In this document: piece after piece, positions 1-64,000 of the stretch
How positions within the stretch are numbered: the stretch's first letter is position 1
Layout: every line of letters begins with the position of its first letter
Source of the DNA: Acanthamoeba sp. SK_2022b
Lineage: Eukaryota > Discosea > Longamoebia > Acanthamoebidae
Direction: 5' to 3'
DNA length: 64,000 bases
Assembly (NCBI GenBank): GCA_027943245.1
Contig: JANDJZ010000073.1
Location: forward strand, 62,001 to 126,000
Translations under genes and position numbers: made by a program
The notes under the pieces: generated by a model
What the model was told of the DNA's origin: nothing
The model's database searches: none
The model's input: the letters and a program-made list of their open reading frames with translations, nothing else

Positions 1-707
1 GGACGACAGCAACACTCCCGCTGTGGGTACAGTAGTCAGAGTACTGGCTCCCGATCGTTTGGTGTGCGTGTGCGTGAGGCGTAAGTTGAGGCGCGTAACT
101 GTTGTTTCCTGCAGCGGGGGCAGAAATGCGAAGTTCGCCGCGCTGGGTCCAGTTGGACGACCGCGCCAGCACGACACCAGAGGCAGAGTTGAGGGTGATA
201 TTGGCGAGGCCATTTTGCTCCCAGTTGCCAAGTGGCAAGTCCACCCCTCTTCCTGGATTGCTGACTTGGATGTCCACACGTGCGTTCTGCCTCCATAGCC
301 CATACACTGAAACGCCTAGAGGGTGTACAACATTTATAAGTGAGAGGCCACGACAATCGGGAACAGTGCGCTGCAGAAATTGAATGGGCTCACCGATTGC
401 GCCACCCGGCACTACCACGCTGCAGCTGGAGTTCTGCTCCCAGTAGGAGTTCGCGGCGAGTGACACCGCCCCTTTGATTGCACAAACACGTCATCAGTGC
501 GGCCTACGCGTTTTGTTTAGAGAAAGCAAAGCCAACCTACCTCCGATGGAGGCCAACGAGATGCCGAGGGGCGCCGATGGTCCCTGCTTCCAGGTGGCCC
601 ATTGGCCGATCCTCAGGCCGTAGGTGTTGCCAAGGGCGGTCATCCGCACCTGAAGGCTACCCTCTTGAATGTAAGTATTCTGAGGATAGTTGTCCATGAG
701 CAAGATG

Positions 708-780
<73 letters not shown>

Positions 781-1669
781 GTGAGCGTAGCGATGCAACA
801 GACGTCAAAAAACGAGGTTGTACCGGTGCTGTCATTTACGCTGACAGTGACGCTCAACGGACCCAATTGGTGCCATGTACTGCCCTGAGAAAGCCGGATA
901 CCTACAAGCAGTAAACAAATCGCCATAGGCCAAGCGCTTACTACTCCATAGACGGGGCATCCATCCACGTTCATGGGCGGGACATCCATCCACGATAATA
1001 TTGGAAGGAGCATTACCAACCGAGCCGAAGGTACCAAGCCCCAGCGCATCAATGGTGAGGTTTGCCGTTTGGAGCACTGAAGCACCATTAATCACATTGA
1101 CCACTGCGAGGCGGACAATGGTGCAAGTGAGGGCTGGCCTAGATCATTGAGAAAGAGCTCAAGGAGATGCGAGGAGCCTGGGCTACGAACTGCCGTTAAG
1201 GATGCGGAGAGACCCCTGTAGAGTCAAGTTGCTCATGACGTTCACTGTCTGGAGAGCGCTGCTCGAGTAGCTGAGCGTGGCCCCTCCGGCCGCGCCCCTG
1301 TAGTTCAAGGGAAGGGGTCAGCCAGATCGGGCAAGCAATAGGTCGAGCGGAAGTTTTGGCTTCGTACTCGACTGTAAGCGTCTTGTTGAAGCTGCCACCG
1401 CTTTCGGAGTAGGCACCGGATTGAACAAATACGTAGTCCCCTTCGGCCACCGCTGCGGACAGCACCGCCGCGGCGACTGACGTAAAGTCGCACCCCGTCG
1501 AGCACACAACCCCTGCTCCCTCCAGATGATGAGGAGTAAAATTCAAGAAAAATAAAAAAATTAATATTTAGTGGACCCAATCCAACGTACAGGAGCTGGT
1601 TGAGGCACAGCTGGCCAGGAATCCAACGAGGAACAAGACAAACAGCAGGACAGTGCGAAGTAGATCCAT
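1..1669 (-). CDS. Secreted right-handed beta-helix-like repeat protein (3' part missing)
   Basis: The gene reads leftward off the window edge, so its C-terminus is absent. The start at 1669 is chosen because it gives a clean signal peptide (MDLLRTVLLFVLFLVGFLAS); starts further upstream put a polar leader in front of it. The first intron starts at about 1595. The following exons (about 1510-1330, 1310-1200, 1130-1010, 835-660, then 540-1) encode short beta-rich repeats with motifs such as NWEQNG, NWTQRGELRI, LTIDALG and NLTLQGSLRIL, with many N-glycosylation sequons. This pattern fits pectin-lyase-like or polymorphic-outer-membrane-type beta-helix proteins, which are usually extracellular or cell-surface. 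No catalytic residues were recognised. Secretion is well supported; the fold is inference; function is unknown. Confidence 0.55.
711..778. repeat. (GT)n microsatellite in an intron
   Basis: Thirty-four uninterrupted GT units lie in an intron of the beta-helix gene. On the coding strand the tract is (CA)n. Confidence 0.95.
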
Positions 1670-1924
1670 TTCACACGTAGATAACAAACAACAAGGAGCG
1701 TCATGATCGTCTCCCGTCAAACAGTTATCTGATGGCGTTGTGGAGTTGCTGCGAACCAATAGTGTTGCGGCGGATAAATGAGTTAGTTATCATTGGTCCA
1801 TGGCCTGAGACCCGCCAACCAACCGTGGCTTAATGAAAGCGTTGCCTTGAACAGGGTGTGACCAGGAACAATAAAACAGCAAAGAAGCCGTGATCACGCA
1901 CAAGCAGAAGGGAAGGCACCTGTG

Positions 1925-3069
1925 TCATAGCTCAGTGTCATTCATCTGCACGGCGTAGTTGTCCCTCTGTGCCTCCTCCGCGGTGCGCTTGGTCTGACAG
2001 TGCAGGATGCGCTCCTCTTCTTCGCCGTCCACGGCAAACGTGCGTGGGTGGAGGATGCCCCGGGTGGCGCTCAAGTAGTCCCGCACCGAAGTCTTGCCAT
2101 CGCCCAAGTACGATTCGTCCAGGAAGTTGTCCACAAACTCCTCGCCCAATGACCGCGCCCAATGACCGCGCAGCACGAAGGCAGAGGGACAGGTAAAACC
2201 TTGCAACATAATACAAACATGCACCACATGAATAAAAGGTTATGGCCTTTCAATGGATGCGATGGGGCGAGCGTCTACCGGGCCGGCAGGATGTCGTTCC
2301 GCCACAGCTTGCCCGTGTAGAGCATTCCGACACGGCGGCGGTACTCGTCCTGGCTGCCTCCGCACTTCTCGGCGATGTACTCCTCGTCCGAATACTCTGT
2401 GCACAGCAGCGCACGGCCCTGCACAAGACGAACAAAACCACCTCAGCTCATGGTGATAGCTGAGGCGTCCAGAGAAGTGGCGTTAACCACCGTCTTTGTT
2501 GATTGCGGTGTTGGCCCCCTCAAGTACTCCTCATACTCCACCTCGGCAATCCTACAACCAGGAGAATCAGACAGGCACCATGTCATATGATATGATCGGA
2601 GTTAGATGGGGCCGCCAGCGTCTCACCTGAGGCGATGCTCTCGCTCGAAGAAGCCCGGGAGCTCATTCGAATCGACGTCGAAGAGAGCCACCAGCAGGTG
2701 CGATCCTTCACGGCGCGCAGCAGCGCATGTTGCTACACCACAAACACGTCAAGCAGAGGTGAGGCACCGTGATCACGGCAACTGTGGGTGAACACGCCAA
2801 AGCACCGTATTCGTTGCGATCGGGGTTTGAGTAGCCGTGGAGGATGCACGAGACCGACACCAGACGGAAGACTCTCGCGAAGCCCTCCAGTTTGCCCAGC
2901 CTCCAGTTGCGCAGGCTCGGAAACGTACGCCTGCGCCACCAGGAGCGCCATGAGTGTTCAGGGCAAATAAAAAAGAAGATACTCCTAGATGGAAAATGGC
3001 ATACTGCGCCGAAGCCCGGCTCATGAGGGACCCAAAGCCGCAAATGGTGACCACCCTCGACTGTTCCAT
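1925..3069 (-). CDS. Gamma-glutamylcyclotransferase-like protein, frame broken by a 13-bp tandem duplication
   Basis: The gene opens with the family's N-terminal strand and glycine loop (VTICGFGSLMSRASAQ), the YGSL-like nucleotide of GGCT/ChaC-type enzymes, which release 5-oxoproline from gamma-glutamyl peptides. Spliced exons then read RTFPSLRNWRLGKLEGFARVF, a GY-S-NP-DR-NEYG segment, LLVALFDVDSNELPGFFERE, RIAEVEYEEYLRG, and ALLCTEYSDEEYIAEKCGG. Introns sit near 3005-2932, 2790-2736, 2625-2557, 2497-2420 and 2279-2196. The last exon starts in the frame FYLSLCLRAARSLG, but a perfect 13-bp direct duplication (2145-2170) shifts it. Downstream, the sensible family ending (FLDESYLGDGKTSVRDYL...) is in the other frame and stops at 1925. 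Read literally, the protein would end near 1938 with an arginine/glycine-rich tail. The duplication may be an allele, a real lesion or an assembly error. The family call is by motif recognition. Confidence 0.7.
2145..2170. repeat. Perfect 13-bp tandem duplication inside a coding exon
   Basis: Two adjacent copies of cccaatgaccgcg, at 2145-2157 and 2158-2170. Thirteen is not a multiple of three, so the extra copy changes the reading frame of the GGCT-like gene. With one copy the frame runs from AARSLG directly into EEFVDNFLD. Confidence 0.9.
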
Positions 3070-3157
3070 GCTCCTTGTGTTTTTCTCTTTTTATTTCTTT
3101 GTATTTTTTTACTCTGAGTCGCACGTGCGTGTCGTTGCCAATACCATCCGACAGAGG

Positions 3158-4179
3158 TCAGTACTCGCTGTTCCAGTCGCGATGCTGCATGTGATGGTGC
3201 GACGTTGGCGTTCGCACGGGCGGGAGTTGCAGTCGAGGCAGCGGAAGGCCTGCGGAAGAGGAGCTCGCGGCGGGCGAGGTCGGCGAGGATGCAAAGGAGG
3301 CGAACGGCAGGGGGGAGGACGAGGGCGGCATCGTCTGCGAGAACGGCGGGTGGAGGGTCATGGACGTGGCCGGGTGCGGGTGAAGTGGCGGGAGGGGCGT
3401 GGGAGGCGGAATGGTCGAGTAGTGCATGAACGGCATCGGAGCCAGCGTTCCCGTGCCTCCGTGCGAGAATTGCTGTAGTGCGCACCAAGGTTAGTAACAC
3501 AACTCACGCAACACACACACACACACACGCATGCGAACCTGGAGGTGCATGGGCCGGAAGGCGCCGAGCGATGGAGAGGAGAAGGGCGAGGTGGCGGCGG
3601 TGGCGGCGGTGGCGGCGGACTGGCGCGGCGAGCCCGTGGACGGCGGCAGCGGGTGGAGCGTAAGCGAGGGAAACAGCGGCTGAGACAGCGACGGCGAGTT
3701 GGACGGGCGCGGGACGGGCGCGGGGCCGTAGGACGGCATGGTCGACGATGATGTCGACAAATACGGCGAATACGGCGACGAGGTGGAACCCGAAGCCGAA
3801 GCTGAAGCCAAGGCGGAGGGAGCGGGCAATTGGCTTGCAGACGATGACGATAACGATGACGACGATGACAATGGCTGAAGCTGGTGGGAGTTCTGGTGTT
3901 GTGGGGGAGAGGAAGGAGGCGAAGAGGAGGAGTAGGGGGAGGACGGAGGCGACGAGGAAATGAGGTGGTTCGCGGGCGAGGGCGGCGACGACAGCGAGTC
4001 GTCAGCGGGCTGCTGCGTCGGCGACTTGAAGTTCTGCGAGGGCGTCGAGGGCGACGACGCCTGTGACTTCTTCGACTTGGACTTGGGGAACGGCTGCACC
4101 TCTGTACACGTTTGTTCCCCATCAACAGACACGCGTGTCCAAACATGTTACGTGTAAGCGCGTTGAGTGAGTGCTGCCT

Positions 4180-4242
<63 letters not shown>

Positions 4243-7200
4243 CGAAATCGTTCTCCTTGCGCAAGCGGTGCAGATAGATCCACAGCTTTTGGTCGGGATC
4301 GAAACGCACGCACGGGTCGTTTTGACTGTGAAGCCGATCGAGGGCCCCGCTTACGACCGTGTTAAGCTTACCGTTCGGTATCTCCTCCACCACCCACCTT
4401 GTCCCCCCCGCCAAGCACAAATGTCAGCTCCTGCTCATGCCTGCGTCACACTAGCGCGTGTGCGCGCGAAGATGTGAAGAGGCAAGAGGTTGCGTACTGC
4501 GAGTCCTTGAGCAAAATGGCAACGTCGGGCCGGGTACCCACACCGCCGGGCAGGCGGGCGGCAGCGTCCCGCACCAGCCCCAGCAGATTGACGTGTGCCG
4601 GCCGCTTCGTTTTCAGCAGGAAGTGCTCGCGCGGCTTGTTGCTCGGACCGCCTGGTAGAAACACGCCGTGAGCGTTCCCAATCAATTTACGTTGAAATCA
4701 AGAATAATGAAAATAAGAATTAATATAAATTGTGAAAAAAAAATGGAAATAAAATAGGCGCAGCGCTGAGCGCGCTGTGGGAAGGAGGTACGGGTCGCGC
4801 TGCCCGTGTGCTTGACCGGCCCCACCACAGCCTTCATTCCGTTGGTCACGTAGGTGAACGCCCTCTCCGGGTTGCCGTACCGATCGGTCTCCTATACGCG
4901 CAACACAGCACGAGCCCATTTTCTTTTAGTTTTACGTTGCCGCGCGGCTCAGCACTGCGCTGAGTTGCGTGTGCTCTCGAGAGCTCTGACGGACCTGGAG
5001 GCGATGAGCCGCCATAGCTTCGGGAGACGAGTTCTCGATCGTGTTGGTGCACTTGTGTTGCTTGACCGTGGCCAGCGTGAGGTTCCTGGCGACGACGACG
5101 TTTAGGGTTTGTGCGTGTGGAGGGGGGAAAGTCTCCACGATCATGCGTCAAAGAGGTGAGCAGAATCAACTTACCCGGTCTTTGGGTCGAGCATATTGCG
5201 CGCAGCGGCGAAATAGAACAACTGCTCGATCGATTGCAGCCGGTACACCTTGTTGTCTGGGTACACGCCAAACGTCAGTAACGCACGTGTGTGCGTGTGC
5301 GTGCGTGTGCTTGAGTGTGTGTGCGCGCGCTGAGAGAGGGACAATGAGCAACCTTTGGGCAGCCATCGCCACGTCTTCTTGGCGCGCTCGTACTTGACGA
5401 CGGGCAGAGAGTCCTTGGAGGAGGGGGACGACCCGCCAGACGCGGAGCCGAGGGGCGAGGAGGCCGAGGCCGAAGAGGCCGTCGCGCCGAGTGAGAACGG
5501 CGCGGTGGGCGGCGGCGGCGCGGCCAGGAACTCGAGGGCCAGCTTCACGAACTGCTTGAGCGGATACTGCGGCAGGCGGTCGTCCTCGACGTTACCCGAC
5601 GCCTTGAGCTTCTCCACCAGGTCGTCCAGAGTGGCGCTGTTGTCGAGTGCGCGGAAGGCGTCCCTCAACTTGCCAAAGAACACGAATATGATGGGATACG
5701 CCGACGCGGAGGCCTCCTGCAACCGCGCGAAGGGTTGGGCACATCACATTCGCATATTAGGGACCGCTTCCACCGGGCCACGCCGCTGCAGTGTTGTGTG
5801 CGCGCGCGTGAGTGCGTGGACGTACAGCCGCGTCTTCCCTCTCCTTGCTCTTCGCTTTCTTTGCTTCCTTGCTCATACCTGCATATTTGGCAATACAGTG
5901 TGAGCACAAAAATGCTACGAGTCCAATTTTATAATTTAAACAAATAATAAAATAAAACGCACCGGAGGCGTCGAGCTTGGATCGCTTGCCGTCGACTCGG
6001 CTACGCACTGTGTAGTCGTCCTCGTCCTCATCGTCCTCGTCCTCCACCACGTCCTCTTCCACTTCCAGCTCGACCTCGCGCTCTCTGCTCTTGGCGCCGC
6101 TCTTCTTCGCGGCCCTCTTGGCCGACTTCCGGTCGCCCACCGCCTCGTTCTCGTTCTTGTTGCCGCCTCCGTTTTGGCTCTGGCTGCGCTTCCGCTTCCG
6201 CTTCGTCGACGCCGGCGAACTCTCCCACCCGTTTTCGTGGCGGCTCATCGCGTAGATGCGCCGCGGGGGGTTCTGGTACACCCGCGCCTCTGCCGATCCT
6301 GCTGGGATCTGCTCCCCCAAGCCATGACACACACGCACACACCAAAGCTTAGCCGTGGTGCATGATTCTTTGTGCTGTGCGGCGTGTGGTGTGTGTGGTT
6401 CGGTGTTTGTAGTACCAGCCCGGCGGCGTCCTTCCAGGCCAAGACGTGCTGCAGTTGTCTGCCCCGGTAGGACATGAGGTCCAGCTCGTACTTCCTTCGC
6501 TGCAGCTTCTCTACCTTGGCCTTGTAGCGAACGACCTCGGAGTGGTAGAAGCCATCTGGAGACAGAGAGAGAGAGAGAGAACCAACGATCACCGTCCGGC
6601 CAAGTGAACATTAGTTTGTTGAGGAGCAGTAGGGTGGCGTCATGCGTCGTTGCAGGCGAGAGACGCACTCTTGAAATCACGGAAGAAGGTCGTGAGAGGC
6701 CTGCCAAAATTGAAGTTCTCGTCCTTGAGGAGCCGCCCTACTGTCCTCTCCTGCTCTCTGGCGCTTTGGTTCGCCGGCAGGAAGGCCTGACGTCACACAC
6801 GCACGCACACATAACACACACAGAGAGAAACACACGGGTGAGCAAACAGTTTACCCCGAGAGCCCAGGGTGCACGCGTTACCCGCAGCTGATCGCGCTCC
6901 TCTTCGGTCAGCAGTTCGTTCCACGTGTTGATGTTGAGAACCTGGGACAGGTCGGTCAGGCCTGCGAGGGAGCTCGGCACCATGAACTCCACGGGCCTCT
7001 CGCCCTGCGCAGCATCGGGAATGGCGCACGGCTCCCACGCGCGCGGAGGCCCCTTCGGTGGCTGCACCTCGGGCTCGGGCTCGGGCTCGGGTTCGGGCCC
7101 TGGCCTAACCTGCTCTTCTTCGACGGCCTGGTCGCTGGTCACCTTCTGTACATCGGCCGCCTCTTCCTTGGCCTCTGACGCTAGGTCTACCTCCATCTTC

Positions 7201-7556
7201 TCTGATACGGCTTGCTCCTCCTTGCGCTGTGCTGCGTTAGCTTCGCTGGGCTGCGTAGAGGTTGTCGTCTCACTTGGTACGTGCGCTGGCGTGGCCTCTG
7301 TAGCTATGGCCGCCGTGGCGGTAGACGTGGTCGCAGCCTCCTCCGGCAGGGCCTGCTGAGGGTTGGGCAACTGCCCATCTTCCCTTCTTCGATCATCTTG
7401 GCCATCTTCGCTGGAATTGTGCTGCGTGCGCTCTGGCACATCTTCCGCTGGCAAGTTGCTCGACTCAATCTCAGCTCGTACGGGCGCTTGGTCAGCCTCT
7501 TTGGGCTCTATTGCTAAAGCCTCAATTGGTTGTTGCTCACTGAATGTGTCTTCCAT
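3158..7556 (-). CDS. NFRKB-like INO80-complex subunit (DEUBAD and winged-helix domains)
   Basis: The start at 7556 (MEDTFSEQQ) opens a disordered, acidic, Glu/Pro-rich N-terminus. A DEUBAD-type module follows: LSQVLNINTWNELLTEEER, AFLPANQSARERTVGRLL, ENFNFGRPLTTFFRDF, FYHSEVVRYKAKVEKLQRR. Then come a basic/acidic nuclear-type stretch (KRKRKRSQSQ; long Asp/Glu runs near 6000-6080) and a segment around 5710-5390. The C-terminal part carries the family's winged-helix signature, with RLPGGVGTRPDVAILLKDSQ, then LNTVVSGALDRLH, then DPCVRFDPDQKLWIYLHR, closely like animal NFRKB. The last two exons are Ser/Pro/Ala-rich and probably disordered. In animals NFRKB belongs to the INO80 remodeller and its DEUBAD domain restrains the deubiquitinase UCH37; a nuclear chromatin role is inferred here by homology. 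About a dozen introns. Confidence 0.85.
4181..4240. repeat. (GT)n microsatellite in an NFRKB-like intron
   Basis: Thirty GT units. On the coding (minus) strand the tract is (CA)n and begins within a few bases of the splice donor after ...RLRKENDF. Confidence 0.95.
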
Positions 7557-8055
7557 CTCCCTTGCCCCGTTAATGCGATCTCGAGACGAGACGAGGGCGA
7601 CAATCAATTTCCTCTTCTCTCCTCCTGGGGATCGAGTCGTTCCTTCGTCGCGCTGGACCCCTTTGGATCGATCGTAGCTTGGGCTGTACTTCGTCTCCTC
7701 TTGGCCGTGTCCGTATCGAAGCTTTGGGACCTGCGGAAAAAGAAGACGCCGCACCCCAACCACAACAACAGGAAGCGTCCGACGTCGACCCCGCCCGTTC
7801 CCCTAGAGAAGACGAAAAGGACAGGAAAAATGGAGGCACCATCACCCACCTATTCGACATTCCCCAAAACGACAAGGGAGGTCTCTCTCTGGTTTCTACA
7901 CGCTGACCCCACATCCCAGACTCAACAAGAGGGCAACCTTACACGCCTTGTCTTGTGCTTTCAGCTGGATGAAAAAAAAATGAAATTAAAAAAAATGATA
8001 AAATAAAAAATCAATAAGGCGCCAGTTTGTTGTTTAGAACGCGTCAGCAGCAAGG
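7557..8055. other. Divergent intergenic region between the NFRKB-like gene and ECHS1
   Basis: About 500 bp separates two genes transcribed away from each other, so it should hold both promoters. An open frame continues upstream of the chosen NFRKB start as far as 7763 but looks unlike conserved protein. A short A-rich stretch (7970-8020) lies close to the ECHS1 start. No specific promoter motif was recognised. Confidence 0.5.
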
Positions 8056-9003
8056 ATGAGGCGTAGCACCAGGATCGTGACGGCTTCCATGAGTGGCAGT
8101 GCCATGCCTGTGCGCAGGCACATCGTGGGCGCTTCTATGCGCTTGTACACCACCGAATCGGCAGCGCCGCAGTACACCAACATCTTGGTGGAGAAGAAGG
8201 AGGGGGGCGTGGGCTTGATCACGCTCAACCGTCCTAAGGCACTCAATGCCCTGTGCGACGAGCTCATCCAGGAGCTCAACGATGCCACTCGCCGCTTCGA
8301 ACTCGACTCTGAGGTACGCCGTCATCTCGCAGATTTTGTGTGCAAATCCGTCTTTTTCTAGAGTTTATTTAAATCATAATTTTACGATATAAGGACATTT
8401 TTAATCACATCCGGGCCATTGTTAATCGGGGCACTCGTTATTTAATTCTTGTGCACGCAGGTGGGCGCCATTGTGCTGACCGGCAGCAAGAAGGCGTTCG
8501 CTGCCGGTGCCGACATCAAGGAGATGTCCACCAAGACCTACATGGACACCTACAAGGTTCGGCGTCTTTCTCCCATCTTTGTCTCTTGCCCAAGCAACAG
8601 TTGCAAACAAAAAACAACAGAACAACATGTTTAGCTCGTGGGACAACCTCACCAAGATCCGCAAGCCCATCATCGCCGCCGTCAACGGCTTCGCGCTCGG
8701 TGGCGGCTGCGAGCTGGCCATGATGTGCGACATCATACTTGCCGGTACCCCCACCACTAGAGTCGGTTTGGCTTGGCTGAGCCCGCCTTGACGACGTGTG
8801 TGCGCGCGCTTGCCGTGCCCGCAGGTGACAAGGCCCGCTTCGGTCAGCCCGAGATCAAGCTGGGCACCATCCCCGGCGTGGGCGGCACCCAGCGTCTCAC
8901 GCGTGCCGTCGGCAAGTCGAAGGCCATGGAGCTCATCCTCACCGGCGACTTCATGAGCGCCGAGGAGGCCAAGCAGTCTGGTAACCCCTCTTTCCGTTTA
9001 CTT

Positions 9004-9075
<72 letters not shown>

Positions 9076-9105
9076 ACCATCGGCCATCTCTCTCTCTCTG
9101 TACTT

Positions 9106-9150
<45 letters not shown>

Positions 9151-9509
9151 TTTTGCTAATGGCGCCGTGTGTGGTGGCAGGTCTGGTGAGCCGCGTGGTA
9201 CCCGAGGACGAGCTCCTGACCGTGGCCCTGGACATGGCCAAGAAGGTGGCGTCCTACTCGCAGCCCATTGTCTCCATGGCCAAGGAGTGCGTCAACCAGG
9301 CTTACGAGTCCACCCTGCATGAGGGTACATATCATCACCGTCATCTCCACCGACAGCGTCGGCCATCATGCTGACGGCTCTGCATGCGTGTCCAAACAGG
9401 TGTGCACTTCGAGCGTCGTGTGTTCCACAGCACGTTCGCCACCAACGACCAGAAGGAGGGCATGAAGGCCTTCATCGAGAAGGGCCAGCCGAACTGGACC
9501 CACTCGTAA
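8056..9509 (+). CDS. ECHS1: Mitochondrial short-chain enoyl-CoA hydratase (crotonase)
   Basis: Catalyses hydration of 2-trans-enoyl-CoA in mitochondrial beta-oxidation. Six exons were read in full frame: 8056-8313, 8461-8556, 8621-8744, 8825-8980, 9181-9324 and 9400-9509. The N-terminus ([14 protein letters not shown]..., basic, Ser/Thr/Ala-rich) looks like a mitochondrial presequence. The crotonase core is intact: [14 protein letters not shown], the oxyanion-hole segment [25 protein letters not shown] (first catalytic Glu) and [20 protein letters not shown] (second catalytic Glu). The C-terminal helices read [20 protein letters not shown] and match animal ECHS1 closely. Length after splicing is about 295 residues, normal for the family. 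The fourth intron holds two GT tracts. The gene converges on the kinase gene, with about 150 bp between the stops. Confidence 0.97.
9007..9149. repeat. Two (GT)n tracts in ECHS1 intron 4
   Basis: GT runs at 9007-9074 and 9109-9149, separated by a short CT-rich spacer. They fill most of the 200-bp intron between exons 4 and 5. Confidence 0.95.
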
Positions 9510-9660
9510 CTCCCTCTTTCAGGCGCAGCAACAAGTGGGCCTCGTTCAGTGCCGCTCACAAGAACAAATGAAATGTTTGTCCGAGATGAATTGTGCTGTT
9601 TTGCTAGCAACGTGGCTTCTGCCACAAACCCAAACGTTTGTTTTGTCAAGCTCTCTGAAC

Positions 9661-12600
9661 TTACAGGAGGAAAGGATGCTGTAGCGCAGCGTCAAACGTC
9701 AGCCGATCTTGAGGCTCAGGCGCGAGCAGGCCACGCGCCAAGTCAAGTCCCTCATCTGAGCACCAGGGCGATGGCTCCCACTTTTGCTGGCCTGGGACCC
9801 CATAAAACCGTAGGCCGAGCTTCTTGCGCTCATCCGCCCTGAATCGGACAGAGTGAGACAACTCGTTGGGCGAGGGAGCTCGAAGGGAGGACGCGCATAC
9901 GTGAGTTGTGGGATGCGGGAGGTCATATGAGCCCGCAGTTGGCCCGCAGGTGCGTGACACAACATATTGGCGAGGTAGCGCCCTGCTGCGTCTGACTGAG
10001 GGCAGGTCCACAACATCTGCGTAGAATAGAATAGCAACACACGCACAGGCGATTAAAGCAGCCGCTATGCGCCCCACAAGAGAAAGGTGGCCTGTTGTGG
10101 AGGTCAGTACCACTTGGAGGAGCATGATGCCAACGCCCCAGGCGTCGATCGAGTGGCTCGTGGGAAATTGCTCATAACGGCAGTGAGGGGTGATCTCCGG
10201 AGGAGTGAAGCCCGGCGTGCAATGGTCCTCAGCGTGCCAGTGCTCTCGATCAGTAAACATGGCGTGATCAAAGTCGATCAACACCACACGCTGTTGTGAA
10301 GAACAGAGTCATATCTCATCGCCACACAGCAATCTGTGCAGCATTCATCGTCATTGTACCATGTTGTCTGTCGTGTCTGTGACCAGCACATTGTCCAGCT
10401 AGGCGTGGAGAGAAGACATAAGTCTGGTCGCCACTTCGCAAAATTGCGTTCAAAAGGAGATAAGGATACCTTGAGGTCGTGGTGTAGGACTTCTTGTTGT
10501 TGGCACCTGCGGAGAGCCTATGGACAGGAATCGCACAACTATTGAGCTAAACAGGACAGAACATTCACATAGGCTACTCAGGAGAGTACCTCGATGAGCT
10601 GACGAAAGTAGTTTTGTATTAACGTTGGAGAATTGACCGAGAGGATCGGGAAGGTGGATCCCTCGATGTACTCCAACACCAGCACTCTCTGCTTCGAGTG
10701 CACGTCGCTGGCGTCATCGAGAAGCTGCACCACCCCTGGGCAGCCCTTGAGTCGCGTAAGGGCCTCGCATTCGATGTCCAAGCGATAGAAATGGGCGCTG
10801 TCCCAGTATTTGAGCACCACCCGCTCGCCTGTGGCGGTATTCCGTCCCATACGGATGAGGGTTCCTGCGCCCTGTACATTCCATTGGTGAGCTAAAAGGA
10901 GCTACCCGTTCTAGGCCAAGCAGAGGCGTACCTCGCTCAAAATGTTGGGCAAAACCAGATACGTATTCTCGCCGCTGCGGCTCTTCAGGCACGAGAGCCC
11001 CACAGTTTCCACGTTGGCCGTGACCGGGCCGGGTGCCTCGTCTCGCCTGACCTCTGTGGCAGATCTGTAGTCGTTGGACACCTTTGGGTGCCTGCGGTTG
11101 TCGCATCGGCCGTAGATCTCTCCACCGCGCCCTGCTACTCGCCGGCCGCCTGTTCCTCCAGACCCACTTCGTCCTGCTGCTCCTCGGTTGCGTGCCGCTG
11201 ATGCGCCGGCGGCTACGCTCCCTGCCGGCGATAGTTCTCGGCCACCGCGCCCTGCTGGAGATGATCCGCGGCCGCTGCGTCTCGCTGGAGATCTTCCCTC
11301 GCCAGGCGATGGCTCTTGTGCTTGCTTGCTGAGCGAGGCCGACCGAGAGTAGAGATTGGCCCGCTCCAAGAATTGGCTGGTGCTCTGACGAGCCAATTCG
11401 GCGGTGTGGATGCCGTGTAGCCGGAGGTACCACAGGGCACGGAAGATTAAGAGCAGCTGGTCCGCTGTCCAAAGAAACGCATACTCATCGCCATCAGTTG
11501 GCAGATAAGCACACAACAATTCCACAAACTGGGAGGAACGAACGCTTATCAGCCGAGTATTGCAGCAGCAAGTGAGGCACGTAGCACCGGCTTGCGCCCT
11601 CGACGGTGAGTTCCATGCAGTACAGAAGGAACCTACTCCCTGCCCAGTAGATACCAAAAGAGAGAGGATGCTCGATGCCCAGGTCGGCCTGCTTCTTGCA
11701 GATCAGGTGCATCTCGTAGCAAAGCATGTTGCTGCAAAGGGCGAAGAGATAGCTTGTCACCAAAGAGAAAAGCGAGAGAGGTCTGTGGCACGCACATGCC
11801 TCGAACATCCGTAGAATCTCGCTTGTGCTCAATAGCCACAAGCCCCAGGTAAACTCTTTCGGTGAGGTGGAGGTTGCTCACACTGCGAGTGCAGCCCTGA
11901 ATGACTTCCGCTGTGTAGCCGACAATGCCATCAGGCTGGCATCGCTTACTGCGAGTGGCCAGTTGCTGGCGTGTCCGCTTGGAGGTCTTTGCGGGGAACT
12001 CGTCATCCGTAAGTGTACCACGCCTGGTTAGTAGGCAAAGCATGGGTCAGCGCAAGAACCTTGCCCATCATACATGCGAATGGGAAGATACGTACCAAGC
12101 TCGGGCGAGCTGATCTGAACATCCGCGCATGAAGCTCGAGTAAAGCCAGATGTAGAGCTCCATTTCATAGGTGCCCTCCCCGCTTGCAGGGTGGGACTCG
12201 AGCAGACTTGGGTGGCGTTCCGTCAGGAGCGGCAGCATGTCCTCCACGCAAGAGAGGAAGCTGCTGCTAGTGGTATGGAAGTGCAGCTCCCGAGGGAACT
12301 CACCAGCAATGCTGTAGTCGCAGTCCCCATAGGTAACCTTGAAATGGTCCTACACGCCACCAACTGAACAGGCTTAGCAAGAGATAAGCTCGCAGTCAAG
12401 AGGGCCATACCATCGAGGGCACCTTCGTGAAGCATTCAAGAGATTTCTTGTGTTGGGCTGCGAATCGAAAGTGGCGATACTTGAACACGCTGTGTACCCA
12501 CCACATAAGCTGCGGGTCGTGCATCTCACACACTGGAATTTCAATCGCTCCTGGCACCGCAATCTTTGGGAGCTTAATCCCCATAGAGCCAAGCTCTTCG

Positions 12601-12875
12601 TCGGTGATCTCGTCCTGCTTCGAGAAGGTAGATGGCGAGAATGAGGCGCTTACTTTGCCCTTCGATCCGAGACCATCAAATGACTCTTCGAGCGAGTTGG
12701 ATGTAGCAGGAGCAGAGTCTCTGTCCTCACTCGACTGTGTTAATACTGTCACAGTACGAATTAGCAACCAAAGTTGATAAAATGAGATGGGATGGCAAAC
12801 ACCTGTTGGGACAACGCTAAAGTTTATGCGCTGGTTGTGATTCATAACGAACTCGCGCACCTCATCCTTCTCCAT
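9661..12875 (-). CDS. PD-(D/E)XK nuclease-like plus protein kinase, Crinkler-like effector architecture
   Basis: The protein begins MEKDEVREFV at 12875. After a charged region comes a segment with PDGIVGYTAEV and, about 30 residues on, LVAIEHKR. The D...E-x-K spacing and hydrophobic strands match a PD-(D/E)XK nuclease fold. An alpha-helical stretch and an Arg/Gly/Ser-rich linker follow (near 11350-11090). The C-terminal half is a complete kinase: beta-3 lysine in ERVVLKYWDS, hinge LVLEYIEG, catalytic loop LHHDLK spliced to LDNVLV, DFG-equivalent LIDFDHA, APE-equivalent TPPE, and SIDAWGVGIM, ending in TAA at 9661. The catalytic residues seem intact. Nuclease-kinase pairing with this DFD-type kinase is known from Crinkler-type and related eukaryotic effectors linked to conflict and transposons; that assignment is inference. 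It lies 147 bp downstream of the NOS gene on the same strand. Confidence 0.7.
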
Positions 12876-13022
12876 TCTCGAATTTCACAGCCTACCGCCA
12901 CGCCAACTCACCAAAAACTCAAATTGGCGCCAAAACAAGAGGCACTTATTTATTTAAATAAATAAATAAATAAAAAGGGTTGTTACAGTTTACACACTCA
13001 AGCCCACACCGGATCACGACCG

Positions 13023-16000
13023 CTACTGATCAATTTTGCTGACGAGACCGGGCGGCAGGAAGTACGACCCATTCCGCTCGAGCTTGCGTCGCGGCGTCGT
13101 GACCGTCGCGATGTCGCCGGCCGACTGGGTCTTCTTCAAGTCGTCCTTGTCCTTCCTCCCACTGCCGCCTTGGCTGCCGCGCGACGCCGAGCTCGACAGG
13201 GCGCCGTCGCTGTCTCCGCCGTCGCTGTCGTCGCCGTCGTCCTTGAACACGAGCGTGCGCTTGGCGCCAAGCGACTTGCCTTCCTCCTTCTTGGCCTTGC
13301 CTTCGGCCTTGCCGCTTCGCGTCGACCGCTTGGTGAAGTCCATCAGCTTGCGGCCCATGCTCTTCTTGACCGCCGTAGCCCCGTCCTTCTCGCTGCTCCC
13401 CCTGAGGCCGCTGCCGCTCTTCTTCTCCTTCTTCTCCTTCTTCTCCTTCTTTTCCTTCTTCTCCTTTTTGTTGTCCTTCTTGCCCGACGTGACCGTGCCC
13501 AGCGCCCTGTCGCTGCTCTGGCGCTTGGCCTCCTTGGCCTTGTGGCTCACGTGCTGCTCGTCGTCGTGGTGATGGTGGCGGCGATGCGTGACGACGACGT
13601 CGTTGTGGGTGTCCTCCTCCACGTCGGACTTGGCGGAAGAGCCTCCCTTCTTGCCCTTGCGCCGCTCCATGCGCTCCATCCACCGCTTGGCCCGGTCCAG
13701 CAGCTCCTCTTTCATCTTCTCCTTGGTCTGGTTGGCGTTGAGCACGATGCCCCACACATCCATCAGGTATCGACCCTCCTTCTGCACGAGTGAACACAGC
13801 TTAGCCAAACTACCAACGCACGCACGTTGTGTGTGCATACCTTCATGTCACGGAAGAAGGCCTGGGCGTCGTCGTCGCTCATGTTGCCCTCGCGCTTGGC
13901 GATGTTGATCAGCGTGGCAAAGACGTCGTTGGCCATGCACACGTCGCCGCAGATGTAAAAGTACGTGTTGGCATCGCGCAGGAGCTGCCACACATGCCGC
14001 CCTGTACCGAGAGTGCGCGTGTGAGTGGTTGCGCTTTGTCGGTTGTGTGTTCTGTGTGCGGGTGTGGGTGTACCATCGTTGGCGATGAGGTGTTGGACAT
14101 ATTGCTTCGTGGCCTGATCGCGCGAGAAGGCGGCGTTGAGCTTGCTCAGCACGCCGTCGTTCTCGGCCTCGGTCAGCTCCGTGCGGTAGATGAAGTCGGC
14201 CTCGCGCTTGCGGCAGCCAAAGTAGAGGAACGCCTCGCTACCCGCGGCCTGATCTCCGCTGCGGCTGACGGTCGCCTTCGTGGCCGTGTTGGTCGGCGCG
14301 CCACCGTTGCTGCTGCCGCCGCGCGAGGCCAACCCGCTGTCGTGGTCGTTCAAATCCTGCTCGACATCGGCCTCGTCCTCGCAGGAGCCCACGGCCGTCG
14401 ACGGGTCGAGACGGCGCGGCGACTGGAGTTTCTTGTCGACGATCGCGCGACGTGGCGTGAAGCCGCCGTTGCCGTTCGGCGTGCCGCTGCCGTGCGTCGC
14501 GGGAGATGCGACGGGGGCCAGCTTGATGGGTGTGATGTGCCGAGGCGATTTGGCGCCCGCGCGCAGCTGCTCGAGCGCATGTCGGCGCTCGTGGATGAAG
14601 GCGTGCAGCGGGGCCACGCCGGTGCCGGCGCCCACCATGATGAGGTTCTTGGCGACGAACGACGGCGGCAGATGGAACGTCGATTTGCGCACGTACAGGC
14701 GCACGAGGTCGCCCGCCTTGAGCGTGCGCAGGTAGGACGAGCACACGCCGTAGTAGACCTTGCCATTGGGCAGGCGATCCTCCACCAGCGCCACCGTCAG
14801 CGACAATCGCCCCCTGTACAGACGCATGAGTCGTAAGCCATTGCGTGAGTGGGGCATTCGAGCCTTTCGGGAGAGCGCATGGGGAGGAGAGTGGGTGAAG
14901 GGTGGAGAGGAACGGGGGTGGCTGGCTTACCGGTGGGCCGATGGGGAGGAGGATATGGAGTAGAGACGCACGCGCTGGCGGTTGACGACCTCGCACAGGC
15001 GGTCAAAGGTGATGCTCACGGAGGGAAACTTGTCGAGGATCTGGAGCACGTTGGTGTACTCGCTGCGAATGGCCGCCTCCATGGCCGGCTGGGTCTCGCG
15101 GCTCTGCAGCGCGCTGTGCATCTTGCGCAGACAGCGCCGCTCGCTCTTCTCGTTGGCGTTGGCGCGGAGCACCCTGAACAGCTCGCTCAGTTGCGCGCCG
15201 CGCACGGTGAGATCCAACTCCTGGCTGAGGGCTCGTCGCACGGTGCAGGGCGTCTCGAAGGGCACAGAGACGGGTCCCTTCTCAAACGTGAACCAGGCGT
15301 CGGGGTCGACGTTGAGCCGCTTGGCCAGGCGCTCCACGAGATCCGGATCGTTGTGGGGCATCACCGCCACGTGATCGCCGCACTCGTACTTGAGCTCGTC
15401 GCCACCGTCCACATTCTTATGCATTCCGGTTAGTTTTGTTTCATTACTTAAATGGTGTAAATTCTGAAGAATAAATAATAATAAAAATAATATTAAAAAA
15501 TGGCGCATACCTTAACGTCAAGTTCGATGTGACGGGCAGAGCGGTCGGAGATGGGGTTGTGCAGTTCGTTGTTGCACAGGACCTTGACGCTCTTCCAATC
15601 GCCGTCGGCGGTCTTCCTGTCGCCCAGCGCATCGGGCCCGGCCGGCGCCGGAAGCCACTTGATGTTGAGCCGGCTGGCCGTCGTGCGCACGGTGTTGATC
15701 TCCGCGCTCGTGACGGGCCCCAGCGACTGCAGCGACTGCGGCGCGAGGTCGTAGTGCTTGGCCAACGCAATGCTGAACAGTCGCGTCCATTCCTGTGTTT
15801 CGTGCGTTGTTGTGCGTTAAGCGCCGAGAATGCGAGGTGTCGATGCGTGTTTGGGGGAGGCAAGACCTGGAAGGGCTCCTCGTGGCCCGTGAGCTCATCG
15901 CCGAGACCGCACGGAATGAGGCGATGGGCTCCGCTCTCGAACAGCCGCTGGTCGCAGTACTTGCCAAAGGCGCAGAAGTTCTCGTAGACGTGCGACCCGA

Positions 16001-16730
16001 AGCCGAACACGGCAAAGGAGACGCCCGCCAGCGCGTGGCCGCCGTGTTCGATGGCGAGCCAGGCGTTGAAGCGCACGGCGTTGGTGGGCGGCTCGCCCTG
16101 GCCGAACGTCGACGTGATGATGACGATCGTGCTCGTCTGCTGGTCGTCGTGCTTGGTGAGCTTCTTCGTATCGAACGAGTCGAGCGCCATCACGTCGACC
16201 ACGAAATCCGGCGACAGCTTGCGCGCTAGTACATGCGCAAAGTTCTCTGCACCGGGGAGAGGGGCTCAGAGGTCAGTAGTGGAGAGGCGACGGGGAGAGA
16301 CGGAAGATGGAATATGGAGCCACAGCGTGCGATACCAGAGTTGCCGGTCTCGGAGCCGAAGAGGATCGTGACCTCCCGGTTCTTGGGCTTGGGCTTGCGC
16401 GCCATGTTCTGGCCGCTGCTGTTGCACGCCTCTTCGAGCCGCTTCCGGTCAATCGAAAAGTAGTCCCACGCGTTGGGCTGCACGACGCGACACAAGAACA
16501 GGTGTGAGAAAGACGGGCGAGGCCCAACGGGGCGTGCGGTGAGTGCGGGCGTACCTGGTAGAAGTAGTTGGGCTTGGCATCAAAGTGCCGCATCTGGTGA
16601 TGCCACACGGGGCACAGCGACGAGCTGATAGGCGGCACGATCCACGACCACAGCGCCGGACACTCTCGCCCCGCCTCTGTGTGGCAGGCACGCCGCGAAC
16701 GGGGAGTGAGCATATGCTGCGTGCGTTGTG

Positions 16731-16801
<71 letters not shown>

Positions 16802-16829
16802 TGGTGTGTGTGTGTGTGTGCGTGGTGGT

Positions 16830-16902
<73 letters not shown>

Positions 16903-17448
16903 TGTATGCGTGCATGTGTGCGTGGTGTGGGGGGCGCACCTTTTTCTCGCTTGTCGTGCATGAGAAACTGCTTGGAGGCCGTGTGATGGTCGACCATGGT
17001 GACGCCGGCCTTCTGGTACGAGTGAAGGACGGCCACGTTGAGTTCGAGCATGGCCTTGTCCTGCCACAGGCTCGTGTTGATCTTCTGGTCGAGCCCCATC
17101 TTGTCGGCGATCTTGGGCAGCACATTGTAGCGCTCCGCCAAGTTGCGGCCTATCTCGGTGTTCATGTACCAGCCATTGCTGTGTCGACACACGCAACACA
17201 CACAAGCTGGTGAGCACTGACAACCAATGATTAGGGGGAGAACGAATTGGGTCCGGGCTGACAACGTACAACGGACAGGCCGTGTAGGAGACTCCGCCTA
17301 CCTCGAAGCGGAAGTCGCCAATGACCGGCACCGCGTACCATTTGAGCCCCAACTCCGCAAACCACTCGTACTGCGGATGAACCAACGGCACCTGTGTGAT
17401 TTTCCGGCGACAGAGCAAATGGATCATCAGTTGCTGTGAGTAGTGTGT

Positions 17449-17491
<43 letters not shown>

Positions 17492-17891
17492 CGTGTCATG
17501 TGGCGTGTGCGGGCCATACCTCGAGGCAGAAGGTCTTGGGAATCTGGAAGACGTGGGGCGACCGACCGGGGAACTGGATGACGATGGGCAGGATGTCAAA
17601 GGCCGTGCGGGGGCTGCCGCCCTCCCAGCCGAGGTCCATGATCTCGCGCGTGAGCTCCTCGTTGGCCGGATCGCCCAGGATGGACCCGTCGGGCTGACGG
17701 TACCCGGCGTACCTGCGCAAATGAGACAACAACGCGTGTGAGTGCCGCGCTCAAGCAAGCAAGCAAGCAAACAAAGCCGAGCGGCGTCGGCGGGGAACTG
17801 TACCGAATAAGCTGCGAGTTCCATATGCGGATGCCGATCTCGTTGGCCGGATGCTTGGCGGCAAAGATCGTCATGGTCGACGTAACCTGCG

Positions 17892-17960
<69 letters not shown>

Positions 17961-19027
17961 CCACGTCATCAGAGTTTAACATTGAACAACGCTAATGAGA
18001 TAGGGGCGGGAGGAGGTGCTACATACCTTGCCGGCGTTGGTGGCGATCTCCAAGTGTTCGAGGATGCTCACAAAGAGCTGCTCGGGTGAGTTGAGGTGTC
18101 GCATGTCGCGTACGATCATGTTCTTCCAGTTGATCCGCCCGATGCACTTGGACGAGTTACGCCATGCCACCTTAAGAGAAAAAGCAACAAGAACGTGTGA
18201 TGAGGTCTTTGGTTGCTTCGTGGTCATGATCATGATCAATCGAAGATTACCTTGGCTCCGTAGGAGATCTCCTCGTAGGTCTGCTGGTAGGTGCCGGTGG
18301 CCATGATCTCGTTCCTAATTTCGGTCAATCGGTTCTTGTAGTCCTCCTCGGACTTGCCCAGCTCGGTCTTGAGCAGGTCCTGGTACTCGACCACTTCCTT
18401 CCACTGCAGCACGCCCCGCCAATCATTATTTGCTTCAAAACCAACCCACAGCAGTTCTTCTACTTGATGTTATTTATATTCTTTATTATAATTTAATTTT
18501 AAATAATTGCCGAACGGGGGAGGACGGGAGGTCGTACCATTTTGTCGAACTCAACCGCCGGGCGAGCCATGGAGGCGGCGACTTTGTTGTAGACGAGCAC
18601 CCAGGCCTTTTCGATCTCGGGCGTCCAGTTCTTGGACATGCCCTTGAGCGTCTCGACCAGCACCTCGCCCACCTTCACGTATTGTTCGGGCTTGACCGAC
18701 CGCGCGGCGTGACGGAAGGCCGACTCGTCGATCGCCGAATGGAGGCTTCTGCCAGCCTGCACCAGAGAGAGAGAGAGAGAAGTGAGACTAGGCATCGCAT
18801 GGGCTGGTAGAGTGGCACACGGCCTCGATAGACGTGTACCCGGTGAGTACTCGAGTAGCTCTTCTTCCCACTCTGGTGTCCGACTTCCGAGCGGGGGGAA
18901 GCCGGCTTGCGCGAGGGATGGGACTGCTCCCGTTCAGCACGGGATAGACCAGACGGCTAAGAGTAGGAGAGGGAGAGGGGTACACTCAATATGGAGCGTG
19001 CATGGCCCAGAGAGAGAGAGGGATGGT

Positions 19028-19114
<87 letters not shown>

Positions 19115-21526
19115 GATGCGGGAAGAGGTACCTTCTTGGTGGGCGTGGACGGCTGCTTCTGCTTCTGCTTCACGAACATGCCTCCGCACTGGTCGACGAT
19201 GAGTTCTACCATGTCGACAAAATGAGAGACCTGCACAGACCACCCGGGGAGGAGCTTGTGAGTCGTTGCGTGCGCACAAGTAGTAGTAGAAGAAGGAAAA
19301 TGAAGGGGTTGACCTGTCTCTCCATGTCGGTGCTGCCAAACACGGAGAGGAGCTCCGGGTAGCGCGACAGGAGCAGAAGGTAGAAGCTCTCGCCGACGTT
19401 GAGCCTGTCGTGGTTGGCCAGGATCTCTTGCCACGACTGCGCCACCAGTTCGCTGTGGACGCTCAGCAGGCTCCGATCCTTGGCGGCTTCCTGTTCGTGA
19501 CGATCGCCGGCCACGAGAGTTGTGTGGCGTTTAGCGAGACTCGAGCGACAGGAAGAGAGGAGGAGGGGAGTCACGCACCTTCTGAAGGTTGATTATGTGA
19601 GCGTAGAATTTCCTGAACGCGTCGTGGGTTTCCTTCATCTGAAGGGACTGATTGTAGATCGGAAGCGCCTGGCGCACCACATCCGCCCACGCGCTGAAGC
19701 TCTGTGTGTGTGTGTGTGTGTGTGTGTTACAGTGCCGACAACTGAGGTAGGCTTCACAGAGGATTGAGAGAGGCACGAGGCAACGCACCGATCGATAATA
19801 CGTGGCCGGAAGGTTGGCGAACGAGTTGTGGACGCCGATGTTCTTGATCTGGAGCAGGGTATCGGGGGAGAGAAAGCCCTTGGGGTCGAGCGAGTTGATC
19901 GCCTGACAGAGTCGAGCAAGCGTATCATTGAGAAAAGTTCCGTGGAACAGGAGTCTACCGCGCTGACGGGCAGAGCGCGAACGTGGGCCAACCAAGATGA
20001 GAGGGCGCGCACCATGTCCATGGCATCGAAGAATTCATCGCCGATCTTGCTCAGATCGAGCGGCTTGAGGATTTCATTGAGCTCGGGCTCCAGCTTGAGC
20101 AGGCGATGCACGTACATCTCGCCGAACTTGTCCCTGAACTCGATGATCCGCACCCACGCGTCCTGCATAGGCACGCCAATTGCGCATGCAACTGTGAGAC
20201 GAATGCGCGGGTGCAAGGCTCGAAAAGGGATTGAGCCTTGAGGGCGCTGGGCATCGGCGTACCCGCAGCGCGATCACATGGCTCTTTGTGGGCGCCCAGG
20301 ACAGCTCGGCGAAGAGGTCCTTGCCCGTGGGCAGGTCGCCCGAGCTCCACAGCAGACTCGAGGAAGACGTGTGCACGGGACAGCCTGCGAGGGAGAGAAC
20401 GGTGTCAGCACTGCTTGTGGCTGAGCGTGCCGGCGAGCGTGGGGTGAGCGCTGCGCGTGAGGGACGCTGGATGGTCACCCTTGAGCATACGCGGCGTGAT
20501 AGAGTCGGAGCTGATTTCGCTGTCCCGGCGCGGGGAGGCGCCGGTCTTGACATCAACGCGTGAGCTGCTGAGCGAGACGTGCACGGTGTTCCGTTTGGCG
20601 GCCTCGAGCAGCGCAGTGTGGTCGGTGAGCCGCGTGAGGGTGATCTCGAGCTGGTTGCCGTTGCGTGAGGTGTGTGTCGACTGGTGCACGGACTCGCCGC
20701 TGCGCAGGAACGTGTCCAGCAGCAGGCCCGTCTCCGCCACCATCTCCCACTTGAGCTGCTCGCTCTCGCTCTCGCTGGCACTGGTGGCATCGCTTTCGCT
20801 CTCGCTCTCGCTCTCGTCTTGTCGTGCTGCGGAGGAGAGAGCCCGCTTGGTTTCCAGCGTTGCTAGGTGGGCGGTGGTTGGGAGGGATACCTCGCTTTTT
20901 CCGTCGCAGGTAGAAGAAGGCGCTCTCGTTCTTGGCCTCCTTGACGATGACGTTGAGGGTGTGGTGCTTTTCTGTGGACCGCAGTTTACTTGACGAGCGG
21001 CAGAAGAGAGGCGGAGAGAAGGGAAACAGAACGTTGCTGTCAGCCCCACAGTGCATCCTCTACAGGATATTGAACTTCATAAAGCCAAATTGGCGTCGTG
21101 GCCTCGTCAACACGAACAAAAAGAATGTGCATAAATGCACAAATAAAGAGAAACTGCAGAAAGAATGAAATAATTAAAAGGGAAAAAGTTGCAGCACGAG
21201 CGGGGAGGCGAGTACATGACGGAAGAGAGCTCCCAGCGCGGGCGGGTGGTGTTGAAGGCCACGACGGGCTGCTCGTCCTCCTTGTCTATGGGCATCTCCT
21301 TACCGTCCGAAAGGAGCCAGAGGCCGTAGGTGCGCTTCTTCGAGGGGCCGATTTGCATCGGCTGGTGCTGGCTGCTCGCTCCTCCTGCAAGGCCCTTCCC
21401 CATCCCAGGGTTGATTGAACTGGGAGGTGCTGGTGCTCCATTTTGCTGATTAGGGCCGAGTAGGAGCTCTATTTCGATGCCGATGTGGTACTTCACGTCG
21501 TCCGTTGAGGTTTTCTTTGACGACAT
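13023..21526 (-). CDS. Globin-globin-nitric oxide synthase fusion with full reductase and basic tail
   Basis: Roughly 2,000 residues from over 20 exons, in one frame across every junction checked. Order: N-terminal domain of unknown type and an acidic Ser/Glu run (21526-20470); globin 1 (about 20165-19600; [17 protein letters not shown]-helix [16 protein letters not shown]); globin 2 (about 19500-18545; [27 protein letters not shown]-helix [18 protein letters not shown]); NOS oxygenase (18405-16440) with the heme-thiolate Cys in [13 protein letters not shown], the substrate Glu in GWYMNTEIG, and WSWIVPP; linker and FMN domain ([33 protein letters not shown]); FAD (RLYSISSSP); NADPH ([28 protein letters not shown]); and a Lys/Glu-rich tail (13800-13023). 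NOS makes NO and citrulline from arginine. An alternative start lies at 21592. Several introns carry GT/CA tracts. Confidence 0.9.
16733..16901. repeat. Compound (GT)n tracts in an NOS intron
   Basis: GT runs at 16733-16797 and 16830-16901 with short imperfect GT between them, in the intron after the exon ending HDKREK of the oxygenase domain. Confidence 0.95.
17450..17490. repeat. (GT)n microsatellite in an NOS intron
   Basis: About 20 GT units in the intron between the exons ending IPKTFCLEV and starting [10 protein letters not shown]. Confidence 0.95.
17893..17959. repeat. (GT)n microsatellite in an NOS intron
   Basis: About 33 GT units in the intron just upstream (on the coding strand) of the exon [18 protein letters not shown]. 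Confidence 0.95.
19029..19114. repeat. (AC)n-(AG)n microsatellite in an NOS intron
   Basis: An AC run of about 68 bp is followed by an AG run of about 17 bp, inside the intron that splits the second globin domain. Confidence 0.95.
19702..19728. repeat. Short (GT)n in an NOS intron
   Basis: About 13 GT units in the intron that splits the first globin domain after ATYYRS. Confidence 0.9.
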
Positions 21527-22300
21527 CTCAAAAGCCTCAATCGATAGAACCTCTTCTGAACGGGCGACGGTGGATAGAACTGCAAGATGCAATCGATGAT
21601 GACAAATGTCGTTGCCCTGCTCTCCGATCGACCTTTCGCTGCGGCAGAGGCGTCTATCGATTGAGAGAACGTTGACTGAAGAAAGAGGTCAGCGTCCAAC
21701 GTTCGATTGCACAACCACACCCACAACGGAACCACGGATAGGAAGCGAAGCACTAACTCGGAGTGTCAGCCGGAGCCAGGTGGAACAGAGAACAACAAAT
21801 ACACCATTGACGACACGACGTGACACCACGACAGCCGCCGCAAGGCGTCGTCCTAAACCAAACAGCCAGAAACACTAACGAGGCAACCTCCCAAGAACGA
21901 AGACGGCATACAGCTGCAAGAACGAAGAAGGACGTACGTTGTTTGTGCAGCCGGTCTGTTGGTTGGCGTGCTTGTTCTAGCCTGGTGAGGAATGAATTCG
22001 TATGAAGCCGTTCGAAAAAAGGCTCACGTTGTTGTCTAGTGCTCGTGCCAGTGTTGCCTTGCACTGCGTGCCCCGCATCAGGTATCTCAAAACATTCCAG
22101 TCATCCCAACCCATCGCGTGAGTGCAATCTTTGCATACCCGGTTTTACCCTGGCACAGAACGGCGAGGTTTCTTGTGCTATTGCTGTTTCCTAAACCACC
22201 GCTACACTCCGAGTTTTCAAGGGTCTCCCGTCGAGCAGTGGTGTGGGCCTCTAGTTGCCATGGCGTAGGCCACCCAGGCCAGGTGGTGTGCTGATGTGGG
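21527..22300. other. 5' region of the NOS gene
   Basis: GC-rich and without a convincing gene. A TTGCAG acceptor-like site near 21580, just upstream of the first ATG candidates on the minus strand, could end a 5'-UTR intron. It is the likely promoter and leader of the NOS gene. No regulatory motif was recognised. Confidence 0.35.
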
Positions 22301-22309
22301 GCCAATCAA

Positions 22310-23200
22310 ACTGTGGCCACCTGCCTCTCTCATCCTGTTAAACCATTTACATAACCAAGCAATAGGGGAGCACATCATGTTTCCAAATTCCAGAGGGTCA
22401 GTGCTGCCCTGCCACCCTCCTCTTCCTTGAGGTAGCCCTCTTTCCCAACTGTTTCATTAGTGTTGTTGAACTTTGTAGAATTGAAGGAGGTGCCTGCCAA
22501 GCTTAAGTTCCTTGTAGAGAAATATGTCACACATGGTCCAATGAGTAGGGCTCCAAGAAGGGCCATAGGGTGTAGTAAGAGGGAGTGGGGAAACTGCTTA
22601 TGTATTTGTGCTGTGGTGTGATTTTTCATGTGATGTCACATAGAAGTGGGGTGCTTAAGTAGTTGATCACAATGTGTGCTATGAAGGGATGGTGGCATTG
22701 CAAAGTAGTGCCACCTGCAGATGTATAGAGCACCATCTAGTTGTGCTATTGAATGTGAGCCAGGTGTCACCTGCTCATAGCTGGAGAGTGCCATCACCCT
22801 GGTTTGTCCAGGGTTACAGCTTAAAGTGCATGTTGACCTGGTTGGAGTTCAGAATTTGTACCTGCAGAGAAACTGATGTTTCTCTGCAGTTTTCACTTAC
22901 TATTACAGTCTTCATTGATGGTAGTCAACATCCACATGGAGGATGTGTGACCCATGTCACAAATATCAGGAGGAAGCAGACCAAGCTGGAACACAACCTC
23001 CTCTCAAAGCAAGAGCATTGAGTTGACAGCCCATCTCTCATACATCTTAATGTTGGGAACAAGTCTTTTGCAGGTCGCCCAACGTTAAGACATACACGGT
23101 AGTAAGCATCTACCCAAAGTGGCACAGAAAAGAAAATCATGAATGTCTACAAAATCGAGGAAACTTATCATTAATTGCCCCCAACTGCGAAAAAAAGAGT
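22310..23200. mobile_element. AT-richer island, probably decayed transposon sequence
   Basis: Base composition drops sharply compared with the genes on either side, and only short, unconvincing open frames remain. It resembles the three larger AT-richer islands in style, but I found no direct sequence match to them. A 12-bp imperfect inverted repeat (23046-23057 and 23078-23089, one mismatch) lies near its right edge. The mobile origin is inferred from composition only. Confidence 0.3.
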
Positions 23201-23251
23201 AATAACTCCTTGAAGTTTACAGTTTATCGGCAAGTTTGCACAACCCCAACG

Positions 23252-24285
23252 ATGGAAGCAGCCACACCAGGTACTCTGGCCGCACAACGTGTCTCTATCG
23301 TGAGTCACTTATCGTGTCATCGGCAGAGTTGAGGTATTGGGAGTGCAGAGGTCGCGCGCAGCCTCTCGTGTACCTTCTGGAGGACTCTAGTCAGCCCTAC
23401 ACCCTGCACGAGCACGAGCTTCCAATGGGCGAGCGTGCAGAAGAGGCCTGGAACCATTGGCAAACCGTCAAGGCCGACAAGAGCCTTTCCGGTGGAAGAG
23501 TCTCCCTCCTTCAAGCTCTTCAATTTAGAACGCGCTGACTGTGTTGAGCGCAGGACCCTTTGGGCAGCTGCCTTTGCTGCGTTGGGGCGAGACAAGCTTG
23601 GCCCAGACCTACGCCATCGCTCGCTATTTGGGCCGCAAGCTGGGGTACCACCCGGCCAGCAGGTACAAGCCTTGGTCATTCCAAGATTCGCAGTTATCCT
23701 CTAACGATAAAAATGTAGCCTTGAGGAAGAGGCCCTATGTGATATGTACCTCTCGGCTGCCTTCCAGGACCTGCAACTCCCTTTGACTCAACTCTTCTAT
23801 ACCCCCGCCGGCAACTCTGAATGTAACGTTGCCGCCGCTGTTGAGGTAGAGCCACCACCCCTTGAGCTTCATTAAGTATCATCTTTACCATTTCTTGCAG
23901 GGCGTCAAAGGCACTGTCGACGGTGTGCTGAAGAGGTTTGAGGACGAGCTCAAGGACAAGCATTACCTTCTCGGTGACAAACCCACCGTACCTGACTTCT
24001 TCCTCTTCGAGGCCTTGGACCTCTATGCCTCAGGTTTTGGCGCAGCTCACCTGAATGACAAATTCCCCGCCTTGGTACACATCATCGCATGATGTAGCTT
24101 GGCGTAGCGTGTCCGCTTACACCACCCATGTGCGTTGTGTTTAGTCTGCGTTCCACGAGAGAGTGAGCGCCAGGGATAGGATCAAGGCCTACCTTGCCAG
24201 CGGCAAACGGCGTGCGCGCTTCACCGCCAGCCCTGCGGAGGAGAAGGTCTTGCAGGCCATGCACGAACTGACCAAACAGCAGTGA
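23252..24285 (+). CDS. Glutathione S-transferase, sigma/mu-like
   Basis: A cytosolic GST that conjugates glutathione to electrophiles. A six-codon first exon (MEAATP) is spliced to ELRYWECRGRAQPLVYLLED, the first beta-alpha unit of the thioredoxin fold, where the catalytic Tyr is expected. The glutathione-binding segment follows: GQLPLLRWGETSLAQTYAIA, then RYLGRKLGYHPAS. The helical C-terminal domain includes LEEEALCDMYLSAAFQDL, LLGDKPTVPDFFLFEALDL (the N-capping/hydrophobic-staple region) and SAFHERVSARDRIKAYLASG, ending with KQQ and TGA at 24283. Total is about 220 residues, typical of the superfamily. Five introns break the frame. The class is tentative. It sits 123 bp upstream of the acetyltransferase gene on the same strand. 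Confidence 0.9.
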
Positions 24286-24408
24286 TGGCTGAGCTGTCCA
24301 CTAGCTCGCTCCGTGAGGCAGCCTCGTGTTCCACACGTCGACAAATAAAAATGATTGGTAAAATTAATTATCTGTTGTATTACGTATGTTGCAACGCCGA
24401 AGAAACCC

Positions 24409-25433
24409 ATGCAGGCTGCGGGGAAGAAGAATATCAAGGTGAGGCCGGCCACGCGTGAGGATGGCGCGTTCTTGGCGTGGGTGCTCCTCATGGCCGGTCG
24501 CTCGCAACACCCTATTGGCGTGTTCGACCGCATCCTCAACGGAACGGAAGCAGAGAACATCTCTGTCCTCACTGAAGTCATCACGTGCTTCTCCCCTCAC
24601 ATTCCCCTTCACGCCTGGTGGGCCATGCACCTAAACCTTGTACCGTTCCAGTGATGAGTCGGAGGTAGGCAAGAAGTGTCCTATGCATTGGGACGGCTGG
24701 TTCGTGGCCTACGACGACGACCTGGAGGACAAGAGGCCCGTCGCAGGTGGAGCCAGCGAAAACCTCAGCGAGAGCTTGTTCGTGATGTTGAGTGACGGCT
24801 TCTTCGTTCAGGTCTTGCTGGCTTCCCGAACAAGGACGCGCGGATGGTCTACTTCCAACAGCTCGTCAAGACCATCCTCGCCAAAAGGGGCTGGCAGAAC
24901 GAGGATTTCATTGCGGCTGGTCTCAGGTCAGTATCATGAAACCCATACGGTTACAACCTAATCCCTCATTACGATATCATCATCAGAATAAGGGAGATCA
25001 GAAGCTGCAGCGTTACGATGAGCGGTAACCGCTCCTTCTTTGATGTGATGAAGAGGTGAGCACGGGACTTGACGGACTCATCACACCTCTGCAGATTCTG
25101 ATGAGCAGTGGTTTGTTGAGTACGTCGCTACGAAGCCCGAGTATAGGCGCCTCGGCATCAACAACATGCTGATGGGCGTTGTGCTGGACAAGGGTGAGTA
25201 GGAATGCCTCATGGGACATGACGCAAGCGAGACACTAACCTTGGACGTGCGTAACCGTAGGGCGCAAGTTGGGCTTCAAGACGGCGCACATCACGGTGCT
25301 GTCCGACAACACCCCAGCCATCAAAGCGTACGAGAAGGTTGGGTTCCGCGAGTATAACTCGGTCACCTCACCCGATTTCCTTCGGGTCGTCGGCTCCCCT
25401 GGCATCATGAACATGCGCGCGCTGCTTCAATAA
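24409..25433 (+). CDS. GNAT-family N-acetyltransferase
   Basis: The start at 24409 precedes KKNIKVRPATREDGAFLAWV, the usual first strand and helix of GNAT enzymes. Later exons give WFVAYDDDLEDKRPVAGGAS and AGFPNKDARMVYFQQLVKTI. The last two encode the acetyl-CoA-binding core: FVEYVATKPEYRRLGINNML (a variant of the R-x-x-G-x-G/A loop), then GRKLGFKTAHITVLSDN, then AIKAYEKVGFREY, the classic C-terminal strand and helix. The stop is TAA at 25431. Length is about 245 residues. The substrate cannot be told. The first two exons are less certain than the core, and an in-frame ATG exists at 24355. It ends 91 bp from the convergent ALG12 gene. Confidence 0.82.
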
Positions 25434-25524
25434 TAGAGCAACCTTGGCTCCCTGCGGCACAGTCCAAACCACCGCGCGCAAAGAGCTTTATTTGCCCTCC
25501 CTGTTGATTTCAGATCTGAGACCA

Positions 25525-28500
25525 TCAAGCCGCCAGAGCCGCGGCCTCCTTGCCCTGAGCGTCGTGACGTGGGTTGGCGGCCGCCTTGTCGCTGCTCTTC
25601 TTGAGGACAGCCACCTTGGGCGCGAGTCGCACATGCGGAGGGAAGGACTTCTCAATCCCGTCGTATCCGTCCACCAACGCGATCTGCCGGGAGGCACACA
25701 TGCAGTGCGTGCGTGCGGGTTACGTGCAGCGTGGCGTGAGCTCAATCATTCAAGGACATGCGAAATGGGGGGAGCATACCTCTTCGAATCGATCGAACAC
25801 GCCTGCGTAGCTCTGGTTCTGCTTCATGCGCGCCAGGTCGTCCATGCCCACGAGCAGGTAGTCAAAGGCGGCGTATTCGTGCGGTGGCAGGTCCTCCTGC
25901 TTCGAATAGCGCCAGCCTCGCCCCTCCCGCTCCTCGACGAATCGCGAAATGCCCGACATTGCGCAATAGGTGTCAATGTGCACGTAGCCTGCCCCCCCCC
26001 CACGCACGCACGCCCCGCCATCACCGCACACACGACCAATTTATGAGCACGACCACAGGGATACGGCGGCATAGCGAAATCGGTCAGGAGAGAAGCGGAC
26101 CGGGTTGGGTCTCCTGCATGCTATGAAGGAGCTTGAGGGCGTGACCCGCAGGGTAGTTGTGGGCCGAGACGTAGAGGAAGCCGGAGCTGGCGACCACGCT
26201 GATGAAGAGCAACCCTACGGCCCCGATCGCCGCCAGCTGGTATAGCCGGCTCTTGTTGAAGTTGCGATATCTACGCGTATGTGTGTGTATGTGTGTTTGT
26301 GTTCAAGAGAGAAAGAGAGAGCACGATGTGGGAGAGCCCGTACAGGCGCACGAGGCCGACCGCCGAGATGAGGTTCCACAGAGGAATGGAGTAGATGATG
26401 AAGCGCAGCTCCTTGTGTGGCAGGTACGAGTAGATCCCCACGAAAGCAAATGCCACCAACGCAATGGGTCTAACCACATGGGATTCATCAGCACCACGAC
26501 ACGAGCACCAATTAGTACAAAAATTATAAAATTATAAATAATTGATATATAATTGTAAGCAAGCAAACGTTTTCCGTTGACACCAAGCTCACCTGACGCG
26601 GCGGTCGAGCACGAAACCCACCGGGACGAGCACGATGCTGCCCAGTAGGGCGCGCGGGAGGGCAGATGTGAAGTACCAATGGAAGGGCGACGTCTTGAGG
26701 GTTCTCTGAGTCAAGGATGCATGCTTGCGGAGAGCGCAATAACACGCGCGCGTCTTGGTGTGGAACACTCGTGGTTGTTTAGGGGAGAGGGGTGGGAAAA
26801 GGATACGCCCCAGTTGTGGGACTTGTTCATGATGGTGTTGTACCAGAACACCTCACCTTCGGGCCACAGCGGACGACCCCACAGCAACGAGTCGACCGCC
26901 ACCGACAAGCCTGTGCGGGCGCAGACGAAGTCAAGCCACACCGACAAGGAGTCACACGAAAGCTTGAGGGAGAAGAGAGAACGAACCAATGGAAGCCAGC
27001 GACGCAAGAACGCCAGAGACCAGGGCCTGCTTGATGGTGTACTGACGCTTGAGCAGGCCTTCGAGGGCCATGGGAGCAAACAGCACCACTAACTCGCTCC
27101 TGCGCGTTTGTCAGAAACGGAGAAGGCCCCCAGAGAAGGCCAGTGGGCGGCCACTTGCCTGAACACTGACGCGGCGAACGCGAAGAGAGCGATCGTCTTT
27201 GTCCACTGCTCCTGCAGCCAGAACCTGTAGCCGACCAGTACTGGCGTGGCGAAACGCGCACGGACCAGGCCAGAGCGAGTGAGACAGAGGCAGAGTCCAC
27301 ACGCGAGAGTATGACCAAGGCGGGCGCGCAAGAGGATGGCCAACCGAGACAGAGGGCGAACACGTTGGGAAGGGTGCGGCTGATGTAGAAGATGAGGTGG
27401 AACTGGGAGCAGGTGATGATCGTGAAGGCCGTCTCGACTTCCTTCCCGAACTTCTTGCGCACCTCCACACGGAAGGACCGCAGCGCGATCCCGCCCAGCA
27501 CGCCCAGCACGATCCTCACTGTGGCAGCCATTCGTGTTGTTGTTGTTAATGTTGAGTTTTTGAAGAACGCATGCATGCGGGTAGGCCTGGCATAGGTGAG
27601 TACCTAGATAGAGGGCGAAGATCTTGGGCCGACCGAAGGCGCGCAGGAAGAGGGCAAAGGGCGAGGCCACGATCGCCACGGCCAGAGACCCCAGGAACGT
27701 GCGCGGCACCACTCCCGGGAAGACCGTGTGGTCGAACTGCAGGCGCGCCAGACAGGCGAACGGTTAAAGGGCACGACCCAGCTGGAGAGTCTCAGTCAGA
27801 GAGACCACGCGTAGGGTTCACAGGAGGAGAGGTGCTCACACTGGCGAGGTCTGTCGGGTGGAAGAGGAAGTCGTGTATGGCCTGAAGGGGGAACGACTCT
27901 TCGACCTTGGTGAACGGGCACACCAACACCTTGTGTGCGTATGTGTGCTTGTGTGTGAGCTCCGCGGTATCAAACGTGGAGAAAAGGCGGGGAGAGAGAG
28001 GGGAGAAACAACAATGGGTTGGGAGCTACCTGGAGAATGATGATGCCGAGCGTGAACCAGTCCATCCAATTCAGCGCGACCCAATCGTCCCATGGACCTT
28101 TGGCCTTGTGCTTCAGCTTCTTCTGCTTCCTCTTCAGCTTCTCCTCTTCCTTCTTCCGCTCGCGCTCTTTGACCTCTGTTCCAAGTACGCGTGACACGCG
28201 CATCAGCACCCGCGTGTTCGCGCAATGGCGCACGCGCACACCAAGTCTGGAACCTGGGTTAAGTGAGTCGAGATACTTCTGCATCATGTCCACAGGCTTG
28301 TTCTCATTTTCGTCCTCGTCGTCGATGTCACTGTCCAAGTCATCCACGTTCACCTGCCAAAGAGATGAGAGAGATGGAAATCAGAAAACACGGCACTTGG
28401 GTTTTGCTCAGTGGGCTCAAGGAGGTCACCTTGTCCCAGTCGATGGACTCGAAGGCGGGCTTCTTGCGACTGGGCACCTGCCGTTTTGCGTCATGACCCA

Positions 28501-29086
28501 CCCCATAACCCGGGCACGCGGCATCCTGTGTTTTAGCCTACAGCGAGCGTGGTGGGAAGGCTGAAGGGAACCTGTAGTGACTTCCACTTGCCCCGGTCCA
28601 GCTTGCGCAACCGCAGGACGACCTTGGAGTCGGCCAGCTCCCATGAGCTCTCCTTGGCAAGGTCAGCAAAATGGAAGTGTGAGGAAACGATGCGCGCCCA
28701 GAGAGGGTCTGACGGTGGTAAGAGCAGTACCCCTACACGCAACCGACCGAACAGCTGGAGGTCAAGCAGGTACTTGGCCTTGGGTTGGTCAGACTTGGGT
28801 GCCTCCACCACCACGTGGCCATCGGGCAGCACCGCCACCTGCACCCGATAGTAGAGGATTTGGTTAATTTAAATTGATTAATAATCTGATTTATCGTGGT
28901 ACCTTGATGGTGGCTTTGGAAGTGCCAGGAAGAAGGACGGTGATGGTCACGTATTTAGGGCTATCGGCCCACTTGTAGTGAGGGCTAGTACTGCAGGAAG
29001 GAAACCAGAGAGCATCAATTAGAAGGACGGTGCAGTAGTGCAACCGATCGCTACGCTAGAGGCCACTCATCGTACAGGGCAGCCAT
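25525..29086 (-). CDS. ALG12: CS (p23/NudC-like) domain fused to ALG12 alpha-1,6-mannosyltransferase
   Basis: The N-terminal third (29086 to about 28530) is a CS domain: MAALYDD spliced to [56 protein letters not shown]. An acidic linker ([16 protein letters not shown]) and a basic coiled coil ([20 protein letters not shown]) lead into [13 protein letters not shown], which is spliced in phase to [20 protein letters not shown], the start of ALG12. The rest follows ALG12 in order: [84 protein letters not shown], and [17 protein letters not shown] with [17 protein letters not shown]12 adds a mannose to the dolichol-linked N-glycan precursor in the ER lumen and is multi-pass. HACD3 is a known CS-plus-membrane-enzyme parallel. 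Confidence 0.88.
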
Positions 29087-29463
29087 AACGTTGTTTGTCT
29101 CGCAGCAGTGAACCTGTTTACTGCCGCACCGTGCTGTCCGCTCGGCACCTATTTCAGACAGTTAAATTTTACGTGGATTTGAGACTTCTTTTCACCCACA
29201 CACCACAAACCTAGTTATCCTGAAGGCGGCGTACCAGACATGACAGGAGTCTCATGCTGACACGTGTGGCTGTCTGCGCCATGTTGGTCCTGCTGCTCCT
29301 TCAAGAACGGACATAGCTTACTCCCACGCTCATCCCAGCACCAACACGAATGACTACACAGGTGGTGCGGCCAGGCGCACAAACTTTGCCCCATAATAAA
29401 GAAGAGGTTTGTATGTTGGCACTCGAGGAGAGATCCTCGTTTTTACTGAGCTGAGGGCGGTAG

Positions 29464-30250
29464 TCAGTAGAGAATACACGAGCTTGTGGCACGAGCTTTC
29501 AACTGGTCCACGGGCAGCACCGCCCTCATTACCTTGAGGGATTCCTGCTCGTCTGGAGTTAGACATGGTACTCGGGCGGCTCTCTGAGGCTCCAGCACAA
29601 AGATATGGTGCTGTAGCATGAGAAGATCTGTCCCCACTGCTTGCTCTTTCAAAAGTTGGGCTGATGGCTCGCCAACGACGACTTCCAGCAGGCTCCGCAG
29701 TAGCTCCACACAATTCCAAAACGCCACATGCGCGGTCCCTGCGCTCAAAGTCGAGCACGAGCAGGGGCGGGTGAGAACGAATAGGGCAACCAGGTAGCCG
29801 AAGGAACGTGCCGAAGAGGCGGAGGACGGCAGCGCCAGCCTCGCACAATTGCTCGTGACTCAGGTGACACTCTCCCAGCGTAGCGATGGTGGTCGTGGGC
29901 AAGCTGCCCAGGCCCGACCAGCCCCAGGCCACCTCGCTCACGTTGCAGTCATCGTCGAGCACCATGACAGGGTGGTAGAGCATGTTGCCCACCACGATGG
30001 CCACGTGGCCTGGCTCTTGCAGCCATCGCACCGGGTGCATGTTGACGTGGTCCACCCGCACCAACGAAACCATCAATGGGCGGGCGTCGTGGCGAGGTGC
30101 AAGGTCGCGCTTGAGTTGGAGAAGCTTGGGGAAGAGGTCGTGCGGCAGGGCGAAGGTTCTCCTTAGGTGGTGGCTGGCAGCTGAGTATTGGCTGACTTGG
30201 GGCGAGGGCATTGCGGTCCACCCCTGCTCGTGTACTAAGTCCTGCATCAA
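29464..30250 (-). CDS. Uncharacterised protein, possibly papain-fold (NlpC/LRAT/PPPDE-like)
   Basis: The ORF starts MMQDLVHEQGW at 30250, though an acceptor-like site (TGATGCAG) right there suggests an upstream exon, perhaps lost to the neighbouring mobile-element island. The frame changes near 29745. A 52-nt GT-AG intron at 29739-29790 restores it and joins FGTFLRLPG to TAHVAFWNCVELL, after which the protein runs to the stop at 29464. Possible catalytic pair: His in EPGHVAIVVGNMLYHPV and Cys in WNCVELL, spaced as in permuted papain-fold enzymes such as LRAT or PPPDE. That is a weak structural inference. The alternative, unspliced reading to 29354 is Ser/Arg-rich and unlike a conserved protein. 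Confidence 0.45.
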
Positions 30251-30450
30251 AAGGTAGGATTGGTAGCGTGATCGAACAGCAAGGATACAGTTACCTGTCT
30301 TGCCTCTGTCTACATGTTGGAGTTACCATTCTCGTCCTCTATCCCTTTATGCACTTGACACTGGCAGATTAAGACCGGGCTGGGACAGCCTTTTCCACGG
30401 ACAGTCAGGTGGAAAGGAGGTCGAAGACACTAGAATTTTTCCATGGTCCT

Positions 30451-30499
30451 ATAATAGCAGTGTCTGGTGAAAAAGGAAGTGTTTTGGCTTGGCTTGGTG
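30451..30499 (+). repeat. Dispersed repeat A, inverted copy at 36334-36383
   Basis: The sequence starting ataatagcagtgtctggtga matches the reverse complement of 36334-36383 along its length apart from a one-base T indel in ...gtgttttggc.... Such high identity in otherwise decayed DNA suggests a recent element end or recent conversion. Confidence 0.9.
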
Positions 30500-30718
30500 C
30501 ACCACAAGGGCACCAATGTTCCTCAACTGGTTAGAGGAAGAAGATGATGTCCTTCCACCTGGTGCCTAATGGTGAGCTTGTTGCCATGACTGACACAGAG
30601 CAGTGATGTCTCCTGAACTGCATGAGACCTACACCTGATAGTGACTTTTTGACATGTGTGAGGGCTTTTCAGTTGCCATCTTTTCTCACTCCTCTGTGGA
30701 CAAAAGGAGCATCTAACC

Positions 30719-30755
30719 ACCTCTATTATCAAATGAGTCCAGTCATTTTAAAATT
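30719..30755 (+). repeat. Dispersed repeat B, inverted copy at 37501-37540
   Basis: This segment around cctctattatcaaatgagt matches the reverse complement of 37501-37540 with one substitution and a 3-bp indel. Confidence 0.85.
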
Positions 30756-31422
30756 GATCTTGATTTCAAGATTTAGCTCCTCAAAATAGGTTAACTCCCA
30801 TTTGGCAAAGACAAATTTACTTTTGGTGATAAATGCTAACTCTTTTTTGTGGGCAAATCCAAAGATAAAGAGTAACCCATGTTACAATGCATACTGTGGC
30901 CACTTCTCCAACAGCAACAACAAGCATCACTTATAGGACTGCAAGCATTTAGTTGGCAGTAGGGTGTCATGAAGCACAAGCTGTTTTTTAGTCATGTGGA
31001 GCAGTAATGGTGGTTTCAGTAGTGATGTAGTTGTTGGACACAGTCAACAAGGTCAGTCATCCAGTCTTTATAATGGTGGCTGGTTACTGATGAATGGTGC
31101 AAATCAAAAGCATACAACATTGACTGTGTGTCTACCTCCACCACCGCCAAACCTGTCCACATCTAGTATGAAGCAGCTCCCACCTTCTACCTCACTTGCC
31201 CCTGCCCTCCACCATGGCATTCTTCCTCTCTTCCTCCACCACCAATGTTGGCTCCCTCACCAACTGGCTTCTTGGCTTTTGAGGAGTATGACAGGGATAT
31301 GCTCAACATCACTGCCTCCTTCTCCACTCTACAGCATCATCCTGGCTATGTGCCTTCACAGTGCTCACAGCCTCCAGCTCCCTGCTCTTCTTCCTCTTCT
31401 TCCAGCACATCCAACAAACTGG

Positions 31423-31572
31423 GTGTTCAGGAAAATGAGACACACCCCTTCTTGAAATGTTTACAGTTTTCAACAGTCAAAAAAGCAGTCATGCAGCTCT
31501 AGACATTTAGGACACCTTCCCAGACAGGTGCTGTCTACAGAAAAACAGTCACTGTCTCATTTTCCTGAACAC
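31423..31572. repeat. Perfect 20-bp inverted repeat flanking 110 bp
   Basis: The arm gtgttcaggaaaatgagaca at 31423-31442 is exactly complementary to 31553-31572. The 110-bp interior contains the 39-bp segment shared with 51373-51411. It could be a small non-autonomous (MITE-like) element or the palindromic end of a larger one. Confidence 0.85.
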
Positions 31573-31850
31573 TCACTTAACAGGTCTTGCAAATCCTTAG
31601 GCTATAGGCCTGCTATACTGTAACTTTCCTGGTTTAGCTTTGACAAAAAGAGAAAATATGATGAGACAACAGAGCTGGCAAAGCACAAAGGTGGTGGCCA
31701 TGTAGCAGCCTCAGTTCCCAAGTTTGTCCTTGACCAACACTGGCAAGAAGAGATTCAGCAGAATCCCCCTGGGGCCCAGCCAAGATCCACACCTTGGATA
31801 AACCCGCAACGATGTTTCATTCCAAACACATAAGGAACACAGAATTGGAA

Positions 31851-34733
31851 TCACTCAAAGGCGTTCTCCAGGTCGGAGGCGAACTGCAGTGCCACCTTGA
31901 TGGTACGCTCGAGATGAGTCTTGTTGACTGGCACACCTTCGGTCTTGGCCAGAGCGAGAGCGAGGCGAATGATCGTCCTGATCTGTCGCCTGTTCGGGGA
32001 GAAGCCAAAGACGTGACTTGTCATTCGGATGTCCCCACCCGAAAATGTGAAACCGGTAGAGAGACTAGTCGCGTACCCGTTGAGGTCGTATTTGCACAGC
32101 TCGGCCGGGTCGATGCCGCTGATCTGCGCCACCTGCAGCAGCGTGGACCAGATTTGCGTGCGCGAATCCACGCGCAGATCTTCATACTTGATGGCAATGC
32201 TGATGCGCGAATGGAACGCCTTGTCGAAACACTTGACCCTATTTTTTGTTTGTTGGTTTGTTTTATGTTCTTGGGTTAGCGCTTGGTTATAAAATTAGAT
32301 GATATAAAAATGAAACACTGATATGGCCATAATATAAAGAGAAGAGGAAAGGCCTGCCTGTTGGTGGTCAGGAAAAGGACGCCCTGGTGGTACTCGAGCA
32401 GGCGCAGGAAGATGCCCACCATCGCATTCCTCTTCACGTCGTTCTCGGTACGCTTCTCCAGGACTATTCCAGGAAGAGGAGTGGTGAGTGTGGCAGCGAG
32501 GTGATGCGTGCGTGCGTGCGTGCGTGCGTACAGACGTCGGCCTCATCGAGCAGGATGACGGCGTTCCACGAGCTGGACACCTCCAGGATCTCGGTGAGCT
32601 TCTTCTCCAGTTCGTTGGTGTCCGTGCCCAGCTCGCCCACACTCACCGAGTAGAGCGGCCTGTGCAGCAGCTCGGCCACCGACTCTGCGGTCAACGTCTG
32701 TGTGATCGCGAACAGTCAGCTGCCAGTCCCCACGCTTGCACCCAACCCTTCATTTGTGTTGTGTTGTGTTGTGTTGTGTTGTGTTGTGTTGTGTTGTGTT
32801 GTGTTGTGTTGTGTTGTGTTGTGTTGTGTTGTGTTGTGTTGTGTTGTGTTGTGTGCCGTGCCTTGCCGACGCCAGGGCTGCCGTGGAGGAGGAAGATGCA
32901 TCCGCCGCCCTTGCCGCTGATGATGTCTGAGAACTCGGCGCTGTTTTCGACCAGCGACTTGATCAACACCTTCTTCTCTTCCTGCAGCACGAGCCTGGCA
33001 TTCATCAGGTGAGCGAATGAGACATGGTTTTGTGGCGCATATCACACGCACTTGTGGAAGGCCTGATCGTCAAACTTGACCTCATCGAGTTCGGCCACGC
33101 TGAACTCGCCCCACTTCTTGGCGCTGAAGCTGAAGCCCAGAATCGTGGGCCAGGCCTGCGCTCAGAAGGTTAAGAAGGCGGTCAGTCTTGGTCCTGGGTC
33201 AGGTGTTAAGGTGGCGGGACAGCGAGGCCCGACCATGAACAGCTTTTCCTCGGGAATGGCCTCGAAGCTGTTGGTCTGCTGGTTGTACTGGTCCTGATTG
33301 AGGCCGCCCATGGCGTCGACCGAGCGCGAGTTGGGGTTGAGCCGGTTGAAGCTCACGCCGTCAAGCATGCAGCGGCCGTCGGCCTTGTAGAGCTGGTGGC
33401 CCCACCAGCCTTCCTTCTGGGCCACGTATCCCTTGTAGGTCTGGTAGTGCACGCCCACGGCCAAGCGCGCAAACTATACATCGCGATGTGTTGTGCGGTT
33501 AGCCAACGGCGAGCGTAGCGACAAGCCAGAAAGCAAGCTCGAGCAGTACCTTGCGACCGCGGGCGATGATCATGGCTTCCGTCTTCTCATCGAGGATACG
33601 CACGGGAAGCTCATCCAACTTCTTGGTGCCCACATAAGGCAGCACGCGGAATGACTGCGACGTGGTGTAGAACTGTTTGTGTTCATTGATGTTAGCATGC
33701 CGCTTCAGGGCACGTCATGACCAACGCGCCTGCATGATCGTGACTCACCTCCTTGCCGTTGGCTTTGATGACCGACCCATTGACCTCGAAGCTGGGGAAG
33801 ATGCCGCCGCGATACTGTGACGAGACGATCTCTGGCGGTGGCATGAGGGGAGCGATTAACGATGATAAGACGAGCAGCCAACCACAAATACGAAAGGGTG
33901 GCTGTGTACCAGCGCCCACAGAAAAGTTGGTGTCGGTCTTGCCGATGACCTTCTTGCCCTTGGTGAACACGTACCACAGTGCCCTGTAGCTTATCAGGCC
34001 CTACGCACGCCCATGCCAAACACGCATGGGGTGCGTGAGTCTTAAATTGGCATTGGCATATACTACGTGTGAGTTCGGCATTGGCGTGCGCACCTCGGCG
34101 ATCATGTTGTCATAGCGCTTGGCCATGTCACCGTAGAGAGTGTCGAGGAAGCCCAGCAGCTCCGCCACGTTCTCCAGCTGCATGATCTGCTTCAACTGGT
34201 TCCTGCAGGTCGGTGTCAGAGCACGATCTTCAGCACATTTGCCGCACCCGCCTCCTGGATGTCCCGCCCTACCTGGCCTGGAACAGCTCGTCGGCCTTGG
34301 CCGTCGGTGGCTCCGAGTACAGCGAGTCTACATGCTGCGCGATTGGGCCATGCCACGTCAGCAACATACGTTTTTCCCACGGGAAATTGAACAACTAATT
34401 TTCCAAGTACTTCCATACCACAAAATTGCGAACGTAGGTGATGAGCTGCATATCTTTGAGCGTAACGATGTGGTCGTGGTCGATGACCTCGTTGGTCTTC
34501 TGGTGTCTCACTGGCACCTTCTTGACCTCGAACCCCTCGTACTGTTCCCCAGCATCGCCGCCTTCGGCTCCGGAGGTCAGCGACTTGAGGCCGCGCTTGC
34601 CCTTCTTGTTCATGCGCTCGAGCAGGAGCTCATTGAGCTGGCGCAGCTTGGACAGCTCGTCCTCCTGGGCCTTGAGCTTGTCTTTCAGCTCCTGCTCGAC
34701 GTTCGATGTTTGTGTCTGTGGTTGGTCTTCCAT
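31851..34733 (-). CDS. AAA ATPase with N-terminal coiled coil and DUF7025-like region
   Basis: The start at 34733 (MEDQPQTQ) leads into a coiled coil (ELKDKLKAQEDELSKLRQLN) and a Lys-rich stretch. The middle, with ALWYVFTKGKKVIGKT, SSQYRGGIFPSFEVNGSVIK and GVHYQTYKGYVAQKEGWWG, resembles the region before the ATPase in a large eukaryotic AAA family (DUF7025-like). The ATPase core has Walker A HGSPGVGK|T, split by an intron, Walker B AVILLDEADV, sensor-1 VLFLTTNR, and a lid region with DKAFHSRISIAIKYEDLR. The stop is TGA at 31851. The intron within Walker A starts with GC rather than GT and carries a GTGTT repeat. Members hydrolyse ATP to remodel proteins; the substrate is unknown. Both flanks are mobile-element islands. 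Confidence 0.85.
32756..32854. repeat. (GTGTT)n pentanucleotide microsatellite in an intron
   Basis: About 20 perfect GTGTT units in the 164-bp intron (32698-32861) that interrupts the Walker A motif of the AAA ATPase gene. Confidence 0.97.
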
Positions 34734-35287
34734 CCTCCAAGCTTGAGAAATGCGTGCGTACGCGCTGTAGCAGCAACAAGTGGTTGCGGGGACAAAAAAT
34801 TAAGCATAACACTTTCGGGGCCTGAAGTGAAGCACAGGTTTGCGCTGAAAGCAGCCGCCGCCCAGTTGCTGCTGACGTCGGCACCGTTTCCGGTTGGTGG
34901 GTGTACCGGTAAAGCACGAGGCAATAGCACACTCAGTGATATGAGAGCCAGGGCAGATCCAGGGCAGATACGACTGAGAATGAGGAGGACAAGGAGAGTT
35001 CTGAGACTGGATCTCAGGGGCTGCTGCAGCCCATGAGAAGCTTCTAATTCACACCACTTTTTTCCAACTTTTTAACAAACCTAAAAATGGTGTACATAAT
35101 GCCAAGGTTGAAGGTACTTTTCATGTAGATGTGGAATGGAGCACAAAATGAAGATCTATTCACAAGTGAAGAGTTACACAAGTTTCCAGTGACAAAAGCA
35201 CTCTTGTCACATACTGGGGCCACCAAACACCAGTACTTTGATGTGCTGCTCTTCCTCATCTATGTCCAGAAGAAAGCAGTGCAAGTC

Positions 35288-35758
35288 TCAGTGTTCAGAA
35301 AAAAGTAACAATGTATCTTGAGACAGCCCTGCTCTTTCATCAAACACATGCAAGTACAGAACCATGGGGCACAGCTCCTTCAGTTCCATGACCATTTCAT
35401 ATACCATTGGAGGGGATCCACCACAATGGTAGATGCACTTGCCAACATTGGTGCTGCACAGAGATGATTTTGCCAATCCAGAAGTCATCAGTTGTTCATC
35501 ACTGTCTGGATGTACTGCAACCCAGAGGCCAGGGGCGAAGTTGAAGCTTTTTACAGTTGGTGCAGTTCTGCTGCACAAGATGCCCAAAAGTTTGTAGTCA
35601 GGTGAGTGAGCTGTCTTGAGGGGTTGAGGGGGTGGGAAGGATTTTGTATGGAGCTCCTGTGGCATTGCTGTGAGCTTAGCCACAAAATTGGACATCACAA
35701 GATTGTATGTGTACCTTTGGGAGACCTTGAACCAACCTCCATCATCAAATGCATACAT
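35288..35758 (-). pseudogene. Transposon-encoded protein remnant, C-terminal piece
   Basis: Encodes FNFAPGLWVAVHPDSDE and is then frameshifted relative to the sibling copy at 50040-50240, whose minus strand reads FNFAPGLWIAVQLDEDE, then DDFWITKIISVQW. The two copies differ at many positions but keep the same protein frame locally. This implies descent from one protein-coding element. The FWI-x-KI core resembles C-terminal small beta domains often found on transposase-type proteins; that comparison is inference. Confidence 0.6.
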
Positions 35759-35928
35759 GGTCCCTTACAAATGTTGCAAGTACCCTGCTGGCCTGTGCTA
35801 CGAATTTTCAGCCAACTCTCAAGCATGTCAAAAAGTTGCTTTTGTAATGCAGGTCTTATGCAGTTGTTCAGGTCAAGTGAGAATGGCATACAAAACTATT
35901 TGGTGCAAACCACCATCTCATCTCAACT

Positions 35929-36130
<202 letters not shown>

Positions 36131-36848
36131 AGCACACCACCTGGTTTTGTAAGCCCACCAGTAAATTTAACTTCCTTTTGCCACACCAAAAATTAAGACC
36201 ATGATATTCACTTCGGATTTTGTATTTAAAAACTGAAATTTTACCCAATTAAAATCTGTTTTATTATAGCTAAATTATAGTAATCTTGAAATTACAAACC
36301 AGTTGAGGAAAAATTTGTGCCCCTGTAGTGCGCTTCACCAAGCCAAGCCAAACACTTCCTTTTTCACCAGACACTGCTATTATGTGGCCTTGCCTGTTAG
36401 GGCAAGGCCAGCACAGTAAGGTGGGTCAAGAGGCTCAGCAGGAATAGTATCATGGCCTTGAGAAGCAGCATAGTTGTAAACCCACTGATATGGATTCACA
36501 AGTAGGCACTCATGAGGAGGATTAGTGGAGATACCATGCGCTCATACGAGGCCTGGAGCTGAGCACAGTTGTTGAGGTCTGTGAGGGCATGCAGGGTATC
36601 CTTGAGAGTGGTTGGATCAAGCTGAGCAGGAACCAAGCTGAGGAACTGGAGTGGTCCTTGGTTTTCAGCTGCACCCTTCCATCATCACCATGAGTAAAGC
36701 AGAAGATATGTGGGTGTGAGGTGCCCTTCACACTTTGGATATTAGGGTCCAGCCAGGTCATCAACATTCAAGCAGGAAAAGGGGTTCTGGCTTATGAATA
36801 TCATTGGAGTGTTGAGCCCTTGCACCCACAGTATGATATTATGGAAGG

Positions 36849-37275
36849 CTAGCCAGTGATAGTAAGCCAGCGTGTCTTGTTCTTGTCCTCATAGCTGCTA
36901 TTATCAACCTGGAGGTATAAGGTTGTAGGCTGTATGCCTGCTGCTGGGCTTGCAAGGTGGCGACTAAGGTGGTGGTGCAGCAAGGAGAGGGCAAAGTCTG
37001 GGCCACAGCCAAACTGACCATGATGTAAGTAATGCAACCATCTCTTAAGGCCATAGTTGATCAAACCATGAATGCCAACCTTGAAGAGCTGCTCTACTTC
37101 CAGCAAGAGGCAGAAGTATCGTATCACTTGAAACATCCATAATCACAGAGAAGACACCACTAGGATCAGTGCTTGCTTCCTGCTGATGTAGGTGATACAT
37201 CTTACCCTCCTTTTCAAAAAGGCGCAAATGCTCAAACTTTTGCTTCTTCAGCTGGGCCCTCTGTGCTGTTGTCAT
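36849..37275 (-). pseudogene. DDE-type transposase remnant, N-terminal and core pieces
   Basis: Two overlapping minus-strand frames carry the recognisable parts. The first gives KFEHLRLFEKEGKMYHLHQQ followed by VFSVIMDVS, the first catalytic-Asp strand. After a frameshift near 37130 the second gives LYLQVDNSSYEDKNK, the second catalytic-Asp motif (LQ-x-DN...NKN) of a eukaryotic DDE family. The third acidic residue was not found. Frameshift and fragmentation show loss of function. Confidence 0.6.
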
Positions 37276-38071
37276 GCACTGATTAATCAGTTGATCATTT
37301 GTTGATGCTACAGAGGCCTAGGACACAGAACTTGGGGAACTTGACGTTGTGCTCAAATGTTCAAGTTGGTCCACATCAACAATTGAAGCTTCATTTCTAC
37401 CCTTTATCTGTCTTTTCGCCCATACAGGAGATCTAAAAATATCCTATCAACCCATTTGCCCTGTTTTTCCTACTATCTATCCAAAATTAGAATTCAAAAT
37501 CAATTTTAAAATGACTGGACCTCTCATTTGATGATAGAGGCGGTTATTGCTTCTCCAAGATTTTTTGTCTTACCTTTTTCTCCATTCAGGGCACCTCACC
37601 CACGTCTTCCCAACTCTCTGCTTGGGTAAAGGGCAAGGAGACTAAATAACCTCTGGGTCAACCTCTCTCCTACTCTCCTGTGTCATCCACTTCCACTACT
37701 CTCCCATCATCTATACCTTACCATCTCCTCCGCTAGCCCTCACTCCCTTAGTGGCTTTTTTACACAAGAATAGAAAAAAACACCTAGCACTCCTCCTGAC
37801 ACTCCACACCATCTCCAGAGGGGACCCCTTTCCAAATTGGGGTAGGCCCATAGGGTTTGTGGGTGTGGTTGGTCTACAGGAGTCACCAGTATCTTGCTGT
37901 GGGCGCCCTGCACAGTTGCTGCAGGGCAGTTGGGCTGATATCTTTCTCATCGGTAACAGGAAGGGACAGAGGCATTATCATGCTTGTCAACACTAACTGC
38001 CACACCATATAAACCAGTTTCGGGTTCATGAAAAAAGCAGCCGCTCTTTGAAGGGAGAACGCGAGCAGCCA

Positions 38072-41000
38072 TCAGATGGAGAGGTGCTTTTCAGCGAGGC
38101 GCCAACTGCGGTTGTCGGACTCGCTGTCGGGCGGAGACATCATCCCCTCCCGCACGAGGGACTGCTGCATCTCCTCGTACTCCTCCTCGGTGTACTCCAT
38201 GAAGTGGCTGCGCGCGGTCTTGTCCTCCTCCTCGTTCTTCTCCCGCGCATCGTCGTCGTCGTCGTGGCCTTCGAAGAACACGTATCGCGCGTCCTCCTTC
38301 CCGCCGCTCGCCCTGTCCTTTGCCGCCGTCTTGGTCGACTCTGTTCGCTCCTTTTGGCGCCGTCGCCACTGGGCCACCAGCTGTCGACTCCGTCGTCGCT
38401 GCTCCCGCCGCTGCTCCTGCTGATACTTCTCGATTGTGGGGCTCTCGGCGTAGCCCTGTGGCTCGCCCGCCGCTCCGTAGACGTAGTCCTGCAGGTCGCT
38501 GCTCGTGTAGTGGTCCCCGCTGCTGTCCCTGTCCTCCTCGCCATCGCCTCGCGGCTGATTGTCCGGCTGGGCGCGGGGCGCGGTCGCGCGCGGCGAGGGA
38601 CTGCGCTTTCCCCCGCCATGCCGCCGCCGACTCCCCGCATCCGCCGCCCGCCCGCCGCTCGTCGCCGCCGCCTCCACCTCCCCCTCCCCCTCCCCTTCCC
38701 CCTCCCCCTCCTCTTCATTGCCCGATCCCCTGCCTCCCTTGGCCGGGCGCGACGCTCCCCGTGGCTGGCCCTGGCCGCGCTGCTGCTGTCGGTAGGCGGT
38801 CAGCCGCTCCTCGTAGCAGGTCTGGCCCTCCCATGCGGAGCAGGTCATGAGGAGGTAGTAGCTCGCGAACGAGATGCCTACGGCCACGAACCACGCGTAG
38901 TGGTAGAGGGCAACGATCAGGCGCAGCGCAGCGGAGGCGTCGGCGCCGGGCTCGGGCAGGAAGCCGACGGCCACGAGGAAGCCCGGCAGGCAGGGCACGA
39001 GCCCGAGGCCCACGGCCACGCCGGCCTTAATGTTCCACCCGCGCCAGTATTCGTAGATGCCCACGCCCGGCACGACGTCACCGCGCTCATCCTCCTCATC
39101 GTCGTCGTCGCCGCCGCCGCCGCCCTTGCTGACAGCGATGGCGTCGTAGTGGGCGCGGCGAGATGAGGGCGCGTCGTGGTCGCTCACGATCTCCACGCTG
39201 CTAAGATCCTCGTCGCCGCCCTGCGGAAGGCAATGGATGCGCACGCGAACGCGGCGCGGCCCCCAAAAGCCGTGTGAGCGAGCGGAGGGGGGCTCCAGTG
39301 ATGGTGGGGAACTCTACCTTTGCTGGGTCGTAGTAGAGCTCCTCCACGATGAGCTCTCTACGCTTGAGAATGTGGAAATCGCACACCATCACCTGCGCGC
39401 CCACAACGCAACACATGTCCGGGGGGGGGGGTAAGACGATGAACCGGAGAAACGGAGAGGGGGGCAGGGCTGAAGCTGTCCGTACGCCAGCGATGGCGCC
39501 GAGCACGGCGGAGTAGCCGATGAGCCAGATGAAGATGAAGTCGTTGGCGTCGGAGAAGAGCTTCCACGGGAAGATGAGCAGACCGGCGATGCCGGTGATG
39601 TAGCCGCCCATCTTGAAGTCGATGACTTCCGGGTTGATGTTGGAGAAGTCGTTGGCCGGCGAGACGAGGTTGGCCGTGATGTTCATGGCCAGCACCGAGA
39701 AGACCATCACCAGGTTGGCCACGACGCGCCACACTGTGGGGAAGTGGTCGAACAGCTCCGACGGCTGCCACAGCGGCCGACCGTAGAGCATCGCCGTCGC
39801 TCCCGTCACCGCGATGCCTGTGATGAGGCACACGTAAGGGCGAGCGTCAAAGAAAGAGGGGGGGAGAGAGAGAGAGAGGAGGAGGAGGAGGCACATGCGG
39901 CATACCGATGAAGGCGAACAAGGTCGTGGGGATGGGCAGACCCAGTGACTGGCCGACGATTTGTGCTGTTTCCGCGCCACCACACGAACGCGAGGAAAAG
40001 AGAGTGAGCGGGACAGGACTGCAGTCACATTATTCGACTTTTATTAAAATAAAACTTAAAAATAAACAAAAATGAATTTAAACTGAATAGCTTCCGCATA
40101 CCTTTCTGCGATTTGGCGAACCGGGTAAAGTCCTGCGTGGGTGGGTGAGACGACGCTGAACATTGCAGCGAATGGGAGAAGAGCGGGCGAGAGATGGTAC
40201 CAGGATATTGAGGGCCATGGTCGACCAGGCGCCCACCATGGCCGTCAGGCCGGGCAAGAACGATCGGAACAACCAACCGAGCGCACTCTCCTCTCCGCCT
40301 ATTCGCGTGCCAGCCAGGCGTAAAGGGCTGAGCGGCAAAGGTTGCACAGTGGGTGGGAAAGGGGAGCGAGGCAAGTACTTTCGGGAGTGTTCTCGAATTG
40401 GTTGGTGATGTCAAGCATGGCGCTGAGGGAGCCGGTGGCGGTCCACGCCCAGACGAGGAGGCCGAGGGCCGACACGCCGAGCAGGGGCGCGGTGACTACC
40501 TCGAACACCTTCATACTCTCGATGCCCTTGTATACAAAGACCATGTGCACGGCGAGGAAGCCCACAAAGGACGCGAGCTGAAGCAGGCTCACGCCCATCC
40601 ATGAGCCCAGCGAGACGTCGACGCTCTCGAGGAACGGAAGCAGCGCCAAGAGGATCGAGTGAATGGCCTGCGCGCCCAGCCACACGTTGAAGGCAAACCA
40701 ACCTGTGCGTGTGTGCGTGCGTGTGTGCAATGGTGGGCCAGATTGGTCACTGTGACTAGGTTGATGTGGAAGGGGATAAAAAGTACCGATGGCCACGATG
40801 CCGCGGGAGAGTGCGGCCACAACGGCCCCGCGTCGGCCGAAGGAGCTGCGGAGGAAGACCGGGAAGGCGATGCCGTACTTGGTGCCCGCGTAGCCGTTGA
40901 GGAGGAGTGGGAGGAGCACCAGCAGATTGCCCAGGAACACTGCTCGCACGCCACGCACATACGCGCCCCGCGCGGTGGCACACGATCAGAGGGCGTCCAG

Positions 41001-41529
41001 CGAAGAGAGCGGATGCCCCCACCGCGGTCACGTCGCGCGCACATGACGAGGCAGGAGAGGGGACGGGTACCGGCGAGGGTGGCGTGCCACCAGTTGAGCC
41101 CCACGGCGAGGAGCGAGGAGCCGAACAAGTAGGTCGACACGTTCACCGACAAGCTCAGCTGCCGACGTCCACCAGACCCATCCAACAAAAGCCGAGCAGC
41201 AAAGAGGGTGAGTAGTGCTGGACCTTGGGCATTCGTAAAGTTTATCCAGAATAAATCGTTTGTTTGTAATCACAAAAAGCAAGCTGGCATACCCAGATGG
41301 CTCCAAAATCACGAGCAGTCCACGTTTGTAGAGAGGGAGGGGTGGGGTAGAGGTCCTCTACAGCGACCTCTTTCTTTCCTCGATTGTTGTGATTTTTGGG
41401 ATTATCGTTCAATCCATTTCCGTGGGACAGAAGATGGGTTGTCTCTCTGGCCTCCAGCTCGGCGGGGCTCTCCACCCGCACCTCCACCTTACCTCGCATC
41501 GCGAGTTTGAGGGCCACCGCACCAAACAC
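38072..41529 (-). CDS. NCS1-family nucleobase/allantoin-type permease
   Basis: Plasma-membrane symporter family for purines, uracil, allantoin or related compounds. The start at 41529 (MFGAVALKLAMRGK) leads to DLYPTPPSLQTWTARDFGAI, spliced in phase to LSLSVNVSTYLFGSSLLAVG and LNWWHATLAG, the family's first helices. Further membrane segments: LGNLLVLLPLLLNGYAGTKY, GIAFPVFLRSSFGRRGA, NVWLGAQAIHSILLALLPFL, VGFLAVHMVFVYKGIES, a DFTRFAKSQK loop, AMNITANLVSPANDFSNINP and MGGYITGIAGLLIFPWKLF, as in Mhp1-type carriers. About twelve helices in all. The last exon has two more hydrophobic segments and then an unusually long cytosolic tail, rich in Arg, Gln, Glu and Gly, to the stop at 38072. Substrate cannot be assigned. 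Confidence 0.88.
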
Positions 41530-41764
41530 ACCGCTTTCTATTTCTTTCCTCTGCGCGCCAAGTTATTTGTGTTCTTCGCGGTGTGTGCCAGCGCTTCTGC
41601 CCGCAACACCGCTTCTGCTGCGATGTCATCGGTGTGAATGAAGAACACTGCGGCAACGCAGCAGACGCAGAAGAGGAAGGGGATCCGGTTTTGACGAGAG
41701 CAAGAGTTTATGCAACGCCTAAAGAGAACCATCGACCATGACGGTTATCGGCCAGAGCAGCTGT

Positions 41765-43190
41765 TTACTTGAAGATCTTGCCGTTGTCGTGGAACTTGCG
41801 GTCACCGAAGTCACCCTCCCACGACCAGTAGGCCTCGACGAGCTTGCGCTGGGCAGCGTCGTTGTGGTCGACCTTGGTCCAGGTGTGGTGCTCGGCGTCG
41901 GGGTTCTCCCAGAGCTCCTCGGGCAGCTCAGTGCCGCGGAAGAGCCAGAGGCCGCCGATCTGGAGCTTGGGCTCCTCGCCGAAGATGAGGAGGGAACCGA
42001 AACCGTACTTGCGGAGCCTGTCCATGCGCTGGAGGAAGCCGCCAACGAGGTTGCTGGTCATGAACATCTTGGTGAGCTCGTCGTTGTACTTGTAGTCCGA
42101 CAGCCAGAGCGACCAGCCCTCAGCGTCGAAGTGCTCCCAGAACCAGGGCATGGCGACCTTGAGGATGTCGTTGTTGGAGTAGGTCCTCTTCCACTCGTCG
42201 AGGTCGAGCTTGGTGGGGGGAAGGAGATCCAGCTTGCTCTTGGCCTTGGGCTTGGCAGCGCCCTCCTCCTCACCGGCGGCAGCGGTGGTCTCAGCCTTCT
42301 TAGCGGGGGCAGCCTCGGCCTTCTTGGCGGGGGCAGCGGTAGCACCCTTGGCGACAGCCATCTTCTCGGCCAGCTTGACCTCGCCCACCACAGTCCTGAA
42401 CTGGGGCTGGTTGACGCAGGTAAGGAACCACCTGTTCACGTTGCCGTAGTTCTTGCGGAAAGTGATGTCCAACACCTAGTATTGTGACGGCCATTACCAA
42501 CGAGGTTAGTACAGATCTGAAACGATGCAGCGGAGGGGGGGGTTTACCATGGTGTAAAGACGGTAGAGCGACATCGACACGACGATATCAGCAAGCGAGA
42601 CGCGCTCACCGACGAGGTAGGTGCGGTAGGTGAGGTGCTTGTTGAGGAGCTCAAGGGCCTTCTTGATGTCGGCCTTGGCACGCTCAGTGGCCTCAGCGTT
42701 GAAGGGCACGATCTCGAAGATCGGGTACAGCCAAGCGGAGGCAGGGAGCTCAATCTCGTTGGCCGAGAAATCGATCCACTGATCAATGAGCGACTGAAAA
42801 GCAATAGTTGGTCAGTACGGACGCTTCTAATCTCCGGAGGAGGGAAGATTCGTACAGCCTCATAGGGGCTGGAGCCGTAGATCTTGGAGCTACCACCATA
42901 CCTGGCCGCTGCGAAGAGAAGACAATGATGAAAATTTCTTCCAGATGTACTGGCCAGAGTAAAAATCTCGTACCATAGCGGGCAATGGCGTTGCTCTCGA
43001 AGAGAGGGCCCTCAGGGGTCTCAAGGGCGGGGACCTTCTGGAGGGGGAACTTGGCCGCGAACTCGGGGGTCTTGTTGTCGACGCCGATCTGGAAGGCGGG
43101 GGCCTCGATCTGGAGACCGGTGAAGTTACCGGCGATCTGGGCCTTCCACACGCGGTGGTTGTTGGGGTACGAGAAGATCTTCTGCTCCAT
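41765..43190 (-). CDS. EEF1G: Translation elongation factor eEF1B gamma
   Basis: Subunit of the eEF1B exchange complex that recharges eEF1A with GTP. The start at 43190 (MEQKIFSYPNNHRVWKAQIA) begins a GST-like N-terminal domain, which includes FPLQKVPALETPEGPLFESN and IDQWIDFSANEIELPAS, then AYRTYLVGE-like RTYLVGERVSLADIVVSMS and FRKNYGNVNRWFLTCVNQP. A Lys/Ala/Glu linker (KKAEAAPAKKAE) follows. The conserved C-terminal domain is complete, with FWEHFDAEGWSLWLSDYKYN, FMTSNLVGGFLQRMDRLRKY, FGSLLIFGEE and YWSWEGDFGDRKF, ending NGKIFK and TAA at 41765. About 400 residues, normal. Three or so introns, all in the GST-like half. Strong codon regularity suggests high expression. Confidence 0.97.
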
Positions 43191-43501
43191 TCCATAGCGC
43201 GATGCATTCGAAATTAGTCTCCATACCTTCCTTTCACAGCTCCGGCCCGGGCCTTGAGCTCGCGCGAGATGAACAATAAAGAGGGGCAGCCAAAAAACGC
43301 ACGTGAGACATGAGGGCTACTAGGCTGCTGTGTGTAGTGCGACGGGCGAAGGGCAAAAGACAGGCTGCGCCACTCCGCCTGTTCCCCTCGTTCGGGGTTT
43401 GCCCCGAACCCCCCCCCCACCATTCGTAGTAATTTCTCAGCACCAAATCCCAGCTGTTTTTCTGTCGACCCGAGGACGCTGCAGCGACTTGGTGCTGATG
43501 T

Positions 43502-44976
43502 TTAATCATACCAATGAAGGAAGAGTAAAGAGAAGGAACAGACGAGAAGGAAGATGAGGATAAACACTCGAAAGTCTCGTCCGCTCTTGCTCGCACTCTG
43601 CAGGTAGTCGTTGCCGCGCTGCACCGAGTCCACGCTCTCGATCGCCTTTTTGTGAATGTCCTCGATAGCTTCCTACACAGACAATGAAGTGAGCAACAGC
43701 GATTGCCGCTCCCGCACACGAACGAGACCGAATGTGATAAGCTAAATGCATAGAAAGACTCATACCTTCTGCTCGGAGACCTTGTTCGCGAAGAGGGTTT
43801 GTAGGTGCGATATCTCGATCACCTGCTTCTCGATTTCTCGCGTTTTATCGACAAGAGTCTCAAAGTTGTGTTGTAGCGTTGTGTTCTCTTGTTTGAGCAT
43901 GTTGCGTTCGCTTTCTGTCAGTTCCAAGTCCTCGTCATCGGCTCCTTCTTGGAGTAGATCATCTGCATGCGCGTGTGCGTGTGTAGTATATGACGAAGGA
44001 GTGAGTCAGACATGGCCCGCCAGCAATGCGACATTGTGGGTTGTAGATTTTGAAGGACCTGAGGTTGTGTCTTCGGCCACGCTCTCTCTGCCACCCACAC
44101 CGGCGGCGTCGAGCATGCTCTTCTCGCGGGAGGGTGTGATTCGCCTGTAATAGGAATGTCGCTCCTCGAGCTGATGCTGCATCCGCAGGCCCCTACAGCC
44201 AAGGATACGGCAAAATCACGCGGCGATGGCCAGGCGCCACCGAGTCGCTTCAGCAACACACACAGAGAGAGAGAGAAAGAGAGAAGCTATGCACCTGTGC
44301 TGTGCATGAAGCCTGCTGAGGTCTTCCAAACGTTTGTAGAGGTCCATAACAACTCCGCTCAGGTGTTCTCGTGCATTCTCGCCCAGAGCCTGGTAGTCTC
44401 TGCTCGTGTCTGCACGTGTGTTCAAATGAGTTGACACCACACTCACTCGCGCGCGGGTTTGTGTGCGACTTACCGAGCTCGAACTTGAGCTTGTCGATCT
44501 TTTTACAGCAGTCTCGCATACACGCGTTCATCTCCTGCGCGCAGGAAGGCGAGCGCGTGCCCAACGCCACAAGCCGCGAATGGTGTGAGCGTGGCCCAAT
44601 ATCAGGCAATGGAGGCGCGTGCGCACACAGAAGGAGGGCGATACCTCGTCGATTTCGTCACGCTCCTGGTCGGTCATGCGGGCTCGCTTGTTGGCAAAAT
44701 GGCGGTGGGTGTCGATGTAGTCGCTGGCGTGGTCCAACAAGTACCGCCGCATGCGCTTCACGCCCTTCGCCTGTCGGGCACACCAGAGAATGCTAAGTGC
44801 ATGCAATGAAGGGGGAGGCAAAGCAGGGCAAGCATATGGAGTACGATGGCAAGAGCTTCTATCAGGAAGGGGGACTTGATTGGAGCACGAGGCAAAATCT
44901 CATCTTTGGGCGTCTTCAGTGCGTGAAGACTTCTCTTCTCCCGCACTATCTCTCGAAATGTGGCACTCACGTCCAT
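43502..44976 (-). CDS. STX18: Syntaxin-18-type Qa-SNARE of the ER
   Basis: Acts in Golgi-to-ER vesicle fusion. The start at 44976 (MDVSATFREIVREKR) and the next exon (KRMRRYLLDHASDYIDTHRH, then RARMTDQERDEID) match the conserved N-terminal helices of STX18. A variable middle follows. The SNARE motif includes SERNMLKQENTTLQHNFETL and KQVIEISHLQTLFANKVSEQ, with the central glutamine in HLQTLF as in animal STX18, then HKKAIESVDSVQRGNDYL. The tail anchor RVFILIFLLVCSFSLLFLHW ends with YD and TAA at 43502, nearly identical in pattern to the human tail. About 300 residues in seven or eight exons. It diverges from the 45214 gene over about 240 bp. Confidence 0.92.
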
Positions 44977-45213
44977 CCCCTGCTCTCTTTCTGTTCAGGC
45001 CAACCTGCGACCTTTGTATTGATGTTGTGGGTTGTTCTGTTTGCTTCGTCGCTTTCCTTGCCATTTCTCTGGGCTGACGTGGCCGCCAAAAATAAACAAA
45101 TAAAAACAAAAAAAAAACACCAAAAAAACGGCCATCAGCGTTTTGGCGCGCAACAAGCAACGGGCACACACAACAGAGTTGACAATTGAGATTAATCTCA
45201 CGACGTAGACCGA

Positions 45214-46182
45214 ATGAATCCCCACGCCTCGCCATTCCATCCTTCTGCTGCACGACAGCACCGAGACCAAGAGGACGATGAACTGTTGTTTACCTCCAAC
45301 CAACAACAGCAGCTGAGTCAGGAGACGCATCAGTACGACAACATGGTAATCGTCTTCGACGACGGCAGCGAGGGGAGCGAAGAAGACCTTCCTGCACCCC
45401 ACAACTCTTCCGCTCGCGGTCTCGTCAATCTGGAAGAGCTCCGCAACATCCATCGACAGCACCTGCCGGCGGGTGCCCAGGGCCAGGTGTGGTGGGCCCA
45501 GGCCGATCGCCACCTCGATACAGTGAAGTCCGTGAAAGACTTCTGGCGTGTATTCTCTGACGAAGGCGAGGCACAGGGCGTCATGTTGGCCTACAACTAC
45601 ATGTACCCTCACGTTGACCGCCACGCAACCGCCGCCAGCACGGCCGACCACCGCGCCACGACACAAGCCGACGACGATGCGGCCAAGATGGCCAGGCGCC
45701 ATTCGGGCGAGGGAGAGCCGGCCAACGAAAGCGCCGTTGCTCGACAGCGGCTACACGAGGTGCTCGAGGACGTCCGACGCTACATCCAGACGCGTATGCA
45801 CCCCGTGCAGGAAGTCTATCTGGGCACCGGGCCTCAGCTCTTCGACAACGCCGGGTCGGGTTTCAACCTCCAGTCGGCCCTCGGCCCGGCCCGCTCGCGG
45901 GGCGCCCTCTGCGTGTTTCACCGGTTCCACCCAGAAGAGGTGGAAGGCGCCACGGGCCCGCCCATTTCCTTCACTGTCCTGCTGGGCCCGCCTCCGCTGT
46001 CGTCGCCCTCGTCGTCCCCGCAACGCCGAGGACGGCAGCCCGTGAGCCCGCCCAGGCTGGGCAGCCGCGGACCCTTGGTGGCATCGTCGCCGGCCAGGCG
46101 AGCGGCGGCCTCGACCACGCCGGCCAGACGACAACGAACTGTTTCCGCTTCCGCCGCGACCGCGCCACAAGAGCGACAATGA
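45214..46182 (+). CDS. Uncharacterised 322-residue protein, intronless
   Basis: A single uninterrupted frame, rare in this window, from MNPHASPFHP to ERQ. The N-terminus has a short Gln run and an acidic patch (DDGSEGSEEDLP). The middle looks folded and hydrophobic-patterned: VKSVKDFWRVFSDEGEAQGV, AVARQRLHEVLEDVRRYIQT, VQEVYLGTGPQLFDNAGSGF. The C-terminal 80 residues are Ser/Pro/Arg-rich and probably disordered. No signal peptide or membrane segment. I recognise no family. The lack of introns could mean a retrocopy or just a simple gene; codon use matches neighbouring genes. Confidence 0.75.
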   Translation: MNPHASPFHPSAARQHRDQEDDELLFTSNQQQQLSQETHQYDNMVIVFDDGSEGSEEDLPAPHNSSARGLVNLEELRNIHRQHLPAGAQGQVWWAQADRHLDTVKSVKDFWRVFSDEGEAQGVMLAYNYMYPHVDRHATAASTADHRATTQADDDAAKMARRHSGEGEPANESAVARQRLHEVLEDVRRYIQTRMHPVQEVYLGTGPQLFDNAGSGFNLQSALGPARSRGALCVFHRFHPEEVEGATGPPISFTVLLGPPPLSSPSSSPQRRGRQPVSPPRLGSRGPLVASSPARRAAASTTPARRQRTVSASAATAPQERQ

Positions 46183-46571
46183 CACGATCGCACACCTCGC
46201 CCTCCTCCTCCCCTCTTTTGTTCTTTTCTAGCAGCCTCCCTGGCACGCTCTCAAGAGTTGTTGCGTGAGTGCGTGGCGTAGTGGCTGCAGGAAGAGTAGG
46301 CTGGATGGGCGCTGGGAACAGATGGTGGACGCAGCCAGAACGCGCACGCGCAAGTACGTGCGTTTCGTTCACCAGCTCTTCTTCTCTTGTCGCTAGGCCT
46401 TACCACGGCAGGCCACTGCTGCCGCGAGGACATGCAGGAGTGGGCCGCAGCAAACAGGGAAGCCGAACGCCAATAGACGATGTAAGGGCTACACAGCCGT
46501 CGGGAGTGCTTGAACGTGGGATCTTTTTATTTTTCCTCTCTCTCCTTGTTGTACATGCACCGCTTCACAGA
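46183..46571. other. Convergent 3' intergenic region
   Basis: About 390 bp between the stops of two convergent genes. It should hold both 3' ends. No gene or clear element was seen. Confidence 0.5.
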
Positions 46572-49093
46572 CTAGAGAGCCTTCAGTGGCGGTTGGGCGC
46601 ATCTGGTGATGAGGCTCTCGATGACCGTGTCCAGCTTTTGTTGCTTGATGCCTAGTGAGATCTTGTGCAACAGCTGCACCCATGACACGCCACACGTAAG
46701 TTATGTGGACAGTCCCTCCGCGCACGGCACAGCGCGCCGCACCTCATCGGTGATGGACAGAGCAAAGGCTGCGGCGGTGGGCGTCTGGATGCCAGCCGCG
46801 CTACTGCTCTCGACTCGTTGCACGGCGTGGCCCTGTCAATCGCACACCGAGTCAGTCTCGCGACTCTCACACTCACTGCGAGAAACATCGTACGATGCAC
46901 TGGGCGCGGATGGTCGATAGCATGCGGGAGATCTCGACGCCGATGGCGATGAAGAGCGAGGCCGAGACTCGTCGCGAGGAGACCATCTCCGAGAGGAAGG
47001 TGGCCAGGTTCTGTAGCCACGAGTTGCGATAGGCGGCGAAGAGGTGGGCGGTCTCCTGCAGCACGACGGACGGGTACAGCTCGAGACCCCACACCTGCGA
47101 CAGGCTCATGGCCATGGCGATCAGCCGACGGCCCAAGAACGACTGTCGGAGGCGAATGGCGCGTGCGGCGCCGTCCATGATGATCGCCTTGGCCTGCCTC
47201 AGTCGCTCGTCCTCACTCACCTGCTGTGCGTTCACGAAATACTGTCGTGCGCATGCGTGAGCAAATGGTGTCTCGCGCAACCAGAACGAAAGCACGCGCC
47301 GGGACGAGGAGCGTACGTGGCGCGCCACCAGTGGCAGGTGGTCGATCGTCGCGGACGCCAGGCCAGCCAGGCCGAGCGTCGGTCCCAACTGCACGGGCAG
47401 ACAAAAAAACAAACAAACAAACAAACAAAGCAAACAAACAAACAAAAAAAAAAAAAAAAACGCCACAGTGAGTCGAGCACGCACCCGAGGTATCAAGGTG
47501 CAGTGAGACGTACAATTGTTCGCGCATTGCACGCCTCGTTGTCGCAGATTACCTCTTTCGTTCTGGCACGGAACCGGATATCTTCGCTTCCGCATCTGTC
47601 GTCACAAAAACGGAGGTTAACAACAAATAAAATCATAAAAAATTAATGAGTGATGAAACACCAAAAAAAAAGAAAAAAAAAAGAAAATAAGGTTTCACCA
47701 CAAGTGGAGGTGCGCTTACTTTGGACAGTTATCTACAGAATAATTCTTCCGGTCTGAAACTGTATGGCAAAGCACCACGTTGGTGGAGAAAAAGGCGTTA
47801 GAGCCAACTTGATGAATTGCGTGTGTGTAGTGGACACGCACGCAACATCCACACAACGCACAAGCGGTGTCATAGGGAGGGCAAGCGCGCGTACCCACTT
47901 CAAACACGGATTTACAATTGGATAAGTTGAGAGAGAGGATCTGATTCTTGACGATGCGCGCCTGCTCTGGCGAGGCTGCAGAACCAATCAATCAACGCAT
48001 AAATAATCGTGCTAGCGCGAGGGAGATCATAGAGTCTTGGAAGGGTGTAGCGAGAGAGAGAGAGAGAGAGGTGTGTTGTGTGCGAGGGGAGCGTACCGGT
48101 GTCAGCTTTGTTGAGGATGATGAAGATGGGGAGGTCGGCAAAGAGCGTGTCGCAGAGGTTGGCCTCGAACGACTGAAAGCGCGCGTGTGCCAAATCCACC
48201 ACGTACCTGGTATGGGAAGCACGGCTCGTTAGGTTGCGTTCAAGCTGAAGGAGGGAGAAAAAGGAGAGAAGTCGCAGGGGCAGTAACGTACCACACGACG
48301 TGGATGTGGTCGCGAACGTCGCTGCTCTTGTTCGCCCTGGCAATGAATTGCCTGACGTCATTCACGAATTGGTCTGTGGGTTTTGTTGTATCGTGGGGTT
48401 AAGACGCGAGCGCGTGGGGTGAAGTGTGGGTGGGCGATAGGGTGGGCGGTCACCTGAGCTGCCGTGTTCAAGACCAACAGTGTCATAGATCACTACCTGG
48501 CCCGAATCATACTTCTGCAGGTGCTGTGTGACCTGCAAGATAGGGACGGGCGCCCATGTGAGGCGACGGTGAGTGACAACGAGCGAAACGGCCGCACTGG
48601 CCAACTCACGAGCATGTACGTACGGGTTGACCGGACCCAGTCTCGGCGAAGCGAGCTCCAAAGACTGCATTGATGAGTGAAGACTTGCCGGCACCGGTCT
48701 ATGAATGGTGGAGTGGGATGGGACGTGAGCAAGCTTTACGCTACCACACACGCGTGCGATAGAGCAACACTCATCATTGTCTACTTCGTACCTTGCCCAC
48801 GAGCAGGACTGCAGAGTTGAACGGTCGACCAACAATGGCACAAACGTGTAGTGACGTTTGTTAGTCATTATGTCACACTATTGTATTATTATTTTTCTTG
48901 ATAAAATAATAATAATAATAATAATCACGGGAGGGTAGAGAATCATACTGTTGGGTTTGCGAAGATTTTTGGAGAGCTCTTGGAGGGCCTCGGTGAGCTG
49001 TTCTACAATGGCAGATACTTCGCCTATGGCGTAGGGCTCATCCGATATGAGGTCCTCCACGAAATCATCCGTAGCCTCTCGTCCCTGTTCCAT
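46572..49093 (-). CDS. P-loop GTPase with C-terminal zinc ribbon and helical domain
   Basis: The start at 49093 (MEQGREATDDFVEDLI; another ATG lies 12 nt upstream) is followed by FNSAVLLVGK spliced to TGAGKSSLINAVFGARFAET, forming the G1 loop GKTGAGKS. Then come QVVIYDTVGLEHGSS (G3, DxxG), a strand like DHIHVVW spliced to YVVDLAHARFQSFEANL, and LPIFIILNKADT (G4, NKAD). Further exons give EQARIVKNQILSLNLSNCKS and a zinc ribbon assembled across a splice (NCPKCGSEDIRF ... EVICDNEACNART). The C-terminal region is helical (AKAIIMDGAARAIRLRQSFL, LGIKQQKLDTVIESLITRC) and stops at 46572. It resembles a broad fungal and protist G-domain family; function unknown. About ten introns. Confidence 0.8.
47401..47460. 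repeat. (CAAA)n and poly-A tract in an intron
   Basis: Tetranucleotide CAAA repeats end in an A run of about 18, inside an intron of the GTPase gene; on the coding strand this is a T-rich tract. Confidence 0.9.
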
Positions 49094-49105
49094 TCTATAC
49101 CTCAT

Positions 49106-49640
49106 TCGTTCTTTATGCCCTGACGATCCTTCCTCCTTGTACCCTTACAGCCTCCTGCACCTCTCGCGTCTGTCGCTCGATCGGAAAGGGCAGATGCGCC
49201 GCGGAGCCACCACACCTCGGGCTCTCACGAGGAAAAAGCGAAGACCGCTTCCTGGTGCCCTCCCGCAGAAAAAGCCTACCACGGCCGGTAAATACCCGGT
49301 TCCAGAGTCGCGATCTTTCCTTCGCTTGGTCGTGACAAGAGAGCTACGTAATCCACAGGCAGCCCAAGCTTCCTCCCCTTTCTGACAGCACTGTCGAGCG
49401 AAGTGGAGAAAATACCAGGCGGATGCCCAGCCAATAAACACGGTTCTGGCCTTTTCCCTGGCCCAACGCACAAGCAAAGAATCGCGAACCGAGTGTGTTG
49501 GCCACGGGGCGCAGCACGCGTATCACCAAACGAAAAGACGCCAGTAGACCATGAGAGTCTCGAGCGCTTCTTTGGGCCGTCTACGGCGCCCTGCTATCGC
49601 TTCCTGCAGGGCTATCAGTGTGGAGGTAGGTGCTCAGTGC
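49106..49640. other. 5' region of the GTPase gene, next to island D
   Basis: GC-rich host-type DNA with no convincing gene. An open frame on the plus strand (49403-49633) ends at a good donor-like GGTAGGTG just before the AT-richer island, and could be a leftover first exon of a gene cut by the insertion; too weak to call. Confidence 0.35.
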
Positions 49641-49649
49641 AGTCCACTT

Positions 49650-52600
49650 TGAGTATTGGATGACCTGCATCAGCACCAATATTGTGAAGAGAATGTAGAA
49701 TCAAGAGCCATGTTGGAATGCTTCTGCCATATCATTTCATTCGCTCCTTGTAACAAGACACATTGGCCATTACTGTGAGTGACTGATTGCTTTTTGCAGC
49801 TCAACAAAGAAATTGGTACAAACGCAGTGTTTGGAGAAAAGTATCATTGACTCTTTTGCTTGAGCCCAAAATTCACTGTACATGGTGTTAAAAGTGTGCT
49901 TGACTGAATTGTACAGAAGAGAAAGCCTTTTTTATGCATGGTTCAAAGGTGCCTGAATATTTCATACAGTGTTTCCTTAGAGACACCCATCCTCTCATTA
50001 AATGCAAAACCACATGCCACCACAGTCCCTTCAGACCCATGGTCTTGCCATCAACCATTGGTGGAGATCTACCAGTGAACTAGTAACACCTCCATTGAAC
50101 AGAGATGATCTTGGTTATCCAGAAGTCATCAGTTGTCTCATCCTCATCCAGTTGAACAGCAATCCAGAGGCCAGGAGCAAAGTTGAAGTTCCTTACACTA
50201 GGAGCTGTCATTCTCTGTCAAAGACGAACATGTGTCTGCAATCTGGTCAGGGAACTACCTTGAGGAGTGGGAACATCAGGATGAGGTGAGAGTCCATCAA
50301 AAATGGCAGTATCACAGATAGGGGTGGTGTGAGCCAAGGATGCCTGCTGGTCTTCAAACAGATCAGCCCATTTGGCAAGCTCTGGAGCAGTGAACAAGGG
50401 TTCATGACAGTTGTCATTAAGATCCTGAACAATCTCAACAAGCAGTGGAGCAGGTTGGATTTTGAAAGGAGCGCCTGCACAAATCCAGGGAACAAGTGTA
50501 AGATATCAAAATGGAAGACATGAGGGACCAAGTGTCCCTAAAGACCATTGAGGTGGGAGCTGAGCCAGCTCTTCCAATCCCACACAGTGTCAATGTTGTG
50601 CAAGTTGGGAGCAGCTCCTTTGGTGGAGTACACATCCATTCATCAAGGTACTATATCTGGCATTTCATCTTATTGTGGCTTCATAACTAGTGATATCTTA
50701 CTGACCCATCTCCTCTCCAACTTCCTTCCAGCCAACCACCATGGCTTCTCTCTATATGCCCACACACAGCCCTGCCGCCATCGTCATCTTCTTCCTCATC
50801 ATCCTCATCTTTCAAGCCTAGAAAATCGCTTGGCTGATAAGCTAGCTTCATCTTTGCTTTTTCAATAAATTTTTTTATTGAACATTCTACTTCGCATTTG
50901 TGTTGAATTACTGCAAAAAAATGCCATCACTCTGCTCAGTTTCCTTTGTTTTTCTGTTGCTAACTTGTAATTTTGAGGTTTTGTACATAAAAATGATGAT
51001 TTCTAAAATCCTGATGTTCAGCAGAAGCCTTAGAAAGGCAAGACTTTACCCTTCATTATGTACAAACCCTGAAAAAGTGAAAAGAGTTTGATACTTTTCT
51101 ATGAACACTGCGTTTACACCAATTCAAGCTTTGGTTCTTTTGGGTCAAACTCTTGAGTTCTTGTGCCTGTCAATAGAGCACCTGGCCAGCCATGTGATGG
51201 CATCTTTTTTGCTGAGTGTTGGATTGGATAGGTGAGGAGCTGCAAAACTGTTTGCCACTAATGTGCCAAACCTTCCCATCATCTCAGCTGCTTATAAAAC
51301 GGACACACAGCTCTGCAGACCAAAGTTGTGGATTTCTACTGTGTTCAACAGTCAAATTAGCAGTAATGCAGCTTTAGGACACCTTCCCAGACAGGTGCTG
51401 TCTACAGAAAATGACTGGTGCCTGGATCATGAGAAAAGAGTCTTCTCCTTTTCTCCCCAACCACTTGCACAGCACAACCTTGGTTCTTGTCCATAATAAC
51501 CTGATCAGCCCCAATTTAAAGGTCCAGAATGGTGAGTCAACCAGGCATGTGGGATGTATGACATCAGCATAGGGTTAGTGCCATGCTTGGTAAAGCTCTC
51601 CCACCACAAAAAAAAAACGAAACGAAACGAAATGAAGTTTCTATATAAAGGCCCTGGTCCTGTGGGGTGTTGCAGAGAAGGAATGTGCCTAGCAAAATGT
51701 GAGGAGTGACACCTTTAGGAATGCAGTAATGCAAACATTATACCCATTAACCTTCATCTTAAAGTAAGAGGGCAAACGTTTAACACAGCTGGCAGACAGT
51801 GTCCATCTGCTCTGAGGTGGAGGGACACCACCTCAACTGGCTTATTCTCAATGATTGGACAACGATCACTGTGTGATATGCCTCCTTGCCCTTGCGCACA
51901 TCAATGTAGACTTGGACTCTCCTGTGCCTTGTGATCTCACAGGCAACTTCTGGACTGAATCTGCAGTTTCAATAACTAAATGAACACAGCTCAGTCATCT
52001 TGAATGCATTCAAAAAGGCCTTCAACTACTACAAGACCAGCTGCTTGCCACACTTTAAACCACATGGGACATTAAAAAACTATTTCTGAGTTCTTGGTAT
52101 GTCCCACCTATGAATGAAAGAGCTACTATTATTGTTTTAACAAATCCATGTACAGTGCATGCAAGAAGGGCAACAGGCCCAATCCAGGCACCCTGAGCAA
52201 GTACTTTAATACTTTTGACAGGCTCACCAAGCATCCGGGCATCATGGGGCCCCAAACTTATGTCCAACCTTAACCTTCCTCAGGAAGGCCATCACTTTAC
52301 TTTTGTCACTTTTGGATGTTGACCTAGGTGTACCCAAAGTTGCATGTTTTATGTTCAACAAACCACAAATCCTGATGTGCATTGGGTTTGGTGGTTGATG
52401 ATTTTTTCTTATGTGCCTCACACCTGACCCAATGTGCAATGGTTCGCCAGGTACATCTGCAAGCTCAACAATGATGTCATGAGTGGCGAGACCCATATCA
52501 CCCTTGACATTTAATTCCGGAAGCAAAAGTACACACTGCCTTTGCCCCAATTCCCTCATTCTTGCAGAGGACTTCTGGACAGTTTTGACCAACTACTGGG

Positions 52601-53790
52601 ACACATAGAGGAACAGATTCACACCTACATGGAGGCTGATCAAGAATCGCCTTTGCCTTAGCCAAAACATCCTTGCCACTGAAAGTAGTCACTTCAAAGT
52701 AAGTGGCTGCATGCTACAAGGGCCATCCCTGCAAGAAGTGTATGAAGCAACTCTGAGTGTACATGCAGAAGCCAAGGAGAGCAGCAAACCCAAGATAGCA
52801 GCAGAGGAGGCTTGCTCCACAGAAGCAGAGGAGGTGGCAACAGGCCAATTCTACAACCCTCTTCTCAGCACAGTTCAAACGTACTGAATTTGTTGGTGTC
52901 CTCCTGGTTAACCTGGGATTAATAAAACGTATTATGAAAGGCTTGGTAGTAACAAAGCCTCCCATAGCAATGCTTCAAAGTATGCCTCATACATATCAGC
53001 TTTTTTGTGCCAATGCACATCGGTTTTTTGGGATTGCATATTGGGTTTTTTTGGACTGATGCGCATTTGCTCCATGTCTTGCCTCTTCCATCCTGACGTG
53101 CATAAGAACCACTGACCATAAAGGCTAGTATGTCCATAAACAGCTGCATAGTAGGCTAACCCTAAGTGCAGTTTTCAGGTCTGCCAGCTCAATGCACAAC
53201 AAACATGCCAAAGCATCTTCAGGTGTTTGTCTTCACTGTGGTCACAATCTACCCCTTTCCCATCTATGTTTCCCTCTTCCACCCACTTGAGTTAAGGTCT
53301 TTTTCTACTTTTTTTTCACTTCACTCTCCTTCTATGTCTCCTTCTCCACCTTCTTCAACCCCTTCTCCATAATCTTCCCCACCTCCCAAGCCAGGGTGGT
53401 CCCATTCATGCCTGCTGGTTGCCACCACCCCACAATGGCTGCAGCAGCAAAGACATTCAACACTATATACACTGATCAGGGAGTGGATCAAGGCCAGCTA
53501 CACCATACAACAGGCAGATGTTCCCCTTGTGGCAAGCTCACACTCTTACAGAATCAGGGACTTGGGTGCACTCAGGACCAAGCCTCACCCATTAACCCTC
53601 TTCTTGACATACAGAGTGTCACGCAAACACTCACATGAAGTGTATGTTGCAGGGGCCACCATCACCTTGCTCCTGCTCCCAGTAACAACACAGAGATCAT
53701 AATCAACGTGCTGGTTGCCAAGAGCTGACATGATGAAGCAGTTCTTCTTCAAAGAAAGAAGTCAAAGTCTAAACACTGGGTGGGCGGTGT
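49650..53790. mobile_element. Decayed transposon island D
   Basis: About 4.1 kb of AT-richer, gene-free sequence. It contains a relative of the island C protein segment (50040-50240 against 35400-35600) and a perfect 39-bp match to island B (51373-51411 against 31506-31544). Other short frames (for example the minus-strand frame 52242-52592) show no recognisable family. This is the largest island in the window and is probably several nested or tandem element remnants. Confidence 0.7.
50040..50240 (-). pseudogene. Second copy of the island C transposon protein segment
   Basis: The minus-strand translation reads TAPSVRNFNFAPGLW, then IAVQLDEDE, then DDFWITKIISVQW, parallel to the piece at 35288-35758. 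An in-frame stop follows shortly. It keeps a continuous frame where the other copy is shifted, which helps identify the ancestral frame. Confidence 0.55.
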
Positions 53791-53843
53791 AGGTTGTGGC
53801 AGGAGGGGCAAGAGCAAGCCGGAGGAGTTGGGAGGGAGGGGTG

Positions 53844-54530
53844 TTAGACAACAGCGCTGAGTTTCTGGTGGTTGCAGTCGTAAATGCATGGGTCAGTCTG
53901 GTGATCACCCGGGTCATGCTCCTCTTCAAGTGGCTGTGGAGTGTAGACTACCACCAACGAGGTCTCACGGGCCAACAGTTGAGAGGTCAGTGAAGGGGGC
54001 TCGACGAAGAAGAGAGGTTGCGGGAAGGCGCTGGTCGGACCCCAGGCCCATGCCGAGGCTCGGCGGCTTACTCGCAGCACGGCGTAGAACAGGCACATAG
54101 CACCCACAGCGGCGATGAACCAACCGGCGAGATTAACAAGTACCACGAAGGCCTCAGGCGACGATGACCCGGAGTTGCTGGAGATGGGGGGCTCCGACGA
54201 ATCCTTGTCTGTGTCGTTGGCGCCAATCGTGGCCAAATCCGCGTCTACTGTGGGCTCGTCGTCGAGCCGACGCGAGAGCTCTCCATGGGACACCATTACG
54301 GCGTTGTTGGGTGGGAGGCCGTGGATGACGGGCGGGGGCGCCCCTTCAGCCACGGCCTGCTCCTTCTTGGGGAGGTTGTCGAGAGATAACGACGTAGATC
54401 CGGTATTCGACGGCGATGTCAAGGGTACCAGTCCTTGTCCAGGGCCGTCCTCCAGAAGGCAACTCGCGGGATTGATGCTGAGGGCCCCCAGCACGAGCAG
54501 TACGAACAGCGTTGAGTTGGAATATCTCAT
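53844..54530 (-). CDS. Small single-pass membrane protein of unknown function
   Basis: The start at 54530 gives a strong signal peptide (MRYSNSTLFVLLVLGALSIN, cut near ASC). A Ser/Pro/Asn-rich luminal or extracellular part of about 110 residues follows, with one NDT sequon. One membrane span, AFVVLVNLAGWFIAAVGAMC, then LFYAVLRVSRR, precedes a cytosolic tail of about 75 residues ending KLSAVV, stop at 53844. A type I topology is predicted. About 228 residues, intronless. I recognise no family. Its 3' end touches the edge of island D, so the tail could have been altered by an insertion. Confidence 0.6.
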   Translation of the reverse strand: MRYSNSTLFVLLVLGALSINPASCLLEDGPGQGLVPLTSPSNTGSTSLSLDNLPKKEQAVAEGAPPPVIHGLPPNNAVMVSHGELSRRLDDEPTVDADLATIGANDTDKDSSEPPISSNSGSSSPEAFVVLVNLAGWFIAAVGAMCLFYAVLRVSRRASAWAWGPTSAFPQPLFFVEPPSLTSQLLARETSLVVVYTPQPLEEEHDPGDHQTDPCIYDCNHQKLSAVV

Positions 54531-55145
54531 GATGGAAGGTGAGTCAAGGACTCGCAGTGCCACGAGCCGATGACCGAAGACTCTATCCGGGGTCGTGGTC
54601 GAAGTTGGAGGAGAAGAGGGAGCTAATAGCACCGAAAGATGTTGAGGAGGCGCCCGCCGACGAAAAAGTAGTCCTTCCTGTACTCGAAGCCAGCTTGCCT
54701 TCCTCAGAGAAGCCCGATTTCGATGTGAGGGGTATCACGAGTCGATGCGGTGGCTCTGGTGGAGGAGCGTCTTCGGTATGAAGAGTTTTGTATGAAGAAC
54801 AACATAACTCGTCGCGCCGCTTTTTCCACGCACCTTACAAAAAAGCGTGTACATAACGGAGTTGCAACGGTCAACTGGCGGTCAGTTGTACAGGGTGTGT
54901 TGTCTTGCCGACAAAAAAGTCACCCCAAATAGCAAATAGGCTAAATAGCGATTAATTTTCCGTTTCGCGATACGATAAGAACTTGCGCGCGCGAATTCCG
55001 GGAGAGCCCTGCCCTGGAAGAACCGAGCGGTACCACTCCTCTGTTCTTGTGCATCCGCTTCCTTCTTACTGCGGAGGGTTCGCGAACACCCGTAGCTGAC
55101 AATTTAATTTGTAGTTGAGACAGATTTTTTTAATATTGAGTCAAG
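54531..55145. other. Divergent intergenic region, 53844 gene to 55146 gene
   Basis: About 615 bp, GC-rich at first and then AT-richer just before 55146. Likely promoters for both genes. No specific motif recognised. Confidence 0.45.
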
Positions 55146-57460
55146 ATGAACGCTGTCGCATTTCTTGCCCTCGCGGCCGTACTGCTGATATGCGCCGTTG
55201 GAGGGGAGGCGCGCCCTCTACTCAACCAGCGAGCAGGACTTCCTAAAGGCCACCAGGTCGACTGGACCAAGGTCGACACTCAGCTCATGGACGCCAAGTT
55301 CGGACAGCGCAAGCTCAACGAGAACGCCAAGCGCGCCGGCGCGCCGGCCGACTCGTCGCTGTGGGAGGTGATCCCCGGCAGGTACCCGACCGTCTGTTCA
55401 TTTTCGCTTCTGGGGGTACTGGAGTCTCACGTCTTTGAGGATAACCGCAGATACCCCAAGACGCAGTCGTTGCCCGACGTGCTCGCGCAGGTACCTGACA
55501 CACCGGAAGGTCGCCAGTTCGTTCAGGACCTTGCCAACCTCATCTTCACCAAGTTCGGTATCTGGGTGCGTGTCACCGGCGCTGTCCTCTGCCTATGAGA
55601 CCTTCATGGTCTGAAATGGACATCTTGGTTTGTTCGCATCTCTCACCCTCGCCGCTGCCGCGTCTCTGACCACCTACCTAGGTGCCCAGCTTTGTCGTGG
55701 ACCTGTTCTTCCAAGATAGCAGCTTCTTCCTGAACTATCTCAAGCTTACCAGCTCGGAGCTCTATTACGGCATCGCGGCCCTCAACTTGGCCTACGAAAT
55801 GGGTTGGATCACATCGTACGCCACGTCTCTGTGCTATCGCCAGCTGTAATCTGGCGTTGGTCCTCGTCTTACACCTACATGTTGGGTTGTATGTCTCGCG
55901 GCAGCAACGCCTCCAAGGTGGATACCCTTCCCCAGGGGTTCGACTTGGCCAACTACACCAGCGCGCCGGTCAACGTCTCCAACTACCTGCCTCCTGAACC
56001 GGTCGAGCTCTTCCCCGGCTTGTGGCAGGGTATGCGTGAGCTATCGTCGCTTTCAAGACGGGCGTAGGCACTGACCACCCCACGCTGGTGCCGCATTGCT
56101 TGTCGACAGGTTTCTACCGCGGAAACGCCACCGAGGACCAGCTCAAGGCCGAGATCGTGTTTTCGCTAGCGCTCAACCAGCTGGCCAACAACTCGCACAA
56201 GACCGAGGCCGACCCCACCACCTACTTCGCGGTCTACAACGGCGTCAAATACGCGTCCATCAAGGTGGGCCCGTTATCTCCGCTATACTCACCGAGACTC
56301 ACGCAGTTACGCACAGTACCTGCTGGAGGCTCTAGCCAACAACGGCCATTCGATCAAGTGCTACTTGACCTACCGTGCAGTTGACTTCTTTGGTCTGCTC
56401 ACGCGCGACAGTCAGGGTAACTTCAAGGAAGTCCCTGCCCCTGTCTTCCTGGACACCGGTAAGCTCCTCCCCCCTACAGTCGCGCAGTTGGCGCAGTTAT
56501 GTTTTCCTCACCGGGGTGCGATGACGCCGAACATTGGTGAAGAGGTGACTTCGGTTTCGGGCGAGTCGGCAGTGACGACTGGCATCCACGACGAGTTGGT
56601 GATTCAGATCAGGTCGGGACCCAACACCAAGGGCACTCCGTTCAACGTCGACATCCTTTGGTACGAGGGCGACAGCGGCATCGGCTTCTTCGCCGGCAGT
56701 CTCTACAACTACGCCTCGTGGGTGGGTGCAGGTACGATTAGGCTGATGACCGCGTCGCCCCTCAACGGGACCGCTTCACGCTCCTCTTCTTCCTTTCCTT
56801 GCCGCAGTCAATACGCAGCACATGGAAGGAAATCAGGCCATCGAATACCTCCACCTCGCCGGAGTGTTCTCCGACGTGCTCATCCAGACTGCTCTCAAGT
56901 TTAACCTGTGGGACCTGGGCTATGGTGCCACCGGCGTCTGCGTGTACGTAGCAGCCGATTCAGACGTTTCCTCACTGTTTGACTGATGTTTGTGTTTAGG
57001 GACTCCATCGCCGTCATTGAATGGACTGTCTACGGCAACATGAGTCTCTACCCGCTCCTGGTACTGTGCTACGCTCGGATCCGAAGCCGTGTGCTGTATT
57101 GGCGCTCACCTTGCGAGGTGTGGGTTTGATCTCAGATGGAGAAGTACCTGGTGGCGCCCGTTGTGTTGGAGTACCTCTCCTTGGACAACCACAACGCGGG
57201 TTACTACGTGAAGCTCGCGGCTGGCCTGTACGAGCTCCCTTCGGACAGCGCCGTGAACCCCAGCCTTCGCCAGAGGTGCGCTTTGCAAATTCCATCTCGC
57301 GGGGTCTGGCCTACCAAACACGTGTCCGACCAATGGTTGTCTGCGTGTGCGTGTCTGTGGCTGCAGGGCCTACAACACTATCACCTGGCCCCCTGGCCAG
57401 GAGCCCTTCGAGACCGTGGTGCAGGCTCGAGCCATCCTGTCCGGCAACTCATCCCGGTAG
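55146..57460 (+). CDS. Secreted protein of unknown family
   Basis: The start MNAVAFLALAAVLLICAVGG is a textbook signal peptide, cut near GEA. Intron 1 (55382-55450) is 69 nt, a multiple of three without a stop, so it could be retained silently. Later exons read in frame: PSFVVDLFFQDSSFFLNYLK, SSELYYGIAALNLAYEMGW, FYRGNATEDQLKAEIVFSLA, VKYASIKYLLEALANNGHSI, FNVDILWYEGDSGIGFFAGS, YLHLAGVFSDVLIQTALKFN, EWTVYGNMSLYPLL, VLEYLSLDNHNAGYYVKLAA and TITWPPGQEPFETVVQARAI, ending NSSR and TAG at 57458. Many N-glycosylation sequons and no membrane span, so it is probably exported or lysosomal. I recognise no enzyme motif or family. About ten exons, roughly 480 residues. Confidence 0.72.
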
Positions 57461-58211
57461 TGGCACGACCTGCATCATTTTTCGAGATCCTCTACGGAAT
57501 GAACAACTCTGGCCTGTCTCGTACCCCGATCCTCCGGCATCGCCCCTTTGCGTGCCCTTACCAATCACCGAATTCGCCATTGCAGCTGTAAGCTGCGATG
57601 GCACCGCCAATCTCTCCTTGTTCTGGTCACCTTTTCGTCGTCTTCCTCGCCTTCTTTTCCCGACTTTTCCCGCCGAGTTTTTAAGGCCAACCAAAATTCA
57701 GAGCTGCGTGGACACTCAGCCACTCATCACGAGACAACCGATACAAGACGCCTGGAAATTTCCGTCTTCGAAATCGAAGGACCAATGAGAGCGAATTGAC
57801 AACGAAACTGCCGCACAAGACCTCTGCGTGCTGCGGCAGCTTCTTCTCTAACTCTTCCCCACACACTCACACCAACGCGTTAGCGCCAACAACCTGTGTT
57901 GACTCCTTACCTCTCCTTCTCTCCACCCTTCATATCCATCTTCCGGTACATTATTCGTTGGCTGGCCCTCTTCTATCCCCACACCCGCGCTTCTATGTCC
58001 AAACTTGTTCCTTTTTGTTTTTACCGACGTACGAAATGAACGTTCTGGATTGCTTTATTGCCCGTTAGCACATGATGCACATCCGTCTGTTTTGGATGAT
58101 GTTGATACATTGCTGTTACAGCGGTTGCTCTTTGTTGTGAGTTGCAGCGGGGCTGGTGTGTATGGTCTAACTGAGCCCTCAAAAAATAAAGGGAACTCGA
58201 GATTGTTCGAG
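57461..58211. other. Intergenic region, 55146 gene to 58212 gene
   Basis: About 750 bp without a convincing gene. It should hold the 3' end of the secreted-protein gene and the promoter of the next gene. Confidence 0.45.
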
Positions 58212-59302
58212 ATGCAAGCCACCATGAACGTGCAGCCGCTGAACTTCGAAGATCGATTCGCCTCTTCGTACGATAACCGGCCTCGAAAGAGCTCGGCTTT
58301 TTCCTCCTTCTCCACCGAACCGCCGCGGGAGCGCGAGCTGGTTGGAGATGGCGTGCCGTTGTCCAGGAAGAAGCACCACCACCAGCTGCACTTCTTCGAC
58401 GAAGCGCTCGGCGAGGACGGTGACGCCAACGACGTTGGCAAAGAACCCGAAGAGGAAGAGGAAGATTGGGAAGATGAGGAGGACGAAGAGCCTGTCATGC
58501 CCAGACGTCGGCGATACCTGACCGAGGCTGAGTACCACCGGGAGGCTGCCGACTACACGAAGCAGCAGCTAAAGCAATCGGGCCTTTACTACAAGCATGC
58601 CTATCACTTCTGGCGCTTGCGCTCGCGTGATTCGTTCGATCTCCTCCGCGTCCATCTCGTGAAGGTCTTGATCGCCTTCGCTGTGCTTATTGTTCCGATT
58701 ATGCTCGGGCTCTACCTCGCCAGCGACGGCACCACCTTCGGATCCAAGGCTGACGTCTCGATGCTTCCCGATCTTGCGCAGAAACATGACCCGGTAAGTG
58801 GCCCCACACATCTGCGACTCTGATCAGATTCGTAGGAGACGGGAATGAGGTGGAGTTGTGAATCGATACTACACAAGAATAGGATTAATCTCTCCTATCC
58901 CCTTCTCGAACCCACCCACAGGGCTATCACGCCGAGCAAGAAGCTGCAAGCCGTCTGGCAGGCCGAGGCGGCCTCCTCAACAGACTGCTGAGGAAGGCTG
59001 GCCTCTCGGCAAAACGGGACAATGAAACTGCTGAGGCGCTCGTGCCCGCGCCCTTGGGCTCGCCGGCCCAGGATGCAGCCAGGCCTGCTCCCTCACCCGC
59101 GGCCCAACAGGCAGAGCAGAAGGAGGCCAAGACGGTTAACCATATCGGGCTCTACGAGGAGCCTGGCCTCACTCTCGATTCCATCCTTCCGTCGATGCAG
59201 GGTATGAATATCTTCAGCTTCGCCTACACAGCTGCCATCGATTTCTTCAGCAAGACTTTCGGCTGGGCATCCAGCAACGTGACCGCCGCAACGGCAGCAT
59301 GA
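58212..59302 (+). CDS. Single-pass membrane protein of unknown function
   Basis: Two exons. The first starts MQATMNVQPLNFEDRFASSY (a second ATG, at 58224, has a better ACCATGA context). It carries a His-rich patch, a long acidic run (EEEEEDWEDEEDEE), an Arg patch and a helix (TEAEYHREAADYTKQQLKQS), then one membrane span (KVLIAFAVLIVPIMLGLYLA). The intron runs from about 58794 to 58920. The second exon is Ala/Glu-rich (AEQEAASRLAGRGGLLNRLL) and ends in a hydrophobic-aromatic stretch (NIFSFAYTAAIDFFSKTFGW) and TGA at 59302. About 320 residues. No signal peptide, so the N-terminus is probably cytosolic. No family recognised. Confidence 0.65.
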
Positions 59303-59847
59303 GCGTGCGCTCGGCGAAACTTCCGCCGTTATGGAGGATGACGTGATGGTGCACCATCATCCCCGCGCTCGGTCGTCTTGTCTATAGTGTTCAGTATTTC
59401 TCCCCTTGCTTGCTGTGCTTCTCGCCTCCTGTTATTGTTTGTTTATAGTTTGGCCTTCCTGCTACCCCTTTCCAGTTGTATATACACCACCTCAACGCAA
59501 ACCCCAAGTACATACACGTGCACAACAATAAACCTGCCGCCTTTCCACCTTTCGAGAAACCCAATCCCAAAGGTCTCTCATGCTTGCGTTCTGGGGAATG
59601 CCAAGGATGCACATTGCCGGCGGGGGTTGCGGTGGATTGTTAATAATTGAGCAGCCACTTGCCAAATGGAGGGCAAGGTCCAAAATAGGGAGGGCCGAAC
59701 GTTAAGCGAGAGACTCCTCCAACGGAGAAGAGCCCCCCAAGAAGAAACGCTCTGGTTGTTCTTGAAAGACACAAGAAGGCGCGGTCGACGGGGGCAACGA
59801 CAAGGTCGAGAGATTCCGGGGAGCTCACCATCTTTGTCGCGGCCAAG
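59303..59847. other. Intergenic region, 58212 gene to 59848 gene
   Basis: About 545 bp between two plus-strand genes. It should hold the 3' end of one and the promoter of the other. No coding or structural signal was seen. Confidence 0.45.
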
Positions 59848-62068
59848 ATGGAGCAAGATGTAAAGGAGAAGGTCGAAAAGGCGGGGCAGAAGAGTATCAA
59901 CTTCAAGAAGGACGTCGAGACAGGAGATGAGAGTAGAGGACCGGAGAAGAACGGGACGTCATCAAGGAGGCAGCAGTCCAGCAAACAAAAGTTAATCGCT
60001 TCCGCCCCTGCATCCACGGCAACCACTGCCCCCCTATCTCCATCTTCGGCACCCTCCGCGTCAATCGCTGACGCAAGCAAGCGACGAACGGAACCCAACC
60101 AGCCCGCACGGCCAGTCGATGGGCGGGAGTCAAGGCCAAAGCCGAAGGCTAAGGAAGGCCCCCAACACAACGGCGCGCCTGCCCCAATCGACAACCAATC
60201 TTCCAAGAGTGGACGACCGCAAACACACCAGCCGGGGCTGGTCGGTGCCTCAAAGCCCAAGCCAGCGACGAAGGAGAAGCCGAACAGCGAAAAGGATAAG
60301 GGTTTGGAGGAAGAGGACGAGGACAGCAGCGACGATGATCTGGTGATCGAGTTCCCGCGAGCACCTTCCACCCAGCAGAACGCCGCCGGCAGGGGCAGGC
60401 CAGCACCGGGGTCGAAGCCAGCTTTGGGCGGGAAGAAGGGCAAAAGTAACAAGGAGGGGACAGAGGAAGATGATGCGAACGGACGACGGCGTAGCATGGA
60501 GGGCTCCTCTGGGGTGATGAGCGGAGGCAAGTCAGACCCGGTCCGGCGACGCCAGGCGCCCACCAAGGAAGGAGACCGACACGACCGCACCAGCAACGCC
60601 CGGCTGGACATCCGCAAACGGGCCGTCACGGCTGAAAGGAGCGCCAGTGGTCCGGCCAGCAGCGTGAGAACAAGTAAGGAGGGCAGCCACAGCGCCAGAG
60701 AGAGCACGCGTCCATCAAAAGAATTGAAGGACGAGGATGAGAAGGAGGGCGGTAAGAATCGGCGCGATCGACGGGAGGACAAAGATTTGAAGAAGACGCT
60801 GAGCACGGGGAGCATTCTTACGAGGAGCAACATGGGATCGGAAAAGGCCGAGGCCTCCTCTCAGACCACCAAGGACGGCAAAACGGGAGGCAAACAGCTG
60901 GCCAAATCGAACCGCGATCTGAACAAGCTGTCGCAAGAAGAGAAAACAGGTTCATCCAATCGCCCCCTTTGCCTCAGCCATATTCATCTCACTGGGATTT
61001 GCTCGCTCGTGTGCTGGGGGTTGCCTTTGGGAGCAGACCGTAAACGGCCGGGTCCGCAGCTGCCATCCAAGGGCGACGCCTCGCCTACGCGTGCGGCAAG
61101 GAGACGCACGGTATCGGGCCAGTACCAGTCTCATGGGGCGCTCACTCTCCGAGTGTCCAAGAGAGAACGCAAGGATGAAGATGACCGTACGGTTACCCTT
61201 CTTTGCTGCTGGGCCTCACCGATCGGCGGTCTTATTGTGCTGACGCTGGCCTGCTTTTTCAGAAGCTCCCACATCGCCAGGGACCAACAGTCGACCAGAC
61301 AGCGGGCGGGAGAACAAGCGCGAACGGCGGGAGAAACCCAAGAACGGCGAGGAGCAGGGCCAGCTGGGCAAAGAGGCGGCGACGACTACGACGGCGGAGA
61401 AGGGAGGCGAGCGGAAGAGCAGTAGCCGACCTACCAGCGCCCGGCTGGCCAAGAGCGAGACGGCGGGCGTGAAGAAGGAGAAGAAGCACGACGAAGAGAA
61501 CGGCGGCGAGGAAGACGACTCGAGCCTCCTCACCAGCAGCGGGGGCATCACGCCCCGGCCAAGATCGCGAACCACCTCTAACGCGGACGAAGACGACGAC
61601 GAAGATTCGACGGCCAGCTTTACCACGCCGCGGGACCAGTCGGCGTCGACAACGAACGGTGGGCGGTCGCGGAGGGCGTCTCTCAAGGTTCGAGAGAATG
61701 ACTTGGCGAGCGAAGACCCGCGAAAGCGTGGCGGTGATGGCCGACGGACGGGTGTCCGACACAGCGGCGGCGGAAGCAGCAGCGGCGGCAGCGGGACGCG
61801 GGAGCGGGAAGAGAGCGAGGAGGACGACAACAAGGACAGCAAGACGGAAGAGGAGGAACACGATGATAACAACAACGACATGTCAGACGACGAGGACGAT
61901 GACGACGATGAGGAGGGCATCGTGGACGCAGCGACGATGGCCTATAACGCACGGTTGCGGAAGTTTGTCCTTGAGTGCGTGGAGAATCTCATGAAGACCG
62001 TCACGCGATGGGCAGTCAGCGTGTCGACTCCCTTCTCCATCCCGTACATTGCTTCACCCACTTCACTT

Positions 62069-62131
<63 letters not shown>

Positions 62132-64000
62132 ACATCTGAACCATTTTCCTGGCCAATTGCAGGGGCGAGCTACGGGTCTGCGACATCACGCGATACGTCA
62201 ATGGCACGCTGACGATCCTAAACGGGCTCAAGGTGGGACGCGTCAAGCGAAGCGCCTCGGGCAGGGACCTGAGCTCCAAGGTGGACAAGTCTCTCCAAAA
62301 CCCCATTCACGTGACAGTCAACATCCTGCTCAAGAAGCTGCTTAAGATCAAGAACCGAATCAACACCCTCAGCTCCAAGAACCTGCCCCTCTTCTACCAA
62401 ACCTTCTACGCCGTGCGCAATGTACGTGTGCTGTGTATTGTGCGTGACCTTAGGCGTAGTATTCGTCGTTATGCGTGGCGGAACGCTAATCAGCCACAAC
62501 CCCCCCTCTCTTCCTCCCTCATTTGTGTTTGCAACTTCAGTTCCACGATACGGGAGAGGCACCCAGGGACATCTCTTTGGTGCACTTGCCGCTCAAGTCC
62601 ACGCTCTCCGATGCGTCCATCAACGCGACACTCATAGCCGCTCAGTTTCCCGAGTGCACCCTCCCCGTTCCTTCGCCTCGTCTCAACCCCTTCGAGCTGC
62701 CCTCCGGCATTGATCAAGTACGACACGAGCACGCGCTCGCATAGGCATGCACACAATGCAGTCCACTAACGCATGGCTGTGCAGCTGGAGTACATGCAAG
62801 AGCCAATGAAGTGCCGAATAGGCAGCGCCGGTTTGAAGAGTCGAACTCTGGTGCTGCAACGATCCAACCTGGTCATCTTCCCCAAGAACAAGTCCAAGGT
62901 AAGGAGGGCTTCCTACCGTATCGCTCGGTCGCTGTTGGGTCCACTTTCGCCTGACACGCGCCCACACAGTGCAAAGACGACAAGCCGGTGAAGGTGCATG
63001 ACCTACGCAACACCAAGGCCATATCTCCGTCCTATGTGAATAAGGGCGCCACCAAGATCAAACCGCAGAGCTTCTGCGTGCTGGTACACCCCTCTGGTCT
63101 GCACTGGCGTCTGCATGTGAGCCTCCTTCCTCAAACGACTATGGTCGCTGTTAGACCATGGAGGACGAGGAGATCGAGATCGAGACCACCAGCAAGGAGA
63201 CCATGGCCTTGTGGGCGTTGGCCCTCGACGGCCTCTGCATGCCCAACTACTCGACTCATTTGAACGCCCAGTTCCGAGTACGGCGCCCCGCGTCCCCGTC
63301 GCCATCACCGCTTCTCTCGCTTCTTGATTTGTTAACCATTCCAACCATGCCAACCAAACAGAGCGAGTTGTTGCAGCACGCGTGCAAGAATGTGTATAAA
63401 GGAGGAGTGATCAAGTCGTCGTACGAAGAGGAGTGGTCCTACTATGCCAATGGAACCCTGGAGCGAGCGGAGCCTCTCAACGGCCGTCGACTGGCCTACA
63501 CGTGGGACGGCGAGGTGCTGCAGCCGCTCCGGCCCAAGGGCGCCGAGGACGACGTCGGTCCATCGCTCGGCACCGGTCGATGGAACGGCGTCTGGCTCTC
63601 GTGGTACCGCGGCGACTACCTCTCCGAGGAGCCCGTCATTCGGTGCGTCGACCCTTGCTTTGCATTGCGTCGAGTCGCCAAGATCTGGTGCTGACGTGGC
63701 TGAGGGGGCAGATATTTCTGGCTGCCGATGGAGAAGGAGTTCCAAAGCAGTAACCCGCTGTTGACCTGGAAATGGACGCGGCACTTCTTGGCCTGCAAGT
63801 ACGGCAGCGGCGAATGGATCATGGAAGGCGAGGTAAGCTCACCACCGCGCTCCCCACCCGGGTCAACAGACTTTAGCGATAACTCTGACCGTCGATCGTC
63901 CGGCAGGTGCCGAGTCCGGTGGTGATGTGTCTGCAGCTGATGCGCTACGCGGCGGCCATCCGAGCGGAGGAGCTCAGCCGTCAGCTCACCGCCGCTCCGT
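59848..64000 (+). CDS. Large disordered protein with PH-like domain (3' end outside window)
   Basis: The start MEQDVKEKVEKAGQKS opens about 600 residues of low-complexity, Lys/Glu/Ser-rich sequence with an acidic run (EEDEDSSDDDL) and later DDEDDDDDEEGIVDAATMAY. An intron (about 60955-61262) interrupts the low-complexity part. After a (CA)n intron the protein becomes folded: GELRVCDITRYVNGTLTILN, NPIHVTVNILLKKLLKIKN, LPLFYQTFYAVRN, then a PH-like unit (RTLVLQRSNLVIFPKNKSK ... SFCVLVHPSGLHWRLHT, closing helix KETMALWALALDGLC). Further exons (NVYKGGVIKSSYEEEWSYYA; FQSSNPLLTWKWTRHF) run to the window end. PH domains usually bind phosphoinositides or proteins; the role here is unknown. Confidence 0.7.
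62070..62131. repeat. (AC)n microsatellite in an intron
   Basis: About 31 AC units in the intron between the exons ending NLMKTVTR and starting GELRVCDITR, close to the acceptor. Confidence 0.95.

What the first reader, a model, noticed from the sequence alone, without database searches (positions are those of the whole stretch)
18545..20165. Two globin domains fused in front of a complete nitric oxide synthase
Seen: the exons between 20165 and 18545 encode two globin-like folds, each with a candidate proximal histidine (IGVHNSF and FRHAARS), and each splice join I checked (for example K|EAAKDRS and M|WKEVVEY) stays in phase into the NOS oxygenase domain. Known: animal NOS has no globin; one cyanobacterial NOS (Synechococcus PCC 7335) has one N-terminal globin and releases much of its product as nitrate. 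A tandem pair in a eukaryote is not something I know described. Inference: the globins may scavenge or oxidise NO at source, sense O2 or NO, or feed electrons.
Basis: partly seen in the sequence, partly recalled or inferred. Interest (0 to 1): 0.93.

Follow-up and report, generated by a model that had tools for sequence, protein, structure and literature searches.

The report
Amoeba nitric oxide synthase carrying globins
An amoeba gene makes one large enzyme that joins two globin modules to a nitric oxide synthase, the same plan recently solved in a cyanobacterium, so the enzyme can probably make nitric oxide and also turn it into nitrate; the amoeba version looks like an unusually deep branch of that family.

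Summary
The tandem is real. On the minus strand, 21526-13023 reads as one 25-exon gene (1960 aa, no internal stop): N-terminal region of unknown fold, globin 1 (aa 294-422), globin 2 (423-626), NOS oxygenase, flavodoxin, FAD/NADPH reductase, long basic tail. Globin 2 looks heme-competent (Pfam E 5.7e-9; B10 Tyr, CD1 Phe, E7 His, F8 His). The order pseudoglobin-globin-oxygenase-flavodoxin-FNR is that of cyanobacterial syNOS (PMC12922734, 2026), and N-terminal globin-NOS is already in print for diatoms (PMC8728061). New here: a member in an amoeba (18S resembles Acanthamoeba, from recall); no hit row listed is named Acanthamoeba. Its oxygenase lies outside the bacterial (mostly cyanobacterial) globin-NOS clade (AU p 0.0185, group chosen after seeing the tree), on the side of a 100/99 branch where 21 of 24 other rows carry a globin module; 0 of 25 rows tested on the other side do. 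Likely mechanism: NO synthase coupled to NO dioxygenase. New member of a known kind.

The parts
20263..21526 (-). Exons 1-4 (21526-21216, 20988-20891, 20826-20479, 20384-20263), aa 1-293: N-terminal region of unknown fold. It sits where syNOS has its Ca2+-sensitive C2 domain and linker
   Evidence: Gene model; GC3 74-88%; no match to a C2 profile of 35 bacterial rows by HMM or hhalign
19579..20162 (-). Exons 5-7 (20162-20013, 19902-19789, 19701-19579), aa 294-422: first globin, homologue of the syNOS pseudoglobin
   Evidence: 21.9 bits vs 4.2 best of 500 shuffles; hhalign E 1.3e-5 to the first-globin and 7.8e-5 to the second-globin profile; phmmer collinear with 9q05; no Pfam match
19828..19830 (-).
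   Evidence: Aligns one residue before F8; F8 column is Asn 369; residues checked
18538..19490 (-). Exons 8-11 (19490-19314, 19230-19132, 18956-18840, 18756-18538), aa 423-626: second globin, heme-competent by sequence
   Evidence: Pfam PF00042 E 5.7e-9 without exon 10; 41.7 bits vs 4.0 best of 500 shuffles; B10 Y, CD1 F, E7 H, F8 H
18840..18956 (-). Exon 10, 39 aa in the EF loop of the second globin; doubtful, may be intron
   Evidence: No codon periodicity (GC1/2/3 62/64/67) and skipping it keeps the frame open
18709..18711 (-). F8 proximal His codon of the second globin (aa 569, FRHAARS)
   Evidence: His in 40 of 44 other rows; aligned to the His of ARRHVKYGVK in PDB 3wfw
19222..19224 (-). 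E7 distal His codon of the second globin (aa 484, VSHFVDM)
   Evidence: His in 41 of 44 other rows; residue checked
16336..18403 (-). Exons 12-19: NOS oxygenase (Pfam match aa 624-982); heme-thiolate Cys codon 18146-18144 in SSKCIGR
   Evidence: Pfam PF02898 E 2.6e-153; the 7 NOS hits found in the genome all lie here
15511..16477 (-). Exons 19-21: flavodoxin (FMN) domain, aa 1016-1154, and start of FNR
   Evidence: Pfam PF00258 E 4.1e-31
13841..15792 (-). Exons 21-24: FAD- and NADPH-binding reductase, aa 1221-1681, with a low-complexity insert in exon 23
   Evidence: Pfam PF00667 E 1.7e-41, PF00175 E 1.2e-9
13023..13781 (-). Exon 25: end of the reductase and a long Lys-rich C-terminal tail
   Evidence: Translation

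Best explanation
This is a syNOS-type bifunctional enzyme. The oxygenase makes NO from L-arginine with electrons from FMN. The second globin, reduced by the same NADPH/FAD module, binds O2 and converts part of the NO to nitrate before it leaves (NO dioxygenase). The first globin is a pseudoglobin without heme that wedges between globin 2 and the oxygenase dimer and takes the place of the zinc hook of animal NOS. Shown here: an open, in-phase reading of one gene, domain order, homology of both globins to the syNOS pair, heme-site residues of globin 2, the NOS oxygenase. Inferred from syNOS: electron route, NO dioxygenase activity, spacer role. Not known: what switches it, since no C2 domain or calmodulin site was demonstrated.
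For: Collinear alignment with syNOS (PDB 9q05) in three stretches, aa 285-492, 570-1487 and 1601-1744, E 1.6e-246. Both globin profiles beat all 500 shuffles. Globin 2 keeps B10 Tyr, CD1 Phe, E7 His and F8 His, which 41, 43, 41 and 40 of the 44 other rows share. In syNOS the isolated FNR reduces the globin (PMC12922734 section 16) and the globin oxidises NO to nitrate (passages). For the spacer role: no Cys lies between aa 497 and the heme Cys 686, so there is no zinc Cys pair ahead of the oxygenase, and two relatives, P0056 and P0062, keep the pseudoglobin (143 and 148 bits) with no second globin detected. GTP cyclohydrolase I and PTPS homologues for a biopterin route are in the assembly. A relative, P0055, is an assembled transcript with both globins and the NOS (name, domains).
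Against: No RNA, protein or activity data. The C2 domain that regulates syNOS was not found. Intron 11, between globin 2 and oxygenase, holds an AATAAA, the only one of the 24 introns that does, so a globin-only transcript is conceivable. In three eukaryotic-looking relatives (P0121, P0129, P0186) and in P0015 globin 2 has no His at F8, so NO dioxygenase activity is not universal in the family. The assembly contains bacterial DNA, so some biopterin-gene hits may not be the amoeba's.
Confidence: 0.7

Rival explanations
1. Both globins bind heme: a tandem in which one acts as NO dioxygenase and the other as O2/NO sensor or electron relay.
For: A His lies in the F helix of globin 1, and anchoring on the downstream Pro (His to Pro 7 residues, as in globin 2) would put it at F8 (sequence). 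The relative P0009 has His at F8 of globin 1 in the alignment.
Against: Three alignments put the His at F7; CD1 is Leu, E7 is Glu; none of the other 44 rows has His at F8 of globin 1 (F 32, L 7, Y 3, M 1, gap 1); syNOS pseudoglobin has no heme. P0009's register is not firm: one search aligned that stretch elsewhere, its globin 1 scores only 3.6 bits with the pseudoglobin profile, and its model was poor there.
Confidence: 0.2
2. The globins store O2 or sense O2/NO and gate NOS rather than oxidising NO.
For: Electron supply to globin 2 has not been shown in this protein; the reductase insert and basic tail could change the geometry (sequence).
Against: B10 Tyr and E7 His fit NO dioxygenases (recalled), and the homologous syNOS globin oxidises NO.
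Confidence: 0.15
3. Two neighbouring genes (a globin gene and a NOS gene) that the reader and I joined by false splicing.
For: No transcript; AATAAA in intron 11.
Against: The intron is 134 nt, in the range of the others (59-263 nt); the join is phase 0 and collinear with single-chain relatives, including a 1468-aa solved structure.
Confidence: 0.04
4. Recent acquisition of a cyanobacterial syNOS gene.
For: Same architecture; among the named full-length hits with a globin most are cyanobacterial.
Against: 24 introns; the oxygenase falls outside the bacterial globin-NOS clade in three trees, and holding it inside costs 34 log units, p 0.0185 (the group was chosen after the tree was seen, which weakens the p).
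Confidence: 0.07

Closest known systems
Synechococcus PCC 7335 NOS (syNOS; PDB 9q05/9q06)
   Same: Order pseudoglobin, globin, oxygenase, flavodoxin, FNR; no zinc Cys pair before the oxygenase; globin-2 heme residues
   Different: Amoeba copy has 24 introns, no detectable C2 domain, a basic C-terminal tail, an FNR insert, an EF-loop insert in globin 2 (length depends on exon 10) and a more diverged globin 1; oxygenase outside the bacterial globin-NOS clade
Diatom globin-NOS (PmNOS, ScNOS, in print) and the tandem rows P0129, P0121, P0055 found here
   Same: Eukaryotic N-terminal globin-NOS
   Different: P0129, P0121, P0055, P0186, P0128 and P0160 form a separate clade; one clade of the query plus all eight such rows was rejected, p 0.005; P0121 and P0129 have no F8 His in globin 2. 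PmNOS and ScNOS themselves were not compared
Green-algal NOS-globin (Klebsormidium KnNOS2 type)
   Same: NOS fused to a globin
   Different: Globin at the C-terminus, with an ankyrin motif (PMC8728061, passages)
Physarum polycephalum NOS
   Same: NOS with oxygenase and reductase domains in an amoebozoan
   Different: Described as animal-type; the word globin does not occur in the text held (PMC4758236, passages); not compared by sequence here
Bacterial flavohemoglobin (Hmp)
   Same: Globin reduced by an FNR in one chain, NO to nitrate
   Different: No NOS or flavodoxin; single globin

Membership tests
Nitric oxide synthase | NOS oxygenase domain with heme-thiolate Cys | tested here: met
   PF02898 E 2.6e-153; SSKCIGR with Cys 686
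Nitric oxide synthase | Flavodoxin + FAD/NADPH reductase in cis (full-length form) | tested here: met
   PF00258, PF00667, PF00175
syNOS-type globin-NOS | Pseudoglobin directly before globin | tested here: met
syNOS-type globin-NOS | Heme globin with CD1 Phe and F8 His directly before the oxygenase | tested here: met
   (residues; heme itself not tested)
syNOS-type globin-NOS | N-terminal C2 domain | tested here: inconclusive
   No profile match, but the same profile finds no C2 in P0057, P0055 or P0009 either, so the test is weak
syNOS-type globin-NOS | Oxygenase phylogeny with the globin-bearing group | tested here: met
   The 19 rows with a second globin and 2 more with a pseudoglobin only lie with the query on one side of a 100/99 branch, 0 of 25 tested rows on the other; 3 rows on the globin side show no globin (P0048, P0049, P0160). 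The tree is unrooted
syNOS-type globin-NOS | NO dioxygenase activity | not testable with these tools
   Needs protein
Heme globin (first globin) | F8 His and CD1 Phe | tested here: not met
   Asn at the F8 column (His at F7), Leu at CD1; register uncertain by one residue
Animal-type NOS | Calmodulin helix between oxygenase and flavodoxin | not tested
   The linker was only read by eye; no obvious calmodulin helix

The most novel reading that the evidence does not exclude
The globin pair was fused to NOS once, early. The amoeba gene is the first-diverging surviving branch (if the root lies on the globin-free bacterial side), so the fusion would be older than the cyanobacterial and algal enzymes. 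If the root instead lies among the globin-bearing forms, animal NOS descends from a globin-bearing ancestor and lost the globins.
Probability: 0.35. Interest if true: 0.75.

Novelty: new member of a known kind. Interest (0 to 1): 0.5.

Why it matters
It places the syNOS plan, known from cyanobacteria and a few algae, in what looks like a non-photosynthetic amoeba and on a deep branch, which makes the origin of fused NOS and the use of NO-to-nitrate conversion outside photosynthetic nitrogen assimilation directly testable. It also gives a eukaryotic protein in which the pseudoglobin has drifted far, useful for asking what that module does.

Tried and rejected
Rejected: recent cyanobacterial transfer (AU p 0.0185); heme in globin 1 as the default reading; two separate genes. 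Also rejected by AU: query with all eight eukaryotic globin rows, p 0.005, and query with P0009, P0048, bacterial and myxobacterial-type NOS, p 0.007. Not decided: C2 domain; query with P0009 and P0048 as one clade (p 0.093) and query with animals (p 0.107), neither rejected. All groups tested were chosen after seeing the trees, so the p values are only a guide.

Led nowhere: an AlphaFold job on the two-globin stretch of P0009 gave mean pLDDT 55, under 50 through most of globin 1, so no fold search was run. A Balamuthia 18S pattern found nothing. Literature searches showed no paper on a globin-NOS in an amoeba in the rows listed (20 of 33, 1 of 1, 1 of 1, 0 of 0, 17 of 17, 15 of 91, 10 of 83); only an open-licence library was searched. 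P0009's globin 1 is not found by the pseudoglobin profile (3.6 bits, below the best shuffle), and one search aligned it differently. P0048, near P0009 in the trees, fills its 3115-base contig, so its N-terminus is unknown. In one search seven of the 16 bacterial NOS rows that I had chosen were left out because my motif missed them; 51 rows remained. In one search I had put P0133 among the eukaryotic globin rows; it lies among the animals there and was dropped. Rows grouped as 'cyano_bact' are bacterial or unnamed, not all cyanobacteria (P0125 is Spirosoma, P0056 a deltaproteobacterial MAG, several have no name).
Full report
Observation. The minus strand 21526-13023 reads as one gene of 25 exons and 1960 codons without internal stop. 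I placed the splice sites by eye with GT-AG as a condition. 24 of 25 exons have 74-92% GC at third positions in the frame used; exon 10 alone does not (67%, with 62 and 64 at positions one and two) and may be intron.

What the two segments are. The second scores as Globin in Pfam (E 1.9e-8 with exon 10; 5.7e-9 without). The first has no Pfam match. Profiles built from the N-termini of 35 bacterial globin-NOS rows give 21.9 bits for the first (aa 287-351) and 41.7 for the second (438-619); the best of 500 shuffles reach 4.2 and 4.0. Of 15 other NOS tested in the same call, 7 score above the shuffles with the second profile (12.3-72.8 bits: P0009, P0057, P0055, P0121, P0129, P0186, P0128) and 8 do not; with the first profile 6 do (P0057 119.0, P0055 72.5, P0186 58.7, P0129 51.8, P0121 26.4, P0128 6.3) and 9 do not, P0009 (3.6) among them. 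hhalign of the first segment gives E 1.3e-5 over 60 columns to the first-globin profile and 7.8e-5 over 123 columns to the second.

Relation to syNOS. phmmer against the PDB gives Synechococcus NOS (9q05) first, E 1.6e-246, in three collinear stretches, the first of which (26.6 bits) covers the pseudoglobin and the start of the globin. The 2026 cryo-EM paper (PMC12922734; passages, sections 10 and 16) describes C2 (1-134), heme-less pseudoglobin (179-339), globin with NO dioxygenase activity (340-473), oxygenase, flavodoxin and FNR. The amoeba protein has the same order from the pseudoglobin on. I could not show a C2 domain, but the same profile finds none in P0057, P0055 or P0009 either.

Heme sites. 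Over 46 aligned rows, 44 besides the query and P0009, globin 2 has Tyr at B10 in 41, Phe at CD1 in 43, His at E7 in 41 and His at F8 in 40; the query has all four. PDB 3wfw supports the F8 register. In globin 1 the F8 column is Phe 32, Leu 7, Tyr 3, Met 1 and one gap; the query has Asn there with His one residue earlier, Leu at CD1 and Glu at E7; P0009 has His at F8 and Tyr at CD1, but its register is not firm. The first globin of the query is therefore probably a pseudoglobin; an error of one residue in the register cannot be excluded. The site names rest on my assignment on row P0001 and on recall of globin numbering.

Relatives. One search lists 120 of 739 proteins: the best rows are bacterial, mostly cyanobacterial where named, with P0055 and P0057 from EukProt further down. 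One search lists 120 of 268 and adds Prorocentrum cordatum (P0121), an MMETSP transcript (P0129), P0186 and Spirosoma pollinicola (P0125). The genome-contig scan confirmed 14 of 77 stretches: ten Nostocales by name (order recalled), two Spirosoma-type entries among them counted apart, a myxobacterium and two actinobacteria; in detail, nine cyanobacterial records, two Spirosoma, Paraliomyxa, Streptantibioticus and Actinacidiphila. (proteins of 0.55-1.75 times 676 aa; 120 of 736 listed) gives almost only single-domain bacterial NOS, 49-59% identical to the query over about half of it.

Trees. In three oxygenase trees the query does not fall inside the bacterial globin-NOS clade, without bacterial single-domain NOS, it stands nearest to the stem of the animal and myxobacterial-type NOS. 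With bacterial NOS included (51 rows) a 100/99 branch separates animals, myxobacterial-type and bacterial NOS (26 rows) from the query and 24 others; the query attaches next to that branch. Profiles on those rows: of the 24 others on the query's side 19 have a second globin, 2 (P0056, P0062) a pseudoglobin only, 3 (P0048, P0049, P0160) neither, of which P0048 and P0049 begin 65 and 33 residues before the WRN motif; of 25 rows tested on the other side none scores above 1.6 bits (2flq, known here as oxygenase only, was not tested). AU tests: query inside the bacterial globin-NOS rows plus P0057, p 0.0185; with all eight eukaryotic rows, p 0.005; with P0009, P0048, bacterial and myxobacterial-type rows, p 0.007; with P0009 and P0048, p 0.093; with animals, p 0.107. 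Groups were chosen after the trees were seen, the tree is unrooted and several branches are long.

Organism. The assembly (44.9 Mb, 1129 contigs) holds an rDNA copy that Rfam calls eukaryotic SSU; its sequence reads like Acanthamoeba to me, from recall only. The seven NOS exon hits lie at this locus. The one other Pfam Globin hit scored in the genome is a flavohemoglobin ORF on a contig of enterobacterial look, so the assembly contains bacterial DNA; the NOS gene, with 24 introns, is not of that kind.

Mechanism. By homology: arginine to NO at the oxygenase, NO plus O2 to nitrate at globin 2, electrons from one reductase. In syNOS the isolated FNR reduces the globin at about the rate seen in the full enzyme. 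Globin 1 is inferred to be the spacer between globin 2 and the oxygenase dimer; the absence of Cys between aa 497 and 685 and relatives with a pseudoglobin but no second globin fit that. Regulation is unknown.

Literature. Chimeric globin-NOS in diatoms and C-terminal NOS-globin in green algae are in print (PMC8728061, PMC4648414, passages; PMC6104048, passages; PMC7554344, passages). Searches for amoeba or Acanthamoeba plus globin plus NOS returned one unrelated review and nothing; Acanthamoeba plus NOS plus genome gave 91 papers, 15 listed, none about such a gene by title and abstract start except the Physarum genome, where NOS is described as animal-type (PMC4758236, passages).

Verdict. 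Real, mostly as described; the layout is known; the host and the deep position are new. New member of a known kind, interest 0.5.

Noticed in passing
P0015 (alignment): A bacterial globin-NOS carries an EF-hand pair inserted in the EF loop of its second globin, the same place as the amoeba insert, and has no His at F8 there: a possible Ca2+ switch.
   Followed up: partly
P0056, P0062: NOS with a clear pseudoglobin (143 and 148 bits) but no second globin detected, so the pseudoglobin can stand alone.
   Followed up: partly
P0121, P0129, P0186: Second globin has Leu, Trp or Cys at F8 in three eukaryotic-looking relatives, so it may be heme-free there.
   Followed up: partly
P0186: Globin-NOS listed with a villin-headpiece domain (PF02209).
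   Followed up: no
window 18956-18840: Exon 10 lacks codon periodicity; cassette exon or intron.
   Followed up: partly
window 18537-18404: AT-rich intron 11 with AATAAA, the only one among 24 introns; possible early polyadenylation giving a globin-only product.
   Followed up: no
window 13781-13023: Very Lys-rich C-terminal tail (KKEKKEKK repeats) after the reductase.
   Followed up: no
window introns around 19080, 17920, 17480, 16870, 16780: Long (CA)n/(GT)n runs in several introns of this gene.
   Followed up: no
L025 (G000 contig C730): Contig with a 412-aa flavohemoglobin ORF of enterobacterial look: bacterial DNA in the assembly.
   Followed up: partly
window 9661-10901 (minus strand) and 23206-24092 (plus strand): ORFs that by eye look like pieces of a protein kinase and a glutathione S-transferase.
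   Followed up: no
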